Assembly (NCBI RefSeq): GCF_017743865.1
Contig: NZ_JAGHRJ010000001.1
Location: 682,001 to 746,000 of the forward strand
Reading direction: 5' to 3'
From: Labrenzia sp. R4_2
GTDB taxonomy: Bacteria > Pseudomonadota > Alphaproteobacteria > Rhizobiales > Stappiaceae
DNA length: 64,000 bases
Positions 1 through 64,000 of the stretch are shown here, piece after piece. The translations under genes were made by a program, and so were the position numbers. The notes under the pieces are model-generated. The model did not search any database. It was given only the letters and a program-made list of their open reading frames with translations, and was not told the DNA's origin. Within the stretch, counting starts at the first letter, position 1. Every line of letters begins with the position of its first letter.

Positions 1-166
1 GCCTCGCTCTCCGCTCCTTGTGCGAAAGCGCCAGCTTCGGGCAAGGAAAGCCTTGCAGTAAAACCAATTCCCGACTAGGCATCAGGGCTGCAAAAACCAG
101 CGCTCCGGCTGTCCGGCCGTGACCTTCCAAGCGAGCGCTTTTGACGAACACAGGATTGAACGCCCC

Positions 167-1648
167 ATGACGATTGTCGACGTACGCACTCCCGACCCGA
201 AGAAATTCATCAAGGGCGCGACCGGCGACTGGGAAATCGTGATCGGCATGGAAGTCCATGCCCAGGTCACATCCGACGCCAAGCTCTTTTCCGGCGCCTC
301 GACCGAATTCGGACAGGATCCGAACAACAACGTTTCGCTCGTCGATGCGGCGATGCCCGGCATGCTGCCGGTGATCAACGAGGAGTGCGTCCGCCAAGCA
401 ATCCGCACGGGCCTTGGCCTGAAAGCGGAGATCAACCTGAAGTCTGTTTTTGACCGCAAGAACTACTTCTATCCGGATCTGCCGCAGGGCTACCAGATCT
501 CCCAGTTCAAGCAGCCGATCGTTGGCGAGGGCAAGATCCTTCTGGATATGCCGGATGAGCAGGTCGAGATCGGCGTTGAGCGTCTGCACCTGGAACAGGA
601 TGCCGGCAAGTCCCTGCACGACCAGCACCCGTCCATGTCTTTTGTGGACCTGAACCGGTCCGGCGTTGCCTTGATGGAGATCGTCTCCAAGCCGGACCTG
701 CGCTCGGCCGATGAGGCCAAGGCGTATCTCACCAAGCTGCGCACCATCCTGCGCTACCTCGGCACCTGCGACGGCAACATGGACCAGGGCTCCATGCGCG
801 CCGACGTCAACGTGTCGGTGCGCCGTCCGGGCGGCGAATTCGGCACGCGCTGCGAGATCAAGAACGTCAACTCCATCCGCTTTGTCGGCCAGGCGATCGA
901 ATATGAGGCGCGCCGTCAGATGGCGATCCTGGAAGACGGCGGCACCATTGATCAGGAAACCCGCCTGTTCGACAGCGTGAAGGGCGAGACCCGGTCCATG
1001 CGGTCCAAGGAAGAAGCGCACGACTACCGCTATTTCCCGGACCCGGACCTTTTGCCGCTGGAATTCACGCAGAGCTTCGTTGATGAGCTGGCCGCTGACT
1101 TGCCAGAACTTCCGGACGACAAGAAGGCCCGGTTCGTCAAGGATTTTGGTCTGACCGCCTATGATGCCGATGTTCTGGTTGCCGAAAAGGCGTCAGCAGA
1201 CTTCTTTGAGGAAGTTGCCAAGGGCCGCGATGCCAAATTGGCCGCTAACTGGCTGATCAACGAGCTGTTCGGCCGCCTGAACAAGGAAGGCAAGGATCTG
1301 GAGACCTCTCCAGTCTCAGCTGCTCAACTTGGCGGGATCATCGATCTGATCAAGGCCGGAACGATCTCCGGCAAGATCGCCAAGGACGTCTTTGAGATCG
1401 TCTGGACCGAAGGCGGCGACCCGGCTCAGATCGTTGAAGACCGCGGCATGAAGCAGGTGACAGACCTCGGTGCGATTGAGGCCATCGTCGACGAAATCAT
1501 TGCCGCCAATCCGGACAAGGTCGAGCAGGCCAAGGACAAGCCGAATCTCGTCGGCTGGTTCGTCGGCCAGGTCATGAAAGCCTCCAAAGGCAAGGCCAAC
1601 CCGCAAGCGGTGAACGATCTTTTGAAACAAAAGATCGGCCTGGAATAA
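167..1648 (+). CDS. gatB: Aspartyl/glutamyl-tRNA amidotransferase subunit B
   Basis: GatB of the GatCAB complex, which converts misacylated Glu-tRNA(Gln) and Asp-tRNA(Asn) to the correct aminoacyl-tRNAs in bacteria lacking GlnRS or AsnRS. The protein has the family signatures [15 protein letters not shown] near the start, [20 protein letters not shown] in the first quarter, the central region with DVNVSVR and RCEIKNVNS, and a GatB/YqeY helical tail ending at [15 protein letters not shown]. Length is about 493 aa, normal for the family. The frame opens at 119, but the ATG at 167 ([10 protein letters not shown]) gives the conserved N-terminus and is preferred. gatA and gatC are not adjacent here. 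A hairpin terminator follows directly. Confidence 0.97.
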
Positions 1649-1673
1649 GGTTTTCTTTTTTCGAAAAAGAAGA

Positions 1674-1703
1674 GAAGGCTCCGGATTTCCGGGGCCTTTT
1701 TTG
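1674..1703 (+). terminator. Rho-independent terminator after gatB
   Basis: AAGGCTCCGG, loop ATTT, CCGGGGCC, followed by a T run. It sits between gatB and the convergent MazG-like gene. Confidence 0.8.
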
Positions 1704-1709
1704 TATCAC

Positions 1710-2051
1710 TTAGTCAACTGACTTGGCATCGTCGATCTGGGTCTCCAGTCCATACTTTTTCGAGGTCGCGTTGAATTTCCGCGTGACCGCAGCGCCAAGA
1801 TCGATGCCCATTTGATCGGCGAGCAGATCCAGGGCAATGATTGCGTCGGCCATTTCGTTGGCGACATCCTGTAGTTCTGCAGTGGAGCCCTTGATACCGC
1901 GGGTCCCTCGCAAGTATTTCTTCAAGGCTTCCGCAACTTCCCCGAATTCACCAGCAACTTCCAGTCCGCGAAAGGCGATGTCGGCCTGATCATTGCCGGG
2001 CCATTCTTTTTGGCGGGTGATGTTGGCCTGGCGCAGATCGGAAAATTTCAT
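1710..2051 (-). CDS. MazG-like nucleotide pyrophosphohydrolase
   Basis: A 113-aa cytoplasmic all-alpha protein of the MazG/dUTPase-like NTP pyrophosphohydrolase group, which hydrolyses (d)NTPs to NMP and PPi and is usually a nucleotide-pool cleaning enzyme. The metal-binding pattern is visible: GEFGEVAEALKK in the middle of the protein and ANEMADAIIALDLLAD about 30 residues later (the two acidic ExxE/ExxD helices). The start chosen is ATG at 2051 (MKFSDLRQANITRQ), with GGAG about 10 bases upstream. A longer frame to 2114 adds an unlikely basic extension. It is convergent with gatB. The substrate cannot be read from sequence. Confidence 0.85.
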   Translation of the reverse strand: MKFSDLRQANITRQKEWPGNDQADIAFRGLEVAGEFGEVAEALKKYLRGTRGIKGSTAELQDVANEMADAIIALDLLADQMGIDLGAAVTRKFNATSKKYGLETQIDDAKSVD

Positions 2052-2198
2052 GGGTTTGGCTCCAAGAGTGCGGGGAAGCAGATAAAAGAGGCGGCAGCGC
2101 ACACCCCTTCGCAAGGCTTAGGCGACTTGTCAATTTGCCGGACATGGGAATCGGGGTACCTAAGCCGCAGGTCTTTTTTCGAACTGCCAGCGATACCC

Positions 2199-2654
2199 AT
2201 GATTAGAATTGAAAAAGCCACGCATAGCCAACTGGCCGATATTGTTGCCATCATCAATGCCGGGGCGACCAGCGTGCGAAGAGGCAAGGAGTTTGGCAGT
2301 TTTGAGGAGTATCGACCGGCGTTCGAGGCGATGCTGGCGGCTCCCGAAATGGACATCTACGTCGCGCTGGATGCGGCAGGCGAGGTGATTGGCACATATC
2401 AGATCCATTTTCTGAAAGGTCTTGCGTTTCAGGGCCGGCCGCGGGTGGAATTGGAGAGCGTCCATGTGCGCGCGGATCAGCGGGGCTCCGGTGTTGGCAA
2501 GCTCATGATGGCCCATGCTGAGCAGCTTGCTGTTGAGGCTGGGGCGTGTCTGGTGCAACTCACGTCAAACAAGGAACGCGAAGGCTCCCATCATTTCTAC
2601 AAGCGTCTCGGCTATGACCAGAGCCATTTGGGCTACAAGAAGATGCTCGTCTGA
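2199..2654 (+). CDS. GNAT-family N-acetyltransferase
   Basis: A 151-aa single-domain acetyltransferase that would transfer acetyl from acetyl-CoA to an unknown amine. The acetyl-CoA pyrophosphate loop is clear: VHVRADQRGSGVGKLMM (RxxGxG). It follows a beta strand ending LESV and precedes the C-terminal HHFYKRLGY segment typical of the fold. The ATG at 2199 (MIRIEKATHSQ) gives the standard GNAT N-terminus. The frame is open from 2010, but that extension overlaps the promoter region of the divergent MazG-like gene and is not convincing. The substrate is unknown. Confidence 0.88.
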   Translation: MIRIEKATHSQLADIVAIINAGATSVRRGKEFGSFEEYRPAFEAMLAAPEMDIYVALDAAGEVIGTYQIHFLKGLAFQGRPRVELESVHVRADQRGSGVGKLMMAHAEQLAVEAGACLVQLTSNKEREGSHHFYKRLGYDQSHLGYKKMLV

Positions 2655-2675
2655 CCGGCGCTTCAAAAAGGAAAT

Positions 2676-2732
2676 GCCCGCCGCTCTGTCCGAAAATGCG
2701 CCACACATTCAAAGCGGACAGAGCAAGCGGGC
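2676..2732. repeat. Long imperfect inverted repeat between convergent genes
   Basis: The left arm GCCCGC-C-GCTCTGTCCG (2676-2692) pairs with CGGACAGAGC-AA-GCGGGC (2715-2732) around a 22-nt loop. It lies between the ends of the GNAT and DUF2147 genes, so it probably stops transcription from both sides. No strong T run is present, so it is not a textbook terminator. Confidence 0.6.
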
Positions 2733-2771
2733 TGTGGCCAAACCTTCAAGCTTGGCAAAGCGATAAGCGTC

Positions 2772-3194
2772 TTACTTCACGCGACTCCAGGTCTCGCCTT
2801 TACAGATCAGACCGCCCATGACGCAGCCTTCCAGTTTCAGCTTGTTGGCGGACGTCAGTTTGATGAAACCGGTATAGGTCTTGCCGTCTTCCGCGTTATA
2901 GACTTTGCCCTTCCACTGACCATTCGTACCGGTCGGCTTCATGGATTGAACGATCTGAACGCCAAGCAGCGGGCGGCTGCGCTTGGAAGCGTCGGGGTTT
3001 TGCGTGTCGTTCCGCGGATCGCGCAGCCAGATGAGCTTGCCGCACAGCGCACCACCGCAGGAGCTGATGCGGATTTTTGACGCTCCGTTTGGGCGTTCCC
3101 AGTCGCCCTTGGCATCGGCGGCAAAAGACGGTGCAGTCGTAGCTGCGAGCAGTCCGGCAGCCACAAGCGCGGCCGCGGCGTTGAATTTCAACAT
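2772..3194 (-). CDS. DUF2147-family secreted protein
   Basis: A 140-aa protein with a Sec signal peptide (MLKFNAAAALVAAGLLAATT..., cleavage after SFA) followed by the DUF2147 beta-barrel-like domain. It starts GDWERPNGASKIRISSCGGAL, has the central KGKVYNAEDGKTYTG motif, and ends LEGCVMGGLICKGETW. It is expected in the periplasm, with no assigned reaction. Four cysteines in pairs (SCGGALCG, GCVMGGLIC) probably form disulfides. A GGAGG ribosome site precedes the ATG. Length and order are normal for the family. Confidence 0.9.
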   Translation of the reverse strand: MLKFNAAAALVAAGLLAATTAPSFAADAKGDWERPNGASKIRISSCGGALCGKLIWLRDPRNDTQNPDASKRSRPLLGVQIVQSMKPTGTNGQWKGKVYNAEDGKTYTGFIKLTSANKLKLEGCVMGGLICKGETWSRVK

Positions 3195-3218
3195 ATGTTC
3201 CTCCCAAAGCGGAATAAC

Positions 3219-3232
3219 TTCCGTTTACGGAA
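3219..3232. promoter_or_regulatory. Short palindrome upstream of the DUF2147 gene
   Basis: TTCCGTTTACGGAA, 6-bp arms with a 2-bp spacer, lies 25 bp upstream of the DUF2147 start. It is a candidate operator or a leader hairpin. No regulator is assigned. Confidence 0.3.
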
Positions 3233-3283
3233 AGGGAATGTATCGTGGTATTTTCAGGTTGCATACCCGTAACGTAACGTCAT

Positions 3284-4234
3284 ATGCGCGACTTTTTGCA
3301 GTGCTGCGTACACGAGCACGCAATATTTTGGTCCAAGAGGCACGGGCGAAATGTCATTGAGCGCTGTGGAAGCGCCCTGCGGATCTTTGAACTGGCTAAT
3401 TTTAGCAGGATTGAAAACCGGGGGCGGGGACCATGTAATAGGGTATCAATCGTCCTCCGTAATTTGGGCAGCAGCTTGTACATTCGAAATGCCGTCGGTC
3501 TTGTCGTCATAGGCCTGACCCTCTTCGGGGCCAGCGCAAAACCCTTGCATGCCGACCCAATACGAGCGGCCACCGACGAATGGCCGCCGTTTCGCATTTT
3601 AACCGACGAGGGTTTTACCGGGCTGGACCTTGATCTCATCCACGAGGTCGGGAAACGGATTGGAACAGAGATTGACGTGGTGAGAATGCCGTGGGGGCGG
3701 GGGCTGGCGTCCATGCAAACCGGGGCGGTCGATGTCATGACCGGCTTGGCCTACCGCAAGGAGCGGGCCGAATACATCGCTTACACGGACACACCCTATT
3801 ATGCGTGCGAGACGGCCTTTTATACGCCCGCGTCCCGCCCGGTCAGCATCACCTCTTATGAGGACTTGCGCGAGCACACCGTTGGGTTCGTCCTGCATTC
3901 CGCCTATTTCGAACAGTTTGATCAGGACACAACGCTCGACAAGCTGGGTGTTGCGGCCGAAAACATTCTCATAGATATGACCAAGCGCGGACGCCTTGAT
4001 GTGATGATCGGCACCGACTGCCAGGTTGACTATTACCTCAAGACCCAAGGGCTTGGAGACCGGATCGTCAAAACCGAGTACCGCCCGGGCAATACGGTCA
4101 ATCTGTTTCTCGGCGTTTCCCGGCAATCTGAGTGGGCCGAGCGGGTGGATGAGCTCAATACGATTGTGAAAGACCTGGTCGATGAGGGCATCGTCGATGC
4201 GTTTGCCCGCCGGTACTACGACAATCCGTCCTAA
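3284..4234 (+). CDS. Periplasmic substrate-binding protein, SBP_bac_3 family
   Basis: A solute-binding protein of the amino-acid type (family 3, two-lobed periplasmic fold). The mature part begins DPIRAATDEWPPFRIL. It includes GLDLDLIHEVGKRIG, the ligand-loop region MPWGRGLASMQTGAVDVM, and ends LVDEGIVDAFARRYY. A hydrophobic signal (NAVGLVVIGLTLFGASA) is present, but the frame opens about 60 residues earlier than such signals normally start. The true start is therefore likely one of the TTG codons at about 3464 or 3476. No permease or ATPase is adjacent, so it is an orphan binding protein that may feed another transporter or act as a sensor. The ligand is unknown. Confidence 0.8.
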   Translation: MRDFLQCCVHEHAIFWSKRHGRNVIERCGSALRIFELANFSRIENRGRGPCNRVSIVLRNLGSSLYIRNAVGLVVIGLTLFGASAKPLHADPIRAATDEWPPFRILTDEGFTGLDLDLIHEVGKRIGTEIDVVRMPWGRGLASMQTGAVDVMTGLAYRKERAEYIAYTDTPYYACETAFYTPASRPVSITSYEDLREHTVGFVLHSAYFEQFDQDTTLDKLGVAAENILIDMTKRGRLDVMIGTDCQVDYYLKTQGLGDRIVKTEYRPGNTVNLFLGVSRQSEWAERVDELNTIVKDLVDEGIVDAFARRYYDNPS

Positions 4235-4633
4235 GTCCTCCCACTGATCACCATCACGACCTGATCCAACAGGGGCTTTTCCAGCGTTTGGGGCAATCCC
4301 TACCCGCCTTTAAGACAGCTCTCTTCACGGCTTGTGTTTTTCCTGTTCTTGGCTGAAAAAAATGTTCAATCGATCTTTTGGTGAATCCAATATGAATCCA
4401 TCCTGTCAAATTTTGCGATATTGTTATTGAAAACACACAGTAATTCGTAACGCTATGGTTGTCATTCGGTAAATTTCAGACTTACTTAAATTATTGTTCG
4501 GATTTCATTAAATCTGTTTTTTAACTGCCTCTTTAAGCGCTCCTGATGAAGTATCCCTCATGAAACGGCGGGAAAAGCTTCAGATAAGCTTTCGTTTCTA
4601 GGGAAGTCTTGTAGACAAAAAGGGGAGAGCGTT
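4235..4633. other. Intergenic region, AT-rich, no gene seen
   Basis: About 400 bp between the binding-protein gene and the Sel1-like gene, clearly richer in A+T than its surroundings. Open frames in it are short and lack codon bias. It probably holds the promoter of the downstream gene. I could not assign a -35/-10 pair with confidence. Confidence 0.5.
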
Positions 4634-4903
4634 ATGGCTCGCTATGAAATACATTCCGACGACATGGCCATCATGGGCGAAAAGCCGATGACAGCTGACA
4701 TTCTGTTCCAGATGGGCCTGGACAGCGCCTGTGGCCGTCACGGCACGACAGACCTCGTTACAGCGCACAAGTGGTTCAACATTGCGGCTTTAAAGGGCAA
4801 CCAGGAAGCCGTGCGCTATCGCAAGGAAATCTCCGGTGAAATGAGTTCCTCCGAGATCGCAGAAGCGCAACGCTCTGCGCGCGAATGGCTGTCGATGCAT
4901 TGA
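4634..4903 (+). CDS. Small Sel1-like repeat protein
   Basis: An 89-aa cytoplasmic protein with one Sel1/TPR-like helical unit: DILFQMGLDSACGRHGTTDL followed by VTAHKWFNIAALKGNQEAV (the AHKWFNIAA..G signature). The C-terminal helix is rich in E, A and R. A strong ribosome site (AAAAAGGGGAG) lies 8 bases before the ATG. Such proteins are common, short and well conserved in Hyphomicrobiales, but their function is unknown. The Sel1 motif suggests protein-protein contact. Confidence 0.8.
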   Translation: MARYEIHSDDMAIMGEKPMTADILFQMGLDSACGRHGTTDLVTAHKWFNIAALKGNQEAVRYRKEISGEMSSSEIAEAQRSAREWLSMH

Positions 4904-4997
4904 TTGCGTGCAAGGCTGCCGGCCAAACGGCACCTTCATCCAACGGTCTATCCTGACGCGGCGCAGATTGGATCGCCGCGTCACCACATTTAAGCAC

Positions 4998-5255
4998 TCA
5001 TTGAACTGCCGACAGTCCATGGTCATCCCAGAGAGTTTCGGGGACCAGCGGACCGAGGACAAATTGAAAGTCCATCACCCGATCGCCCGCCTCATTCAAC
5101 AGGCGGCGGTAGGCGAGTTCATACCAGTTTCCCTGGCGGCGTAGAGCGCCCGCCGGAGCGTAGAGTTCCAGGCCGTTTTGAACCGTCGTCTTAAGGGCAT
5201 AGGGCACCAGCCGGTCTGGCGGAAGCTCTTGCGTATACGTTCCCACTTGCTCCAT
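4998..5255 (-). CDS. Hypothetical protein
   Basis: An 85-aa frame with good high-GC third-position codon use. It begins MEQVGTYTQELPPDRLVP and contains GNWYELAYRRLLNEAGDRV and DFQFVLGPLVPETLW. The same frame stays open upstream for about 18 codons to a TAG, without an ATG, so the N-terminus may be slightly longer with a non-ATG start. No family is recognised. It sits just downstream of the binding-protein gene at 5328-6089 on the same strand and could be cotranscribed with it. Confidence 0.5.
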   Translation of the reverse strand: MEQVGTYTQELPPDRLVPYALKTTVQNGLELYAPAGALRRQGNWYELAYRRLLNEAGDRVMDFQFVLGPLVPETLWDDHGLSAVQ

Positions 5256-5327
5256 CGCTTCCAGAGCGCAGAACTGAAGCCGTGAATGGCCAACACCATC
5301 AACATTCGATCTTATCTAAAAGCGCCT

Positions 5328-6089
5328 TCAGTTCATGACCCGGTGCCGGTTGAGGATCTGATCGTAAGTGCCATCAGCTTTGATTGCCTCAAGGCCGCTC
5401 TTTAAAGACCGGATGAGCTCCGGGTCGCTGTCTTTGTTGATGGCCATGTAAAGACCGCCGCTGATATCGTCCAGGCGGTAGATCCGATCAAACAAAGCCG
5501 GATCGATGTCTTCCAAATCGAGGTAGTACTGGAAAGCGGCTTCGTCGAAGGCGATGAGATCCAGCCGGCTGAGCGCCAGTTTCCGGATGTTCAAAATATC
5601 TTCACCCACGATATCGAGATTGGTGAAGTTCTGGCTCTTAAGATATTGGTAAATCACGTCTTCGACTGAAACGCCGATGCTGTAGTCCTTTGCATCGGAC
5701 AATGACTCGACGGTCAGATCCGTCCTGCTGGCCAGTTTGTAAAGCGACGTATTGTAGGGTGCGATGACGCCGATCCACTCAAAAAGATCTTCCCGTTCCG
5801 GGATCCGGCCGATCGAAAAGATCACCGTGTTCTTGGTGTTCTGCGCAGTCAGATAGGCCCGAGCCCAAGGCAAAAACAGGAATTCGGCGGTCAGTTCGGC
5901 ATGTGCAAGAACCGCCTGTACGACCTCACTTGAAAGACCTTGGGCACGGCCTTTGTCCGAATAGTTGTAAGGCGGGAACTCCTCTGTAACGATCGTCATG
6001 TCCTGCGCCCGGACCGGGAGCGCAAAGCACATGAGGATCAGGGCCGCGCCCAGAAGGCGTGCCAGTGCGGAGGGATACGCAGAAACCAT
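5328..6089 (-). CDS. Periplasmic substrate-binding protein, SBP_bac_3 family
   Basis: A 253-aa secreted binding protein with a signal peptide (ARLLGAALILMCFALPVRAQ). The mature domain begins MTIVTEEFPPYNYSDKGRAQ, the usual strand of family-3 binding proteins, followed by GLSSEVVQAVL and FLPWARAYLTAQ. It ends with the helix LKSGLEAIKADGTYDQIL. It lacks the acidic aspartate pattern of true amino-acid binders and resembles the PhnD/FliY-like orphan binding proteins found without permeases. It is the second such orphan within 3 kb, divergent in sequence from the one at 3284-4234. The ligand is unknown. Confidence 0.85.
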   Translation of the reverse strand: MVSAYPSALARLLGAALILMCFALPVRAQDMTIVTEEFPPYNYSDKGRAQGLSSEVVQAVLAHAELTAEFLFLPWARAYLTAQNTKNTVIFSIGRIPEREDLFEWIGVIAPYNTSLYKLASRTDLTVESLSDAKDYSIGVSVEDVIYQYLKSQNFTNLDIVGEDILNIRKLALSRLDLIAFDEAAFQYYLDLEDIDPALFDRIYRLDDISGGLYMAINKDSDPELIRSLKSGLEAIKADGTYDQILNRHRVMN

Positions 6090-6462
6090 GGCTCAATACC
6101 GCCGCAAATCTTGAACGCCCGCAAGCTGTGAAATCTGTCAGGAACCGCGGTTTTGGTATCGGGTTGGCGCTTTGTGCGCCGGGATAATTCATGCGCATTT
6201 GAACCAGCGCCGCAGCCAAAACCCCCCCGATATCTAGAAATATTCAGGCGCCTCCTGGCGAAGTTGACCGCCTGAAATCAGTCTCCGGGATCCGGCGCTT
6301 CTATTTTGCCGTTGCAAGACTTTCAGGACTGGCGGTTAAACAGGCAGGAACCGCACCGTGTGTGCCGGGGGAAGACAGAACCGGCGTCTGTTCGTGGAAA
6401 AACCGGGCCAAGTCAAAAATCCCCTTGAACTCATGGGTTTTTGTTCGTACACGGGGCCTACC
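6090..6462. other. Intergenic region left of the integrated element
   Basis: No credible gene. It contains the divergent start region of the binding-protein gene and, at its right end, the original promoter of the interrupted tRNA-Ser gene. Confidence 0.5.
6425..6453 (+). promoter_or_regulatory. Original promoter of the interrupted tRNA-Ser gene
   Basis: TTGAAC (6425-6430), a 17-bp spacer and TACACG (6448-6453), 9 bp before the orphan tRNA 5' half. The copy at 17931-17959 has the same spacing throughout, which supports both. Confidence 0.55.
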
Positions 6463-6503
6463 GGAGAGGTGGCCGAGTGGTCGAAGGCGCTCCCCTGCTA
6501 AGG
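6463..6503 (+). other. Orphan 5' half of tRNA-Ser(GCU): element attachment repeat (att)
   Basis: 41 bp identical to 17969-18009. It runs from the first base of tRNA-Ser (GGAGAGG) through the D arm to the anticodon loop (CTGCTAAGG). At 6504 the match to the tRNA stops and element DNA begins. It cannot fold as a complete tRNA because the 3' half is missing. Confidence 0.92.
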
Positions 6504-6547
6504 TTGTTGGTGAAACAGAAAATCACCCTTTAAAACAAATCCTTATC

Positions 6548-7606
6548 CTATTTCACTCTTTTTATGTGTCCCGGTTTTGTCCCGCTGTCCGTTTTCCGAC
6601 GCGTGAACGCATCCCGAACATTTGCTGAACCTTCTTCCGAATGAGCGTACGTATCGAGCAGGATTCTAGGGCTCGACCAGCGACCTGCCTTGGCCACATC
6701 AACCGGGTTCAAATTCTGCCTCACAACCGTTTCTGTGCCAAAGCCATGACGGCCTGCGGCATGCGGAGCGATGTACTCAATCCCGGCATTCTTGCAAGCC
6801 GTTTGCCACGGGCCATAGACGCTATGGCGGGACTTGTAGCCGAAGACACGGCCACCGCGTGGCTTGAGCTGTGCCAGGGTCACGATCATTTCCGGGATCA
6901 GCTCGACATACTGGCCTTGATGTCCTTTGGACGCAGGAAGCCAGAGGCGGCCATTCTTCAGGTCCAGGTCATCGGGCTTGACTTGCACTGACTGGCTGAT
7001 GCGAGCCCCTGTGGTGAACATGAAAAGCGCCAGCGCGCCCATGTATTGGTTCGCCTCTCCCCTGAACTTGTCCAGCCATTCCCACGAGCCGGGGGTCTTC
7101 TCCTTGCGGCTCTGCTTCCCCCGGGCCTCGTCCTGCGCAATACGCTCCTTGGATGTGTAACCCTTCACCCTGATTGCCGGAACGCCCTTCACGTTCTCAT
7201 GGGCGTTGTTGATCACCGCGCAGATCGGGCTGACCACTTGCCGGCGCCATGTGTCGGTTGCGTTTTTGGGATAGATCTTCTTGCCAAGGCCGCGGACAAG
7301 CTTCGGGGTGATGTCCTTGACCTTCATATGCCCGATTTCCGGGATGATCTTCATCAGGTAATTGGCATCCGCAGGCTTGGCGTCATAGATCATGACGGCA
7401 GCGGCAAAGGTTAGCTCGTCTGCTTCCGTTGGCGCATCTTCGCCAAGGATCGCACGTTGTTGGGCTTTGCGTTCGATTTCCCGGAGCTTGGTTTCTGCGA
7501 CTGCTTCTTCAGATGTCTTAAGGCTTCGCTTGATGTGACCGTCGATGCCGTCAGTTCGTCCACGGATCCACCATGTTTGGCCTCGTTGATAGATTTCAAG
7601 TGGCAT
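6548..7606 (-). CDS. int: Site-specific tyrosine recombinase (integrase)
   Basis: A 352-aa phage-type integrase that would catalyse recombination at the tRNA-Ser anticodon-loop site 45 bp beyond its stop codon. The order is an N-terminal arm-binding segment (MPLEIYQRGQTWWIRGR), an SAM-like core-binding region (about 65-150), then the catalytic domain. Catalytic residues are readable: Arg202 in TTGARISQ, Lys227 in ASKGHQGQ, His282 and Arg286 in PHAAGRHGFG, and Tyr320 in LLDTYAHS. The usual third-box His is Trp310 (AGRWSS), a common variant. Its 5' end overlaps the excisionase-like gene by 196 bp in another frame. It appears full length. Confidence 0.95.
   Translation of the reverse strand: MPLEIYQRGQTWWIRGRTDGIDGHIKRSLKTSEEAVAETKLREIERKAQQRAILGEDAPTEADELTFAAAVMIYDAKPADANYLMKIIPEIGHMKVKDITPKLVRGLGKKIYPKNATDTWRRQVVSPICAVINNAHENVKGVPAIRVKGYTSKERIAQDEARGKQSRKEKTPGSWEWLDKFRGEANQYMGALALFMFTTGARISQSVQVKPDDLDLKNGRLWLPASKGHQGQYVELIPEMIVTLAQLKPRGGRVFGYKSRHSVYGPWQTACKNAGIEYIAPHAAGRHGFGTETVVRQNLNPVDVAKAGRWSSPRILLDTYAHSEEGSANVRDAFTRRKTDSGTKPGHIKRVK
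6567..6582. repeat. 16-bp subterminal repeat, left copy
   Basis: TGTCCCGGTTTTGTCC, identical to 17818-17833 near the right end. It lies inside the 3' end of the integrase gene. It is a candidate integrase arm-type site. Confidence 0.5.
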
Positions 7607-7800
7607 GACGATTCCTCGAAAATTCGGTCGATATGCTCGGGCTTCAAAAACATGGCATTGCCAAGGGAACAGAAGGCATTCAGTTGACGCGCTTTCTCCC
7701 TGAGCGTGCGGGGCGATAATTGAACGCCACGTTCAGCGAATTGTGCAACCCATTCTTCAGGGGTTTTTCCATGCTGCAGGATCTTTGGGAGCGCGGTCAC
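7411..7800 (-). CDS. Excisionase-like DNA-binding protein
   Basis: A 129-aa basic protein just upstream of the integrase. The first 65 residues read as a small winged-helix/HTH excisionase-type domain: LPKILQHGKTPEEWVAQFAE, then LSPRTLREKARQLNAFCSLG and FLKPEHIDRIFEE. The tail is S/K/N/R-rich and low complexity and overlaps the integrase N-terminus by 196 bp, so the two are probably translated from one transcript. By analogy with similar rhizobial prophage genes it would set the direction of recombination. I infer this from position and fold, not from a close match. Confidence 0.65.
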   Translation of the reverse strand: MTALPKILQHGKTPEEWVAQFAERGVQLSPRTLREKARQLNAFCSLGNAMFLKPEHIDRIFEESSCHLKSINEAKHGGSVDELTASTVTSSEALRHLKKQSQKPSSGKSNAKPNNVRSLAKMRQRKQTS

Positions 7801-7811
7801 TGGCGTTTCTC

Positions 7812-8030
7812 CTATCGTGTCCCGTTCGGGTTCCTTACGGCAACAAGGGCGTTCGTGAGGTCCATGCTCGATCGTTTGGCTGCAGCATAGGCTCTGTTTC
7901 CGTTGCCGCCTTCGGGCTCATTGCTCAGGCTGTCTTTGGCCTTGGTTGCTGACCGGATGAACCTGTTGGCCTCTGTGATCGCTTCGCGAAGCGTTTCGAC
8001 GCGGGGATCGGGTATGAATGGCTTGTTCAT
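7812..8030 (-). CDS. Small hypothetical element protein
   Basis: A 72-aa protein starting MNKPFIPDPRVETLREAITE with the helix EANRFIRSATKAKDSL. It is upstream of the excisionase-like gene and separated from it by 11 bp, so it is likely in the same int operon. The longer frame to 8132 overlaps a different decayed gene and is not used. No family is recognised. The charged helices suggest a small cytoplasmic regulator. Confidence 0.55.
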   Translation of the reverse strand: MNKPFIPDPRVETLREAITEANRFIRSATKAKDSLSNEPEGGNGNRAYAAAKRSSMDLTNALVAVRNPNGTR

Positions 8031-8047
8031 TAGGCGGCCTTTCTTTC

Positions 8048-8300
8048 TCAAAAAATCCAAGCACCCAGGCCGAACGCCAAAACTGCGATTACAGCCGCGA
8101 TGATGCCGAGTGCTGTTGGTTGCCGTCCTCATTAGTCTTGCCGACCATGGGGGTCATGATTTCCTTCAGATCATGCCTTTGAATGCCGGGGCGCATGATC
8201 TCGGTCGGGTTCTTGCCAAAGCGGATCAAGGCGGCCTGAACAATGCTGAGGTCAAAGTCCAGGGACCAGCCCACCACGTCGGTTGAATAGCGCAAGCTGT
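8048..8300 (-). pseudogene. Frameshifted small membrane protein gene (phage remnant)
   Basis: One frame reads WSLDFDLSIVQAALIRFGKN and continues to MVGKTNEDGN. After a one-base shift near 8120 the next frame continues QPTALGIIAAVIAVLAFGLG and AWIF to a stop at 8048. Joined, they give a coherent protein with a soluble helical part and a C-terminal membrane anchor. No ATG fits the second part. The right end runs into the truncated endolysin on the other strand, so the 5' end is lost too. The function is unknown. Confidence 0.4.
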
Positions 8301-8544
8301 TGGTGATCCAGCCTATGGCGACGGCTTCAGGAATGCCCCGTGTGCCCGATATTCCATGCACTCCTGGGGCATTGCGATCGACTTTGACCCGGAGCGCAAC
8401 CGGCTCTCTTGGAAACGGCCGCAAGCGCGGCTCTCGTTGGATGATGTGATCCCGTACTGGCAGGCGTGGGAGGCAGAAGGCTGGCTCTCGCTCGGCCGGG
8501 TCCGCAACTTCGACTGGATGCATGTCCAGGCCGCCCGGCTATAG
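8287..8544 (+). pseudogene. Truncated M15-family endolysin (D-Ala-D-Ala peptidase-like)
   Basis: The open stretch encodes the C-terminal part of a phage M15 peptidase. SMHSWGIAIDFDPERN carries the zinc-binding His and Asp (H-S-W-G-x-A-x-D), and it ends RNFDWMHVQAARL with the final WMH zinc ligand. The N-terminal half, including the substrate-binding part, is missing: an in-frame TGA lies at 8284 and no start is seen except an internal ATG at 8356. It stands immediately before a holin-like gene and the spanins, so it was the endolysin of a lysis cassette. Confidence 0.75.
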
Positions 8545-8556
8545 GAGATCCGGAAA

Positions 8557-8805
8557 ATGACAAAGACTTTCAAACGGGAAGTGGCCGTCATCATGTTCGG
8601 CTTTCTCATGCTCCTTTGCATCTTCGACCTCCTGACAGGTGGCGAGACGCCTGCTTATCAGTGGGCGGAGTTGTTGGCCCTGCCGATCTTCGGGTTCGGC
8701 GTTGCCGCCTTTGGGTTGGACGCTGCGGCAAAGCAGCTGCCGATCGGCGGCCAGGGGGCTCGGCATATGCAATCAGGCCTGCCACCGGAAGGATATGCCG
8801 AATGA
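8557..8805 (+). CDS. Small membrane protein, holin-like
   Basis: An 82-aa protein with two hydrophobic segments: VAVIMFGFLMLLCIFDLL near residues 9-26 and AELLALPIFGFGVAAFGLD near 38-56. A short cytoplasmic tail follows. It begins 12 bp after the endolysin remnant and its stop overlaps the next start (ATGA at 8802-8805). Position between endolysin and spanins suggests a holin or holin-associated protein. Sequence alone does not prove this. Confidence 0.6.
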   Translation: MTKTFKREVAVIMFGFLMLLCIFDLLTGGETPAYQWAELLALPIFGFGVAAFGLDAAAKQLPIGGQGARHMQSGLPPEGYAE

Positions 8806-9158
8806 TCTGGAGCAGTCTTTCGAAGTGGCTCTTTGGAACCCGTTCGGGGGTTCTTCTTGTCGCCGCATTTCTTCTGGTTGGCAGTCTCTACACTTGGCAC
8901 TGGCTGGATAAGTCCAGCGCGGTGCGAAAAGCTGTTGTTGGCTACGTCGCAAAAGTCGAGCTGGCAGCAAGTCGGGCGGAGCTGAAAGTGCTCAAGGACC
9001 GTGCGGCGGCCCTTGAAGCCGCGAATTTTCAATTTCAACGGCAGCTGCAGGAGGCCGAGGCCCTGCAGACCCGTCAGGCACTGGAGCTGGATACCTATGA
9101 ATCGACCGTGGATGCTGTTGTTGGTCCTGCTCTTATTGAGCGGCTGCGCAACCGTTGA
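8802..9158 (+). CDS. Putative inner-membrane spanin (Rz-like)
   Basis: A 118-aa type II membrane protein with one N-terminal membrane segment (GVLLVAAFLLVGSLYTWHWL, about 14-33). A long periplasmic coiled coil follows, rich in A, E, L and K (AELKVLKDRAAALEAANFQF to about residue 95). This is the architecture of phage Rz proteins, which with an outer-membrane lipoprotein fuse the two membranes at lysis. A second frame starting inside this gene at 9097 encodes that lipoprotein, the classic Rz/Rz1 nesting. The ATG at 8802 overlaps the upstream stop. Confidence 0.75.
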   Translation: MIWSSLSKWLFGTRSGVLLVAAFLLVGSLYTWHWLDKSSAVRKAVVGYVAKVELAASRAELKVLKDRAAALEAANFQFQRQLQEAEALQTRQALELDTYESTVDAVVGPALIERLRNR

Positions 9159-9393
9159 GGACCGTGCGAACTCGGCCGGCGACCGGTTGGGCGAAGCGGC
9201 GGCAGAGGCGCAGCCGGATCCTGCTCTGCCGCATGACTGCCGGCGTCAGGAGCGGTCGGGCGTTCAGGAGGGCGAGCCGCTGGATGTGGCCCTGATCAAG
9301 ACCGACCAGGCCCTCGGCCGCGCCAATGCGCGCGTCCGGCGGTGTGCCGCCTGGCATGACAAGTACCGGACAGATCTGCAAACGGGGAAGTGA
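9097..9393 (+). CDS. Putative outer-membrane spanin lipoprotein (Rz1-like)
   Basis: A 98-aa lipoprotein starting MNRPWMLLLVLLLLSGCATV, with lipobox LLSGC. The mature protein is small and has several prolines, as is usual for Rz1 partners (AQPDPALPHDC). Its first 62 bp lie in the +1 frame inside the Rz-like gene. It contains three extra cysteines after the lipobox (HDC, RRC). The role is inferred from the lipobox and the overlapping arrangement. Confidence 0.75.
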   Translation: MNRPWMLLLVLLLLSGCATVEDRANSAGDRLGEAAAEAQPDPALPHDCRRQERSGVQEGEPLDVALIKTDQALGRANARVRRCAAWHDKYRTDLQTGK

Positions 9394-9394
9394 C

Positions 9395-9691
9395 ATGAGC
9401 GACAATCAGGAGCGGCGGCCAAGGTTCAGAGCAGACATCTCTCTCGGCAATATCCTAACGATTGTTGGTATGGTCATTGCCGGTACCGGCGCATGGATTG
9501 AGGTCAGGACAACGCAGGCAGAAATCAAGGCTTTGCAAGTCCAGTTTGAGCGCCGGATTGTAGATCTTGAGCGATCTGAATTGGAGCGGCGTGCCGATCG
9601 GCTCAATCAGGTTACGTTGGTGACCGAGATCCGGGCTGACATAAAGTATCTGCGCGAAGCGTTTTCCCGCATTGAGAGGGCTCGACAGTAG
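9395..9691 (+). CDS. Phage-type membrane protein with coiled coil
   Basis: A 98-aa protein with a basic N-terminus (SDNQERRPRFRADISLG), one membrane segment (NILTIVGMVIAGTGAWIEV, about 19-37), and a heptad-rich helix (RRIVDLERSELERRADRLNQ). It starts 1 bp after the stop of the Rz1-like gene and ends the lysis block. Proteins of this shape are common next to lysis genes in alphaproteobacterial prophages; their role is not established. Confidence 0.6.
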   Translation: MSDNQERRPRFRADISLGNILTIVGMVIAGTGAWIEVRTTQAEIKALQVQFERRIVDLERSELERRADRLNQVTLVTEIRADIKYLREAFSRIERARQ

Positions 9692-9788
9692 GTAGTTTTC
9701 ATCGCAGCCTGCACCCGCGATGTTGACATTCAGCATTTCGAGTATGCAACTTGATAGAGTGTTTTATGTTGTCTGAATACCCAAGGGA

Positions 9789-12182
9789 ATGATAGCGTAT
9801 TATGGGTATCCAAAAAATCCGCGAGTTCTTTTAGGTAAAAAATATTTTTATTTGGAAAATTTCACAATGGGCGCAAATGATACTTTTTTTGTAAGTTTTT
9901 ATAGCTCTAGCGGCGGTGGGATATCGCAAAGTATAGATGATTTTCTTTTGGTCGATCTGATTCCAGATAGCTTGGTGTTCAATCCCAGCCGTGGCGCTGG
10001 CGAAGGTACAGCAGTATTTAGTATATATCCGCCCAGCTCTGATCCAGATTCAATTTCTTTCTCTTGGAATCAAGTAAACTCCACCCTACCGAAGAACATA
10101 TACTTGACAGAGCCTAATGGAGTAAGAGGAGCTGTTGATCCTTTGAATCCGGATGGAGGAGCTTACTATCTGGATTTGGCAACCGGAAATATAATTCAAG
10201 ATGAGCCTAGAATATTTGATTTTGTGAACTCACAAATTAGTCCATCTGTCACTCAGTCTGAAATATCACAATACAATTCTTCGTGGTTGAGTTGGTATAA
10301 TACGGTAATTAATTCGTCAATTAATGGAATAACTCATAATATTGAGGGCGGAAATAGCTATTACATAGGTATCAATAATAGCTATACTGTGTCGCAGCTT
10401 GAAACAATAATACCAGCTATTACCAACAATGCAAAAACAATTGTTTTTGGTACCGAATACGATGACACTTTCACCATCACGGCAACAGATCAGAAAATCG
10501 ATCTCTACCTTGAAGGTGGAAACGATACGGTAAGACTAACCGCTGACGCCCTAGCAGGAGCTATTTTTGCAGGCGAAGGCGAAAACGATGCCGACACTCT
10601 GATCCTCTCAGGCGAAGCTTCAGATTATCAGTTTATCGACATAATCGGGCCAGACCTTGGTCTCGGTTTTGCTGCGGCTCAAATAAACGTCTTCAATACA
10701 AAAAATGACACTAGTTTCCTCATAAATGGCTTCGAAAATATAGTTTTCGACAATTCAAGTTTTGACAACGTCGTTAAAATGCAAACCTCATCTGGGTTCG
10801 GTGATTTTTTTGCGTTGGGAATGGCCCACTTGGCAAGGGACGCATATGTGGATCGCTACGCAAGCTTTGGCGATGGGGTAGTGCAACAACTGGCAACGTC
10901 TGACGGGTGGGAATTGTTAACCGGTTCGGAGCTCGGCCTGTCAGTTGACGGGCCAAACAACGATGCGAACGGCAGATACACCTTTGTCAACGGCGAATTC
11001 AGAAGTTCTGAATTTGCTTATGGCGAAGCCGTTGCGCACGTATACAAAGGCGTTCACAACGGCAAGCAAGCAATCGCGGTCGCTTTCCGTGGCACAGCGG
11101 ATCCGAGCGGTGCCGATTGGATCACAAATCTAAATGCAACTGCTGGCGCTTACGAAGAATACTTCAAAAATTACGCGCCGCTTGTAACCGCTCTTAAACA
11201 GTTCATCGGTGCCGGCGGTGTTGAAAACATTTATGTCACAGGCCACAGCCTTGGTGGCGCTATGGCGCAACGATTCATGCAAGAGTTTCCGGGTAACGGG
11301 TCTGTGTATGGGGTTACTTTCGGTGCTCCAGGGTTCCCGGGTGCTGCATCAGCATCGGACAACCGACTAATTCAGATCGAGCATGTGGATGATTTTGTCC
11401 CCTGGGCTGATGACATCTCAGCATTGGGAATAGATGCCCTTGCACCATTTCTAGCTCTCGGATCAGGATTGGGGTCAGTCGCTTCGGTTATCCAAGCTCT
11501 AACAACGCAGTTGGAAACATCCGGCCAAGAGGTTGTCATTAGAAGAGACAACAGTCTGGTAGACGGGAATGTTATCGAAGCTCGGTTATACAATCACGAC
11601 ATTGATATTTATGTAGACTCTGTAGAACAGGTGATACGGGATACCGGAATTCCCCCATCCTGGATGAATAAGGGGCCTCATGGCACCATCTCCGATGAGG
11701 CGATCAACTATATTGATCCGGACTTTGTAAACCCACCCGTTGATGTTGCGGGCGGTATTTACCGCTTCTTTAATCAAAGCACAGGAAGTCATTTCTACAC
11801 AGCAAGTGCTGAGGAGCGGGATTCGCTTTACGCTGGAACAACAAATTTCAGCTACGACGGCGCGTCATTTAAATCTGCGAGCGTTGTTTCAGACAGCAGT
11901 CCTGTATTCAGGTTTTACAACAAGGTTTCTGACAGCCATTTTTATACAAACTCGGAAGCTGAGCGCGACCAGATCATTGCCAACTTGCCCGACCTGGTGT
12001 TCGAGGGTGCCGCTTACGACGCCTATTCGGAAGCCGGGGAAGGCCGTGAAGAGCTGTATCGGTTCTACAATACTGAAACAGGTTCGCACTTTTACACGGC
12101 CTCCGAAGAGGAGCGCGACATTGTTAAAACCCTTCAAGGTTATGACTATGAGGGCGTAGCTTATTGGGTTAACCCCGTTTAG
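9789..12182 (+). CDS. Lipase (class 3)/RTX-like protein with three C-terminal DUF5648-like repeats
   Basis: A 797-aa cargo protein. Residues 1-220 are AT-rich, N/S/Y-rich and unrecognised. About 220-320 is an RTX-like segment (FGTEYDDTF, LEGGNDTVRL, ILSGEASDYQF). About 345-610 is a class 3 alpha/beta-hydrolase: VAVAFRGTADPSGADW, nucleophile Ser487 in VTGHSLGGAMA, acidic residue in HVDDFVPW (about 535), likely catalytic His in YNHDIDIYV (about 603). From about 655 to the end are three repeats of the form YRFYN..SHFYT.S..ERD...YEG. No Sec signal is present; the RTX character suggests type I secretion. Start may be ATG 9789 or ATG 9867, the latter with a better ribosome site. Likely an extracellular esterase or effector; the target is unknown. 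Confidence 0.8.
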   Translation: MIAYYGYPKNPRVLLGKKYFYLENFTMGANDTFFVSFYSSSGGGISQSIDDFLLVDLIPDSLVFNPSRGAGEGTAVFSIYPPSSDPDSISFSWNQVNSTLPKNIYLTEPNGVRGAVDPLNPDGGAYYLDLATGNIIQDEPRIFDFVNSQISPSVTQSEISQYNSSWLSWYNTVINSSINGITHNIEGGNSYYIGINNSYTVSQLETIIPAITNNAKTIVFGTEYDDTFTITATDQKIDLYLEGGNDTVRLTADALAGAIFAGEGENDADTLILSGEASDYQFIDIIGPDLGLGFAAAQINVFNTKNDTSFLINGFENIVFDNSSFDNVVKMQTSSGFGDFFALGMAHLARDAYVDRYASFGDGVVQQLATSDGWELLTGSELGLSVDGPNNDANGRYTFVNGEFRSSEFAYGEAVAHVYKGVHNGKQAIAVAFRGTADPSGADWITNLNATAGAYEEYFKNYAPLVTALKQFIGAGGVENIYVTGHSLGGAMAQRFMQEFPGNGSVYGVTFGAPGFPGAASASDNRLIQIEHVDDFVPWADDISALGIDALAPFLALGSGLGSVASVIQALTTQLETSGQEVVIRRDNSLVDGNVIEARLYNHDIDIYVDSVEQVIRDTGIPPSWMNKGPHGTISDEAINYIDPDFVNPPVDVAGGIYRFFNQSTGSHFYTASAEERDSLYAGTTNFSYDGASFKSASVVSDSSPVFRFYNKVSDSHFYTNSEAERDQIIANLPDLVFEGAAYDAYSEAGEGREELYRFYNTETGSHFYTASEEERDIVKTLQGYDYEGVAYWVNPV

Positions 12183-12604
12183 GCGGGGCTGTTATTGTAG
12201 AAAGCAGGTTTTGGAAAGTCGATCTTGCCACACCGTTTGGCTTTGAACCTGAAATGGATTAATCGCATAGACCTCATCAAGTGTTTCCAATGAGAGATCC
12301 GCCATCAACTCCATGCTAATCCTAGACCGTGACGGGAACATGGATGCGGAATGCACAACGGAAAAGGACCTCCCACGAATGATTCAGGCGAGAGGAGTGG
12401 TGACCTTGTCTCCTGGCAGCGCCTTTGATCTAGATGAAGCTGATTGCTTAAGGGCGAGGTTTTGGCTCATTTCCCAAATCAGGGTTGAAGTATGAGGCAG
12501 AGTAACAAGCGTCACCGGGATGCAGCCGATCGGCGGTTTGTTCCCGAAGAGTCGAAACAACAAAGTTGCTAGTGTAACTGCTGCAGATCTAGGAAATTCC
12601 TTTT
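12183..12604. other. Intergenic region in the element
   Basis: 422 bp between the ends of two convergent cargo genes. No credible frame with codon bias and no transposase remnant was seen. A short GC hairpin (CCCCG/CGGGG, 12173-12188) overlaps the lipase stop codon. Confidence 0.45.
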
Positions 12605-14842
12605 CTATGCAGCATCCACGTAGAATGCTACGCCTTCATAATCATAATGTCCGAGCGTGGAGATGATACTGTCGCGCTCGTCCGCCGAGGCCGTATAAAA
12701 ATGCGAGCCGCTTTGGGTGTTGAAGAACCTGTACAGAGCCGTCCCGCCGGCATCCGCTGTCTCGCTGGCATAATAGGCGATGCCTTCATAACTGAATTGC
12801 GGCAGGCTGTTTTGGATGCTCTGCGCTTCTGCGGCACTAGCGGTATAAAAGTGAAACCCGCTGTCAGAGTTGTAAAACCGGTGAACTGCAACACCTCCAC
12901 CCGCTTCCGTGGCATTTGAGTCGAAGCTGTTGCCCTCATAGGTCATCGTCGGGATATTTGTAATGACCGAATTGCGCTCTTCAATGCTTGTGGTGAAGAA
13001 GTGTGAGCCCGTCAGCGTGTTGTAAAACCGGTAAATCTGGAAAGGACTTCCATCCGCATCCGCTGGTTCGACAACCGCTGCAGCAAGCGTCATGGTCTCC
13101 GTGCTGAATGTCAGATTTTCAATATTTTGCAGAAAGTCTGTGCCGTCACGGTTTGCTGCAAGGTCCATGACAGTTGTAATGCCGTTTGACGTGAAAACAA
13201 CGTAATCTGACCGCGCGCCGGAGAACACAGCTGTGTCTGTACCCGTACCGCCGTCGACAGTGTCATTACCATTTCCGCTCACAAAACTGTCATTCCCGGC
13301 ATAGAGCCGTACAATGCTGTTGCCATGCGCCATCGTGAAATTGTCGTCCGCATCTGTTCCGGACACATTTGCACCTGAAGCCATGCCGGACCGTCCCTCG
13401 GACATACCCACTGCCAAGTAATGAGCCAATCCACTCGCATAGGTGCCATTGTCCACCAGGGCTTGGACGTCGGAATTGGAATTCAGGTAAAAGAGCTCAT
13501 TGAATCCAGCCGCACCCGATGACGCCGGGTTGGCACCTCCCGGTCCCGTCGAAACCGCAGCTGTCAAATTGAGCGGATCATTCCAAATGTCGCCATTAAT
13601 CGCAAGCATCTGAACAAATTCAACACCGTCCGGCGTTGTGACCGGAACGGCCCTACCGGCAAGATATGCATTATCTTCTGAGAGAATTTCGTTGAAGAAG
13701 ATGGCCCCAAACCGGCCCACTCCATCGTTCAGCCAGAAAGCCGGCGCATCATACTTCTCGCCGCTGCCCTCAAAATATGGAACGAGGTCCAGGAAGCCGT
13801 CATTATTCAGGTCGATTGTCCGCAGAAATTTCATGTGATAGCCAGGGTCGCGCTCAAAGTTTTCACCTAGCCGGAAAGCTGAAGCTGTATCATCACTAAA
13901 GTTGCCGCTACCGTCGTTTATAAGCAGCTGCACCTCCCAGCCGGGGTTTATGAATTGCCCATTGTCGCCGGTATGAACATGCAATATGTCTAGATCACCG
14001 TCATTATCGACATCCAACGGAACGATTTCATAACTGATCGATTTCTGTCCGATATTCTTCGGGTCCGGCAAATTCTGGGCGGCGTTGTCGTTAAAACGCC
14101 CAGTCCCGTCATTGAAAAAGACCTTGGAGTAAAAGGCCTCGCCTCTGACTTCAGAATCAATTTTACCCAAAACCATGTCTTCGAAGCCGTCTCTATCGAG
14201 ATCAGCAAACTCAACAGTTAAAAATCTTGAATAATGTGCCGGATCGATCACGCTTGAAGGTAGTCTATCATATTCTACTACAAAACTTCCCGCACCATTA
14301 TTTATCAACATGTACGGAATTACAGTGTTCGTTGTAGTGCCAATATTTGCAACATAAATGTCTAGGTCGCCGTCTCGATCTACATCCACTGAGGCCGCAG
14401 AATGACTAAATTCGCCCTCAAAAAAGGGGACTGGTGCAGAGCTCAGCTGTCCGTCGCCATTTGACAGTAAGAGAACATTTGCTTCGCCCGGAAACGGCTC
14501 AAAATCCCATCCGTGAGCAGCGACAAAGACGTCATTGTACCCGTCGCCATTAAAATCATCTGAAATAATCCGACGCGGCCAGACCGTCGGATCAAATTCT
14601 TCCGGAGCGATGATATTGGTAGCGATGCTAATCTGTGCCGTTGAATTGACGTCAAAGACAATCCCATGTCGCGCTACATCTTCAGAAGAATTATGGCCAC
14701 TTATAATGATTTCATCATATCCGTCATTGTCCAAGTCGATCGGCAACGGCAGCGATGTTTCAACTGGAATGCCTGGATTAAAAACCTGTTGGTTATTGAA
14801 TGAGACCTCATACAGCGTGTTGAAACTATATGTGCTGGTCAT
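12605..14842 (-). CDS. FG-GAP/VCBS beta-propeller protein with RTX segment and three DUF5648-like repeats
   Basis: A 745-aa protein. Residues 1-400 hold repeated calcium-binding FG-GAP/VCBS blades (DLDNDGYDEIIISGH, DFNGDGYNDVFVAAHG, DVDRDGDLDIYVANIG, DVDNDGDLDILHVHTG), predicting a seven-blade propeller. About 485-600 is an RTX-type stretch (AGNDSFVSGNGNDTVDGGTG, TDTAVFSGARSDY). The last 145 residues are three YRFYN/SHFYTAS repeats nearly identical in pattern to those in the two other cargo proteins. No signal peptide is present; the start MTSTYSFNTLYEVSFNNQ follows a GGAGGC ribosome site. Probably exported and calcium-dependent. Function, adhesion or hydrolase-like, is unknown. Confidence 0.8.
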   Translation of the reverse strand: MTSTYSFNTLYEVSFNNQQVFNPGIPVETSLPLPIDLDNDGYDEIIISGHNSSEDVARHGIVFDVNSTAQISIATNIIAPEEFDPTVWPRRIISDDFNGDGYNDVFVAAHGWDFEPFPGEANVLLLSNGDGQLSSAPVPFFEGEFSHSAASVDVDRDGDLDIYVANIGTTTNTVIPYMLINNGAGSFVVEYDRLPSSVIDPAHYSRFLTVEFADLDRDGFEDMVLGKIDSEVRGEAFYSKVFFNDGTGRFNDNAAQNLPDPKNIGQKSISYEIVPLDVDNDGDLDILHVHTGDNGQFINPGWEVQLLINDGSGNFSDDTASAFRLGENFERDPGYHMKFLRTIDLNNDGFLDLVPYFEGSGEKYDAPAFWLNDGVGRFGAIFFNEILSEDNAYLAGRAVPVTTPDGVEFVQMLAINGDIWNDPLNLTAAVSTGPGGANPASSGAAGFNELFYLNSNSDVQALVDNGTYASGLAHYLAVGMSEGRSGMASGANVSGTDADDNFTMAHGNSIVRLYAGNDSFVSGNGNDTVDGGTGTDTAVFSGARSDYVVFTSNGITTVMDLAANRDGTDFLQNIENLTFSTETMTLAAAVVEPADADGSPFQIYRFYNTLTGSHFFTTSIEERNSVITNIPTMTYEGNSFDSNATEAGGGVAVHRFYNSDSGFHFYTASAAEAQSIQNSLPQFSYEGIAYYASETADAGGTALYRFFNTQSGSHFYTASADERDSIISTLGHYDYEGVAFYVDAA

Positions 14843-15240
14843 CTTTGCCTCCCACGATACAAATCGTCATCACTCTTGCTCCAAAACACTTACCATTTTG
14901 CGGGAATAGCTAGTGATCTGAATAATAAGTCTAAATAAATATACTAATGACATTAGTATTTAGCGTATAATGGAACTTAGACCCTTTATACGAGAATCTT
15001 CAACACTTTTTTTGTTGAACAGGTTCTGTTTTTACCGATGGAAAAATGGCGCACGCAAATCTCATATGGATGACAAACCTGATTTTTTCCATCTGCAGCG
15101 CGACGATCATTTTCAATCGAATGATATCTTAGGAGCAGCACACACGTTGGGTTGATCAGAAGGCCTCCAACCCGTAGACCGCAGAGACATTACAAACTTA
15201 GAAACAGCAAAATAGGAGCATACTTTGCAGTATCTCAGGA
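14843..15240. other. AT-rich intergenic region in the element
   Basis: About 400 bp between two same-strand cargo genes, much richer in A+T than the genome. No credible gene was seen. It likely contains the promoter for the gene ending at 12605. Confidence 0.5.
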
Positions 15241-17088
15241 TCACGCCAAGTCTACGTAAAAGGCGATGCCTTCATAGGTGTAGTGGCCGAGCGTGCTGAT
15301 GATGCTGTCGCGCTCGTCTGCCGATGTTGTGTAGAAATGTGTGCCAGCGGCTTCGTTATAGAATCTATACAGCTTTTGCGAACTATCTGAGCCGTTTGCA
15401 TCTGCATAGTAGGCAATTCCCTCATACTGAAAATGCGGGATCGAGTTCATTACACTTTCGCGTTCTTCATCTGAAATCGTATAAAAATGTGTTCCGTTTG
15501 AACTGTTGTAGAACCGATACACGGCATCACCGTTGCTTGTGGTTACATTGGTATCGAAGGCATTGGCCTCAAAAACAAAATTTGGCAATTCAGATAAGAC
15601 CTGATTACGTTCTAATACGCTGTTGGTGTAAAAATGGGCACCGGTCTCCGTATTGTAAAAGCGGTAAATCTGGCTAAGGCCGGAATTCAGGCCATTTGGT
15701 TGATCCGGAAGCGTGTTCAGCACTGTCGTGTCAGCGCCGAGCAATGTTTCAATGACAACTGCATCCGAACCGTAGCTCGAAACAGCATCAATCCGAGAAT
15801 CGTTGTTGAGATCGCTCAGAAGCCCTGAGATCGGAAGAGTGACGTTCTGCGGAACGAAGTTTGTTTGGATTGCCGCAAAAGTGCCGTCCCCGTAGTTGAG
15901 ATACAGCAGCGGGTTCGTTGAAGAAAACGATTGTGACGTGTTTACAAAAATATCCTGATGGCCATCGCCATTTACATCAAGAAACAAGGGACTGCCGTTT
16001 GAAGCCGTGTTGAGATTGTAGCCGCCTGTCGCAGTAAGTGGTGAAATCTCGTCTGTCTGAGGGCCGAGCCGTGTCGCAGTCTCATCGACAAAACCACCGT
16101 TGCCATCACTGATTAATATCTGCAGGTACCGGCCGGTGCCGTCGTATGCCGGATCAGGTTCAACTGGTTCGTTTTGCCCAGCCAGTATTTGCCGAGAATG
16201 GGAAATGAGTACATCATCGAAACCGTCTCCGTTGAGGTCTGTGGTATCGATTGCAGACGCAACAACAAAACCATCGTTGAAGGACGGCAGCGGCAGCTTA
16301 ATCACCGCACTGTTGTTGAAGTCGCCAGTCCCATCATTCAGCAGAACAGTTCCACGTGCATTTTCCAAGGTGTCAGGTGTCGCGTTGACAGAGTTTTCCC
16401 GTTCTGGGCCAAAAACCAGGTCAAGGGCACCATCACCGTTAAAGTCACCAAGTGCCGCGGAGTTATTAATGTTCTGAAACTGGGGGATGCGGTCTGAAAC
16501 CTGTTCAAATTGTCCCGCTCCATTGTTTAATAGGATTGTAGGCCCGCTAATGGTTCCTCCACCTCCGCTATCAAGCAAAATGTCGACATCGCCGTCACCG
16601 TCTATGTCTCCGGCGTCCATACCTTTACTATGTAAATTGACAGAGGCGAGCGAGCTGACTTGATATCCAGCGGAGGAGCTTAGGAAAACAAATGCAGGTT
16701 GTAGTAAGAAATTATTGAAGTTCGGATCTGTCGAGGGCAGTGAGAAGTCCTTGTAACCGTAATCGGTTAGCGCCAGATCAACTATACCATCGTTGTTGAA
16801 ATCGGCTTCAACCGTAACAGGTACGAACATACTTGGAAGCGTTTGAGCAACTGCTGATGTCGTATCCAAAGCAAATGAACCGTCGGCTTGCTGCACTAGT
16901 AGTGAGAACTGCGGCGCAGCAGTCGCGGTATCACCATACCCATTTGCGACCAAGAGATCCGGGCGGCCGTCCCGCGAGAAATCTAAAGTGGAAATGACAG
17001 CTCCGAAGCGGAAACCCGAAACCTCACCGACCAGAGTTGGGGGGGAGAAATAGGCCATAGCGATATTGTCCAAATCTAGATTTTGCAA
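15241..17088 (-). CDS. FG-GAP/VCBS beta-propeller protein with three C-terminal DUF5648-like repeats
   Basis: A 615-aa paralogue of the protein encoded at 12605-14842, but without the RTX stretch. Blades are visible as DFSRDGRPDLLVANGYG, DFNNDGIVDLALTDYG, DIDGDGDVDILLDSG, DFNGDGALDLVFGPE, DLNGDGFDDVLISH and DVNGDGHQDIFVNT. The final 145 residues are three repeats, the last (SADERDSIISTLGHY then YEG) matching its paralogue almost residue for residue. The two genes probably arose by duplication and exchange of tails. No signal peptide is visible, and no secretion genes are in the window. Confidence 0.8.
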   Translation of the reverse strand: MQNLDLDNIAMAYFSPPTLVGEVSGFRFGAVISTLDFSRDGRPDLLVANGYGDTATAAPQFSLLVQQADGSFALDTTSAVAQTLPSMFVPVTVEADFNNDGIVDLALTDYGYKDFSLPSTDPNFNNFLLQPAFVFLSSSAGYQVSSLASVNLHSKGMDAGDIDGDGDVDILLDSGGGGTISGPTILLNNGAGQFEQVSDRIPQFQNINNSAALGDFNGDGALDLVFGPERENSVNATPDTLENARGTVLLNDGTGDFNNSAVIKLPLPSFNDGFVVASAIDTTDLNGDGFDDVLISHSRQILAGQNEPVEPDPAYDGTGRYLQILISDGNGGFVDETATRLGPQTDEISPLTATGGYNLNTASNGSPLFLDVNGDGHQDIFVNTSQSFSSTNPLLYLNYGDGTFAAIQTNFVPQNVTLPISGLLSDLNNDSRIDAVSSYGSDAVVIETLLGADTTVLNTLPDQPNGLNSGLSQIYRFYNTETGAHFYTNSVLERNQVLSELPNFVFEANAFDTNVTTSNGDAVYRFYNSSNGTHFYTISDEERESVMNSIPHFQYEGIAYYADANGSDSSQKLYRFYNEAAGTHFYTTSADERDSIISTLGHYTYEGIAFYVDLA

Positions 17089-17590
17089 AGGCTAAACATC
17101 AGCAGTCGCTAATTGTTTTAGCAATGGAATATACTACCACAGATAACTTTTCTCTCTGTATACACGTAAGGAGGGGGAAAAGAAATCTTTAATCCGATCT
17201 TCAAAACCTCTCGGCATTAATGGAGCGTATATGGATCTCTGTTGTATGCAGAAATCAAAATATAGAAAGATGATATAGTCACCTTGGGGTGATTAAGGTT
17301 GCGTTCATCGGTTACAGCCCAACAGGGGAAGTTCGTTGCACAGTCTGACAGACTACTGCTCAGGGTCGTGGGGGCTGCCGCTGCTACCCATAATGACAGA
17401 TTGAGTATAGATGATCGCAACCCTGAAAATTTTGGCTATTTAGGACCTGAGAAAAGAGCTCAGGGCGTCGATGCGCTAAAGGGCGATGAAGGCATTTATT
17501 GCTAGCAGCTTTGTTTGTACGCTTGGATCCTGATTTGGCATGACATGAGTTGCTAGTATCCTGTTCAGTCTCTGCAGCCAGCCACAGAAA

Positions 17591-17698
17591 CTATACCTCG
17601 ACAGCAGCCTTGGTATTTTCCTGGGCGCGTTTGATCGCAGCCTTTCCATTCACAAACCAATACCAAAGCCGACCGCCGTTCTCCAGGTAGATTTGCGT
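17591..17698 (-). pseudogene. Decayed phage gene fragment
   Basis: 35 codons with good codon bias. The fragment reads TQIYLENGGRLWYWFVNGKA and continues with AIKRAQENTKAAVEV to a stop. An in-frame TAA lies directly upstream. It looks like the C-terminal end of a lost gene. The family is not recognised. Confidence 0.35.
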
Positions 17699-17817
17699 TT
17701 AGATGCCAGGTAGCTCGCCGGTTATCGCTCTGCCGCATTGTTCCGATCGGACCAGGTCTGTTTCCTGACGATGTTCATTATGCCGCGGCCCTAAGGAGAA
17801 CAAACCCTAGACAGATT

Positions 17818-17839
17818 TGTCCCGGTTTTGTCCGGGACA
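17818..17839. repeat. 16-bp subterminal repeat, right copy, within a perfect palindrome
   Basis: 17818-17833 repeats 6567-6582. Here it is extended to a perfect inverted repeat, TGTCCCGG, loop TTTTGT, CCGGGACA. It could be a recombinase or excisionase arm site, or a terminator. Confidence 0.5.
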
Positions 17840-17930
17840 CTCGGGAAATCCTAATCTGTTCTCTGCATGTTCCTGCACGAAGCTGCAAGGTCGGCTCGGT
17901 GGAAAAACTGTCTCAACCTTCAAAAACCGC

Positions 17931-17959
17931 TTGCTTCCCAAGGCTTCGGGCTCTAAACG
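17931..17959 (+). promoter_or_regulatory. Element-supplied promoter of tRNA-Ser
   Basis: TTGCTT (17931-17936), 17-bp spacer, TAAACG (17954-17959), 9 bp before the tRNA. It has the same geometry as the original promoter at 6425-6453 but a different sequence. Confidence 0.5.
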
Positions 17960-17968
17960 GACCTTATA

Positions 17969-18058
17969 GGAGAGGTGGCCGAGTGGTCGAAGGCGCTCCC
18001 CTGCTAAGGGAGTAGGCGGGCAACCGTCTCGAGGGTTCGAATCCCTTCCTCTCCGCCA
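17969..18058 (+). tRNA. tRNA-Ser(GCU)
   Basis: A 90-nt class II tRNA with encoded CCA. The acceptor stem GGAGAGG pairs with CCTCTCC. The anticodon stem CTCCC/GGGAG encloses the loop CTGCTAA with anticodon GCT. The long variable arm (TAGGCGGGCAACCGTCTC) is typical of serine. The T arm contains GGTTCGAATCC. The 5' half up to the anticodon loop belongs to the integrated element's repeat; the 3' half is the original chromosomal sequence. Confidence 0.97.
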
Positions 18059-18455
18059 CTTCCGCTTAGTTCATACAAGATTAAGAACCAATGATCCTTT
18101 GCCTATAGCCGCAGGCTCTGGCAAAACTGGTCGTTGTATGTCGGCGAGAAAGCTCAGCACACTCTTAGACATCTTTCTCAGAAGCGTTTGGCGCGGCAGT
18201 ATTGCGGTGTTTGGGAAGACGGTTCCACAGGTAAACACTGGGGAGTGACCCTGTGACACTTTCTGAATTCGCTTCCTGGCGTCGTGCAAGTACTCGGTCG
18301 CAGCTGGCTTGCATCCAAGGGTAGGCTGGTCACAGCCTCCGTGGGGGGCAAGTTCTCTGAGACACATCATTCAACAGCGCCATTTGTCCCCGGCTCGGCT
18401 GGGTGCGTTTTTCTAACGGTTTTAACTCACCCGTTGGCCAAAGAATTCAGACAGG
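18059..18455. other. Intergenic region right of tRNA-Ser
   Basis: About 400 bp between the tRNA and the end of the small membrane protein gene. The short frames on both strands lack codon bias. Nothing assignable was seen. Confidence 0.45.
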
Positions 18456-18653
18456 TCACCGAAACCATTGCAGAAGACGGTTTTGTTGCCACATGGCAAG
18501 GCCTGACAATCCCATAAGCGGGAAGACTGCGTAGAGCGTGATTGCCGCGAAAACAGGGTCATCTGAAAACGGCGAATACAGATATGTGCCAACAACGGCA
18601 GAGGCCGCGATGTGGGTCCAACGAAGAGTGCGCCGAAAGGTCATAGGTGACAT
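18456..18653 (-). CDS. Small inner-membrane protein
   Basis: A 65-aa protein with two membrane helices: WTHIAASAVVGTYLYSPF and VFAAITLYAVFPLMGLSGLA. A basic C-terminus (WQQNRLLQWFR) follows. The start is ATG 18653 or ATG 18644 (MTFRRTLRWTH), the latter closer to related short proteins. It is divergent from a TetR regulator across a 96-bp gap holding an inverted repeat, so it is the likely regulated gene. The function is unknown. Confidence 0.65.
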   Translation of the reverse strand: MSPMTFRRTLRWTHIAASAVVGTYLYSPFSDDPVFAAITLYAVFPLMGLSGLAMWQQNRLLQWFR

Positions 18654-18703
18654 GGACTATCCTCTCTATCTTTACGATGCATATATAGACGTAACACGAT
18701 CTT

Positions 18704-18721
18704 TACAAGGTACATATTGTA
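18704..18721. promoter_or_regulatory. Candidate TetR operator
   Basis: TACAA (18704-18708) and TTGTA (18717-18721), an inverted repeat in the shared promoter of the TetR gene and the small membrane protein gene. Confidence 0.4.
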
Positions 18722-18749
18722 TCGGAAACTGTACTGAGGAGGATTGAGC

Positions 18750-19322
18750 ATGTCCCGAAATACACGCCGGTATCACCACGGCGATCTCAGAGCGACACTG
18801 GTCAAGCAGGCAATCACGGCTTTGGATCGTGAACCTGACTCGGAAATTACATTACGGCATCTGGCTAAGGTTGTTGGGGTGTCGCCCATGGCGCCATATG
18901 CGCATTTTGAGGACAAGGATGCGCTGATGGATGCGGTCGCCATCGAAGGATTCTGTTGGTTGGAAACCGCGTTGACCAGTGCATTGGAGCCCTTGGGCGA
19001 AAGCGATGATACAGAAAGTGTGCTTGCTGCACTGGCCGGAGCATATGTCGCTTTTGGAGTTGCTCGTCCGGGCTTGTATCGGGTCATGTTTGCAAGGCCC
19101 GCAAAGCCCCACGGAGATCCTGTCCGCAATGCCGGTGAAAGGGCGTTTCAGCCCTTGCAGAATGTGTTTGCACAAAAAGGTGCAGACGCCCGCCAAAGTG
19201 CGGAAATAGCATGGTCCTTTGTCCATGGCCTCACGCTGCTAGCCGTCAAAGGGTTCATTGAGACCGTCGAGCTTCCTGAACGGCAAATCAAAGCGGCTTG
19301 CAGAATGTTTGCAAAGATCTGA
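18750..19322 (+). CDS. TetR/AcrR-family transcriptional regulator
   Basis: A 190-aa one-component repressor. The N-terminal HTH is HHGDLRATLVKQAI then LRHLAKVVGVSPMAPYAHFE. The C-terminal ligand domain carries the WHG-type signature (ARPGLYRVMFARP and IAWSFVHGLTLL), as in TetR_C_33 proteins. The ATG at 18750 has a strong GAGGAGG site; a TTG two codons earlier is also possible. It probably represses itself and the divergent small membrane protein gene. The ligand is unknown. Confidence 0.9.
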   Translation: MSRNTRRYHHGDLRATLVKQAITALDREPDSEITLRHLAKVVGVSPMAPYAHFEDKDALMDAVAIEGFCWLETALTSALEPLGESDDTESVLAALAGAYVAFGVARPGLYRVMFARPAKPHGDPVRNAGERAFQPLQNVFAQKGADARQSAEIAWSFVHGLTLLAVKGFIETVELPERQIKAACRMFAKI

Positions 19323-19412
19323 TCCAAACAGCATTAGGCCGACAAGACCACCTTTCTCGGCATATTGAATTGTCGCCACTCAGACACAATGCCTTCCAAG
19401 CCAATGGCACAG

Positions 19413-19682
19413 TCAGCGCACTTTCAGATCGCTCTTTGGCTTTGGGGTGTCGGCGGTTTCGGTCCAGGTGAGGCGGAGATCGATGCGGTTGGAGCCGCTG
19501 GAGCGCTCGGCGCGGACCCGCACCGTGATCAACCCGCCCGGTTCCAGAACGATCTCTTCATCGCCATCGCTCAAGGTCAACTCGCCTTTGCCAATACCCT
19601 TGGTCACCGCCTCCAAAAGGGCCTTGATGGACTTGCGGCTTTGAAGGGACTCGTGGCGGAAACTGCCGTCGCCGTTTTGCAT
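19413..19682 (-). CDS. Amphi-Trp domain protein
   Basis: An 89-aa protein that begins SFRHESLQSRKSIKALLEAV. It continues KGELTLSDGDEEIVLEPGG and ends with an alternating strand (NRIDLRLTWTE) whose Trp gives the amphi-Trp domain its name. As I recall from TIGRFAMs, this domain is a defining member of the GAK cassette with an ATP-grasp enzyme and HprK-related kinase B, both encoded just upstream here. It is the last gene of the operon, 15 bp after the metallophosphoesterase. Probably the small substrate or carrier of the cassette, which is inference. Confidence 0.75.
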   Translation of the reverse strand: MQNGDGSFRHESLQSRKSIKALLEAVTKGIGKGELTLSDGDEEIVLEPGGLITVRVRAERSSGSNRIDLRLTWTETADTPKPKSDLKVR

Positions 19683-19697
19683 CGATGCACTCTTTTC

Positions 19698-21017
19698 TCA
19701 AAGATGATGTTCTGGCTTGAAATGTTTGACCCTTGGATAGTCGGAACTCAAGCCCACAACGTCGCCTGAGGGGAAAATAAGCGTCGCGCCCGCGCCGATG
19801 CCGGTGAGGCCTTCCAGACGGCGGGAGGTCCGGTCCAGCGTGATGTCGCCTTCCAGGTGCAACAGCCCGTTCTTGGCCAGGATCCGCTGGCCTTTATGGT
19901 TGTTGACGTGGCCCTGAACGATCATCTTGATGCCAGCCTGGTGCAGAAGCTCAACGCCTGAGGCCGTCAGTTGTCCGTCAACCGGCCGGTATTTGGTGCG
20001 AACCAGATTGGCAACCGGGCCGGAATAAAAGGCAAATGGATCATCTTCGGCTTCCAGCCGGTAGCGCGCGTTGACGGCGGCGGGGCCGTCTTTGGCCAGC
20101 AGTGCGCACATGGTGTCATCGATCCCCGCATGCAGAAAAACGATGGATCCGATCTGTTCGACCACATCCATGGCCGAATAAAACCAGCTGTAGGCACCGT
20201 CCGGGCTCAAAAAGAGATCTCGGCACCGCAGCGACGCTGCGTAGACCTCGCGCATGGTGAGGCCTTCCGCGTGCGCCTGTTTGGCAAACTGTTTTGCCTT
20301 TTTCTTCAGCTTCTTGAGCTCTTTTTCGATCCCCAAGGTCGTCAGATACGGCGCAGCTGCTGCGGGGAACGTTTCCTTCCAGCTTTTGGACGGAAAGATC
20401 CGCTCACGGCACTCCGCCTCGTCCGGCAGGTTTGCCAGGTCTTCCGATGTCACGTAACGCGTGTTGATTTCGGCTAAGAGCGGCAGGATCTTGCGGCCCA
20501 TGCGGACAAAAAGGTGTTCGGTGAGCGGGGCTTTCGGCAAGGTCAGCGCCCGGATCGCAAGCCGCAGCCGAAGATCATGATTTCCCGCAAGCAGACGGAC
20601 GTCAGCGCCAAGATCAAACAGGCGTTTCAGTGCGTTCAGCATGTCGAGGTTGGACGGGCCCTTGTCGAGGCAATCGCCCCCGACGATGATTTTCGCCATC
20701 TGGCCGAAGGGCGTCAGGACAAACCCGTCGTTAAGGCGGCGAACCGCACCGGCTGAAACAAGGGACCGCAAAAAACCGTCGGCATCGGCATGCGGGTCGG
20801 AGATGAAGACAACCGGTTTCTCCGGCCAGGTCCATGTGCCGTGCGAGGCAGCAGCGGCCAAACTGGCGCGAACCGCGCCGGCATTGCCGCCTGAATGATC
20901 CTCATGGAGGGGCCAGGGTTCCAGGTTGCGGGGAAGCGCTGAGAGTTCACCCACATCATCGAAGACAGGCGGCAGCATTGGGTGCGATCTTGCTGCGCGA
21001 CCGGTATGGACTGCCAT
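19698..21017 (-). CDS. Metallophosphoesterase (PPP-like)
   Basis: A 439-aa calcineurin-fold phosphoesterase. Metal ligands are visible in the standard order: ISDPHADADG (Asp74, His76), IVGGDCLDKG (about 112-120), LLAGNHDLR (Asn146, His147), then VFLHAGIDD and VQGHVNNHKG. A charged helical insertion (KELKKLKKKAKQFAKQAHAE) lies in the middle. The motif set points to a serine/threonine or small-molecule phosphatase of the PPP group. It starts 10 bp after the histidine phosphatase stop and belongs to the operon that begins at 25758. The substrate is likely a phosphorylated product of the cassette kinases, by context only. Confidence 0.85.
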   Translation of the reverse strand: MAVHTGRAARSHPMLPPVFDDVGELSALPRNLEPWPLHEDHSGGNAGAVRASLAAAASHGTWTWPEKPVVFISDPHADADGFLRSLVSAGAVRRLNDGFVLTPFGQMAKIIVGGDCLDKGPSNLDMLNALKRLFDLGADVRLLAGNHDLRLRLAIRALTLPKAPLTEHLFVRMGRKILPLLAEINTRYVTSEDLANLPDEAECRERIFPSKSWKETFPAAAAPYLTTLGIEKELKKLKKKAKQFAKQAHAEGLTMREVYAASLRCRDLFLSPDGAYSWFYSAMDVVEQIGSIVFLHAGIDDTMCALLAKDGPAAVNARYRLEAEDDPFAFYSGPVANLVRTKYRPVDGQLTASGVELLHQAGIKMIVQGHVNNHKGQRILAKNGLLHLEGDITLDRTSRRLEGLTGIGAGATLIFPSGDVVGLSSDYPRVKHFKPEHHL

Positions 21018-21027
21018 GATTGAAGGC

Positions 21028-21732
21028 CTAATCGAGCGTCTTATCCGTTAGCTGGCGAATCTTCCACGTCCCGCCAATGTGCGCCCATGTACCATTTTCT
21101 ATGTGACAGAGATGTAACGGCCGGGCGTGGTGCATGCTGTATTGAGCGATCTGATCACGGCTCACGACACCGAGGAGGTGCGCCGCGTGCCGGAAAGAAG
21201 CCCCATGGCCAAAATGCAGCGTCACCGTTCCGGAAGGTTGTTCAGCTGTTGTGCGGGTCAAATGATCCGCAACCCGTTGTCCTGCCATGATCAGGGATTC
21301 CGCACCTTGCAGCGGCAGGCAATAGTCGCTGTCCGATTTCCATGCCACAGGAGGCGCGTCAAAGCGGGGGTCTTCAGTAAGGACGTTCTCAATTTCGTCG
21401 AGCGTCAGATTTGCTGCGCTGCCGACAGAGCGTTCAGCCAGGGAAGGTGTCTGCTCGATGGTCAAGGTGTACCCGTGTTTGATAAGGACATCACACGCGA
21501 GTTGGGCCGTCTGCCAAGCCCGAAGCTGGCAGGAGGAATAAACGATCGGATTGAGTGTCAGGTGTTCGTCTGAAAGCCACCTGGCGAGCTCTTCGCCACA
21601 GGTGTTGGCCTGCGCTTTACCGTTTTCCGTCAGGGGAAAGGGCTGCAAGGCACTGGGCACATTCTTGCGCTGGTGATAGTCGCCGTGGCGGATCAAAACC
21701 GCGATAGGGCTTGTGGCAACCGAACCGGTCAT
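21028..21732 (-). CDS. Histidine phosphatase family protein
   Basis: A 234-aa member of the phosphoglycerate-mutase-like superfamily. The phosphohistidine motif is intact near the N-terminus (VLIRHGDYHQR, RHG at about 14-16), Arg/Glu contacts are visible (SSCQLRAWQTAQLA; TPSLAERSVG), and the second catalytic His is in TVTLHFGHGASFRH. Its ATG overlaps the stop of the HprK-related kinase gene (ATGA), so the two are translationally coupled. It would remove phosphate from a protein or small molecule in the cassette. The substrate is unknown. Confidence 0.88.
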   Translation of the reverse strand: MTGSVATSPIAVLIRHGDYHQRKNVPSALQPFPLTENGKAQANTCGEELARWLSDEHLTLNPIVYSSCQLRAWQTAQLACDVLIKHGYTLTIEQTPSLAERSVGSAANLTLDEIENVLTEDPRFDAPPVAWKSDSDYCLPLQGAESLIMAGQRVADHLTRTTAEQPSGTVTLHFGHGASFRHAAHLLGVVSRDQIAQYSMHHARPLHLCHIENGTWAHIGGTWKIRQLTDKTLD

Positions 21733-22802
21733 ACAAAGAGATCCTTGCCAGTCGCAGCCAATGCATCGAAATCGATGGCGCCGGTCACTTCGCGAATCCG
21801 GACGCTCTTGAGCTGCCGGAGATAAGCGTCCGGCTCCAACGGGTCGTCATCTTGCAGGAAGACACCACTGGCATCCTGAAAGAACGGGCCCGCGCTTTTC
21901 ATGATCGCGCCGAGGAGGTCGGGCCGCTGCGTGAGGTCTGCATCCAGGAGGCGCGTTGGCTCGGTCGAAGTCCGGCTCCAGTTCAACACCCAGAATTCCG
22001 TGAGGGGCGCTGAGAATGATATACGGTCCGGGCCATAGACCTCACTGATGAAGAGGTCATGTTTTTCTTCCAGTTGCCAAAGGTCTTCCGGTGGCATCTG
22101 CAGCAGCTCTCTTTTTCGTTCCTCGGACAGCAAAGGTGCCAGGCGCGGATTGTGCAAAATCGTACCTGGGTTGATGCGCGGATTTTTGGGAATGCCGAGA
22201 CCTTCGGTGTCGTTCGGTGCCGCGCGCACCATGAGCCTGTCATTGGTGACAAAACGGGTCGGCTCGAGATCCATCATGCGCAGGATGGCGGTCGATTTTC
22301 CACCGCCGGACAGTCCGGCAATCGCAAGGCCCTTGTACCCATCGGTTACGGCTGCCGCGTGACAGATCTCCCAACCATCCCGCTTGCAGATGTTGAGGAT
22401 CTGCGTGTTGATGAAGTTGATCACCTGATTGGGATAAGCGAGGCAGGGCCCGAACGCTGTGAGAGCTTGCGGTGACTGCAGGAAGGTTAAGCCCGTGCGG
22501 ATCTTGTGCACCAACCGGCCATCGTCCAGATCAAAATACGCGTCCTTGCGCCCGGTTTTGCCCGGTTCGCGCGCCCAGTCGATCCACTCCGGCGGGGTGC
22601 TGAGACTTTGCCCCTCCAGAACGTCGATGGTGGCTGCAACCGGCCCGGCTGCTGCGAGCGCTTCTTTCAAGTGGTGACGCAGCTCAACAGCCATCGGTAT
22701 ATTGCACCGGACTGCAAGGCGCACCGGCCCGGTCTCAAGATAAAGGGTTTCCGGCAAACCGTTGCGGTTCAGCTGAGCAAGCACATTCGCAACCGATCTC
22801 AT
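21729..22802 (-). CDS. HprK-related kinase B
   Basis: A 357-aa protein related to the C-terminal kinase domain of HPr kinase/phosphorylase. The P-loop is IAGLSGGGKSTAILRMM (about 161-177), preceded by WEICHAAAVTDG as in HprK-like proteins. A downstream region FVTNDRLMVRA corresponds to the metal/catalytic segment. An N-terminal 140 aa without a clear fold carries LDDGRLVHKIRTGLTF. The start overlaps the upstream ATP-grasp stop (ATGA), and its own stop overlaps the next gene. Family name recalled from TIGRFAMs (HprK_rel_B, GAK cassette). It probably phosphorylates a cassette protein; the target is not known. Confidence 0.82.
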   Translation of the reverse strand: MRSVANVLAQLNRNGLPETLYLETGPVRLAVRCNIPMAVELRHHLKEALAAAGPVAATIDVLEGQSLSTPPEWIDWAREPGKTGRKDAYFDLDDGRLVHKIRTGLTFLQSPQALTAFGPCLAYPNQVINFINTQILNICKRDGWEICHAAAVTDGYKGLAIAGLSGGGKSTAILRMMDLEPTRFVTNDRLMVRAAPNDTEGLGIPKNPRINPGTILHNPRLAPLLSEERKRELLQMPPEDLWQLEEKHDLFISEVYGPDRISFSAPLTEFWVLNWSRTSTEPTRLLDADLTQRPDLLGAIMKSAGPFFQDASGVFLQDDDPLEPDAYLRQLKSVRIREVTGAIDFDALAATGKDLFV

Positions 22803-23680
22803 CGGGTCACCTTCGCTATCACATGATCTGCAAGAGCCGCAGCTGCATCGACACCACAGCCTTCCTTGGCCCCGCGATAACCGCCGAAGGCAGACACTTC
22901 GAAGACGATTGAGCCCTCGTCGGTCAGTGCGACATCGACGGTCGTGAAATCAAGGCCGAACGGCGCCTGTGCTTTTCTGGCAAGCTCGATCAGGTCGGCA
23001 TCCGGTTCAAAGGGCGCATATTTGCCGCCGCTGTGGATCGTCGTGTTCCAGCTATCGGATTGGCTGACCCGGGCGTAGGTGCACAAGTAGTCACCGCCCA
23101 GGAACACCATTCCGAGATCCTGTCCGGAAAGGTTCAGCTTTTCCTGGATGTACATCATCGGATTGTCTTCAGCGAACGCGGCGATCTCGGCCCGGGCGTT
23201 GGCGCCCGCCTCGATGATGCACATTCCGCGCGCTTTGGTAGAGTACAGCGGTTTGAAGACGGCCGCGCCATAGCGCTCCACCGTAGCTTCTGCAGCATTC
23301 AGATCTTCTGTCACGACCGTTGCCGGCATGGGTGCTCCGGCCGCGCGCAGAGAGACCGTGCAAGCAAGCCGGTCGATCAGCCGCAACACGGCCTCGGGGC
23401 GGGAGAAGATTTTGACGCCGCGGCTTTCGGCAAAGCGCAAAAGCTCCAGCCGGTCGAGCGCATGCGGACTGTAGATTTCGCTGATCTTCTTGATGATAAG
23501 CCCGTCAAGCGCGCAAAGGTCCTGGCCTTGGTACATGACGGCACCGGTTTCCAGATCCAGCGTCACCGCGGCCATGTCGATCACCAGACGGTAGCCGGTC
23601 TTGGCCGCGATCACATCGGCAAGGGCTTCTGTGGACCATTTGCCGGGAATGCCAACGACCCCGATCTTGATGTCAGTCAA
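22799..23680 (-). CDS. ATP-grasp ligase, GAK-cassette type (RimK-like)
   Basis: A 293-aa ATP-grasp enzyme beginning LTDIKIGVVGIPGKWSTEAL. Nucleotide-binding parts include AAVFKPLYSTKARGM and QEKLNLSGQDLGMVFLGG. The metal/catalytic region is VFEVSAFGGYRGAKEG, where the usual Asn of the RimK EVN motif is Ser. The start is TTG at 23680, eight bases inside the upstream gene and preceded by AAGGAG at good distance. The longer frame to 23857 is low-quality shadow sequence. Relatives ligate amino acids to protein or peptide termini. Its acceptor is unknown; the amphi-Trp protein is a candidate. Confidence 0.82.
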   Translation of the reverse strand: MTDIKIGVVGIPGKWSTEALADVIAAKTGYRLVIDMAAVTLDLETGAVMYQGQDLCALDGLIIKKISEIYSPHALDRLELLRFAESRGVKIFSRPEAVLRLIDRLACTVSLRAAGAPMPATVVTEDLNAAEATVERYGAAVFKPLYSTKARGMCIIEAGANARAEIAAFAEDNPMMYIQEKLNLSGQDLGMVFLGGDYLCTYARVSQSDSWNTTIHSGGKYAPFEPDADLIELARKAQAPFGLDFTTVDVALTDEGSIVFEVSAFGGYRGAKEGCGVDAAAALADHVIAKVTR

Positions 23681-25310
23681 CGAACAACTCCTTGATGGGC
23701 AGTTTGAACCGCTCTTCCTTGCCTTCCGGACACTCCAGCGCCTGTTCGAGCAAGAAACGGGCGCGGATGAACATGCGCCGCGCGTGGGATTTGTCGAACA
23801 CGAACCGCGTGGAGGTGGCAAAGCTGCGCGCAAGGCCGAGGGCGAGGCGGTACTCATAGGTCCGGTCTTTCTGGGACCGGGCGAATTTTGCAGCGACCGA
23901 TTGCAGGTCGCAGGCGACTTTGGCGAGCCGGCGGCGCACCGGAATGTCCTGGATTTGCAGCCGGTAGTTGGAAATCATGAAGACGGAGACGTCCTGAACG
24001 TAATCCATATAGCGGGAGCGGTGCAGGTCGATGAAATGCAGCTTCTTTTCCGCTGGGTCATAGATGACATTGTCGAGATTGAAGTCGCCGTGGATGTGCA
24101 CGGAGAAGGCCGCTTCGAGTTTGTCTTCACGCTCCGCGGCTTCCCGGACAAGTTCGTCGAAACCTTTCAGACGCAGCCCGCCGAAACGTTGCGGCTCGGC
24201 GCGGAATTCCGGATGTACCCGGTAAACTTCCGGCAGGCGCCGGGACAACTGGCGCATGGAGGCCATCACCGCTGGTTCTTCCATGCGGGTGCTGCGCCAC
24301 ACGTCGTTCAGGGTCTTGGCCAGTTTCTTCTGGGCTTCCGCGAGAAGGGCGTCGTTTTCGTTGAGGACCAGCTGCTCAAATGTGTAGCCCGGCAAATGCT
24401 CGATCAAAAGGGCGGCTGATTGGCCGCGTTTCTGATAGGACAGGATCTTGGGGGCCAGTCCCGGATAGATCGCGTGCCAGCTTTTCACGCCCGCCCGTTC
24501 TTCGCGCACCTTGCGCAGTTCCCCATCCTTGAAGACCGCATTGACGGGTTCCCCGTTTTCGCTGCGCGAACGCACGGAAGAGATCGCACTGCCGGACCGG
24601 GTTTCCGCCAAGGGGACCATGTCGACCGGCTCGTCGTCCTTGGTCGATGGCAGGAGGCTTTTCAGCGTGAAATAACGTTCGAACTGGACCGGCTGCCCAA
24701 GATTGACCGACAAGATCGCTTCAGAGATCGATTGGAGCGCGTCGCCGATGCGCCGGATTTCGTTGGCAACCAGCAGGCTGTTCGCAAGATCGGCTGTGTG
24801 CTTGGACTTGCGCATATCCTCGGTCAGTGTGCGGAACACCCGATCGTACAGGTCCTCCATCTTTTCACGGATCTGCCCGATCCGAACCGCGGATTTGCTG
24901 TCAGACCGGGCAAGGGCCGGCTGAATAAGTTTCAGGCTGTCGCGAACCTGCTTGAGAACCTTGGTGTAGGCATCGGCCCGCAGGTAAGCCTTGCGGTCCA
25001 CAGTCTCAGCGTATGTCAGGCTGCGCCGGGCCAGACGGCTGATCAGGTCAAGGTTCTGCGCAATCAGTTCGACATTTCGCAGCAGGTTCTGCTGTTCGGA
25101 AGTGACCTTCTTTTGAGACAGAATTTGCGTGCTGGCTTTGGTCAGCTTTGAAGCGAGATTGTAGGAATACCCTGCGCGCAAAATGACCTTTTGCGCGGCT
25201 GCCTGACTTGGGGACTGGAAGTAGTCCTGCATCCCGGCGAGCTGACCGTCGATTTCCACGCTCAGAAAATAAAGGTTCTCGTCGATCGCGCGGGGGAGTT
25301 TAGCCATCAA
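23673..25310 (-). CDS. PhoU-like domain fused to an APH-type phosphotransferase
   Basis: A 545-aa two-domain protein. Residues about 5-215 are all-helical and carry two PhoU-like motifs: RNVELIAQNLDLISRL (78-93) and ANEIRRIGDALQSISEAIL (182-200), comparable to the ERIGDHATNIAE helix of PhoU. Residues about 255-520 are an aminoglycoside-phosphotransferase-like kinase: hinge LLIEHLPGYTFE (301-312), catalytic loop IHGDFNLDNVIYD (406-418, Asp409, Asn414), metal Asp428 in FIDLHRS. It overlaps the Nudix stop by 11 bp and the ATP-grasp start by 8 bp. The fusion suggests a phosphate- or polyphosphate-responsive small-molecule or protein kinase. The substrate is not known. Confidence 0.8.
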   Translation of the reverse strand: MMAKLPRAIDENLYFLSVEIDGQLAGMQDYFQSPSQAAAQKVILRAGYSYNLASKLTKASTQILSQKKVTSEQQNLLRNVELIAQNLDLISRLARRSLTYAETVDRKAYLRADAYTKVLKQVRDSLKLIQPALARSDSKSAVRIGQIREKMEDLYDRVFRTLTEDMRKSKHTADLANSLLVANEIRRIGDALQSISEAILSVNLGQPVQFERYFTLKSLLPSTKDDEPVDMVPLAETRSGSAISSVRSRSENGEPVNAVFKDGELRKVREERAGVKSWHAIYPGLAPKILSYQKRGQSAALLIEHLPGYTFEQLVLNENDALLAEAQKKLAKTLNDVWRSTRMEEPAVMASMRQLSRRLPEVYRVHPEFRAEPQRFGGLRLKGFDELVREAAEREDKLEAAFSVHIHGDFNLDNVIYDPAEKKLHFIDLHRSRYMDYVQDVSVFMISNYRLQIQDIPVRRRLAKVACDLQSVAAKFARSQKDRTYEYRLALGLARSFATSTRFVFDKSHARRMFIRARFLLEQALECPEGKEERFKLPIKELFVD

Positions 25311-25758
25311 AAACTCCCAGATAGACCGGTGCGGTGGTGGTCAGCGCTGCAGCGTAAGCCGGGCGGAACTCCGCCGCTCTTGAAACCGGAGAGGCCCAGA
25401 TCGTCCCGATCTGAGAAGGGTCGGGATGGGGACCCATGACCGGCATATAGTCGTCAGGAACGTTACACGCGAACAGCAGCTCCAACTGATGCCGCTTCCC
25501 GTCCGCTTTGGTCTTGAAGACTTCGGCAACATGCAAAAGGGGGCCTACGGTCACGGTCGTGCCGACTTCTTCCGCACATTCCCGGATCAATGCTTCTTCT
25601 GCCGTTTCGCCTGGGTCCTGCTTTCCACCTGGCAAGGTCAGACAGGCTGCAGCGCCGAGCTTTTGCTTCACCTGTGCCAAAAGATCTCCGTTTCGAAAGA
25701 TGACGGCCCGGACAGTTGGGCGGATCGGTTCCAGAACCTTGGTCTGTTTCAGTTTCAT
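25300..25758 (-). CDS. Nudix hydrolase
   Basis: A 152-aa single Nudix domain. The box is complete: LPGGKQDPGETAEEALIREC continuing to AEEVGT (G-x5-E-x7-REUxEExGU). The N-terminus PTVRAVIFRNGDLLAQVKQK is the usual first strand. The start chosen is ATG 25758 (MKLKQTKVLEP); the frame is open much further upstream into the divergent gene, but that part is shadow. It is the first gene of the seven-gene minus-strand operon. It would cleave a nucleoside-diphosphate-linked or diphosphorylated compound; the substrate is unknown. Confidence 0.88.
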   Translation of the reverse strand: MKLKQTKVLEPIRPTVRAVIFRNGDLLAQVKQKLGAAACLTLPGGKQDPGETAEEALIRECAEEVGTTVTVGPLLHVAEVFKTKADGKRHQLELLFACNVPDDYMPVMGPHPDPSQIGTIWASPVSRAAEFRPAYAAALTTTAPVYLGVFDG

Positions 25759-25909
25759 GGCGGTGTACAGTGGCTCTGAGAAGGAAACGTGACAGCAATT
25801 CAGAACCGTTGATAACACCGAATCGTTGGGCTGGTCTAAATGGTTCAAGATCCTGTGCCAACACACCGTGATAGACTGATGGGCAGCCTGTCGGTGGAGA
25901 CGCTTTGAG

Positions 25910-26797
25910 ATGACGAAAAACGCTACGGAGTTGTTGCTTCTCTGCGCCGGCGCTGGGGCCAAGGATTGGGACGGCGCAAAAAGGAGACGGCCCCTGCGCA
26001 CCAAGGGAAAACGCCAGGCCCAGAAGATCGGTGCCTGGATGGGCCAGCACGGCTTGCGGCCTCTAAAAACGCTCACGACAACCGATGAACGTGCCATGGC
26101 GACCGCGCAAAAAGCGCTGAAGGCTGGCGGCTGGTCCGCGCAGGGTGTGGTTCAATCACCGGATCTCACGAAAGGCGTCATTCCTGCGATTGCCGATGAA
26201 GACCGTGTGTTGCTGGTTGCACCCAAAAAGACGGTCGCAGATCTGCTCAGCTCTCTTGGGGTTCAAGAAAATTTGTCTCTGGGCGTTCTTGTTCGCCTAG
26301 AGAAAACTCCCACGGGCACCAAAATCCGGGAGGTCATCGACCCGCAGGATTTGCCGGATCTCTTTCCCTATCCTGGCCCGGATGGTCCTGAGCGCCGGGA
26401 GCGGCCAGCCTATTATTACAACCAGTCTGCCGTTATTCCCTTCCGCCACAGGCCGGAGGGCAAGGAAGTCCTGATAACAGGTTCATCGAGTGGACGGCAT
26501 TGGGTCGTTCCGAAAGGCATCGTTGATCCGGGCCTAAGTCCCGCGGAGTCGGCCAGAGTGGAAGCCCGGGAAGAGGCCGGTGTCGAGGGCAACGTCGGCG
26601 CTGGTCCCCTTGGAACCTTCACTTACGAAAAGTGGGGGGCGGTGTGCGAGGTTGAGGTCTATGCGATGGAAGTTACCCGTATCCTGCCAGCAGATGCTTG
26701 GGAGGAAAGCCACCGGCAGCGCACATGGGTGCCGGCCGAGACGGCCGCAGCCATGTTGTATCAGAAGGCCTTCGGTCCGCTCATCGCGCAGCTCTGA
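25910..26797 (+). CDS. Nudix hydrolase with degenerate SixA-like N-terminal domain
   Basis: A 295-aa fusion divergent from the phospho-cassette operon. Residues 1-130 follow the SixA/histidine phosphatase pattern (RPLRTKGKRQAQKIGAWMG, TLTTTDERAMATAQKAL), but the catalytic RHG is replaced by CAG (LLLLCAGAGAKDWDG). The second His motif VGHN is replaced by VAPKK (LLVAPKKTVADLL), so phosphatase activity should be lost. Residues about 165-295 form a diphosphoinositol-phosphohydrolase-like Nudix domain with box PKGIVDPGLSPAESARVEAR continuing to EEAGVEG. An intact fusion of this kind would pair a phosphatase with a pyrophosphohydrolase. Here the first domain is probably regulatory. Confidence 0.85.
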   Translation: MTKNATELLLLCAGAGAKDWDGAKRRRPLRTKGKRQAQKIGAWMGQHGLRPLKTLTTTDERAMATAQKALKAGGWSAQGVVQSPDLTKGVIPAIADEDRVLLVAPKKTVADLLSSLGVQENLSLGVLVRLEKTPTGTKIREVIDPQDLPDLFPYPGPDGPERRERPAYYYNQSAVIPFRHRPEGKEVLITGSSSGRHWVVPKGIVDPGLSPAESARVEAREEAGVEGNVGAGPLGTFTYEKWGAVCEVEVYAMEVTRILPADAWEESHRQRTWVPAETAAAMLYQKAFGPLIAQL

Positions 26798-26895
26798 TTT
26801 GTCAGCCTGCTTCCTTGGCCGCGTTTTGATAGGCCTCTCGTAACTCCCAATTCGGGTTCTGCCGATGTCGTTACGCCTCACACCTGCGCAATGCT

Positions 26896-26948
26896 GTCCC
26901 GGTCTTGAGCCGGGACCACTGTCTTCAGTCCCCGGCTCAGGGCCGGGG
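26896..26948. repeat. Dispersed GC-rich palindromic repeat, copy 1
   Basis: Two adjacent inverted repeats: GTCCCGG..CCGGGAC (26896-26916) and CCCCGGC..GCCGGGG (26930-26948). The first is shared with 33269-33289. It is an intergenic element of the kind common in alphaproteobacteria, and may also act as a transcription stop. Confidence 0.6.
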
Positions 26949-26982
26949 CGGCAGCGGATGAGGGTCTGGGATCTGGACCAGA

Positions 26983-27972
26983 TCAGGTGAGGTCCGAGCA
27001 AATCCGCTGTTTGGCGTCGCGGTATTCCTGTTCGATCCGGTCGACAACCTTGCTGGCCTGCACAATGGACTTGAGCGCTCCGATGCCCTGACCCGCGCCC
27101 CAGATTTCCTTCCAGGCCTTGGCCTTGGAAGACCCGGAGCTGAAATTCATTGATGAGGGATCGGCAGACGGCAAGTTGGCCGGATCGAGACCGGCACGGG
27201 AAATCGATGCCGCAAGGTAGTTGCCGGACACACCGGTAAAGAGCGACGATGTGACAATATCTTCCGCGCCGCTTTCGACCAGCATTTGCTTGTATTCGGC
27301 CTGCGCGTTGGCTTCCTCGGTCGCGATAAAGGCGGACCCGATATATCCGAGATCCGCGCCAAGCGTCCGGGCGGCCAGCAGTGCTTCGCCCGTGCTGATG
27401 GAGCCGGACAGAAGCAGCGGTCCGTCAAACCACTCGCGGATCTCGCGGATAAGCGCAAACGGGGATTGCTGGCCCGCGTGCCCACCGGCCCCGGCTGCCA
27501 CCGCGATAAGGCCATCGGCGCCTTTCTGGATCGCTTTCTTGGCGAAGGTGTTGTTGATGATGTCGTGCAATGTGATCCCGCCGCAGGAATGCGCCGCTTC
27601 GTTGACCTCAACCCGCGCCCCGAGCGACGTAATCCAGATCGGCACCTTCCAGCGGGCGCAGATTTCCAGATCGCGCTCCAGACGTCCGTTGGAGCGGTGC
27701 ACAATCTGGTTCACAGCGAAGGGGGCTGCCGGCGTGTCGGGGTTCGCCTGATTGTAGCGGTCGAGTTCCTCGGTGATCTGCTTGAGCCAGATCTCCAGCA
27801 TGATCGGCTCGCCATCCTTCTCACGGGCATTGAGTGCCGGAAAGCTGCCGACAATCCCGGCTTTGCACTGGGCAATCACGAGGTCCGGACCGGAGACGAT
27901 GAAGAGTGGGGCGGCCACTGCCGGAAGACGCAAACCTTGCAAGGCTTTCGGAAGGGTTTTGGATTTCAACAT
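26983..27972 (-). CDS. Nitronate monooxygenase / 2-nitropropane dioxygenase family
   Basis: A 329-aa FMN-dependent TIM-barrel enzyme that oxidises alkyl nitronates (for example propionate-3-nitronate) to carbonyl compounds and nitrite. Family signatures are APLFIVSGPDLVIAQCKAG at the N-terminus, WITSLGARVEVNEAAHSCGG, GLIAVAAGAGGHAGQQSPFA (flavin phosphate loop) and LLLSGSISTGEALLAARTLG. Length is normal. It is divergent from the ABC transporter genes across a 283-bp promoter region. Members of this family are often placed beside fatty-acid or dicarboxylate catabolic genes, but a role in that pathway is not shown. Confidence 0.9.
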   Translation of the reverse strand: MLKSKTLPKALQGLRLPAVAAPLFIVSGPDLVIAQCKAGIVGSFPALNAREKDGEPIMLEIWLKQITEELDRYNQANPDTPAAPFAVNQIVHRSNGRLERDLEICARWKVPIWITSLGARVEVNEAAHSCGGITLHDIINNTFAKKAIQKGADGLIAVAAGAGGHAGQQSPFALIREIREWFDGPLLLSGSISTGEALLAARTLGADLGYIGSAFIATEEANAQAEYKQMLVESGAEDIVTSSLFTGVSGNYLAASISRAGLDPANLPSADPSSMNFSSGSSKAKAWKEIWGAGQGIGALKSIVQASKVVDRIEQEYRDAKQRICSDLT

Positions 27973-28093
27973 GCTTGGGTGTCACCTCGGTAGGACGGTT
28001 CTGCGACCGCTGATTTCGCTTTGCGTGAAGGCCATCATCACACCAAGGACGGACTGAAACTGTCCGCGCATGAGGCCTTCCGTATTGGTCATT

Positions 28094-28119
28094 ATTCCAC
28101 ATGTCAGAATATAATTCTG
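28094..28119. promoter_or_regulatory. Candidate IclR-type operator upstream of the liv operon
   Basis: ATTCCACATGTCAGAAT (28094-28110) shares its ATTCCACAT half exactly with 33406-33414 and resembles the perfect palindrome at 41610-41626. Overlapping it is a second perfect inverted repeat, CAGAAT-ATA-ATTCTG (28105-28119). Confidence 0.5.
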
Positions 28120-28127
28120 CAATTTTC

Positions 28128-28157
28128 TTGACAAGGCACAAGAATTCAATTTGCAAT
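28128..28157 (+). promoter_or_regulatory. Candidate promoter of the liv operon
   Basis: TTGACA at 28128-28133 is a perfect -35. The best -10 after 17-18 bp is TTGCAA/TGCAAT, which is weak and consistent with an activated promoter. The operator motif lies just upstream. Confidence 0.45.
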
Positions 28158-28255
28158 AGTCTCTGAGTATAAATCAGCTTTTGCGTGCAATGCAGCAAAT
28201 TGTCTGGCCTTCAAAACAGGGAAAACCCGGGAGACGGCCGCTCAGGGAGGAAAAC

Positions 28256-29488
28256 ATGAACTATCTGAAGTCACTTGTGGCGGCCGCAGTGCTGGCCACT
28301 TGCTCAATAAGCGTATCCAGCGCCGACACCTTGAAGATCGGCTATATCGACCCGCTTTCGGGCCATTTCGCCCTGGCCGGAGACACGGGATTGAAACACT
28401 TCCGCTATGCCGCGGACCGGATCAACGAGGCCGGCGGTGCGGGCGGAATGACGGTCGAGATCGTACCGTTCGACAACAAGGTCAATCCGAAGGAAAGCCT
28501 GGTGCAGCTGCAAAAGGCGATTGACCAGGGCATCCGCTATATTGTTCAGGGCAACGGCTCTTCCGTCGCCTCGGCACTGATCGACGCGATCAACAAGCAC
28601 AACAAACGCAATCCGGGCGAAGAGGTTCTGTTCCTGAACTATGCTGCCGTCGACCCGGCTTTCACCAACGACCGCTGCAGTTTCTGGCATTTCCGTTTTG
28701 ATGCGGACGCGGATATGAAAATGGCGGCGATGACTGACTGGCTCGCAAAACAGGATGACATCAAGAAGGTTTACATTCTCGGGCAGGACTATTCCTTCGG
28801 TAAGGCGGTCGCCAATGCTGCCGTGACGATGATTGCCGAAAAACGGCCGGACATCGAAATCGTCGGCAACGAACTGCACCCGCTTGGCAAGGTGAAGGAC
28901 TTCACGCCGTACGTTCAAAAGATGATGACCTCGGACGCCGATGCGGTGATCACCGGCAACTGGGGGCAGGACATGACGCTCCTCATCAAGGCAGCGTCCG
29001 CGGCCGGTCACAATGTGCCGTATCTGACCTATTACGGCGGCGGGCTTGGAGCCGTGGCAACCATGGGCGAGGGCGCCATTGGTCTCGTCAAGCAGATCAC
29101 CGAGTTCCATCAGAACATCGACACCAGCGAAGAGCAGGTTGCCAATATGGACCGCTTTCAGGAGCGCTACGGCACCGATTACTATTATCAGCGGGTGTTC
29201 ACGCTGATGGAGATGTTCGACAAGGCGGTTGATGAAGTGGGCGAGAACGATCCGGTGAAGGTGGCCTTTGCCCTAGCCGGAATGGAGCATGAAACGCCCT
29301 ATGGCCCGGTCTCCATGCGCGAGGACAATCACCAGCTGATCCAGCCGCTGTTCATCTCCACTTTCTCCGATGATGTGTCGCGGACGCTGGAGGGCACAGC
29401 CTTCGGGTTTACAACCGATCCGGATGGGAACATCAACGGCGATGCGACCCGCACCGCAACCACCTGCCAGATGGAACGGCCGAGCTGA
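28256..29488 (+). CDS. ABC transporter substrate-binding protein (branched-chain amino acid/organic acid type)
   Basis: A 410-aa periplasmic binding protein (type I fold, LivK class). The signal peptide is MNYLKSLVAAAVLATCSISV with cleavage near VSSA. The mature start TLKIGYIDPLSGHFALAG is typical of the family, followed by VEIVPFDNKVNPKESLVQLQ and VYILGQDYSFGKAVANAAV. The ATG at 28256 has a perfect AGGGAGGAAAA ribosome site; the frame runs 25 codons further upstream without support. It is the first gene of a five-gene transport operon. With a pim-type operon downstream the likely ligand is an organic or dicarboxylic acid rather than leucine; this is inference. Confidence 0.92.
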   Translation: MNYLKSLVAAAVLATCSISVSSADTLKIGYIDPLSGHFALAGDTGLKHFRYAADRINEAGGAGGMTVEIVPFDNKVNPKESLVQLQKAIDQGIRYIVQGNGSSVASALIDAINKHNKRNPGEEVLFLNYAAVDPAFTNDRCSFWHFRFDADADMKMAAMTDWLAKQDDIKKVYILGQDYSFGKAVANAAVTMIAEKRPDIEIVGNELHPLGKVKDFTPYVQKMMTSDADAVITGNWGQDMTLLIKAASAAGHNVPYLTYYGGGLGAVATMGEGAIGLVKQITEFHQNIDTSEEQVANMDRFQERYGTDYYYQRVFTLMEMFDKAVDEVGENDPVKVAFALAGMEHETPYGPVSMREDNHQLIQPLFISTFSDDVSRTLEGTAFGFTTDPDGNINGDATRTATTCQMERPS

Positions 29489-29523
29489 TATCAGTCGGCT
29501 TCAGCTTTCATCCATTTATTGAC

Positions 29524-29552
29524 GCCGTGCGCTTTCAATTAATGCGCGCGGC
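29524..29552 (+). terminator. Intra-operon hairpin after the binding-protein gene
   Basis: GCCGTGCGC (29524-29532) and GCGCGCGGC (29544-29552) pair over nine bases with one G-U. It has no T run, so it is more likely an mRNA-stabilising or attenuating hairpin than a full terminator. Confidence 0.5.
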
Positions 29553-29570
29553 CTTCAAGGCAGGACATTC

Positions 29571-30503
29571 ATGGAAACATTCTTTTTCTCTCTGCTGAAC
29601 GGGGTAATTTACGGGCTTTTGCTGTTCATGCTCTCCAGCGGCCTGACCCTCATTTTCAGCATGATGGGCGTGCTCAATTTCGCACATGCCAGCTTCTACA
29701 TGCTGGGCGCGTATTTCGCCTATACGATCGGCTCGGTCACCGGTTTCTGGATTGCACTGTTCCTGGCGCCGATCCTGGTGGGGCTGGCAGGGGCCGGTGT
29801 TGAGCGCTGGGGCTTGCGCAAGGTCCATACGAATGGGCACCTGGCCGAGCTTTTGTTCACATTCGGTCTGGCCTATCTGATCGACGAACTCGTCAAGATC
29901 ATCTGGGGCAAAATCCCGGTTCCATATGAAATCCCAGCTGCGCTCGATTTTCCGCTTTTCACGCTGTTTGGCGCACAATATCCGGCCTACCGCATTTTCA
30001 TGCTGGTTGTGTCGATCGCGATGCTGGCCGGGCTGTGGTTCCTTTTGAAACGCACCCGCGCAGGACTCATCATCCAGGCAGCGCTAACCCATCCGCATAT
30101 GGTCGGGCACCTCGGCCACAATGTGCCGCGTGTCTTCATGATTGTGTTTGGCTTCGGCTGTGCGCTCGCCGGGCTTGCCGGTGTGATTGGAGGCAACTAC
30201 CTCGTTACGGAGCCGGCGATGGCTCTATCCATCGGACCGATCGTCTTCGTTGTGGTCGTGGTTGGTGGCATGGGCAGCCTAGAAGGCGCGTTTATCGCCT
30301 CGCTTCTGATTGGTCTTCTTCAGACCTTTGCAATTTCCATCGATACGACCTTCGCTGAAATCTTTGCCTTTACGGGGCTGAGCCCACTGAGCGATCTGGG
30401 CCGGATCTCGATTGCCTCGCTGGCCCCGATGCTGCCGTTCCTGTTGCTGGTTCTGGTCCTGATGATCCGCCCGCGCGGTTTGATGGGGGAGCGTGAAATT
30501 TGA
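29571..30503 (+). CDS. ABC transporter permease, LivH family
   Basis: A 310-aa inner-membrane permease with about eight hydrophobic segments. It begins METFFFSLLNGVIYGLLLF. Family signatures are SGLTLIFSMMGVLNFAHASF (LivH first motif) and VVVVVGGMGSLEGAFIASLL (EAA-like cytoplasmic loop for contact with the ATPase). It pairs with LivM to form the channel. Length is normal. It follows the binding-protein gene by 82 bp with a hairpin between, and its stop overlaps the next start. Confidence 0.93.
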   Translation: METFFFSLLNGVIYGLLLFMLSSGLTLIFSMMGVLNFAHASFYMLGAYFAYTIGSVTGFWIALFLAPILVGLAGAGVERWGLRKVHTNGHLAELLFTFGLAYLIDELVKIIWGKIPVPYEIPAALDFPLFTLFGAQYPAYRIFMLVVSIAMLAGLWFLLKRTRAGLIIQAALTHPHMVGHLGHNVPRVFMIVFGFGCALAGLAGVIGGNYLVTEPAMALSIGPIVFVVVVVGGMGSLEGAFIASLLIGLLQTFAISIDTTFAEIFAFTGLSPLSDLGRISIASLAPMLPFLLLVLVLMIRPRGLMGEREI

Positions 30504-31762
30504 CCGACACACTGTCCATATCCCTCGCGCCATCACAGTCGGAGAAATTCCGAACGCGTGTGTTGCCGTTCCTGATCATGGCCGCCGTTCTGGTGGTGAT
30601 CCCGCTCACGGGGCCGTCGCGCACCACCTATTCGCTCTTGAACGCAATTGGCATCAACATGGTGTTTGCCCTGTCCTACAACATGCTGCTTGGCCGCGCG
30701 GGGCTGTTGTCCTTTGGCCATGCGGTCTATTTCGGCCTCGGTGGGTATGCGGCGATGCATGCCATGCAGGCGATTGAAACCGGGACCGGCCTTTGGAGCA
30801 TTTTCCCGGTCTTTGCCTTGCCGCTGGTCGGATTTGCGGGCGGCGCCCTTGCCGGGGCTGTCATCGGCTGGCCTTCGTGCCGGCGTGCCGGAATTCCATT
30901 CGCAATGATCTCGCTTGGCCTTGCCGAATTGGTGGCGGCTGCCGGCTTCATGTTCACCAGCCTCTTTGGCGGCGAGGAGGGCGTCTCCGGTGACCGCATG
31001 AACGGGCCGGAACTGTTCGGTCTCAGTCTTGGCCCGATCAACGAGGTCTACTGGTTCATTGCCGCCTGGACGCTGATTGGAACCGTTGCGATGTTTGCCT
31101 TCACCCGCACGCCGTTGGGCAAGATGGGTGAGGCGGTGCGCGACAATCCGGAGCGGGTGGAGTTTGTCGGCTATGATCCGCAGCGAGTGCGCTATCTGAT
31201 TTTCATCTTTGCCGGCGGATTTGCAGGCCTTGCGGGCGGCATGGCTGCGGTAAATTACGAGATCTTCACCCCTGAGACCCTGTCGGTGATCCCGTCCGGA
31301 TTTGTTTTGCTGATGGCGTATGTCGGGGGCATCCGTTACTTCGCGGGACCGATGCTGGGCGCGGTTCTGCTTACCTACATGCAATCCAACCTCTCCGACT
31401 TTACCGAAGCCTGGCTTTTGTATCTCGGGCTCTTGTTCATGATGATCGTCATGTTTGCGCCATCCGGTCTTGCCGGGGTCCTGGTCTCTATCTCGCAAGG
31501 GCTGCAGAGCCCGGATCGCAGGGACATCCTTGGGCGCTGGGCGCGCTATGCGGCCGGAGCTCTGCTCGCCTTTACCGGCATTGTGATCACTATCGAGGTT
31601 GCGGTCAGGGAATCTAGTGGCTTCGGCGAGGTGTTTGAGCCCTTCGGCTTTGCTCTTGCGCCGGACAATCCCGTGACCTGGCTGCTTGCGCTTGGTCTGG
31701 TCGGAGCAGGGGGCTGGGTGATGCGGTCAAGCGGATCAGACAAAGAGGAGGCCTCGTCATGA
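30500..31762 (+). CDS. ABC transporter permease, LivM family
   Basis: A 420-aa second permease subunit. Key stretches are NMVFALSYNMLLGRAGLLSF with GHAVYFGLGGYAAMHAM (LivM signature) and the conserved ATPase-contact region SGFVLLMAYVGGIRYFAGPM. The start is probably TTG 30500 (TTGA overlap with the livH stop). The C-terminal 70 residues (from about 350) form an additional pair of membrane helices (ALLAFTGIVITIEVAV and VTWLLALGLVGAGGWVM) beyond the minimal LivM core. The stop overlaps the start of the ATPase gene (ATGA). Confidence 0.92.
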   Translation: MTDTLSISLAPSQSEKFRTRVLPFLIMAAVLVVIPLTGPSRTTYSLLNAIGINMVFALSYNMLLGRAGLLSFGHAVYFGLGGYAAMHAMQAIETGTGLWSIFPVFALPLVGFAGGALAGAVIGWPSCRRAGIPFAMISLGLAELVAAAGFMFTSLFGGEEGVSGDRMNGPELFGLSLGPINEVYWFIAAWTLIGTVAMFAFTRTPLGKMGEAVRDNPERVEFVGYDPQRVRYLIFIFAGGFAGLAGGMAAVNYEIFTPETLSVIPSGFVLLMAYVGGIRYFAGPMLGAVLLTYMQSNLSDFTEAWLLYLGLLFMMIVMFAPSGLAGVLVSISQGLQSPDRRDILGRWARYAAGALLAFTGIVITIEVAVRESSGFGEVFEPFGFALAPDNPVTWLLALGLVGAGGWVMRSSGSDKEEASS

Positions 31763-32538
31763 GCACACCAGCCTTGTCGATCCGGGATCTCACCAAGAAT
31801 TTCGGCCCCGCCGAGATCATTCGTGGGGTCACTCTGGACATCCCGCCGGGGGAACGGCACGCGATCATCGGACCGAACGGGGCGGGCAAATCGACCTTGT
31901 TCAATCTGATCTCCGGACTGCACAGGCCAACGTCCGGCAGCGTCCATCTGGGTAGCCAAAAGATCTCCGGGCGCAAAGCCCATGAGATCAATCGTATGGG
32001 TCTGTCGCGATCCTTTCAGGTCTCCAACATCTTCGCCAACATGACGGTCCGCGAGAACGTCCGCTGTGCGGTCCTGTGGTCGCTCGGCACCGGCTACAGC
32101 TTCTGGCGCAACATCGGAAACTTGAAGCACGTTCAGGAGCGCACGGCCGAAGTGCTGGAGACCGTCGGCTTGATCGACAAGGCGTCCTTGCCCGCTGCAA
32201 GTCTGCCCTACGCCGATCAGCGGACACTGGAGATCGCGATTACCATTGCAGGTGGGGCCGATGTCATTTTGCTGGATGAGCCGACCGCCGGGATGAGCCA
32301 TTCGGAAACGGAGCGGGCCGTCGCGCTCATCGAGCGGGCGACACGCGGCAAGACCCTCATCATTGTCGAGCACGATATGAGTGTGGTCTTTGGATTGTCC
32401 GACCGCATTTCTGTGCTTGTCTACGGCGAGGTCATTGCCTCGGGTCCGCCGGAGGCCATTCGCGGCGATGCGAAAGTGCGCGAAGCCTATCTCGGGGATG
32501 AAGCCGAGGATTCGCCGATGGTTGAGGGAGCAGCGTGA
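31759..32538 (+). CDS. ABC transporter ATP-binding protein, LivG family
   Basis: A 259-aa cytoplasmic ATPase. Walker A is IIGPNGAGKSTLFN (about 36-49). The family-typical long insertion follows (SRSFQVSNIFANMTVRENVR). The signature motif is degenerate (SLPYADQRTLEIAITIAGG in place of LSYGQQ..LE), as usual for LivG-like proteins. Walker B is DVILLDEPTAGMS, and the switch His is in IIVEHDMSVVF. It energises the LivHM channel with the LivF subunit. Overlaps at both ends indicate strict co-translation. Confidence 0.93.
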   Translation: MSTPALSIRDLTKNFGPAEIIRGVTLDIPPGERHAIIGPNGAGKSTLFNLISGLHRPTSGSVHLGSQKISGRKAHEINRMGLSRSFQVSNIFANMTVRENVRCAVLWSLGTGYSFWRNIGNLKHVQERTAEVLETVGLIDKASLPAASLPYADQRTLEIAITIAGGADVILLDEPTAGMSHSETERAVALIERATRGKTLIIVEHDMSVVFGLSDRISVLVYGEVIASGPPEAIRGDAKVREAYLGDEAEDSPMVEGAA

Positions 32539-33242
32539 TGACCGGGATGTTGTCTGTCCGCGGGCTGAACGCCTTTTATGGCAAAAGCCACGTCCTGCGC
32601 GGTGTCGAGCTCGAGGTCGGCGAAGGCGAGGTGGTTGCGCTGCTTGGGCGCAACGGTGTTGGCCGCTCGACCACAGTGAAAGCGATCATGGGCGAAGTCG
32701 CGCCAAAGGGAGACATCTGGTTCAAGGGCGAGAACATCTCGGGCCTCGCGAACCACGAAATCGCCCTGAAAGGTCTTGGGTATGTGCCGGAGAACCGGGA
32801 CATCTTTCCGGGCCTGACAGTGCGCCAGAACCTTGTGCTCGGCATCAAGGACATGAAACGGCCGGGGCGCTGGGCGATCGAGGACATGCTGAGGATGTTC
32901 CCACACCTTGCCGAGCGGGCTGACACGCCGGCCGGCGTCCTGTCGGGCGGAGAAAAGCAGATGCTGACGATTTGCCGGACACTCATGGGCGATCCACAGC
33001 TGATCATGATCGACGAGCCAACGGAAGGCCTTGCGCCGCGGATCGTGGCCCAGGTCGGGGAGCTTTTATCTGAAATTGCCCGGGCGGGGGTCTCCATCCT
33101 GCTGGTGGAGCAGAAACTCTCCATCGCGCTGAAGATTGCGTCCCGTGTCTACGTCATGGGGCACGGCGAGATCGTCTATTCGGGAACACCGCAGGAATTC
33201 CTGACCCGCGACGACATCCGCCGCGAGTGGCTGGAAGTGTAA
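32535..33242 (+). CDS. ABC transporter ATP-binding protein, LivF family
   Basis: A 235-aa second ATPase. Walker A reads LLGRNGVGRSTTVKAIMG with Arg where the invariant Lys is expected (GGC CGC TCG). The rest is normal: signature LSGGEKQMLTICRTLMG, Walker B LIMIDEPTEGLAP, and switch LLVEQKLSIAL. I recall the NGVGRST variant in other organic-acid LivF proteins, so it may be tolerated, with the LivG site doing most hydrolysis. The start is GTG 32535 or ATG 32538 at the livG stop. It is the last gene of the operon. Confidence 0.92.
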   Translation: MMTGMLSVRGLNAFYGKSHVLRGVELEVGEGEVVALLGRNGVGRSTTVKAIMGEVAPKGDIWFKGENISGLANHEIALKGLGYVPENRDIFPGLTVRQNLVLGIKDMKRPGRWAIEDMLRMFPHLAERADTPAGVLSGGEKQMLTICRTLMGDPQLIMIDEPTEGLAPRIVAQVGELLSEIARAGVSILLVEQKLSIALKIASRVYVMGHGEIVYSGTPQEFLTRDDIRREWLEV

Positions 33243-33268
33243 GCTTCTCGGGTCTTTCCGCTTCGCCG

Positions 33269-33327
33269 TCCCGGCCCGGAGCCGGGACCAAGGGCCGCGC
33301 GATTTGGCGGGTCCCGGATCAGGTCCG
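33269..33327. repeat. Dispersed GC-rich palindromic repeat, copy 2
   Basis: GTCCCGGCCCGGAGCCGGGAC (33269-33289), close to copy 1 at 26896-26916, followed by the related GTCCCGGATCAGGTCCGG near 33310. It lies between the livF-type gene and the pim promoter and may end the liv transcript. Confidence 0.6.
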
Positions 33328-33387
33328 GTACGGCAGAGCGAGTTGGCTGCTGCATTGCCGAGGGCTCATCCAAGAGATAATAGTAAT

Positions 33388-33422
33388 TTCAATATAAAAT
33401 ATTGAATTCCACATATTGAAAT
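33388..33422. promoter_or_regulatory. Paired operator motifs upstream of the pim-type operon
   Basis: A perfect inverted repeat TTCAATAT-AAA-ATATTGAA (33388-33406) abuts ATTCCACATATTGAAAT (33406-33422). The second element shares ATTCCACAT with the liv promoter site at 28094. The region is very AT-rich and about 60 bp upstream of the start codon. Confidence 0.55.
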
Positions 33423-33481
33423 TTCTTCGGGATGTGTTTAGGACTTTGTTCACGTACTAATCACTTGGACTGGGAGGCCTT

Positions 33482-35572
33482 GTGGTGACACAAAGCGTCA
33501 ATCTGACACTCGAAGACAACATTGCCGTCATTGAAATCGCGAACCCGCCGGTGAATGCGCTCTCGCATGCCGTGCGCTCCGGACTTCAGGACGCGTTTCG
33601 CGACATCGCAACGAATGATGCGATCAAGGCCGTTGTGGTGTATGGCGCCGGACGGACGTTTGTCGCGGGAGCCGATATCCGCGAATTCGGCCAGCCGCCG
33701 AAAGAGCCGTTTCTGCCAGAACTCATCAACGAAATCGAGGCCTGCACAAAGCCTGTGATTGCCGCCGTTCATGGCACGGTTTTGGGGGGCGGACTGGAGC
33801 TCGCCCTTGGTGCGCATTACCGGATTGCAGCGCCGAAGACCAAGCTCGGCCTGCCGGAAGTCTCGCTCGGTCTTCTGCCAGGGGCCGGCGGCACGCAGCG
33901 CCTGCCGCGCCTTGTGCCGGTGGCAAAAGCCATCGATATCATCACCTCCGGCAAACCGGTGTCAGCACGCGAAGCGCTTGAGCTCGGTTTGATCGACCAG
34001 ATCAGCGGCGAAGACGACGTACGCGCTGCCGGTCTCGCCTATGCAAAAGCACTTGTTGAAGAGGGCGCCGGGCCGCGCCCGGTCAGTGGGCTTCCCTGCA
34101 ATGCGCCGGAAGACGGTTTGTTCGACAAGGCCCGAGCCACGCTTGCCAAGAAGGCGCGCGGCCAGATCGCTCCGCAAAAATGCATCGATGCCATTGAAGG
34201 TGCCGTCAATCTGCCATTTGCGGAGGGGTTGGCTCAGGAGCGGGCGTTGTTCCGCGAGCTGATGGACTCAGATCAGCGCGCCGCGTTGATCCATGCCTTC
34301 TTCTCCGAGCGCCAGGTCGGAAAACTGCCGGAAATCCAGGACGTCCAGCCGCGCACACTTGAAAATATCGGCATCATTGGTGGTGGCACCATGGGCTCCG
34401 GCATTGCGACCTCTGCGCTTCTGGCCGGGTTGACGGTCACGCTGATCGAGCGGGATGCAGACGCCGTTGCCAAGGCGGAGGGAACGGTCTCCAGGAACCT
34501 CGCCGGTGCCGTCAAACGTGGCAAGCTCTCGCAGGAAAAGTTTGATTCCATCATGGCCGGACACTTCAAGGCGGGTTCCGACTACGAAGTGCTTGCCGAA
34601 GCCGATCTTGTGATCGAAGCTGTCTTTGAGAGCATGGACGTCAAGAAGGATGTCTTTGGCAAGCTCGATAAGATCTGCAAGCCGGGCACCGTGCTTGCAT
34701 CCAATACGTCTTATCTTGATGTGGACGAGATTGCCGAGATCACCAGCCGCCCGGCAGATGTCATCGGCCTGCACTTCTTCTCTCCCGCGCATGTCATGAG
34801 GCTTCTGGAAATCGTTGTCGGCGCTAAGACCGCACCGGATGTGGTTGCGACCGGATTTGCGCTGGCAAAGCGTCTCGGCAAGATCGGCGTGCGCGCAGGT
34901 GTCTGCGACGGTTTCATCGGCAACCGGATCCTCGCAACCTACCGCAAAGCCATCGATGGCGCGGTGCTTGCCGGTGCCAGCCCGTTCGATGTTGATCGCG
35001 CGCTGGTCGATTTCGGTCTGGCGATGGGGCCGTTTGCGGTCAGTGATCTGGCTGGCCTCGACATTGGATACATGACACGCCAGCGTTTGGCGGCGACCCG
35101 GGACCCGCGCGAGGTCTATGCGGAGTTTTCCGACAAGCTCTGCGAAGAAGGGCATCACGGGCGCAAAACCGGTCGCGGGTTTTACGACTACAGCGGCGAA
35201 CAACCGGTCCCGAACGATGCGATTCTCGGCTACATTTCCGAGGAACGGGCGGCCAAGGGCATTGAAAGGCGGAGCTTAAGTGATCAGGAGATCATTGACC
35301 GCTACATGGCTGCAATGGTCAATGAAGCCGCGCTCGTTGTGGAGGAGGGCATTGCACAGCGTCCGCTCGATGTCGACGTCACCTTGCTCAACGGCTACGG
35401 TTTCCCACGCTGGCGCGGCGGTCCGATGCAATATGCGGACACGGTCGGCGTCGACAAGATCTTGAACGATATCAAACGGTTTGCCGAAGAAGATGACTTC
35501 CTGTGGCAACCGGCCCCCCTGTTGGAAAAATTGGCAGCGGAAGGCAAGACCTTCGCCAGCCTGAACGCGTGA
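33482..35572 (+). CDS. pimF: Bifunctional enoyl-CoA hydratase / 3-hydroxyacyl-CoA dehydrogenase, PimF-like
   Basis: A 696-aa fusion catalysing hydration of enoyl-CoA and NAD-dependent oxidation of 3-hydroxyacyl-CoA. Residues 1-190 are a crotonase domain ([11 protein letters not shown] oxyanion loop; [20 protein letters not shown] with the catalytic Glu). From about 298 comes the Rossmann motif [33 protein letters not shown] and [15 protein letters not shown] belong to the 3HCDH core, followed by two C-terminal helical domains. The start is GTG at 33482 or 33485 after GGGAGG. It opens a six-gene operon whose order F-B-C-D-E-A matches the gene set of pimFABCDE of Rhodopseudomonas, so dicarboxyl-CoA substrates are likely. 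Confidence 0.9.
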
Positions 35573-35583
35573 GGCCCCACTAG

Positions 35584-36762
35584 ATGAAACAAGCAGTTAT
35601 TGTCTCGACCGCCCGGACCGGGCTGGCGAAATCCTATCGGGGCGCGTTCAACGAAACCCACGGTGCGACCATGGCGGGTCATGCGATCCAGCACGCAGTG
35701 GAGCGTTCCAAGGTAGACCCGGCCATTATCGAAGACGCCTTCATCGGCTGCGGGTATCCGGAAGGCTGGACCGGCAGCAACATCGCGCGCCAGTCCGTTC
35801 TGCGCGCCAGTCTGCCGGTCACCACAGCGGCCGTCACCATCAACCGGTTCTGCTCCTCCGGCCTTCAGGCCGTTGCGATGGCAGCCCATGCAATTTCCGT
35901 TGAAGGTGCCCCGGCTGCGATCGCGGGCGGTGTGGAAAGCATCAGCCAGATGCCGCCATCCCGCCCGCCTGCAGCGCGCGAGAAATGGCTTGATGAGCAC
36001 AAGCCGGAAGTCTATCTCTCGATGATCGAAACCTCCGACATCGTCGCCAAGCGCTACAACATCAGCCGCGATGCCCAGGACGAGTTGTCGCTGGTCAGCC
36101 AGCAGCGCACCGCTGCAGCTCAGGCTGCCGGAAAGCTCGACGATGAGATCGTGCCGATCACCGTCACCCAGGCCTTCAAGGACAGGGAAACTGGAGAAGT
36201 GACCCGCAAGGAAGTCACGTTCTCCATGGACGATTGCAACCGTCCGAACACAACGCTGGAAGGCTTGGCAAAGTTGGAGCCGGTCCGCGGCGAAGGCAAT
36301 TTCACCACCGCCGGCAATGCGTCGCAGCTCTCCGATGGCGCCGCGGCACTCGTCCTGATGGACGCTGATCTGGCAGAAAAGCAAGGTCTTGAGCCGCTCG
36401 GCGCGCTGAAGGGCTTTGTCACGGCGGGCTGTGAGCCGGATGAAATGGGCATTGGTCCCGTTTATGCCGTGCCGCGGCTTCTGAAGCGCCACGGTTTGTC
36501 CGTCGATGACATCGATCTATGGGAACTCAACGAAGCGTTTGCCTCGCAAGCACTGTATTGCCGGGAACAGCTCGGCATCGATCCGGAGAAGTGCAACGTG
36601 AACGGCGGTTCCATTTCCATCGGTCACCCGTTTGGGATGACCGGGGCCCGCATGACCGGTCATCTGCTTTTGGAAGGCCGCCGTAGGGGCTCGAAACTCG
36701 GCGTTGTCACCATGTGCATTGGCGGTGGGCAGGGTGCTGCCGGACTGTTCGAGATTTTCTAA
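35584..36762 (+). CDS. pimB: Acetyl-CoA C-acyltransferase (thiolase), PimB-like
   Basis: A 392-aa degradative thiolase that cleaves 3-oxoacyl-CoA with CoA to acetyl-CoA and a shortened acyl-CoA. The nucleophilic Cys lies in INRFCSSGLQAVAMAA (about 90). The second-site His is in NVNGGSISIGHPFGMTGARM and the acid/base Cys in VTMCIGGGQGAAGLF at the C-terminus. Full length. It begins 11 bp after pimF. In this context it would act on 3-oxodicarboxyl-CoA, releasing acetyl-CoA until glutaryl- or malonyl-CoA remains; the chain-length range cannot be read from sequence. Confidence 0.93.
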   Translation: MKQAVIVSTARTGLAKSYRGAFNETHGATMAGHAIQHAVERSKVDPAIIEDAFIGCGYPEGWTGSNIARQSVLRASLPVTTAAVTINRFCSSGLQAVAMAAHAISVEGAPAAIAGGVESISQMPPSRPPAAREKWLDEHKPEVYLSMIETSDIVAKRYNISRDAQDELSLVSQQRTAAAQAAGKLDDEIVPITVTQAFKDRETGEVTRKEVTFSMDDCNRPNTTLEGLAKLEPVRGEGNFTTAGNASQLSDGAAALVLMDADLAEKQGLEPLGALKGFVTAGCEPDEMGIGPVYAVPRLLKRHGLSVDDIDLWELNEAFASQALYCREQLGIDPEKCNVNGGSISIGHPFGMTGARMTGHLLLEGRRRGSKLGVVTMCIGGGQGAAGLFEIF

Positions 36763-36772
36763 GGGGGCTTCG

Positions 36773-37969
36773 ATGGATCTGAGTTACACGCCGGAGGAAG
36801 AAGCATTCCGCGCCGAAGTGCGGGCTTTTCTGAGCGAAAAACTGCCGCGCCATCTCTCCGAAAAGGTGCGCCTTGGCAAACGGCTGACCAAGTCCGACAT
36901 GGAAAGCTGGCATGCAGTCCTGAACGCGCAGGGCTGGCTGGCTCCGAACTGGCCGAAGGAATACGGCGGTGCTGAATGGGATGCTGTTCAGCGCATGATC
37001 TTCGAAGAAGAAGCCTGTCTGGCGCACGCACCACGCATCGTGCCGTTCGGCCTTTCGATGCTGGCGCCGGTGCTTATGGCGTTCGGATCGGAAGAACAGC
37101 GCCAGCACTATCTGCCGCGTATCTTGAGCGGCGAAGACTGGTGGTGTCAGGGCTACTCTGAACCGGGAGCGGGATCAGACCTTGCCGCGCTCAAGACCAA
37201 GGCGGTCCGCGACGGGGACCATTATGTCGTCAATGGCCAGAAAACCTGGACGACGCTTGGTCAGCACGCCAACTGGATTTTCTGCCTGGTGCGTACCGAC
37301 GCGGACGCCAAGAAGCAGGAAGGCATCTCCTTCCTGTTGATCGACATGAACACCCCCGGTGTGACCGTGCGCCCGATCGTGCTGATCGACGGCGAGGCCG
37401 AGGTCAACGAGGTCTTCTTTGACGACGTTCGCGTACCGGCCAGCAACCTTGTTGGCGAAGAAAACAAGGGCTGGACCTACGCCAAGTACCTGCTCACCCA
37501 CGAGCGGACCAACATTGCAGGTGTCGGTTTTTCAAACGCTGCGCTGGCAACGCTGAAACATGTGGCTGCCAACACCCGGTCCGGCGGCAAACCGCTGGAT
37601 CAGAACCCGTATTTTGCCGCACGCATGGCGCAGGCCGAAATTGACCTTATGGCCATGGCAACGACCAATCTGCGGGTCGTCTCGGCTGCAGCCAAGGGGC
37701 AGGCACCCGGACCGGAAAGCTCGATGCTGAAAATCAAGGGCACGGTAATCCGCCAAGAACTGTCCTCGCTCCTGCGCCGGGCGGCTGGCCCCGACGCCAT
37801 GCCGTTTCTTCCAGATTATCTGGATGGCGGTGACAACGTCCCGGCCGAAGGCCCGGAACACGCTCCGGCGGCAGCGCCCAATTATTTCAACATGCGCAAG
37901 CTGTCGATCTTTGGCGGGTCCAACGAGATCCAGCGTACGATTATCACCAAAGCAATACTGCAACTGTGA
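36773..37969 (+). CDS. pimC: Acyl-CoA dehydrogenase, pimeloyl-CoA dehydrogenase large-subunit type
   Basis: A 398-aa flavoprotein of the acyl-CoA dehydrogenase family. It starts MDLSYTPEEEAFRAEVRAFL and carries NWPKEYGGAEWDAVQRM, the FAD/substrate motif CQGYSEPGAGSDLAALKTKA, and the C-terminal signature KLSIFGGSNEIQRTIITKAI. The ATG at 36773 is used; the frame open from 36704 overlaps the thiolase end. It is followed after 12 bp by a second, smaller dehydrogenase, the large/small pairing seen for PimC/PimD. It makes the first double bond, passing electrons to ETF. Confidence 0.9.
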   Translation: MDLSYTPEEEAFRAEVRAFLSEKLPRHLSEKVRLGKRLTKSDMESWHAVLNAQGWLAPNWPKEYGGAEWDAVQRMIFEEEACLAHAPRIVPFGLSMLAPVLMAFGSEEQRQHYLPRILSGEDWWCQGYSEPGAGSDLAALKTKAVRDGDHYVVNGQKTWTTLGQHANWIFCLVRTDADAKKQEGISFLLIDMNTPGVTVRPIVLIDGEAEVNEVFFDDVRVPASNLVGEENKGWTYAKYLLTHERTNIAGVGFSNAALATLKHVAANTRSGGKPLDQNPYFAARMAQAEIDLMAMATTNLRVVSAAAKGQAPGPESSMLKIKGTVIRQELSSLLRRAAGPDAMPFLPDYLDGGDNVPAEGPEHAPAAAPNYFNMRKLSIFGGSNEIQRTIITKAILQL

Positions 37970-37981
37970 GGCATTGAGCAG

Positions 37982-39115
37982 ATGGACTTTAATCTGACGG
38001 AAGAGCGCGGCTTGTTGCGCGACATGTTGCAGAAGTTCTTGGGCGAAAAATATGGCCATGAAGAGCGGCGCAAGCTGATCGCGTCCGGCAAGGCTTATAA
38101 TGCCGGTATTTATGCCGAGATGGCTGAACTGGGTGTTCTGGGCGCGCTATTCTCTGAAGAGGATGGCGGCCTCGGCGGTGCCGGGTTCGACATCGCAGTC
38201 GTCTTTGAAGAGCTCGGCCGGGCCGGTGTCATCGAGCCGATCCTTGGCAACGCCGTTCTTGCCGGCAGCCTGATCGCAGAGCTCGGCACGGACAGCCAGA
38301 AAGAGCTGATTGGCAGCGTCATTGCGGGAGAGTTCCTCCTGGCGTTTGCCCATGCAGAACCGGCCTCACGGTACGACCTCAATCATGTCACCGCATCGGC
38401 GAAAACCGATGGCGGCCAGATCATGCTGAACGGCACGAAGGCGCATGTGCTGAACGGCGCGCAGGCCGGCATGCTTGTGGTGTCCGCCCGTGAGGCCGGA
38501 GCGGATTGGGACGAGACGGGGATTTCCCTGTTCCTCGTTCCGGCTGATGCGGACGGTATGACCATCGTCGATCATCCGAATGTGGACGGCACGTCGGCCG
38601 CGGCCATTCGCCTTGAAAATGTGGTCGTGGACGAAGGCGCAAGGCTGGGTGCATCCGGTGAAGCTTTCGGGGCGATCGAGGCAGCTGTTGCCCGGGCAAC
38701 CCTCGCGGTCAGTGCGGAAGCTCTCGGTGCAATGGAAGCGGCGAAGGCACTTACCATCGACTATCTGAAAGAGCGCAAGCAATTCGGCATTGCGATTGGA
38801 AAGTTCCAGGCGCTGCAGCACCGCATGGCGGATGTCTTGATCGAGGTGGAACAGGCGCGCTCTGCGGTAATCAATCTGGCTGGCCATCTGGACGCGCTGC
38901 GCGACCTGCGTGAACGGCATGTGAGTGCGACGAAGAACCTGATTGGCCGCGCGAGTGCCCTCGTTGGTGAGGAAGCGGTCCAGATGCATGGCGGTATCGG
39001 AATGACGGATGAATATGCCTTGTCGCATTTCGTCCGCCGCATGGTGATGATCGATCACCTCTTCGGGGATGTAGACCATCATCTTGAGCGCTTCATTTCC
39101 CTGAATGCGGCCTGA
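37982..39115 (+). CDS. pimD: Acyl-CoA dehydrogenase, pimeloyl-CoA dehydrogenase small-subunit type
   Basis: A 377-aa partner of the preceding dehydrogenase. The N-terminus MDFNLTEERGLLRDMLQKFL is typical of the PimD/small-subunit group. The mid region FAHAEPASRYDLNHVTASAK lacks the canonical SEP.AGSD motif of active acyl-CoA dehydrogenases. The C-terminal QMHGGIGMTDEYALSHF is well preserved. This pattern fits a heteromeric enzyme in which one subunit binds FAD differently. It is two bases from the next gene. Substrate specificity is inferred from operon content. Confidence 0.88.
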   Translation: MDFNLTEERGLLRDMLQKFLGEKYGHEERRKLIASGKAYNAGIYAEMAELGVLGALFSEEDGGLGGAGFDIAVVFEELGRAGVIEPILGNAVLAGSLIAELGTDSQKELIGSVIAGEFLLAFAHAEPASRYDLNHVTASAKTDGGQIMLNGTKAHVLNGAQAGMLVVSAREAGADWDETGISLFLVPADADGMTIVDHPNVDGTSAAAIRLENVVVDEGARLGASGEAFGAIEAAVARATLAVSAEALGAMEAAKALTIDYLKERKQFGIAIGKFQALQHRMADVLIEVEQARSAVINLAGHLDALRDLRERHVSATKNLIGRASALVGEEAVQMHGGIGMTDEYALSHFVRRMVMIDHLFGDVDHHLERFISLNAA

Positions 39116-39118
39116 TCC

Positions 39119-39901
39119 ATGAGCGGACTCTTTCGAAAAGAAGTGCATCCCGACCATCTGGTCCTGCGCAACACCAACACCGCCCGGCGCAATGCCTTGT
39201 CTCAGGAGTATTACGACGGTCTTCTGGACGGATTGGCAGAAGCGGCGAAGACGCCTGAGATCACGGCTGTGGTGCTCACCGGGGAGGGAGATTACTTCTG
39301 CTCCGGCGGCGATCTGAACCTTTTGAAAGAACGCCGCAATATGACGCTCGAGGAGCGCAAGGCCGCGATTGGCAAGCTCCATGACCTGATCCGGGCAATC
39401 CGGACTTGTCCCAAGCCCGTCATCTGCGCGGTCGAGGGCGGCGCTGCCGGGGCCGGTCTGAGCATCGCGCTCGCCTGCGACATGGTCGTTAGCGCCAAGG
39501 GGGCAACGTTCACGCTCGCCTATGTGAAGGCCGGTTTGGTTCCTGATGGTGGTGTAACTCACGCGCTGATGAATGCCTTGCCGCGCGGCACGGTTTCCAA
39601 GATGGCCTTGCTGGGTACGCCGCTCACTGCAGAACGCCTCTACGACTTGGGCGTCTTGACCGAATTGGCGGATCCCGGGGGGGCACTGTCGGCAGCTCAA
39701 GCGCTGGTCGCAAAAGTCGCAGCCGGTCCGGAGCACGCCATGGCCGCCATCAAGGGGCTTTTGACCTCTGCTGAGACCGCGACACTCGTCGAGCAGCTTG
39801 ATGCAGAACGTGATGCCATGGCGGAAGCTTTGGGGCGCGAGGAGGCCCGCCGGGGCATTGCGGCCATTTTGAACAAGACCCGCCCGGTGTTTCGCGACTG
39901 A
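39119..39901 (+). CDS. pimE: Enoyl-CoA hydratase/isomerase family protein, PimE-like
   Basis: A 260-aa crotonase-fold protein. The oxyanion-hole strand is VVLTGEGDYFCSGGDLNLLK, the second loop is CAVEGGAAGAGLSIALACDM, and AYVKAGLVPDGGVTHALMNA holds the position of the catalytic acid (here Asp in place of the common Glu). It starts 3 bp after pimD, so it is tightly coupled. It may act on unsaturated or branched dicarboxyl-CoA intermediates that the PimF-like hydratase does not handle. The symbol is given by operon analogy only. Confidence 0.82.
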   Translation: MSGLFRKEVHPDHLVLRNTNTARRNALSQEYYDGLLDGLAEAAKTPEITAVVLTGEGDYFCSGGDLNLLKERRNMTLEERKAAIGKLHDLIRAIRTCPKPVICAVEGGAAGAGLSIALACDMVVSAKGATFTLAYVKAGLVPDGGVTHALMNALPRGTVSKMALLGTPLTAERLYDLGVLTELADPGGALSAAQALVAKVAAGPEHAMAAIKGLLTSAETATLVEQLDAERDAMAEALGREEARRGIAAILNKTRPVFRD

Positions 39902-39962
39902 GGGGCGGACAATATACGGCTGACAAACGCTGCCTGAAGAGCGGCGACTGGGAGGAAACGCA

Positions 39963-41483
39963 ATGCACAATCGCATTCATGATTTTCTGGATGATGCGGC
40001 CGCAAAACGGGGCGATACCGTTGCCATTCACGACTATGCCGACAGGGCATTTACCTGGAGCGAGCTGAAAGACGCGGCGGGCGAGGCCGAAGACCTTTTG
40101 CGCGCATTTGGCCTGAAGGCCGGTGACCGTCTGGTGATGGTCTTTGAAAACTGCGTCTCGGTTCCGGCGTTCTTTTATGCCGCCAGCCGTATGGACGCCA
40201 TCATAGTGCCGATCAACGCGCGCCTGACCGATGCTGAGCTGGAACGGATTTTTGCGCACAGTGATCCGAGCGTTGTCATGTTCAGCACGGATGTGTCGGA
40301 GGCAGCCAATGCCCATGCCGTTCACTTTGGCGCGGAGAAAGTGACCGGCAGCTTTGGCGAAGCCGCGCTCATGCGCCGCGAGGGGGCGGACGCCGAGCCG
40401 GTTTTTGCCGACGGCCGGGAGCAGGTGGCCCTGATGCTCTACACCTCCGGGACGACCGGAACGCCGAAGGCCGCCATGCTGACCCACGGCAATTTGAACA
40501 GTGCGGCGCTCGCCTCCGTTAAACTTCGCGGCCGCCGGGACAACGACGTGACTTATCTGGCGCTGCCCCTGTCGCACATTTACGGCTTTGTGGCTCTGCT
40601 TTCGGCAGCTGTCGCGCAAACAACATTGCGGCTTGAGCCAAGGTTTGATGTCGCACGGCTCTATGAGGCCTTGCAGACCGATGTCACGTTGTTGCCCGGT
40701 GTGCCGCAAATGCATGCCCACCTGTTTCACTACGCCCGGGCCCACAACAAAGCGAAATACGATGCCGGGCACCTGAGATTTGTGTCGTCAGGCGGGGCCC
40801 CGCTCGATCCAGCCTGGAAACGGGAAGCCGAAGCTTTTTACGGATTGCCGCTTCAAAACGGCTACGGCCTGACCGAAGGGGCTGCTGGCGTCTGTGCAAC
40901 CCTCAACGAGATCGGCGACCCAGATATCAGTGTGGGCCGGGCGATGGGCGAGTGTGTGTTGCGGCTGGATCTGGAGGCGCTGGGAGCAGAGCCGGACAAG
41001 GGGATTGGCGAGATCCTTCTTGGTGGCCCGCAAGTCATGAAGGGGTATTTTCGGGATCCGGAACGGACGGCGGAGGTCATGACGGCCGACGGTTTCTTCA
41101 AAACAGGCGATCTTGGCCGGTTCGATGCCGAAGGCCGCCTGCACATTGCTGGCCGGTCCAAGGAGCTGATTATTCGCTCCGGCTTTAACGTTTATCCGGT
41201 GGAGGTGGAGGGGATCTTGACCGACCATCCAGAGGTGATTGTTGCCGGTGTCGTCGGCCGTCCCGTGGAAGGCAATGAAGAGGTTCTGGCGTTTGTGAAG
41301 GTTGCCAAAGGCAGCCACGTGACCGAAGAGGACCTGAAAGCGTTCCTGCACGACCGGCTCGCGCCTTACAAGAGGCCAAGCAAGATCGTGATCGCCCATG
41401 AATTACCGGCCGCGCCCACCGGAAAAATCCTGAAATCCAAACTGATCGAGACCTTCGCGAAGGACCTAGCTGAGCCTGCATAA
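39963..41483 (+). CDS. pimA: Acyl-CoA ligase (AMP-forming), PimA-like
   Basis: A 506-aa ANL-superfamily enzyme that activates a carboxylic acid to its CoA thioester via the acyl-AMP. The phosphate loop is LMLYTSGTTGTPKAAMLTHG. The adenine/acyl site is LQNGYGLTEGAAGVCATLN, and the hinge is TGDLGRFDAEGRLHIAGRSK. The catalytic Lys is in APTGKILKSKL near the C-terminus. A ribosome site GGGAGGAAACGC precedes the ATG, 61 bp after pimE. A small hairpin overlaps its stop (41475-41493). It is the last gene of the beta-oxidation operon and probably its entry step for the imported acid. Confidence 0.9.
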   Translation: MHNRIHDFLDDAAAKRGDTVAIHDYADRAFTWSELKDAAGEAEDLLRAFGLKAGDRLVMVFENCVSVPAFFYAASRMDAIIVPINARLTDAELERIFAHSDPSVVMFSTDVSEAANAHAVHFGAEKVTGSFGEAALMRREGADAEPVFADGREQVALMLYTSGTTGTPKAAMLTHGNLNSAALASVKLRGRRDNDVTYLALPLSHIYGFVALLSAAVAQTTLRLEPRFDVARLYEALQTDVTLLPGVPQMHAHLFHYARAHNKAKYDAGHLRFVSSGGAPLDPAWKREAEAFYGLPLQNGYGLTEGAAGVCATLNEIGDPDISVGRAMGECVLRLDLEALGAEPDKGIGEILLGGPQVMKGYFRDPERTAEVMTADGFFKTGDLGRFDAEGRLHIAGRSKELIIRSGFNVYPVEVEGILTDHPEVIVAGVVGRPVEGNEEVLAFVKVAKGSHVTEEDLKAFLHDRLAPYKRPSKIVIAHELPAAPTGKILKSKLIETFAKDLAEPA

Positions 41484-41609
41484 AACGCAGGCCCCACAAA
41501 GGGTTGATCGAAGAAGATTGTCACAGAAACCAGCCTGTTTGCCGGGTTTTACCGGTCCGGCGAACGGCAAGTTTGAGAGAATGCACTTTATTCTTTCAAA
41601 TGAAAAATA

Positions 41610-41626
41610 ATTCCATATAGTGGAAT
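41610..41626. promoter_or_regulatory. Operator-like palindrome upstream of the DctPQM genes
   Basis: ATTCCA-TATAG-TGGAAT, a perfect 6-bp inverted repeat with a 5-bp spacer and the best example of the 17-bp motif also found at 28094 and 33406. It lies 30 bp upstream of the binding-protein gene. It has the size and form of IclR-family sites; an IclR gene ends this block. Confidence 0.6.
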
Positions 41627-41655
41627 AATCTAAGGTCGATGGAGGATGAGACCCT

Positions 41656-42723
41656 ATGAAAGTTTTGAAATCTTTGCTCGCAGGAGCGGTTCTTGCCACG
41701 GGGCTGAGCGCGTCCGCAGCCGTTGCGGAAACCACGATTTTTTATGGCCACGCAGGCCCGGCACGCGGCACCATTCCAACGGCACTGGAGTGGTTCAACA
41801 ACCGGATCGGTGAGCTGTCCGGCGGTGACATGAAACTGGACATCCAGTTCGGCGGCGCCCTGTTCAAGGCGAATGCGTCCGCCAATGCCATTGGGTTTGG
41901 TGTTGCTGACGCCGGATCGATCATCTCGGCCTATTTCCAGAAAGAAATGGCTGCCTACTCCATCGCTGATCTGCCGATCAGCGGGCCGAATGTCTGGGTT
42001 GGCCTGAAGGCCACAGACAAACTGATGCGCAATACGCCGGAAATCACCAAACATCTGGCCGATAAAAACTTGGTCTACATCGGGACCTTTACCGCATCAG
42101 ACGTCAACGTGGCCTGCACGGGCGGTGAAATCGCCTCGGTGAAGGATATCGCGGACAAGCGGATCCGCGGCGCCGGTGTCTACGGTAAGGTGTTCGGCCA
42201 AATGGGTGCCACCATGGTCAATCTCAGTGTCTATGAGGCTTATCAGGCGCTGAACAACGGCCTGATCGACTGCAGTCAGGGCTACACCTACATCATCCCG
42301 GCTTTGAAGTGGCACGAAGTGATCGACAGCTTCACGGTCCTGAACTGGGGTCAGATCGGCGGCTTCGGCATGTTCATGAACAAGCAGTCTTTCGATGCGC
42401 TGAGTGAAGAGCAGCAATCGATCATGCTGCAGACCGGTGAAGAACTGGCGGACGAGTTCGCCCAGACCGTCATGAGCCGGAATGCCAAGGCGCTTGAGGC
42501 CATGAAAGCCGGCGAATTCGAGCGGGATATCAAGGTGCTTGAGCTGAGCGTTGAGGACCGTGCTGCCATGAACGCTGCGACCCAGCCGTTCATTGAGGAG
42601 TGGAAGGAAAACGCAAACAGTGTTGGGTTCGACGCTGACAAGCTGATGGCGACCTACACAGAAGCCGTTGCCGATTACACCAAGGAGTTCGAAGAGAAGG
42701 GATATCCTTGGGAGCGCAACTGA
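41656..42723 (+). CDS. TRAP transporter substrate-binding protein (DctP family)
   Basis: A 355-aa periplasmic protein. The signal peptide is [20 protein letters not shown]..., with cleavage near AVAE. TRAP features are the start TTIFYGHAGPARGTIPTALE, the conserved GVYGKVFGQMGATMVNLSVY segment with VYEAYQALNNGLIDCSQGYT (the VY.ALQ..vvDG equivalent), and the C-terminal long helices. It binds organic acids and delivers them to the DctQM complex below. Placement between the pim-type operon and an IclR regulator suggests a carboxylate of that pathway. A GC hairpin follows the gene. Confidence 0.9.
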   Translation: MKVLKSLLAGAVLATGLSASAAVAETTIFYGHAGPARGTIPTALEWFNNRIGELSGGDMKLDIQFGGALFKANASANAIGFGVADAGSIISAYFQKEMAAYSIADLPISGPNVWVGLKATDKLMRNTPEITKHLADKNLVYIGTFTASDVNVACTGGEIASVKDIADKRIRGAGVYGKVFGQMGATMVNLSVYEAYQALNNGLIDCSQGYTYIIPALKWHEVIDSFTVLNWGQIGGFGMFMNKQSFDALSEEQQSIMLQTGEELADEFAQTVMSRNAKALEAMKAGEFERDIKVLELSVEDRAAMNAATQPFIEEWKENANSVGFDADKLMATYTEAVADYTKEFEEKGYPWERN

Positions 42724-42739
42724 TCGCTCAGACAAACAG

Positions 42740-42766
42740 CCGGGGCGGCAACCGCCCCGGTTTCTT
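42740..42766 (+). terminator. Hairpin between dctP- and dctQ-type genes
   Basis: CCGGGGCGG, loop CAA, CCGCCCCGG, then TTTCTT. A nine-pair stem with a short U-rich tail is probably a partial terminator that lowers membrane-subunit expression relative to the binding protein. Confidence 0.7.
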
Positions 42767-42784
42767 CAGCGGGGAGGGAACTTG

Positions 42785-43282
42785 ATGCTTGATCGGTTGG
42801 AGCGGATTTTTGTCGATGTGGCCGTGACCGCAACCATTCTGCTTGCAGTGCTGATATTTGCAGATGTCGTTGCATTGAACGTCTTCAATGCGTCTGTGCC
42901 GGATACGATCATCATCGTCCGCGAACTCATGGTTCTGGCAATCGTCATGCCCTTGGCCGCAGCAACGGCCCGCCGGTCTCACATTGCCGTGGAATTCGTG
43001 ACCAATTTCCTGCCCGACCGGGTTGTGAACTGGTTTGTCGTCTTTGGCGCAGCCTTCGGTGCGGTCGCGCTGATCCCGCTGATTTGGTCTGCAGCCCACG
43101 AATTCATCTATCAGTGGCAGACGGGCAATGCGTTTTACGGTGATCTTGGTCTGCCGCAGTGGCCAGGCCGCTTGGCGTTCGTTCTTGGGCTCGGTCTCTG
43201 CTGGATCCGGTTGGTGCTGATGCTGATCGGAGATGCGGTTTCGGCAATCCGCGGACGCGTGATCATTACCGGCACCCACTAA
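42785..43282 (+). CDS. TRAP transporter small permease (DctQ family)
   Basis: A 165-aa inner-membrane protein with four hydrophobic segments. The first is VAVTATILLAVLIFADVVAL, the second MVLAIVMPLAAATA, and the last GRLAFVLGLGLCWIRLVLML. The DctQ signature region RRSHIAVEFVTNFLPDRVV is present. The start is ATG 42785 (MLDRLERIFVDV), with GGGGAGGG upstream. It forms the permease with the large subunit encoded 50 bp downstream. Confidence 0.88.
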   Translation: MLDRLERIFVDVAVTATILLAVLIFADVVALNVFNASVPDTIIIVRELMVLAIVMPLAAATARRSHIAVEFVTNFLPDRVVNWFVVFGAAFGAVALIPLIWSAAHEFIYQWQTGNAFYGDLGLPQWPGRLAFVLGLGLCWIRLVLMLIGDAVSAIRGRVIITGTH

Positions 43283-43332
43283 GCCGCCTTCAGTTTTCAG
43301 TCTGACACTCAATACTTTCAGGGAATGTGTTT

Positions 43333-44673
43333 ATGGATCCGGCAACCATTGGCTTGATTGCGTTTGCCTTCATGCTCATCCTGCTGGCGATGCGCGTGCC
43401 GATCGCTTTTGCTTTGATCGGCGTTGCAACGGCCGCTGCCTTTATGATCTTCGCCCTGCGCACGGGCACCTTCATGCCGGAGCGGGCGTTCCGGGCAACG
43501 TCGGCGATGGTGTTTTCCAATTCGTTCGACCTGATCCATTCTTTCGATCTGTCGATGATCCCGCTGTTCGTGGCCTTGGGCAACATTGCCTACAAGGCGG
43601 GGATCACGACGGCGGTCTACAATTCTGCGCGCGTCTGGCTGGTGCAATTGCGCGGCGGGGTCGCCATGGCGTCCGTGATCGGTTGTGGCGGCTTTTCCGC
43701 AATCAGCGGTTCCTCTGTTGCCTGTGCCTCGACCATGGGCAAGATCTGTACGCCTGAGATGTTGCGGCTCGGCTACGATCCAAAGCTTGCAACGTCAAGC
43801 GTCGCAGCGGGCGGCACCCTCGGCTCTTTGATCCCGCCGAGCGTCCTCTTTATCATCTACGCAATCTTTACCGAAACCTCGGTCAGCAAATTGTTTGTCG
43901 CCGGTGTTCTGCCCGGAATTCTTACCCTTCTCGGCTTTCTTTTGGTGATTGCCGTCTGGATTGCCATGGATCCGAAGGTGGCTCCGGCGAAGGAGGCACC
44001 GGCAAGCCGGGAAGAGAAGATTCAGGCCGCCAAGGAAGCCTGGCCGGCAGCGCTTATCTTTCTGATTATTGTTGTCGGGATCTACGGCGGCTTCTTTACC
44101 GCAACCGCCGCTGCAGCAGTTAGCGTGGTGGTCACGACCGCCATCGGCTTCATGCAACGCCGGTTGAGCCTGCCGGATCTGTGGCATGCGGTGCGCGATA
44201 CAGTCATTCAGACGTCTTCGCTTTTCATCGTTGCTGCCGCAGCCAAGATCTTTGTTTCCGCCATTGCGCTCACGGGCATTGCCCCGGCTCTGGTTCAGGC
44301 CGTTTCCGAGGCGCAACTCAGCCCGGCCATGCTGCTCTTCTGCATCTGCCTGGTCTACATCCTTCTCGGCATGTTCCTCGATCCGATCGGCATCATGGTG
44401 CTGACCCTGCCGTTGATGATCCCGCTAGTTGAAGCAAACGGCATGGACCTTATTTGGTTTGGCGTTGTCGTGGTTAAACTGCTGGAGATCGGATTGATCA
44501 CACCACCGGTCGGTTTGAACGTCTTTGTGTTGGCTAACGTGGTTGGCAAGGAAGCTCCGGTTGGAACGATTTTCGCCGGTATCTGGCGCTTCCTGGCTGT
44601 AGACCTGGTCGTGCTTGCGCTGATCGTCAGCTTTCCTGCCATTTCACTCTTCCTGTCAGAAGCTGTGAAGTAA
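43333..44673 (+). CDS. TRAP transporter large permease (DctM family)
   Basis: A 446-aa sodium-coupled permease subunit with about twelve membrane segments. Signatures are VIGCGGFSAISGSSVACAST (the conserved first ion-binding hairpin) and AAGGTLGSLIPPSVLFIIYA. The second half mirrors this with LGMFLDPIGIMVLTLPLMIP and LLEIGLITPPVGLNVFVLAN. The ATG at 43333 is chosen over GTG 43327 because AGGGA lies 8 bp before it. It completes a DctPQM set. Confidence 0.92.
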   Translation: MDPATIGLIAFAFMLILLAMRVPIAFALIGVATAAAFMIFALRTGTFMPERAFRATSAMVFSNSFDLIHSFDLSMIPLFVALGNIAYKAGITTAVYNSARVWLVQLRGGVAMASVIGCGGFSAISGSSVACASTMGKICTPEMLRLGYDPKLATSSVAAGGTLGSLIPPSVLFIIYAIFTETSVSKLFVAGVLPGILTLLGFLLVIAVWIAMDPKVAPAKEAPASREEKIQAAKEAWPAALIFLIIVVGIYGGFFTATAAAAVSVVVTTAIGFMQRRLSLPDLWHAVRDTVIQTSSLFIVAAAAKIFVSAIALTGIAPALVQAVSEAQLSPAMLLFCICLVYILLGMFLDPIGIMVLTLPLMIPLVEANGMDLIWFGVVVVKLLEIGLITPPVGLNVFVLANVVGKEAPVGTIFAGIWRFLAVDLVVLALIVSFPAISLFLSEAVK

Positions 44674-44756
44674 CGTGGAGTTTCCGGATCTGGGCTATGC
44701 AAAGGCCAAGAGGTATTGGATAGATACAAAGTGGGACACCAATAAAGCGACAAAAT

Positions 44757-45551
44757 ATGCCCGATCTTAAGGATGACAAACGCTACGCGAATACTCTGGC
44801 CCGCGGTCTGAGCGTGCTCAGAGTTTTCCGCCCCACGGACAACGGGCTTGGGAACCTTGAGATATCCGAGCGCACAGGTTTGCCGCGTTCGACAGTGTCG
44901 CGCTTGACCTTCACCTTGTGCGCTTTGGGCTACCTCACGCACGGTCGCCATCACGACAAATACCGCCTTGGTCCATCGGCGCTCGCGCTTGGCAACATTG
45001 CGGCGGCTGCCTTCGGGTTTATCGAAACGGCAACGCCGATCATGCAGAAGCTCGCCAACGACACAAAAACACTGATCGGCGTTGCCATTCAGGACGACGG
45101 CGAGATGCTGATGGTGAAAACCTGGCGGCCGGAAAACTCAGCAACGATCTGGCTGAATGTCGGGTACCGGATGCCGGTCCTGAAATCGTCGACGGGGGCC
45201 GCCTATCTGGGGGCTCTGACCGATGAGGAACGGCGTAAACTGGTTGCACTTTTGCCCGGGGATCAGGCGGCAGAGTGCCGGTCCTTGTCCGTCAAATCAC
45301 AGGACCATCTGCTTGCGAATGGGTACATGTACTTGACTGGCGATGACCGGTTCTCCGCCTCGATCAATGCTCTGGCCACGCCGTACCGCCCGTCAGAATT
45401 CAGCGAGCCGGTGACGTTTTTGAGCGGCGCTGCGGCCGATGTCCTCACTGTTGCAAGGATGAAAGAGAGTGTCGGGCCGAAACTCGCCGGTGCGGTCGAG
45501 GAGTTGCGCGGGATAACTGGCCAGCATTATTCGCTGCTGCTGCCGGTCTAG
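44757..45551 (+). CDS. IclR-family transcriptional regulator
   Basis: A 264-aa regulator with an N-terminal winged helix (NTLARGLSVLRVFRPTD then ISERTGLPRSTVSRLTFTLC). The C-terminal effector-binding IclR domain contains VGYRMPVLKSSTGAAYLGAL and a late TFLSGAAADVLTVARMKES helix. It is 83 bp downstream of the DctM-type gene, same strand. It is the best candidate to bind the shared 17-bp ATTCCA motifs in front of the liv, pim and TRAP genes. Ligand likely an acid or CoA thioester of the pathway. Convergent with the malonate operon, 54 bp away. Confidence 0.9.
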   Translation: MPDLKDDKRYANTLARGLSVLRVFRPTDNGLGNLEISERTGLPRSTVSRLTFTLCALGYLTHGRHHDKYRLGPSALALGNIAAAAFGFIETATPIMQKLANDTKTLIGVAIQDDGEMLMVKTWRPENSATIWLNVGYRMPVLKSSTGAAYLGALTDEERRKLVALLPGDQAAECRSLSVKSQDHLLANGYMYLTGDDRFSASINALATPYRPSEFSEPVTFLSGAAADVLTVARMKESVGPKLAGAVEELRGITGQHYSLLLPV

Positions 45552-45605
45552 CAGTTGCCTCCCGTGCCGAAGCAGGGGAGGAAGGCAGTCATTGGTTGCT
45601 GGGAT

Positions 45606-47129
45606 TTATCCGGCTACCGGCGCAAAGAGATCAGCGTAGGTGTCCCGCAAGATGTTCTTTTGCACCTTGCCCATGGTGTTTCGCGGCAGAGTGTCGACAA
45701 CGATAAGCTTGCGTGGGTGCTTGAAGCGGGCAAGGCCGTCACTCACGGCTGCCTGAATGGCATCAAGATCGGGATTTGCACCGGGCTCCGAAACAATCAG
45801 ACCGACGACGGTCTCACCAAAATCTGCATGCGGGACTCCGATAACGGCACTTTCCAGAACGCCCGGTTGTTCATCGAGGATCAGCTCGATTTCCTTCGGA
45901 TAGATGTTGTAGCCGCCGGAGATGATCAGATCTTTGTTCCGGCCAACGATGTGAACGTACCCGTCGGCGTCGACCTTGCCGAGATCTCCGGTGATGAAGA
46001 ACCCGTCGTCCCGCAGTTCCGCAGCCGTTTTCTCCGGCATTTGCCAATAGCCCTTGAACACGTTTGCTCCCCGGACCTCGATCTGACCGACCTCACCGTC
46101 CGGCAAGGTGGCGCCGCTCTCCGGATTGGTGATTTTGAGGTCGACGCCGGGCAGGGGAAACCCGACCGTTCCTGCACGCCGCTCGCCGTCATAAGGGTTC
46201 GACGTGTTCATGTTGGTTTCGGTCATGCCATAACGTTCCAGGATCCGGTGCCCGGTGCGCTCTTCAAATCGCACATGGGTTTCAACTAAGAGCGGCGCGC
46301 TTCCGGAGATGAAAAGGCGCATGTGGCTGGTCAGGTCCTTGGTGAATCGGTCATCGTCCAGGAGCCGGGTGTAGAACGTTGGAACACCCATCATGGAGGT
46401 CGCCTTCGGCAGGTTGGCGATCATGGCGTCCAGATCGAACTTCGGCAGGAAGATCATGGAACCACCGGCTGCGAGCATCACATTGGTCGCAACGAACAGA
46501 CCGTGGGTGTGGAAGATCGGCAGAGCGTGCAGGAGCACATCCGTGTCGGAGAACTTCCAGTAGTCCGTCAGCGTTTCAGCGTTCGAAAGCAGGTTCGCCT
46601 GGGTCAGCATCGCACCTTTCGACCGCCCGGTCGTTCCGGAAGTGTAGAGAAAGGCTGCCAGGTCATCGGCGGACCGGTCGACAACATCGAAGGTGGCCGG
46701 CTTGGCTTTCGCAGTCTCGGTCAAAGACCCGGAGCCATCGGCATTGAGCGTTGCAATTTTGGCTCCAAGGCCGGTTGCGATCGGCGTGAGCGCGGCTTCG
46801 CTGCGCGCATCGCAGACAACATGCGCAGCACCGCTGTTCTCAATGAAATAGGTCAGCTCATCGACGGTGTAGGCCGTGTTGAGCGGCAGGAAAATCACAC
46901 CGGCCTGCGCACAGGCCGCATAGAGCGCAAGTGCCTCGGGCGACTTCTCAATCTGGGCTGCGAGCCGGTCGCCCGGCTTCAATCCGAATTCGGTCAAAGC
47001 ATGAGCAATCTGCGCCGCTTGTCCCAGGAAATCGGCGTGCGTGAGGGTTGCCCCGCTTGCTAGATGCAGAAAAGGCGTCGTCTTGCCGGCGTGTTTGCCG
47101 AACAGCTGATCAAAGAGCGGGTTGGCCAT
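45606..47129 (-). CDS. matB: Malonyl-CoA synthetase (malonate-CoA ligase)
   Basis: A 507-aa AMP-forming ligase of the MatB type. It starts MANPLFDQLFGKHAGKTTPF. P-loop FLYTSGTTGRSKGAMLTQAN, ILERYGMTETNMNTSNPYDG with the malonate-pocket region, hinge ITGDLGKVDADGYVHIVGRN and catalytic Lys in NTMGKVQKNILR are all present. The NPYDGERRAGTVG stretch is typical of malonyl-CoA synthetases. The start is placed at 47129; the frame runs to 47204 within the decarboxylase gene. The overlap with the decarboxylase gene by 20 bp shows coupling. Converts malonate, ATP and CoA to malonyl-CoA. Confidence 0.92.
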   Translation of the reverse strand: MANPLFDQLFGKHAGKTTPFLHLASGATLTHADFLGQAAQIAHALTEFGLKPGDRLAAQIEKSPEALALYAACAQAGVIFLPLNTAYTVDELTYFIENSGAAHVVCDARSEAALTPIATGLGAKIATLNADGSGSLTETAKAKPATFDVVDRSADDLAAFLYTSGTTGRSKGAMLTQANLLSNAETLTDYWKFSDTDVLLHALPIFHTHGLFVATNVMLAAGGSMIFLPKFDLDAMIANLPKATSMMGVPTFYTRLLDDDRFTKDLTSHMRLFISGSAPLLVETHVRFEERTGHRILERYGMTETNMNTSNPYDGERRAGTVGFPLPGVDLKITNPESGATLPDGEVGQIEVRGANVFKGYWQMPEKTAAELRDDGFFITGDLGKVDADGYVHIVGRNKDLIISGGYNIYPKEIELILDEQPGVLESAVIGVPHADFGETVVGLIVSEPGANPDLDAIQAAVSDGLARFKHPRKLIVVDTLPRNTMGKVQKNILRDTYADLFAPVAG

Positions 47130-48387
47130 CGGTCGGGCTCCTGTTGAGTGTTTTTTCAGCGGCCGCGCTGAGCGACTTGATATCCGAAGAGGCCGCAATT
47201 TCATGGGAGGTGGCGAAGCGCTCGTGGTTTTGCGAGACCTTCGACAGATTGTAAAGGTAGTTGACCATCACGCCGGCGGATTGCTGTTGACCCTTTTCAG
47301 AAAGGTCGGCGTCTGCATGAACCTGATAGACCTGCGCGCCGTTGCCGAGATGGAAGCGGGCCACTGGATCAAGCGGCAATCCGTTCCTGCGTTTCGCTGC
47401 GATCAGATAATGGGCCGCGAGCGCCTTGAGCTGCTTTGGATCGTCGGGAAGCGGACCGAGATCGTTTTTTTCAATCCAGTTCCGGAAACCCGGAATTGGC
47501 GACAGCGTCACGAAGGTTTTCAGGCTCGGCAATTCCAGAGAAAGATCTGCAGCAACCTGTTTGATCAGAGAGTTGCCGAAGGAAATCCCCGCCAGCCCCT
47601 TTTGGCAGTTCGAGATGGAATAGAAAACCGCCGTATTCGCGTCTTCTGCCTCGATATGCTCCCGTTCTTCGCTCAACAGCGCTTGGATAGATGAGGGAAC
47701 ACCTTTTGTAAGGGCGACTTCCACGAAGATCAGCGGTTCGTCCGGCATGGTGGGGTGGAAGAAGGCGAAGCAGCGCCGGTCAGCGGGCTGCAGGCGCCGT
47801 CTTAGATCATCCCAGCTGTCGATGGCGTGCACCGCTTCATATTCAATGATCTTTTCAAGGATATTGGCCGGGCTTTCCCAATTGATCGGTCTGAGCACGA
47901 GGAACCCTCTGTTGAACCAGCTTGCGAACAAATGGCCAAAGTCGACATTGAGGGCTTGCAGTGCGTCGTCCTCCCTACTGAAGCGCAGGAGATCGGCGCG
48001 CATGGCAACCAAGGACCGGGTGGCGTCCGGCACCTGGTTGAGCCGGCGGATCAGTTCCTGCCGGCGCGGTTCGGCGGCACGGACCAAGGTTTCGTAGCTG
48101 GTTTTCGTTTGCCCCTTTTCATAGGTCTCAAGTGCTGCGCGAAGGTCCTGAGGTGAGACGGCCATGTCTTCGGCCAAGTGCCGGAAGAAGGACAGTTTTT
48201 CGTCTTCCTCCGCAGTTTCATAGCGGTCGAGGATGATCCGGGCGATCGTGCTGCCCGAAACCTCGCCCGACGCACCCAAAAGCGCGGCGGTGAGTTCCTC
48301 CATGGGCCGGTTGTCGGAGCTTCCTGGAAGAAACGTCCGGTACCGGCGGTCAAAGATCGAAGACAGCAGATCGGCCAAAAGGGTCAT
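47110..48387 (-). CDS. matA: Malonyl-CoA decarboxylase
   Basis: A 425-aa MCD-family enzyme converting malonyl-CoA to acetyl-CoA and CO2. An N-terminal helical domain is followed by the GNAT-like catalytic domain: FHPTMPDEPLIFVEVALTKG, FYSISNCQKGLAGISFGNSL and PLDPVARFHLGNGAQVYQVH (catalytic Ser and His regions). The start is ATG 48387 (MTLLADLLSSIFDRRYR), overlapping the stop of the large permease gene (ATGA). With the synthetase it forms the MatA-MatB pair that lets the cell grow on malonate. Confidence 0.93.
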   Translation of the reverse strand: MTLLADLLSSIFDRRYRTFLPGSSDNRPMEELTAALLGASGEVSGSTIARIILDRYETAEEDEKLSFFRHLAEDMAVSPQDLRAALETYEKGQTKTSYETLVRAAEPRRQELIRRLNQVPDATRSLVAMRADLLRFSREDDALQALNVDFGHLFASWFNRGFLVLRPINWESPANILEKIIEYEAVHAIDSWDDLRRRLQPADRRCFAFFHPTMPDEPLIFVEVALTKGVPSSIQALLSEEREHIEAEDANTAVFYSISNCQKGLAGISFGNSLIKQVAADLSLELPSLKTFVTLSPIPGFRNWIEKNDLGPLPDDPKQLKALAAHYLIAAKRRNGLPLDPVARFHLGNGAQVYQVHADADLSEKGQQQSAGVMVNYLYNLSKVSQNHERFATSHEIAASSDIKSLSAAAEKTLNRSPTDGQPAL

Positions 48388-49700
48388 CGTGTTGGTCCCA
48401 TCACAGCATCCGGCAACCATGTTGCCAGTCCTGGGAAGATGCATAACAGGATGATCGCGACGACCATACATCCCACAAAGGGTAAGGATCCCTTGAGAAT
48501 GGTCTTCAGCGAGATATCCGGTGCAATGCCATTGATGACATACAAGTTGAGGCCGACCGGCGGCGATATCAAGCCGATCTCCATGTTGATCGTCAGGACA
48601 ACCGCAAACCAGATCGGATCAAATCCGGCCGTGGTGATGATCGGCAACAGGATCGGGGCCGCCATCAGGATCACGGCAACCGGCGGCAGGAAGAAACCGG
48701 CAATCAGCAAGAAGATGTTGACTGCGCCCATCAGCACCCAGCGGTTCACATCCAAGGTGCCGATCCACTCGGCAATCGCCTGCGTGATGAACAGTGAGGA
48801 CAGCATGTAAGAAAAGACACCAGCCGCTGCGATGATAAACAGGATCATCACGCTTTCCTTGGTGCTGTCGCGCAGAACAACCCAAAGATCTCCCGGGTTC
48901 CAGAGTTTGTAGATCACCATTGCGATGATCAGACACATCAGCGCGCCGACAGCGGCCGTTTCCGACGGTGTCGCGATACCGCCATACATGGCGTAGAGCA
49001 CGCCGACGATGATCGCGAGGAAGGGCAGGACCCGAGGCAGGATTTCAAAGCGCTGCTTCCAGGTGTAGTTGCCGGCACTCAGGACAGAGGCATCCCCGGA
49101 GCGCCAGGTGGAATAGAGCGACCATGCCATGAAGAGGCCGACCAGCAGAAGACCCGGAATGACACCGGCAAGGAACAGGCGCCCAATCGAGGTTTCGGTC
49201 GCAATGCCGTACACGATCATCGTGACCGATGGCGGGATCAGGATGCCGAGTGTTCCGCCAGCTGCGATCGAGCCGGCTGCAACGCCGTCCGGATAGCCGC
49301 GCTTGCGCATTTCCGGAATGCCCATCTTGCCAATTGCCGCACACGTTGCCGGGCTGGATCCAGACATGGCAGCAAAGAGCGCGCAGGCGCCAAGATTGGA
49401 GACGACCAGCCCGCCGGGAACGCGTGTGAGCCACCGTTCCAACGCTTCATAAAGGTCGGCCCCAGCGCGCGTGGACGCGATTGAAGCGCCCATAATAATA
49501 AACATCGGGATCGAGAGGAGCGCGAAGTTGTCGAGTTTGCCGAACAGGATTTCCGGCATCAGTTCCAGGGACCGCATGCCGTCGAAGATGATCAGGAACC
49601 CGGCTGAGACAATCAGAAGCCCCAGTGCGACCGACACACCAGAAAACAGGACGAAGATGGTGAAGAAGGCGACCAAGGCACCGAGGAGAAGCGGATCCAT
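48384..49700 (-). CDS. matM: TRAP transporter large permease, malonate type (MatM-like)
   Basis: A 438-aa DctM-family permease with twelve predicted membrane segments. Conserved hairpins are NLGACALFAAMSGSSPATCA and AAGGTLGILIPPSVTMIVYG in the first half, and FFLPPVAVILMAAPILLPII with MEIGLISPPVGLNLYVIN in the second. Its start overlaps the small-permease stop by one base and its stop overlaps the decarboxylase start. The position inside a mat operon indicates malonate as substrate, as for the MatPQM system described in Sinorhizobium. Confidence 0.9.
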   Translation of the reverse strand: MDPLLLGALVAFFTIFVLFSGVSVALGLLIVSAGFLIIFDGMRSLELMPEILFGKLDNFALLSIPMFIIMGASIASTRAGADLYEALERWLTRVPGGLVVSNLGACALFAAMSGSSPATCAAIGKMGIPEMRKRGYPDGVAAGSIAAGGTLGILIPPSVTMIVYGIATETSIGRLFLAGVIPGLLLVGLFMAWSLYSTWRSGDASVLSAGNYTWKQRFEILPRVLPFLAIIVGVLYAMYGGIATPSETAAVGALMCLIIAMVIYKLWNPGDLWVVLRDSTKESVMILFIIAAAGVFSYMLSSLFITQAIAEWIGTLDVNRWVLMGAVNIFLLIAGFFLPPVAVILMAAPILLPIITTAGFDPIWFAVVLTINMEIGLISPPVGLNLYVINGIAPDISLKTILKGSLPFVGCMVVAIILLCIFPGLATWLPDAVMGPTR

Positions 49701-50248
49701 TATGCGTCCTCCAGGCCGAACGGGCGATCAACCCGTGTGATGACGGCTACCAGATCGGCAATCAGCTGCAAAAGAAGCAGGCCAAATCCGACGGGCAAGG
49801 AGAGGTACGGGATCCAAAGCCGGACGCCCCACACCGTGTCCGACCGCCAGCCGCGGTCCCAGGCAAAGTGCCAGTACTCAAAGCCATAAAACAGCATGAT
49901 CCCAACAATCAGGATTGACAGCGAGAGGGTTATCAGCGCGAGGAAAAAGCGAGCCCGTGGCGGCAGGGACAGCGGCACCAGATCCACATTGACGTGGCCG
50001 CGCAACCGCTGGACATAAGGCAAGCCGACAAGCGTCGCGGCAATCACCAGATAGATGACCGCTTCTGTCTGCCAGACCGTCGACCCGTTCAACACGAACC
50101 GGACAAAGATCATCTGGCAGGTGATCGCAACGGCGGCGACGATCATCGCCGCCGAGCACCAGCCTGCAACGGTCGATATGGCCGCGACAGCGCGCAAAAA
50201 GGGGTTGTTACCGGCACGCGCAACGGCTGCCGAGCTGTGACCCGCCAT
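49700..50248 (-). CDS. matQ: TRAP transporter small permease, malonate type (MatQ-like)
   Basis: A 182-aa DctQ-family membrane protein. Hydrophobic segments include VAGWCSAAMIVAAVAITCQM, AVIYLVIAATLVGLPYVQ, FFLALITLSLSILIVGIMLF and IPYLSLPVGFGLLLLQLIAD, giving the usual four helices. The loop RLRGHVNVDLVPLSLPPRAR matches the RGHI/V.VD..... motif of DctQ proteins. It is 69 bp downstream of the binding-protein gene, with a hairpin between. Confidence 0.88.
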   Translation of the reverse strand: MAGHSSAAVARAGNNPFLRAVAAISTVAGWCSAAMIVAAVAITCQMIFVRFVLNGSTVWQTEAVIYLVIAATLVGLPYVQRLRGHVNVDLVPLSLPPRARFFLALITLSLSILIVGIMLFYGFEYWHFAWDRGWRSDTVWGVRLWIPYLSLPVGFGLLLLQLIADLVAVITRVDRPFGLEDA

Positions 50249-50285
50249 GGGGAACTCCCGAAAAAGAAAAAGGGTAGCGAGAGGC

Positions 50286-50306
50286 GGGGCGGTGTGGCAC
50301 CGCCCC
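50286..50306 (-). terminator. Hairpin between matP- and matQ-type genes
   Basis: Read on the plus strand: GGGGCGGTG, loop TGG, CACCGCCCC, a nine-pair stem. On the transcribed strand it is followed by a moderately T-rich stretch. It has the same position and stem length as the hairpin at 42740-42766. Confidence 0.7.
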
Positions 50307-50316
50307 GGTCAAAGAC

Positions 50317-51303
50317 TTATTGGACTGACAGAGCCATATCCAGGAGCTCCTGGCCGCCCGGAGTTTGCTCGATGAAGGCCTTGTAGGAGGTCTCTTGCGC
50401 AAGGGCCCGCCAAGCGTCGAACTCCTCCTGGCTCATCTGCGCGATTTCAACGCCATTTTCTGCAAAGATATCGGCAGACGCCGCATCCTGCTTCTTGGCT
50501 TCCTCCAGATAGAACGCCTCAGCCTTGGCGGCACCTGCCTGCAGCGCTGCTTTTTGGGCATCGTTCAGGCCGTCATAGGTGGATTTGTTCATCAAGAGCG
50601 GCTGATACATAAACCAAAGAGCGAAGTCGCTGGCCGGTGTGTAGCACTTGACTTGCTCATAGATCCGATAGCTGACGAAGGATGAGGACGAGGTGTTCGC
50701 AGCTGTTAGAACACCGGTCTGCATTGCGTTGTAGATTTCAGACGACGCCATGGAGGCAATGGAGGCACCGGCACCTGCCAGCATTTGTTCAAATGCCTTA
50801 CCCGCTGCACGGGTCTGTTGCCCCTTCACATGCTCCGGGGCGGTGATGCATTTGTCTTTGCCGACAAAGCCGCCAGCGAGATAGCCGTGAACCAGAACCA
50901 TCACGTCGTCACCGGCCATGATCTCTTCGATCTTGCCCATGAACGGGCTTTCGTTGAGACGGGCTGCGTGGTCGTGGTTCTTCACCAAACCTGGCATCAG
51001 GGTGAGGTTATAGGCAGGCTGCTGGCCGCCGGCATAGCTCAGCGGGAAAACAGTCATGTCGAGCTGACCGCGGCTGAGCGGCTTATACTGTTCGCGCGGC
51101 TTGAACAGGGACTTTGACGGGAAGATCTTGATTTCAAGATCCACGTCGGCAGCGGCGACTTCGTTGGCGACGATTTCCGCCACCTTGTGGCGCACATCGC
51201 TGGTGGACCACTGGTGCGACAGGCGCAGTTCCGTGGCATTGGCTGCAAAAGCAGAACCGAGCAGCGCGGCAGCTGCAACGGCAGATGTCAGTTTCATGGT
51301 CAT
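50317..51303 (-). CDS. matP: TRAP transporter substrate-binding protein, malonate type (MatP-like)
   Basis: A 328-aa periplasmic protein. The signal peptide is MTMKLTSAVAAAALLGSAFA, with cleavage near ANA. The mature start TELRLSHQWSTSDVRHKVAE and the later MASSEIYNAMQTGVLTAANT (the ExYxALqtG motif of DctP proteins) define the family. The start is ATG 51303, with GGGAGG seven bases upstream; a longer frame to 51318 is not supported. It is divergent from the GntR regulator, with a perfect TTGTATACAA palindrome between them. Confidence 0.9.
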   Translation of the reverse strand: MTMKLTSAVAAAALLGSAFAANATELRLSHQWSTSDVRHKVAEIVANEVAAADVDLEIKIFPSKSLFKPREQYKPLSRGQLDMTVFPLSYAGGQQPAYNLTLMPGLVKNHDHAARLNESPFMGKIEEIMAGDDVMVLVHGYLAGGFVGKDKCITAPEHVKGQQTRAAGKAFEQMLAGAGASIASMASSEIYNAMQTGVLTAANTSSSSFVSYRIYEQVKCYTPASDFALWFMYQPLLMNKSTYDGLNDAQKAALQAGAAKAEAFYLEEAKKQDAASADIFAENGVEIAQMSQEEFDAWRALAQETSYKAFIEQTPGGQELLDMALSVQ

Positions 51304-51383
51304 TGTTGTTCCTCCCAAAGAGCGTGTGACGTTTGGTCAAGCTCGGGAGGCATCCTTGCACCGAATGTATTCTCCGTCAAATT

Positions 51384-51397
51384 TTTTGTATACAAGA
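51384..51397. promoter_or_regulatory. Candidate MatR operator
   Basis: The perfect palindrome TTGTATACAA (51386-51395) within TCTTGTATACAAAA on the minus strand. This is close to the TCTTGTA/TACACGA site I recall for MatR of Rhizobium. It lies between the divergent matP- and matR-type genes. Confidence 0.75.
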
Positions 51398-51442
51398 TGG
51401 AAATTATTGCGTGCAGGGAACAGGTGTGTTTATGTCAGCGGC

Positions 51443-52099
51443 ATGGATAGGAAACGTGCAGATCTGATCGCCGACGAATTGGAGGGCCTTATTTTAGAGG
51501 GCACTTACAAAGATGGCGCGCGTTTGGATGAAGTCCAGCTCGCCGAGCGGTTTGAAGTCTCGCGCACCCCGGTCCGGGAAGCTTTGCAGCGTCTCTCTCA
51601 GTCGGGCCTTGTGGAGCAAATCCCCCGGCGTGGCGTCTTTGTGCGACAACCGGGGCCGGTCGAGCTTCTGGAGATGTTCGAAGTGATGGCCGAATTGGAG
51701 GCCGTCTGCGCGCGTCTCGCCGCAAGCCGCATTTCGGATCAAGCCTTGTCGGACCTTCATGCTGCCAACGCGCGTTGTGATGAAGCGGTCGCGGCTCAGG
51801 ACACGGATGGCTATTACCTGGAAAACGAACGCTTCCATGCCATTTTGTACCGGCAGTCCGGCAACGGGTTTCTGGAGCAGGAATGCCTCCGGCTTTACCG
51901 GCGCCTTCAACCCTTCCGCCGCATGCAGCTCAGGGCAAGAGGGCGCTTGCCGCAATCCATGGCCGAGCACAAAGCTATTGTGACAGCATTGGAAAAAGGG
52001 GATGGTGAAGCCGCGGCTGCGGCCATTCGGGGGCACGTCGCGGTTCAGGGCGAGAAATTCCACCATCTCATGGCAAGCCTGAAGCACGCAGCTGAATAG
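51443..52099 (+). CDS. matR: GntR-family regulator of malonate genes (MatR-like)
   Basis: A 218-aa FadR/FCD-type GntR protein. The winged helix is ARLDEVQLAERFEVSRTPVR with EALQRLSQSGLVEQIPRRGV. The all-helical FCD domain has its metal/ligand residues in NERFHAILYRQSGNGFL and SMAEHKAIVTALEKGD. The start MDRKRADLIADELEGLILEG at 51443 is 48 bp from the palindrome. It is divergent from and adjacent to the mat operon, so it is almost certainly its regulator. Related MatR proteins repress and are released by malonate or malonyl-CoA. Confidence 0.9.
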   Translation: MDRKRADLIADELEGLILEGTYKDGARLDEVQLAERFEVSRTPVREALQRLSQSGLVEQIPRRGVFVRQPGPVELLEMFEVMAELEAVCARLAASRISDQALSDLHAANARCDEAVAAQDTDGYYLENERFHAILYRQSGNGFLEQECLRLYRRLQPFRRMQLRARGRLPQSMAEHKAIVTALEKGDGEAAAAAIRGHVAVQGEKFHHLMASLKHAAE

Positions 52100-52211
52100 G
52101 TCACTTCAAGTCCGCAAGTGATCTGCGCGGCTTCGACCGAACATGCCTGTTGGACCCCTCAGTCTATCGCGGAAACAGTAAGGCAGGGTGGGTCACACCG
52201 ATCTTCTGAAA

Positions 52212-52239
52212 TAAAGTACTTCGGGCGCTCGCTACTTTA
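52212..52239. promoter_or_regulatory. Inverted repeat upstream of the GlxA-type regulator gene
   Basis: TAAAGTA (52212-52218) and TACTTTA (52233-52239) form a 7-bp inverted repeat with a 14-bp spacer, 60 bp before the start codon. It is a candidate autoregulatory AraC-family or other operator. Confidence 0.35.
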
Positions 52240-52298
52240 ATGTAGATGAGTGGTCTAAAGACTGAAATGATTTGGCGTGATCTGCTAGCACCGGAAAC

Positions 52299-53285
52299 AT
52301 GAACAAAAGAGCTGAAGTTCCAATCAGAGAGGCGATGTTCGAAGAGGGCGAACAGGTAGTTTTTGAGATCTTTGTTCAGCCCGGGTTTTCGGACCTGGAA
52401 CTTTCGGCGGTTACCACAGTACTGCGCACCGCAAACGATATTCTCAACAATGACGTCTATTCCTGGAAAATCATCTCTGACGAACCAGGTCTGGTAACAA
52501 GTAGCTCAGACTTGATTGTTCGTGCCGCTCCCGCCATCAGCGGCCAGTATTTGTGCGATTGTCTGGTTGTCATTTGCGGCCGGACCAGCAATCCGGAAGC
52601 ATGGCTGGCTCGTCTGCGGGCGATGCAACAGTTGCAAAGAAGGGTCATTCTCCTCTCGGACGCGTCCCGTCAATATGTGAGGTCGGTCAATAACCTCGAT
52701 GCGCCAACGACCGCGCACTGGCGTGACGTGTCTCTGTTGCAGGAAGTCGGCTCCTATCCGAAGCTGACAGACAGTCTGGTGGAAACACATGGCACTGTCC
52801 TGACCTGCGCCGGTCACGGTCATACTCTTGAAGCGATGATCGGCGTCCTGGAAGGTCAATTGGATCGGCGGCAGTGTGCTGAGATTGCGAGCTTGCTTGT
52901 GCTGGATCGCGTCCGGGGGTTCTCATCGGAACAGCCCAAAGGCAGCAGTTACAGCTCCAGTTATTTTGAAAAGCGCTTGCAGAATGCCCTGCGGCTCATG
53001 GAGGCCAACATCGAACAGCCGCTGCGTCTGGCAGATGTTGCCAAGGAAGTCGGCCTGTCAACGCGTCACCTGGAGCGGTTGTTTACAGTCTATTTCAACA
53101 CGACGCCGTCGAAACTCTATAAGAAAATCCGCTTGAAGAAGGCGCATGCGCTCGTCGTGGACACCCATCTGCAACAGATCGAGATTGCGCTTTCTTGCGG
53201 GTTTGGCTCCGCGGGATCCTTTTCGCTCGCCTACAAGGCGGAATACGGAGAAACGCCGACGCAGCGCCGCAAAAAGATGCGATAG
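52299..53285 (+). CDS. GlxA-type AraC-family transcriptional regulator
   Basis: A 328-aa regulator with an N-terminal DJ-1/PfpI (class I glutamine amidotransferase-like) domain (VVFEIFVQPGFSDLELSAV; VLTCAGHGHTLEAMIGVLEG). The usual catalytic Cys position is not preserved as a nucleophile elbow. The C-terminal AraC domain has two HTH units, RLADVAKEVGLSTRHLERLF and IEIALSCGFGSAGSFSLAYK. Relatives (GbdR, CdhR, ArgR of Pseudomonas) respond to amines or quaternary ammonium compounds. No clear target operon is next to it here. The effector is unknown. Confidence 0.9.
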   Translation: MNKRAEVPIREAMFEEGEQVVFEIFVQPGFSDLELSAVTTVLRTANDILNNDVYSWKIISDEPGLVTSSSDLIVRAAPAISGQYLCDCLVVICGRTSNPEAWLARLRAMQQLQRRVILLSDASRQYVRSVNNLDAPTTAHWRDVSLLQEVGSYPKLTDSLVETHGTVLTCAGHGHTLEAMIGVLEGQLDRRQCAEIASLLVLDRVRGFSSEQPKGSSYSSSYFEKRLQNALRLMEANIEQPLRLADVAKEVGLSTRHLERLFTVYFNTTPSKLYKKIRLKKAHALVVDTHLQQIEIALSCGFGSAGSFSLAYKAEYGETPTQRRKKMR

Positions 53286-53346
53286 CTTCTTTAGTGATCT
53301 GGTTAAGCTGCCGCCGTTTGAACCCGGTTTGGTTTTGTTCGGATAA

Positions 53347-53379
53347 GAAAAAGGCGGCCCGTTTGAGCCGCCCTTTTTG
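53347..53379. terminator. Bidirectional terminator
   Basis: AAAAAGGCGGC, loop CCGTTTGA, GCCGCC, then TTTTT, with A runs on the other flank. It lies between the convergent GlxA-type and yghU genes. Confidence 0.85.
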
Positions 53380-53399
53380 CAGATAGCCTCAGAAGCCGT

Positions 53400-54275
53400 T
53401 TATTCAGCGGCGGCCTTGGCAATCTCCAACTGCGCGTCAATGTCGGAGGCATCGTGCCGTTCAGCGAGCTGACCGCTTTCGTCCCCAAAGACCCGGTTGA
53501 CCATGCGCCCGCGGATTGCTGCCGGACGGGCGTCAATCTTTTCAGCCCAGGCAACGAGGTTCTTGTATTCATGGACGGAGAGGAATTCCGCTGCGCTGTA
53601 AAGACGGCCTAGAACTAGCCCGCCGTACCACGGCCAGATTGCCATATCAGCGATCGAATAATTTTCGCCCGCAATGAAGGGCCGCTCGGCGAGCGCCTTG
53701 TCCAGCACGTCCAGCTGCCGCTTGGCCTCCATTGAGAAGCGATCGATCGGATACTGGAATTTCTCCGGCGCATAGGCGTAGAAGTGACCGAAACCGCCGC
53801 CGAGATAGGGCGCAGAGCCCATCTGCCAGAACAGCCAGTTGAGGGTTTCGGTCCGCTCAGGGCCTTCTGCCGGCAGGAATTCACCAAATTTCTCGGCGAG
53901 GTACATCAGGATCGACGCAGATTCGAAGACGCGGGTTTTGGCAGGCGTGCTGTGATCGACCAAGGCCGGGATCTTGGAATTGGGGTTTGCGCCAACAAAG
54001 CCGCTTCCAAACTGATCGCCGTCGCCAATCTTGATCAGCCAAGCGTCATATTCTGCGCCCTTATGCCCGAGGGCGAGCAGTTCCTCCAGCATCAAGGTGA
54101 CCTTGACGCCGTTCGGAGTGGCAAGCGAATAGAGCTGCAAAGGATGTTTGCCAACCGGCAATACCTTCTCATGCGTGGAACCGGAGACCGGCCGGTTGAT
54201 GCTGGCGAACTGGCCGCCGCTCGGCTGCTCCCAGGTCCAGACTTTCGGCGGGGTGTAAGTGGTCGTATCGCTCAT
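53400..54275 (-). CDS. yghU: Glutathione-dependent disulfide-bond oxidoreductase YghU
   Basis: A 291-aa glutathione-S-transferase-fold protein of the Nu class. It starts MSDTTTYTPPKVWTWEQPSG. It has RPVSGSTHEKVLPVGKHPLQ, the thioredoxin-like domain LYSLATPNGVKVTLMLEELL with the Thr/Asn thiol site, NPNSKIPALVDHS (cis-Pro) and VFESASILMYLAEKFGEF (glutathione ES motif). The C-terminal helical domain begins WLFWQMGSAPYLGGGFGHFY. E. coli YghU binds two glutathiones and reduces disulfides and hydroperoxides. The ATG at 54275 is used rather than the upstream in-frame ATG at 54341. Confidence 0.93.
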   Translation of the reverse strand: MSDTTTYTPPKVWTWEQPSGGQFASINRPVSGSTHEKVLPVGKHPLQLYSLATPNGVKVTLMLEELLALGHKGAEYDAWLIKIGDGDQFGSGFVGANPNSKIPALVDHSTPAKTRVFESASILMYLAEKFGEFLPAEGPERTETLNWLFWQMGSAPYLGGGFGHFYAYAPEKFQYPIDRFSMEAKRQLDVLDKALAERPFIAGENYSIADMAIWPWYGGLVLGRLYSAAEFLSVHEYKNLVAWAEKIDARPAAIRGRMVNRVFGDESGQLAERHDASDIDAQLEIAKAAAE

Positions 54276-54569
54276 TTGGTCAATGTCTCCAGAACCGGAT
54301 ATTGGTCGATCTCGTAACGATGATACGGTGTGAAACAACAAGTCATCGCATTATTACGATCAGATAGGCGCCAGCGGAGGTAATGCAACAGCATCCTTTC
54401 CAAATCCGCTTATCTTTGGAACGTTGTGCAACGTTCTTTGAACGATCAGGTGTATCGCGGAGCGCTGGCAACATGAATGTCAGATGAACCAACTCTCCGT
54501 ACTGGCGCCCAAATCATCGGGCAATCTCTTTTTCAGATATGACGAGGAGCCGGAACGAAGGGGAGCCCG

Positions 54570-55346
54570 ATGCACCTGAAATCACTTGCCGCAGCACTTT
54601 GCCTTGTTGCCATGCCGGTCGAGGCGAGCAGCCTTTATGTGAAATACGACATCTCGCTGACGGGTTTGAAGATCGGCGAGGGCGCGCTTTCCGTCGATCT
54701 TCAGGATCAATCCTACAAGATCCACGGGCAGGGCAAGATGGCAGCCTTCGGCAATTTTGTATCTGATGGCTCCGGCAATGTGCTCGCAACGGGTTCTGTA
54801 TCGCCACAAGGGCTAAGTCCTGCTTCGTTTTCGATGCAGGCCGAAGAGGATGGCAAACCGAACACTGTTTCACTCTCGATGGCGAATGGCGCTGTCACGG
54901 GAACAAAGATCCACCCAGCCCAGGACCGGATGAACGAGCGGATCAAGGTGACCGATGCACACAAGCGCGGCGTCATTGACCCTCTGACTGCGGTTTTGTT
55001 GCCAGCTCCGAAGGGCCTGCACCCGGACAGCTGCAAACGTACCGTCCCGATTTACGACGGCCGCGACCGCTACGACCTCGTGCTCGACTACAAGACAAAG
55101 TATCAAAAACGCGGAGGCCGGAAGGGCTACTCCGGTGGCGTCCTCACGTGCTCTGCGCGGTATAAGGCGATTGCCGGCCACCGGCCGAACCGGAGGACCA
55201 TCCAGCAATTGGAAGCCAATACCTCAATGGAGATCCACTTGGCCGAGGTGCCCGGGAAACCGTATCTTCTGCTTTACAGAGCCAGCCTTATGACACCCGT
55301 TGGGCCGCTCAATATCCAGAACGTCCGTTTCAAGAAGTTGAATTAA
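54570..55346 (+). CDS. DUF3108 periplasmic protein
   Basis: A 258-aa secreted protein. The signal peptide MHLKSLAAALCLVAMPVEAS is followed by SLYVKYDISLTGLKIGEGAL, the opening strand of DUF3108. Later parts are GVIDPLTAVLLPA, CKRTVPIYDGRDRYDLVLDY and the C-terminal LMTPVGPLNIQNVRF. Two cysteines (SCKRT, LTCSARY) may form a disulfide. The family is widespread in proteobacterial envelopes and has no established role. The start ATG has GAAGGGGAG upstream. It is ended by a strong terminator. Confidence 0.85.
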   Translation: MHLKSLAAALCLVAMPVEASSLYVKYDISLTGLKIGEGALSVDLQDQSYKIHGQGKMAAFGNFVSDGSGNVLATGSVSPQGLSPASFSMQAEEDGKPNTVSLSMANGAVTGTKIHPAQDRMNERIKVTDAHKRGVIDPLTAVLLPAPKGLHPDSCKRTVPIYDGRDRYDLVLDYKTKYQKRGGRKGYSGGVLTCSARYKAIAGHRPNRRTIQQLEANTSMEIHLAEVPGKPYLLLYRASLMTPVGPLNIQNVRFKKLN

Positions 55347-55378
55347 AAAAGGGCCGGAAAATTCCGGCCCTTTGTTTG
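55345..55378. terminator. Bidirectional terminator
   Basis: GGGCCGGAA (55351-55359) and TTCCGGCCC (55362-55370), flanked by AAAAAA and TTTGTTTG. It separates the DUF3108 gene from the convergent usp gene. Confidence 0.85.
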
Positions 55379-55394
55379 TAGTTGCACCGTCAGA

Positions 55395-55826
55395 TCAGAC
55401 CCTGACGACGTAGACCGAACACTTGGAATGCCGGACGACGCGGGCCGCGTTCGGCCCAAGCAGGAACTCACGCAGCTGTGGTTTATGGGCGCCAATCACG
55501 ATCAGATCCGTGTTGGTGCGTTTGGCCAGCTCCAGGATCTCTTCGTAGATGGAGCCCGTCGCCACAACGTGACGGATCTCCTTGTTGCGCTCTTCGCCCA
55601 AGACACTGCCGACAATGTCGGTGAGCTTTTCCTGCGTCTCGTTGACGATCTGATCCTGGAAGTTCTCATCGAAATAAGAGCTCACAAGTGTCACGCCAAA
55701 GTTCGGCACCACGGTGATCACGTCGAGCTGCGCATTGTCGAGCCGGGCGAGCTTATCGGCCGTTTGAAGGACCTCACGGTCTTCCGGATGTGTGATGTCA
55801 ACGGCGCATAGGATGGTCTTGTTCAT
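55395..55826 (-). CDS. Universal stress protein, UspA family
   Basis: A 143-aa single-domain Usp. It has ILCAVDITHPEDREVLQTAD at the start and the ATP-binding signature DLIVIGAHKPQLREFLLGPN with ARVVRHSKCSVYVVRV (G2xG9xGS/T-like). It overlaps the stop of the TRAP fusion gene (ATGA, 55823-55826). A Usp coupled to a TRAP transporter is known from TeaD in Halomonas, which binds ATP and modulates the ectoine TRAP system, so a similar regulatory role is plausible here. Confidence 0.9.
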   Translation of the reverse strand: MNKTILCAVDITHPEDREVLQTADKLARLDNAQLDVITVVPNFGVTLVSSYFDENFQDQIVNETQEKLTDIVGSVLGEERNKEIRHVVATGSIYEEILELAKRTNTDLIVIGAHKPQLREFLLGPNAARVVRHSKCSVYVVRV

Positions 55827-58462
55827 GCCGGAGCTCCTTCCATTTCCTTGCGCTCGACACGGGCCCGCGGGCGTTGGAGCAGATAGATCAGGCCAAGCAG
55901 CAGAAGGCCCGGGATGTAGATCAGCTCCTTCGGCATTTGCTCAAGAGACACTTGGGCTTTTGCGATCTGGACCGGGTCATCGCCGTAGAAATCGAAGTTG
56001 CCGAGTGTTTCGAAGAACGGTGTGCCCGGGAAGGGTTCATCCATTTTCATCACGCCGTCTTCATCAAAGACGGTCAGACCAACAGCGGACAGGCGGGCTT
56101 CTGCATCCGGCTCGTCACCGACGGTCAGGATGAAGGTCGTTTCCGCCTGTGATCCTGTATCGAAATCAGGGCCGTTCACGGTGATGCGTATCTCATCTCC
56201 CGGGTTAGCCTCGCCAACGGCCTCAACGAAACTGGTCGGTTGAACAATTTCGAACGGAGGCTGGATCCGGTTCATGAAGAAGTCCGGACGGAAGAGGATG
56301 AAAGCAACAAGTACCAGAGCGATACTCTCATAGATGCGCGAACGGGTGACGAAATAGCCCATGGTTCCGGCCGTGAAGGCCAATATGGCTATTGTCGCCA
56401 TTATGAAGACCAGAATACCCTGTCCCCAGCCAACGTCGATCAGAAGCAGATCTGTGTTGAAGATGAAGACGAACGGCAGGGCAACAGTTCTGAGCGAATA
56501 GAAGAACGCCGTAAAGCCGGTCTTGATCGCATCACCGCCCGACACCGCGGCCGCAGCAAAAGACGCGAGACCCACCGGGGGTGTCACATCCGCCATGATG
56601 CCGAAGTAGAAGACGAACAAGTGAACCGCAATGAGCGGCACGATCAGGCCGGATTGGGCGCCGAGTTCAACGACAACACCGGCCATCAGCGAGGACACCA
56701 CGATGTAGTTCGCCGTGGTCGGAAGTCCCATGCCGAGGACCAGCGAGAGAAGTCCGACAAAGGCCAGCATCAGAACAAGATTGCCGCCAGACACCAGCTC
56801 GACGAGGTCGGCCATCACCTGTCCGATACCGGTCAGGGTCACCGTACCAACAATGATGCCGGCGGTGGCTGTTGCCAGACCGATGCCGATCATATTGCGG
56901 GCCCCATCGATCATGCCCTTCGCAAGATCAACAACGCCTTCCTTGAACTCCTCGACCATCTTGTTTTCGCCGCGGAAGATCGCCTTGATCGGCCGCTGGG
57001 TCAGAAGGATGACGAAGAGCAGTGTGGTTGCCCAAAAGGCGGAGAGGCCCGGAGACTTCTGCTCAATCATCAGGAAGTAGACAAGCACAACGATCGGCAG
57101 GAGGTAGTAAAGGCCGGACTTGTAGATGTCGGCGATCTCCGGAAGGACGATGTCCTTGGCATTCGGATCGTCCGGGTGCAGATCGTCAACGCTTGCTGCG
57201 AGCTTCAAAAGCACAAGGTACGCAACGAAAACCAAAACCGCGAGGATCCAGCTGGCGCCATCCGGTACAAGAGCCGTGATCCAGCCGATCGGGAACTTGA
57301 TACCGTAACAAAGCGCAGCAAAGCCTGCGAAGAAGAAGAACATGCCCAGGACAGTTCGTAAGGTGGACACAGTTTTGTGGCCGATGGTCGGCATGTTCCG
57401 TTTCACCGCTTCCAGGTGCACGATGTAGACCAATGCGATGTAGGAAATGACCGCCGGCAGGAAGGCGTGGGTGATCACCTCGACATAGGAAATGCCGACA
57501 TATTCCACCATCAGGAAGGCGGCAGCGCCCATGACAGGTGGCATGATCTGCCCGTTTACGGATGACGCAACTTCAACAGAACCGGCCTGTTCGTTTGTGA
57601 AGCCCACCCGCTTCATCAGCGGAATGGTGAAGGTGCCAGTGGTAACAACGTTCGCAATGGACGAACCGGAGATAAGGCCTGTTGCGGCTGACCCCACAAC
57701 GGCCGCCTTGGCCGGGCCGCCTTTCAGGTGGCCGAGCGCTGCAAAGGCCATCTTGATGAAGTAGTTGCCCGCGCCCGCTTTATCGAGCAAGGCGCCGAAT
57801 AGAACAAACAGGAAGACGAACTTGGTGGAGACGCCAAGGGCAATCCCGAAGACACCCTCCGACGTGATCCACATATGGCTCATCGCCTTTTGCAGCGATG
57901 CGCCTTTCCAGCGCATGACTTCCGGCACCCATTGGGAGGAACCGAAAAAGACATAAAGGAGGAAGACGGTGGCGACGATGGCCATCGCAGGACCCAGGGT
58001 CCGGCGTGCAGCTTCAAACAGGATCAGGATGCCTGCGAGCGCAAACCATTTGTCGACGTCGTCGGCAAGGCCGCCATTGTTGACGATTTTCTCATAGAAG
58101 AAGAGGCCGTAGAGCGCGAGAAATGCGCCGGACAGGGCCAGGACCCAATCCTGGATCGGGATGTGATGGCGTGGGCTGCTCTTCAGAGCCGGGTAGGCCA
58201 TGAAGGCCAGGAAGATGGCAAAGGCAAGGTGGACCTGTCGGCTGTTGTTGATCAGGTCGCTGGGTAGAACATAGTTGGCAAGGGGAGACGCAAGAAGAAC
58301 CTGGAAAGCGGACCATGCCAAAGCGACAGCTGCCAGAAAGAGCCCAATCGGGCCGGCAGGGTTCCGCGAGCCGGAATCGGACGCCGCGACCAGTTCCTGA
58401 AGCTCTTCTTCAGACAGGCCACTCGAGCCGGCTTTCTTGTTCGCCTGATACTCTTCAGACAT
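55823..58462 (-). CDS. TRAP transporter fused 4TM/12TM permease (TAXI type) with DUF3394 tail
   Basis: An 879-aa inner-membrane protein combining the small and large TRAP permease parts. The N-terminal part has GPIGLFLAAVALAWSAFQVL. The large-permease core carries AAVVGSAATGLISGSSIANV with GQIMPPVMGAAAFLMVEYVG, and the second half has LGMGLPTTANYIVVSSLMAG and DVTPPVGLASFAAAAVSGGD. The last 140 residues form an extracytoplasmic domain (ETTFILTVGDEPDAEARLSA) matching DUF3394, plus a final membrane helix (YIPGLLLLGLIYLLQ). The start is ATG 58462 after GGGGGAAC. It follows a TAXI binding protein gene; the substrate is unknown. Confidence 0.93.
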   Translation of the reverse strand: MSEEYQANKKAGSSGLSEEELQELVAASDSGSRNPAGPIGLFLAAVALAWSAFQVLLASPLANYVLPSDLINNSRQVHLAFAIFLAFMAYPALKSSPRHHIPIQDWVLALSGAFLALYGLFFYEKIVNNGGLADDVDKWFALAGILILFEAARRTLGPAMAIVATVFLLYVFFGSSQWVPEVMRWKGASLQKAMSHMWITSEGVFGIALGVSTKFVFLFVLFGALLDKAGAGNYFIKMAFAALGHLKGGPAKAAVVGSAATGLISGSSIANVVTTGTFTIPLMKRVGFTNEQAGSVEVASSVNGQIMPPVMGAAAFLMVEYVGISYVEVITHAFLPAVISYIALVYIVHLEAVKRNMPTIGHKTVSTLRTVLGMFFFFAGFAALCYGIKFPIGWITALVPDGASWILAVLVFVAYLVLLKLAASVDDLHPDDPNAKDIVLPEIADIYKSGLYYLLPIVVLVYFLMIEQKSPGLSAFWATTLLFVILLTQRPIKAIFRGENKMVEEFKEGVVDLAKGMIDGARNMIGIGLATATAGIIVGTVTLTGIGQVMADLVELVSGGNLVLMLAFVGLLSLVLGMGLPTTANYIVVSSLMAGVVVELGAQSGLIVPLIAVHLFVFYFGIMADVTPPVGLASFAAAAVSGGDAIKTGFTAFFYSLRTVALPFVFIFNTDLLLIDVGWGQGILVFIMATIAILAFTAGTMGYFVTRSRIYESIALVLVAFILFRPDFFMNRIQPPFEIVQPTSFVEAVGEANPGDEIRITVNGPDFDTGSQAETTFILTVGDEPDAEARLSAVGLTVFDEDGVMKMDEPFPGTPFFETLGNFDFYGDDPVQIAKAQVSLEQMPKELIYIPGLLLLGLIYLLQRPRARVERKEMEGAPA

Positions 58463-58601
58463 CAAAAGTTCCCCCGTTTGTCCGGCCCCCAATTTGCCGG
58501 TCCGATAATTCCCAAGATCCTATGAGCGAAGCTGCTCAGGACAAAGACATGTTTTGAAAACAGCACGCGATCTTCTGTGTGGGATGGCTGTGCTGACAAA
58601 A

Positions 58602-58625
58602 GGCCCGGAAGCTTGCTCCCGGGCC
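58602..58625 (-). terminator. Hairpin between TAXI binding-protein and permease genes
   Basis: Plus-strand reading: GGCCCGG (58602-58608) and CCGGGCC (58619-58625). On the transcribed strand the stem is followed by TTTTGT. It is the third TRAP-type example of a hairpin right after a binding-protein gene. Confidence 0.72.
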
Positions 58626-58644
58626 CATGTTTCAGAAGGTCGGA

Positions 58645-59613
58645 TTAGTTGATCCAGCCTTTTTCTTTGTAGTACTTCGCAGCACCTGGATGCAGCGGAG
58701 CGGACAGACCGTCCTGAGCCATTTCTTCTGGCTTCAGGTTGGCGAATGCCGGGTGCAGCTTCTTGAAGGCATCGAAGTTTTCGAAGACCGACTTGACCAG
58801 GGTGTAAACAGTGTCTTCAGACACGTTGGAAGAGGTCACGAAGGTTGCGCCCACACCGAAGGTGCCGGTGTCAGCATCGTTGCCGCGGTACATGCCGCCT
58901 GGGATGGTGGCGGTGCGGTAGTAGCTGTTGTCAGCAACCAGCTTGTCGACAGCGTCGCCGCCAACGGTCACGAGTACGGAGTCACACGCAGTGGTGGCTT
59001 CCTGAATGGAACCGGACGGGTGACCAACGGTGTAGACCATTGCATCGATCTGGTTGTCACACAGAGCTGCGGACTGCTCGGCAGCTTTCAGCTCGGTTGC
59101 GAGCGCAAAATCGTCCGCAGTCCAGCCTTTGGCTTCCATCAGAACTTCCATGGTGCCGCGCTGACCGGAACCCGGGTTGCCGATGTTGACGCGCTTGCCT
59201 TTCAGGTCATCAAAGGTCTTGATGCCGGAATCTGCACGAGCCACAACAGTGAACGGCTCCGGGTGTACGGAGAACACGGCGCGCAGCTCTTCGAACGGAC
59301 CTTTGTCTTCGAACTTGGATGTGCCGTTGTAGGCATGGAACTGCCAGTCAGACTGGGCAACACCAAACTCCAGCTCGCCTTCACGGATGGTGTTGATGTT
59401 GTACACAGAACCACCAGTGGATTCGACCGAGCAGCGGATGCCGTGGTCTTTGCGATCCCGGTTCACCAGGCGGCAGATTGCGCCACCGGTCGGGTAATAA
59501 ACACCTGTGACACCGCCGGTGCCGATGGTGATGAATTCTTCCGCGGCAGCTGCGCCGGTGAAGGCGATGCTGGTCGCAAGAACAGCACCTGCAAGGTTCA
59601 GTTTCATCATCAT
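58645..59613 (-). CDS. TAXI-family TRAP transporter solute-binding protein
   Basis: A 322-aa periplasmic protein. The signal peptide is [20 protein letters not shown] after three tandem ATGs, so the exact start is open. The mature start [20 protein letters not shown] is the TAXI signature, followed by [20 protein letters not shown] and [20 protein letters not shown]. It ends [20 protein letters not shown] with [15 protein letters not shown]. Two cysteines in the first third probably form a disulfide. It is the first gene of the TAXI-TRAP-Usp operon. Known TAXI proteins bind glutamate or other acids; the ligand here is not known. Confidence 0.93.
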
Positions 59614-59665
59614 TTGACTAGGCTTCCCTCTATTTCAGTTTTTGTTCCAGAGCGGTCCAACCACC

Positions 59666-60529
59666 CTAGACATTTTCAAGTTCATCGAGCAAGCGATTGT
59701 GCCTGTCGACATTTTGGATCCGGGCTTCCGCCTCGGAACCGGCTCGCGCGACCAGCATGCCCGTAATGGTCTCAATGAGAACGAGCGTGGCCGCGTAAGA
59801 TGAGAAAAAGTGTGGACTTTCAGTGCGCTGAATGAAGTGATGGTCTGCGAATTGCAACCCTGGAAACGCATGACTGTCGGTCAGGACGATCACTTTCGCA
59901 CCATTTTCTGCTGCAAGTTCCGCCGCCCGGACCGAGCGGTGGGCATACGGGTGCTTGGAGACGATTACGATGCAATCGTCCTTGGTCAGGCTTGCAAGTG
60001 CACCGCCCAGGGACGCGCCATTGCGCCCCGCTACGATCCACCGATCATTGAACCAGTTGGCGAGATACGCAAAGTAATCGGCAAAGCCGGCTGAAGCGAG
60101 CGCCCCGACAACAACGGTTCTGCGCGCCTTTGACAGGCAGTCGACAACCTGCTCCAGCCGAACCGGATCAATGTCGTCGACGAGCGCCTTGATGTTGTCG
60201 ACACAGGCAGCCGCCTGACGGGGCAACAAGGGCTGATCTGCCTCGTTTCGAAGCTGGCGGGCCTTGTCCTGAAAACTGCTGCCGCGCTGGCTAAGTTCCA
60301 TCCGCGCCTGTTCGCGCAAGGCTTCGTAGTCGGTAAAACCGATGGCCCGCGCGAGCCGGGTGTAGCTGGCAGGGGAGACACCGCTGGCGGCGGCGATCGC
60401 CCGCAGGCTGCGCGTTGCGATTTCAAGCTGGTTGTCTGCAAGGTAATCCGCGGCCGTCCGCAAGGTCTCGCTGAGATCAGCGTAATTTGCTGTGATGGCA
60501 GCCCGGATTTGTGGTCGCGCAGATGTCAT
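59666..60529 (-). CDS. MurR/RpiR-family transcriptional regulator
   Basis: A 287-aa regulator. The N-terminal HTH_6 domain reads TRSLRAIAAASGVSPASYTR and LARAIGFTDYEALREQARME. The C-terminal SIS sugar-phosphate isomerase-like domain has TVVVGALASAGFADYFAYLA and DCIVIVSKHPYAHRSVRAAE. It lies upstream of and co-oriented with the TAXI-TRAP operon, 52 bp away, so it probably controls it and itself. A perfect GAAACAATTGTTTC palindrome 41 bp upstream of its start fits RpiR-type sites. Confidence 0.9.
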   Translation of the reverse strand: MTSARPQIRAAITANYADLSETLRTAADYLADNQLEIATRSLRAIAAASGVSPASYTRLARAIGFTDYEALREQARMELSQRGSSFQDKARQLRNEADQPLLPRQAAACVDNIKALVDDIDPVRLEQVVDCLSKARRTVVVGALASAGFADYFAYLANWFNDRWIVAGRNGASLGGALASLTKDDCIVIVSKHPYAHRSVRAAELAAENGAKVIVLTDSHAFPGLQFADHHFIQRTESPHFFSSYAATLVLIETITGMLVARAGSEAEARIQNVDRHNRLLDELENV

Positions 60530-60569
60530 GCGCGCACTGTTTCATTTGTTTTTTTGATTGTCAATTTCT

Positions 60570-60583
60570 GAAACAATTGTTTC
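60570..60583. promoter_or_regulatory. Candidate RpiR operator
   Basis: GAAACAATTGTTTC is a perfect 14-bp palindrome. A further half-site GTTTCA lies at 60539-60544, next to the start of the RpiR-family gene. Confidence 0.6.
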
Positions 60584-60710
60584 GTCGTATTCGAAATTTT
60601 GCATAGGAGATAAGTCGGGTCACGTTGGGTGACACAGCATGCTTCGGGGCCGGCAAAAGGGTGTTGAACCATAGGAAATGTAAAGGGAAATCGCTGAGTG
60701 CAGGTGCGGG

Positions 60711-61130
60711 CTACTCGACGATGGTTTCGCAGTACGCCTTCACCTTCTCAAGCGGCATGGAAGTGCTCTGGACTTCCATTCTGAGGATTTTGCCGTCAGC
60801 CCGCGTCAGGATCGCCAGATTGCATTCGTCTTTCAGCGGCTTCGGGTTCTTCTTTTCCGTATAGGTTCGCTCGTTGATGGACGACCAATAATAAACGAGC
60901 TCCTTAGGGTCCCCACCCGGGTAGTTGATCGGATCGGCTCCTTTCGGGATTGCATCATAGGCAATCACGTCGGATGGCGGGCCGTATTTGAGGAAGAAGT
61001 CTGCCGACGGTTTGCCGACATAAGTGCTTTTGAATTCGGGATTGGTCGAGGTCTGGCACGCGGCAAGCCCCAGGCACAAGAGTGCCATGAGGGCTTTTCC
61101 TGTTGCGGGAATGTGGCGTCCGCTGATCAT
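60711..61130 (-). CDS. Putative lipoprotein
   Basis: A 139-aa protein with a lipoprotein signal (ALMALLCLGLAACQTSTNP; lipobox LAAC). The mature part has FLKYGPPSDVIAYDAIPKGA, ELVYYWSSINERTY and CNLAILTRADGKILRMEVQ. The GPP pattern recalls SmpA/BamE-like or DUF-type small lipoproteins in which a G-x-P turn precedes a beta strand. No firm family is assigned. It is 33 bp downstream of the STAS gene on the same strand and could be part of that operon. Confidence 0.7.
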   Translation of the reverse strand: MISGRHIPATGKALMALLCLGLAACQTSTNPEFKSTYVGKPSADFFLKYGPPSDVIAYDAIPKGADPINYPGGDPKELVYYWSSINERTYTEKKNPKPLKDECNLAILTRADGKILRMEVQSTSMPLEKVKAYCETIVE

Positions 61131-61163
61131 GTCCGATTTCCCGGCCGCTGCGATGTGCAGCCG

Positions 61164-61502
61164 TCAGTTGATTTGCAGCTCGAGAGACTTGTGCAGACGC
61201 TGAAGGTTACGCAGGGACTTGGACTGCCACGGAATGGCTTTGGAGCCGAGAACACGCACACCGATTTCCGGTTGCTTGCGGATCTCGATAGTGAACTTTG
61301 CAAGGAGGTTGATGCCGGAACTGTTGAGGAATTCCAGACCGGTCAGGTCAAGTACGATTTCTTCCGGTTTGGAATCGAGCACATTGTTCATGAGTTCCAG
61401 GATTGGCGCATACGCCTCCGTACCAGACAGACGCATCGTGCCTTCATAATGGATCTTCGACCCTTCTGCCCAGACACGGTAGTCGTTGGTGCTGATTTCC
61501 AT
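61164..61502 (-). CDS. STAS-domain regulator (slr1659-like anti-sigma antagonist type)
   Basis: A 112-aa single STAS domain. The phosphorylation helix is IVLDLTGLEFLNSSGINLLA (49-68, Ser61/Ser62 as the candidate site). The N-terminal strand NDYRVWAEGSKIHYEGTMRL and the C-terminal SKAIPWQSKSLRNLQRLH complete the fold. It differs from SpoIIAA by its GTMRLSG.EAY loop, which I recall as typical of slr1659-type proteins found next to an ATPase and a SpoIIE phosphatase. Expected to switch between phosphorylated and free forms; the final output partner is not in view. Confidence 0.85.
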   Translation of the reverse strand: MEISTNDYRVWAEGSKIHYEGTMRLSGTEAYAPILELMNNVLDSKPEEIVLDLTGLEFLNSSGINLLAKFTIEIRKQPEIGVRVLGSKAIPWQSKSLRNLQRLHKSLELQIN

Positions 61503-61533
61503 TCTAATCGTTCCCTCGGAATTATGTATGCGC

Positions 61534-62079
61534 TCAGGAGAATGTCAGCGCAGCTACAGTTTTCAAGTTGACCGAACCATTACTGGCATCCGGTGTGAAG
61601 CGCCAGCCGAGTTTTGCATCATAATCGCTCATTAGCGTCAAAAGCCCAAGTCCGGACCCGGAGGAGTCCAGATCGGTCGCGTTGGCTTCAATGCGTTCCA
61701 GAAGAAGTTCGCCCGGATCCCGTGCCAGGATTTCTGTCAAAAGCTCCTGAAACTTCTCCGCCGTGGCCGGATCAATCACATTGGAAATCTCGGATTCGAA
61801 ATGATTTCCGTCCAGTGAGCAGCTGATCTCGATGTTGCCATCGTGGCGGAACTTCACTGCATTCTCCAATATTTCGTTCAGCAGGTAGCCGATGCTGTGA
61901 CGGGCGTCGACCTGATCGACCCCCTTTGCACAGCATTTTGCAAAATAATCGCCAAGAAAATCGGAGGTGGTTCCGCAGTGTTGCCAGCTCAGCTCCAGCG
62001 GTTCTGCGGCGAGGGTGATGTGGAGCGTGGTTGCTGACGGCCCATTCGTCAGCTCGGCGTGTCCGAATGTCACTGTCAT
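61534..62079 (-). CDS. HATPase-domain partner-switching kinase (slr1658-like)
   Basis: A 181-aa GHKL ATPase of the anti-sigma-kinase type. The N box is YLLNEILENAVKFRHDG (65-81; Glu69, Asn73). The G-box region is DLDSSGSGLGLLTLMSDYD near residues 136-154. No histidine dimerisation domain is present, as for RsbW/SpoIIAB. It is placed between the SpoIIE phosphatase gene (4 bp) and the STAS gene (31 bp). It should phosphorylate the STAS protein, with the phosphatase reversing this. Confidence 0.85.
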   Translation of the reverse strand: MTVTFGHAELTNGPSATTLHITLAAEPLELSWQHCGTTSDFLGDYFAKCCAKGVDQVDARHSIGYLLNEILENAVKFRHDGNIEISCSLDGNHFESEISNVIDPATAEKFQELLTEILARDPGELLLERIEANATDLDSSGSGLGLLTLMSDYDAKLGWRFTPDASNGSVNLKTVAALTFS

Positions 62080-62082
62080 AGC

Positions 62083-64000
62083 CTACCTGTGCTTCATCAC
62101 CACAAGGGTAATGTCATCAAACATTTTTTGTGTGTCAATGTGTGCTTTAACTTCTGCCAGTATCGCCTCAATAATGGCTTTGGCTGGTTTGCCGGCATTG
62201 GCTTTGGCACAGGCGCACATCCTGTCGAAGCCATAAAGAACACCGTCCGGGTTTTCCGCCTCTGTCACACCGTCCGTGTGCAGCAGAAGAACATCATCCG
62301 GACCGAAATTCAGGACTTCAGTTTGCACAAATGGTGCAATGTCCGCTTCCAGGCCAACCGGGAAACCAAGTTCGACCGTGTCGATCCGTTCGACATCGCC
62401 ATTTGCCCGGATAATCAGCACTTCCTCATGCTGCCCGGAGAGCGTGACCTTGCCATCCTCGTAATCAACGAAGGCGAGGGTCATGTGCTTGTCGGAGTTG
62501 GTCCGCGCGATGTTCTTGTAAAGTGCACGGTTGAGCACTTCGAGGAAAGCTATTGGGTCGTTGTCGCCCTTTTCCTGCAAGGCCCGGGCAACAGACTGCA
62601 CCATGAGCATCAGCACGCCACTTTCCAGCCCGTGCCCGGTCACGTCGCCGATGCCGACTTTCACCCGGCCGCCGTCATGAAGAACGTCATAGTAATCGCC
62701 GCCGACTTCATCCGCCGGCTCCATGTAGGCAGCGATTTCAATCTGGGCGATGCCTTCCAACTCACTGCGCCTTGGCAGCACCATTTCCTGGATGCGTTTC
62801 GCCACATCGAGTTCAGCGCCAAGACGCAGGTTTTCGTTCTGGAGACGCTTGTTGAGCGCAACGATTTCCTTGTTTGCGGTTTCCAGTTTGCCGGTGCGCT
62901 CTTCGACCAGTTTTTCAAGGTTTTCCGTATGATAGCTGATTTCCTCAGCCATCCGGTTGAAGGCCGTGCCCACGGCACCGACCTCATCCTTGCTCGGGAT
63001 TTTTACCCGGACGGAATAGTCCTTGTTTTGAAGGGCGCGGGCAGCGTCAGCAAGGGCGCTTAGGCCGGCGGTAATCCGGCCGGAAATCGCATAAACGGCG
63101 ATGAACACGATCACCAAGCTGATCAGCAGGGCCGCGATCTGCCATTGAACGATGCTGCGGGTGGCGTCGGAGATCTCCTCTTGCACCTCGCCAAGCGTTT
63201 CGTACATTTCCCCTTCAGAAACGAGGAAGCCGAGGGTCAGGCTCTCTGAGACAATTGTGGAGCCGTTCCAGAGGTTCACCGGATCCAGTCGTTTCAAAAC
63301 AACGATAAAGTTCTCCGGCCCATTGCCTTCATCAATTTCGAGGGTTTTGATCACCGTATTGGCGTCTTCTGGCAACAGAAGGTTCGAGATCGCGGGATAC
63401 CGGCTTTGGTTCAAGAAGCGGTTGATCCCGGTTACGCCCTGACCCGTTGCATCGACTGAGATGAGGCCGAGTTTTTCTGCGCCAACTTCACTCACGGCAA
63501 TAACATTGCCGGCGGAGCTGGTCAGGAAGCCAAAGCCCGTGTCAGCAATCTGCACGTTCTCAACCAATTCGCCGAACTGGTCGAGCGTTACATCAACAGC
63601 CGCCATCCCGGCGACGTCAGACCGGTCCTGGGTCCACAGCGGTTCGAAGAAGCTGACAATCAGAGCGCCGGTGATCGCGTCGATGTAAGGCTCTGTTGCA
63701 ACAATGTTTCGGTCGACCGGACGGGAAGAGGGGTCGCTGATCCAGTTCTGCCAGCCCTCATAAACGCCGGGAAAGAAGAAATCCCAAAAGTTCTCTTCGT
63801 TGTGGCCTGGATACAGCCGATCAAAGGTTTGCGCCTGAGTGGTATAGGGCGTCGTCCGCATGATCGGTGTGTCTTTGGGGCCGACATAGTACATCTGCAG
63901 TTTCTGCGAACCCGATGACATTAGGGCAGGGGCCACCAGGTTGAAGGCGGCGCTGTCAATGACTTCCTCTCTGGCGCTGGGCAGGAGGTTGCCGTCATCA
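62083..64000 (-). CDS. Sensor SpoIIE-family protein phosphatase (5' part outside window)
   Basis: At least 638 codons; the frame remains open to position 64000, so the N-terminus lies beyond the edge. In order: an extracytoplasmic dCache-like sensor (YEGWQNWISDPSSRPVDRNI; MAAVDVTLDQFGELVENVQI), a membrane helix (WQIAALLISLVIVFIAVYAI), a HAMP domain (SKDEVGAVGTAFNRMAEEIS), a coiled coil (LVEERTGKLETANKEIVALN), and a PP2C-type SpoIIE domain. The metal-binding residues of that domain are in EPADEVGGDYYDVLHDGG, GIGDVTGHGLESGVL and LLLHTDGVTEAENPDG. It would dephosphorylate the STAS protein encoded downstream in response to an external ligand. Confidence 0.93.
   Translation of the reverse strand, partial: DDGNLLPSAREEVIDSAAFNLVAPALMSSGSQKLQMYYVGPKDTPIMRTTPYTTQAQTFDRLYPGHNEENFWDFFFPGVYEGWQNWISDPSSRPVDRNIVATEPYIDAITGALIVSFFEPLWTQDRSDVAGMAAVDVTLDQFGELVENVQIADTGFGFLTSSAGNVIAVSEVGAEKLGLISVDATGQGVTGINRFLNQSRYPAISNLLLPEDANTVIKTLEIDEGNGPENFIVVLKRLDPVNLWNGSTIVSESLTLGFLVSEGEMYETLGEVQEEISDATRSIVQWQIAALLISLVIVFIAVYAISGRITAGLSALADAARALQNKDYSVRVKIPSKDEVGAVGTAFNRMAEEISYHTENLEKLVEERTGKLETANKEIVALNKRLQNENLRLGAELDVAKRIQEMVLPRRSELEGIAQIEIAAYMEPADEVGGDYYDVLHDGGRVKVGIGDVTGHGLESGVLMLMVQSVARALQEKGDNDPIAFLEVLNRALYKNIARTNSDKHMTLAFVDYEDGKVTLSGQHEEVLIIRANGDVERIDTVELGFPVGLEADIAPFVQTEVLNFGPDDVLLLHTDGVTEAENPDGVLYGFDRMCACAKANAGKPAKAIIEAILAEVKAHIDTQKMFDDITLVVMKHR

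Follow-up and report, generated by a model that had tools for sequence, protein, structure and literature searches.

The GAK cassette and its genes

Seven minus-strand genes at 19413-25761 and a divergent SixA-Nudix gene make up an extended GAK cassette in the window, i.e. the whole 64,000-nucleotide stretch of DNA that was analysed. Three of the products are enzymes that use ATP, several remove phosphate and one is a small helper protein. In the direction of transcription, the minus-strand genes specify a Nudix hydrolase of 153 aa (25300-25761; PF00293, 48 bits), a PhoU domain fused to an APH-type kinase (PhoU-APH, 544 aa, 23673-25307; PF01895 and PF01636), the GAK ATP-grasp ligase (293 aa, 22799-23680; TIGR04356, 477 bits, cut-off 300), HprK-related kinase B (HprK-B, 357 aa, 21729-22802; TIGR04355, 305.9 bits, cut-off 200), a branch 1 histidine phosphatase (234 aa, 21028-21732; PF00300, 70.1 bits), a PPP/ApaH-like metallophosphoesterase (439 aa, 19698-21017; PF00149, 26.5 bits) and the amphi-Trp protein (89 aa, 19413-19682; PF20068 and TIGR04354, 74.5 bits, cut-off 31). 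The plus-strand gene (25910-26797) fuses a SixA-like half (TIGR00249, 17.5 bits, below cut-off) to a Nudix domain (PF00293, 34 bits).

NCBIfam and Pfam profiles uphold the family calls of the preliminary description, which had placed all eight genes at these positions. The overlaps it reported of 4 bp at 21729-21732 and 22799-22802 and of 8 bp at 23673-23680, where the ATP-grasp gene starts on TTG, are also as described. The 11 bp overlap claimed at 25300 holds when PhoU-APH is started on a TTG; from the ATG just after, it is 8 bp. The Nudix gene is counted here from its ATG, as the longer listed reading frame overruns the divergent gene. Four families bear the GAK system name in NCBIfam, and the model names seen give no function. 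Among 5.39 million open papers searched by these names, none deals with the system; an Enterococcus proteomics paper matched the name of the CofD-like protein.

The catalytic motifs are largely retained. In the ATP-grasp protein, K143, D249, E261 and R204 are invariant (alignment A1, 14 rows), as are the P-loop SGGGKST, N187-D188-R189 and H148 of HprK-B (19 rows). PhoU-APH keeps the HGDFNxDN and IDLHR...D motifs (alignment A4, 16 rows), and its PhoU domain scores 31.7 bits against a Pfam cut-off of 23.5. Invariant in the PPP protein are D74, H76, D115, G145, N146, H147, D148, H296 and H370 (18 rows), so that the metal-site motifs are kept; the histidine phosphatase retains RHG and GHG (consensus of 82 rows), and the Nudix box of the Nudix hydrolase is intact. 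This last protein matches the PADLOC model PDC-S07 over the Nudix domain only (41.8 bits, E 1.8e-11), which does not place it in a defence family, and the other seven proteins match none of the PADLOC anti-phage defence models. The SixA half in the window has neither RHG nor a GH motif, CAG and APK standing there. Among 40 aligned members that include it, 24 have RH, three the histidine alone and 13 neither, the window's copy being one of the 13 that lack the catalytic histidine. With the motif lost, this half is probably not a working phosphatase domain, and the four phosphate-removing enzymes counted earlier would then be an overcount.

Conservation and spread

How far does the gene set hold together? 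Seven to nine genes are kept together across many Proteobacteria, and the synteny expected earlier extends far beyond one strain. In 93 loci of relatives, fetched by ATP-grasp similarity and thus containing that gene by construction (the relatives in the genome collection being the best 80 of at least 493 confirmed), HprK-B always follows the ATP-grasp gene. PhoU-APH precedes it in 92, the remaining locus being cut by a contig end, and a co-directional Nudix gene lies ahead of PhoU-APH in 60. Loci with alpha- and gammaproteobacterial names alike keep the gene order and co-occurrence. The addition of PhoU-APH to the system is borne out at the genome level: it occurs in 13 of 398 genomes of the phylum, the same 13 that have an ATP-grasp above cut-off. 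Sequence identities of the cassette families correlate at 0.65-0.94, values that are inflated by shared ancestry.

The preliminary description held that a single system would be refuted if its families separated freely in relatives. PhoU-APH, ATP-grasp, HprK-B and amphi-Trp do not separate in this way, the sole exception being genome G326, where a weaker ATP-grasp adjoins HprK-B and PhoU-APH is absent. The histidine phosphatase, PPP and Nudix members partly do, as they are lost in some lineages. Six Rhodobacterales cassettes are missing the histidine phosphatase and PPP; of six genomes checked in full, five have no PPP at all, and the absence of the histidine phosphatase applies to the locus. 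Nudix genes are variably present among cassettes, and amphi-Trp and CofD-like proteins occur in some genomes that have no cassette. Taken together, the cassette is almost certainly one functional module. Five plasmid records carry it. The window's copy clusters with cassettes of Roseobacteraceae and the same-genus copy with Roseibium, a pattern that suggests transfer of the cassette as a whole.

The CofD-like partner

The preliminary description recognized GAK membership correctly from three families, ATP-grasp, HprK-B and amphi-Trp, which are all above their NCBIfam cut-offs, but missed the fourth named family, CofD-like. Its gene, CofD_rel_GAK, is unlinked and on a different contig from the window (G000:C21:402690-403781; 507.4 bits, TIGR04357 cut-off 340). 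CofD-like proteins above cut-off are found in five of the 13 ATP-grasp genomes vs one of 385 others, both tallies being assumed, as they are identical, to come from one genome sample. Among the 93 loci, 54 have a CofD gene, on the strand opposite to the cassette in 53; upstream and downstream positions in this count are distorted by longest-ORF starts. Of the 80 named loci, 52 include a CofD-like gene; 27 of the others were searched at the genome level, and 23 of these have one elsewhere. The CofD/YvcK-like partner is found divergent beside the cassette or elsewhere in the genome. With E values up to 0.01, the families listed for it are CofD_rel_GAK and YvcK, with no match to the F420 CofD family.

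Phosphate-related neighbours

Some cassettes lie beside phosphate-related genes. CHAD genes are near 11 of the 93 cassettes and a ParA partner near 10; most loci, the window included, have no adjoining CHAD. CHAD and ParA are co-directional with the cassette in L137, where a CYTH gene lies in between, and in L058, and they are ahead of amphi-Trp in L055. In loci L119, L122 and L139, genes for PhoU and for a PBP_like_2 (PstS-type) protein lie close to the far end. CHAD binds polyphosphate (PMC6537752). CHAD-associated ParA is not enriched with the cassette at >250 bits (8 of 21 cassette genomes vs 8 of 34 others, the 21 chosen partly because some were known neighbours). In the window's own genome this ParA is absent, a generic ParA match of 112 bits being found. 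A search for PPK2 found it in none of the 93 loci. The earlier suggestion of a polyphosphate-like group thus gains something from the CHAD/CYTH, PhoU and PBP_like_2 neighbours, but not from genome-level co-occurrence of CHAD-associated ParA.

What might the cassette do?

The most likely reading, though a tentative one, is a reversible cycle of phosphoryl transfer and ligation, tied to phosphate or polyphosphate status or storage, in which amphi-Trp would serve as carrier or adaptor. In PhoU-APH, the PhoU half would be the sensor of phosphate state; the kinase half and HprK-B, a kinase of PEPCK/HprK fold, would together phosphorylate a substrate. The ATP-grasp protein, with its amide-ligase features kept, might link an amino acid or amine to a carboxylate of that substrate; a ligase role is suggested by its profile, which matches RimK and LysX structures and has MptN as next family. 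Nudix, histidine phosphatase and PPP would take away or recycle phosphorylated products, the CofD/YvcK-like protein may handle a nucleotide-activated intermediate and amphi-Trp may be a small carrier or adaptor. The phosphate link is drawn from the PhoU domain and from the CHAD/ParA, PhoU and PBP_like_2 genes near some loci. Against it count the lack of ParA enrichment, of PPK2 and, at most loci, of CHAD, and also the finding that PPP and, at the locus level, the histidine phosphatase can be lost. A bolder form, which is unlikely, is a mobile control module for phosphate or polyphosphate storage, in which the PhoU-kinase and the PEPCK-like kinase would drive the ATP-grasp enzyme to place a reversible phospho-amino-acid tag on a substrate held by amphi-Trp. 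To our knowledge, such tagging is a chemistry familiar from no other signalling system.

Could the product be a small molecule? F420 and methanopterin carry amino-acid tails, and biosynthesis of a phosphorylated, amino-acid-tailed molecule chemically like these is a possible, if rather doubtful, alternative: HprK-B would make a phosphorylated small acid, the CofD/YvcK-like protein transfer or activate it and the MptN-like ATP-grasp extend it with amino acids, with the hydrolases disposing of intermediates. Along its whole length, HprK-B is predicted to fold like ATP-PEPCK; this points to a small-molecule substrate and counts against the phosphate-linked cycle. However, by sequence profile the HprK of this genome is closer to HprK-B (E 7e-8, 89 columns) than the PEPCK is (E 4e-4, 35 columns), CofD_rel_GAK matches YvcK, with no F420 CofD family among those listed, eight of the 13 phylum genomes with ATP-grasp have no CofD-like protein, and the cassette has no scaffold-making enzyme.

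A PTS-like protein phosphocycle, in which HprK-B phosphorylates Ser12 of amphi-Trp and phosphatases reverse this, is quite improbable. The HprK-type core and P-loop of HprK-B would suit it, as would Ser12, which 87 of the 89 amphi-Trp proteins from cassettes share. Yet this residue is Ala in the other two and Ser in three of four solitary haloarchaeal copies, findings that leave the earlier proposal of amphi-Trp as acceptor unsupported. Amphi-Trp is predicted to fold as a helix followed by four strands (AlphaFold2, pLDDT 87), an order that differs from that of HPr, and its predicted fold gave no usable match among solved folds. The canonical HprK of the window's genome, moreover, is a separate gene. 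That there is no single system, and that the locus is an accidental run of phosphate-handling genes, as the hydrolases missing in some lineages, flanks that vary by lineage and G326 might be taken to indicate, is hardly credible in view of the order and co-occurrence conserved across the two classes.

With the gene set fixed, the unlinked CofD partner located, HprK-B found to be PEPCK-like in predicted architecture and polyphosphate-binding modules seen beside some cassettes, an orphan name becomes a short list of direct experiments. New here are the full-length match of HprK-B to ATP-PEPCK in predicted fold, the loss of the SixA catalytic histidine in the window, the placing of the CofD-like partner nearest to YvcK/GlmR by profile score and the CHAD genes near 11 of the 93 cassettes.

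Comparison with known systems

HprK-B has a P-loop kinase core in common with HPr kinase/phosphorylase and ATP-dependent PEP carboxykinase. Its whole architecture is like that of the carboxykinase, and the first aspartate of the HprK DDR motif is Asn. It matches no Pfam family at E values up to 0.01, neither Hpr_kinase_C nor PEPCK_ATP; the genome's single PF01293 (PEPCK_ATP) match lies on contig C20. The ATP-grasp protein, for all its likeness to RimK, LysX and MptN, has ExS in place of the ExN motif, and it scores under every RimK-type cut-off among the families listed (TIGR00768, 92.7 vs 143.4; MptN, 130.5 vs 350). PhoU-APH is likewise below the cut-offs of the PhoU regulator TIGR02135 (36.6 vs 130.25) and of the APH(3') aminoglycoside resistance phosphotransferases (36.2 vs 205), as is PPP for symmetrical Ap4A hydrolase (18.7 vs 176). 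YvcK/GlmR uridyltransferases are the next family to the CofD-like partner, which at 124 bits is below the TIGR01826 cut-off of 196 and forms a separate NCBIfam family. CHAD/CYTH polyphosphate modules are occasional neighbours, outside the cassette proper and absent from the window. The closest comparison is with the GAK system of NCBIfam (TIGR04354, TIGR04355, TIGR04356 and TIGR04357), as all four families are in the window's genome above cut-offs. The cassette differs from it in that CofD is unlinked in this genome and in having four further regular members: PhoU-APH, the histidine phosphatase, PPP and Nudix/SixA-Nudix.

Gene content of the cassette

All eight genes of the cassette are present in the window, in the order that the preliminary description gave. 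Seven are on the minus strand: amphi-Trp (19413-19682), a PPP/ApaH-like metallophosphoesterase (PPP, 19698-21017), a histidine phosphatase (21028-21732), HprK-related kinase B (HprK-B, 21729-22802), ATP-grasp (22799-23680, TTG start), a PhoU domain fused to an APH-type kinase (PhoU-APH, 23673-25307 with an ATG start, to 25310 if TTG is used) and Nudix (25300-25761). The divergent SixA-Nudix gene is on the plus strand (25910-26797). The amphi-Trp, HprK-B and ATP-grasp proteins, which the preliminary description assigned to the GAK system, do belong to its families, with NCBIfam scores above the curated cut-offs; the remaining domains were confirmed by Pfam. The G+C content of the cassette, 0.58-0.60, is that of the right flank and exceeds that of the left flank. 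The distance from the cassette to a tRNA-Ser(gct) (17969-18058) is 1.4 kb. Three large proteins within 7.5 kb (9789-12182, 12605-14842 and 15241-17088) share a DUF5648 at the C-terminus, and two also carry FG-GAP repeats; G+C in this stretch, measured from 14000 on, is a lower 0.45-0.50.

Which of these genes belong together? A species-genome scan confirmed at least 493 ATP-grasp relatives, of which the best 80 were kept. These, 12 loci from a draw of 398 phylum genomes and one from G286, a genome of the same genus, make up 93 loci (window and G326 excluded), a sample biased towards close relatives by the best-80 selection. A family was counted as present when on the cassette's strand and above 60 bits. 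ATP-grasp is in 93/93 by construction, as loci were chosen by ATP-grasp similarity; HprK-B is in 93, PhoU-APH in 92 and amphi-Trp in 88. The one locus lacking PhoU-APH (L104) and the five lacking amphi-Trp (L058, L122, L136, L138, L145) are all cut there by a contig end. PPP is found in 83 loci, the histidine phosphatase in 81 and Nudix in 60; SixA-Nudix is on the cassette strand in 30 and divergent, as in the window, in 11 more. The 10 loci without PPP consist of four of these cut loci and six Rhodobacterales cassettes, where HprK-B is followed directly by amphi-Trp. Genome-wide searches found no PPP in the genomes of L069, L070, L072, L074 and L099, and a PPP remnant in that of L086. The histidine phosphatase is missing, at locus level, from the 10 PPP-less loci, L059 and L086 (a remnant). 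Four families make up the minimal set: PhoU-APH, ATP-grasp, HprK-B and amphi-Trp. The expected co-occurrence of eight families holds for these four, with G326 (below) as an exception, and fails in part for PPP, histidine phosphatase, Nudix and SixA-Nudix, each absent in some loci.

Co-occurrence across genomes

PhoU-APH occurs in 13 of 398 phylum genomes, exactly the 13 with ATP-grasp over the curated cut-off (TIGR04356, 300 bits). Of 297 genomes from the order, two have HprK-B above its cut-off: the window's genome and G286. In G326, an ATP-grasp that scores 273.7 bits, short of the 300-bit cut-off, adjoins HprK-B, and PhoU-APH was not found in that genome; the pair is possibly a reduced or decaying cassette. 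The fragment sits at a contig end (L050, 1-1668).

The fourth GAK family, CofD_rel_GAK, has one copy in the window's genome (507 bits), on a contig other than that of the cassette. It is over cut-off in six of 398 phylum genomes, five among the 13 ATP-grasp genomes and one (G301) outside, so that eight of the 13 are without it; the two 398-genome draws are treated as one because handles and tallies agree. Among the best 80 of at least 493 species-genome relatives, CofD is inside the cassette locus in 52. Of the 28 loci without a local copy, all except L145 were searched genome-wide: 23 of these 27 have a copy away from the locus or on a different contig, and four have none. CofD is therefore the usual, not universal, partner of the cassette. 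In profile searches its next family is YvcK, and the F420 CofD family is not among the families matched. The neighbours of the unlinked copy (L046, 9247-12618, contig C21) are a D-ribose pyranase on one side, and a 103-aa ORF followed by a glycerate 2-kinase-like gene; the latter neighbour recurs at 8/34 CofD loci.

Of 299 phylum genomes, 19 have the amphi-Trp family over cut-off, and 11 of these are ATP-grasp genomes; in G458, outside these 11, PPP adjoins it. No GAK neighbours of amphi-Trp were seen on four haloarchaeal plasmids inspected. The predicted fold has one helix and four strands, and a fold search with the model gave no usable match. Residue 12 is Ser in 87/89 cassette proteins (window counted) and in three of the four from haloarchaeal plasmids; Ser12 is thus neither invariant nor system-specific.

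Phosphate-related neighbours

Besides CofD, the repeated neighbour suggestive of chemistry is the pair CHAD (near 11/93 cassettes) and ParA (near 10/93). A rough chance expectation is below 0.2 such neighbours per 93 loci (93 x 8/21 x 20 kb/4.5 Mb, genome size assumed), the loci being non-independent and from at least three lineages. L137 carries CHAD, ParA, CYTH, PhoU-APH, ATP-grasp, HprK-B, histidine phosphatase, PPP and amphi-Trp on a single strand. CHAD-ParA heads the L058 cassette, and in L055 an AAA_21 gene, an RloB-like gene and CHAD-ParA are inserted between PPP and amphi-Trp. Where members were scanned, Pfam backs the names CHAD, CYTH and ParA-type. Small co-directional units of CHAD, ParA-type ATPase and CYTH protein are seen at L137 (5483-8237) and L091 (2398-5134). 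CHAD domains are polyphosphate binders, and CHAD genes that stand alone often belong to polyphosphate operons (PMC6537752). A ParA with CHAD would suit polyphosphate granule positioning.

Neighbour searches with PhoU and PBP_like_2 queries, both from L119, placed a PhoU gene at the far end of three loci (L119, L122, L139); a PBP_like_2 protein, which we read as PstS, lies at these same ends and in L120. In L122 (4-876), a PhoU-domain protein weakly resembles low-molecular-weight phosphotyrosine phosphatase in its C-terminal part (E 6.6e-6). Seven loci have a CNNM-type membrane protein a few kb ahead of the cassette: L119 (5094-6338), L120 (3911-5296), L122 (5324-6565), L123 (4967-6457), L127 (4962-6455), L129 (4956-6455) and L139 (5159-6445).

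The phosphate or polyphosphate link is kept as a lead, since CHAD-associated ParA is not clearly commoner with the cassette (8/21 genomes vs 8/34 without) and is absent from the window's genome, and PPK2 adjoins none of the 93 cassettes.

Inheritance and probable transfer

Pairwise-identity correlations between families range from 0.65 to 0.94, values that shared ancestry raises. In a quick-method tree built on 45 rows of joined PhoU-APH, ATP-grasp and HprK-B sequences, the window's cassette is beside those of AO1-B, Roseibium HCUG1433-1 and Phaeobacter marinintestinus, and this group is nested among Rhodobacterales copies (SH-aLRT 100). The G286 cassette is placed with Roseibium and Stappia (SH-aLRT 99). 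AO1-B and HCUG1433-1 are the nearest rows for all eight window proteins. From the tree placement and these common nearest rows, the cassette appears to have been transferred as a whole. ATP-grasp occurs on five plasmid records; three plasmid cassettes inspected keep the gene order and lack SixA-Nudix, one has a Nudix gene and two a divergent CofD.

Function and relation to known systems

The cassette is best read as a cycle of reversible phosphorylation and ligation in which amphi-Trp would serve as carrier or adaptor. Nearly as likely, the genes would constitute a small-molecule tail pathway.

A search of the open literature by family names found no paper on the GAK system, and nothing on combinations of cassette parts was recognised as such. 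The system's name already exists in NCBIfam. We know of no earlier account of the extended gene set, the trans CofD, the occasional CHAD-ParA linkage, a PEPCK-like fold predicted for HprK-B or the decayed SixA half of SixA-Nudix.
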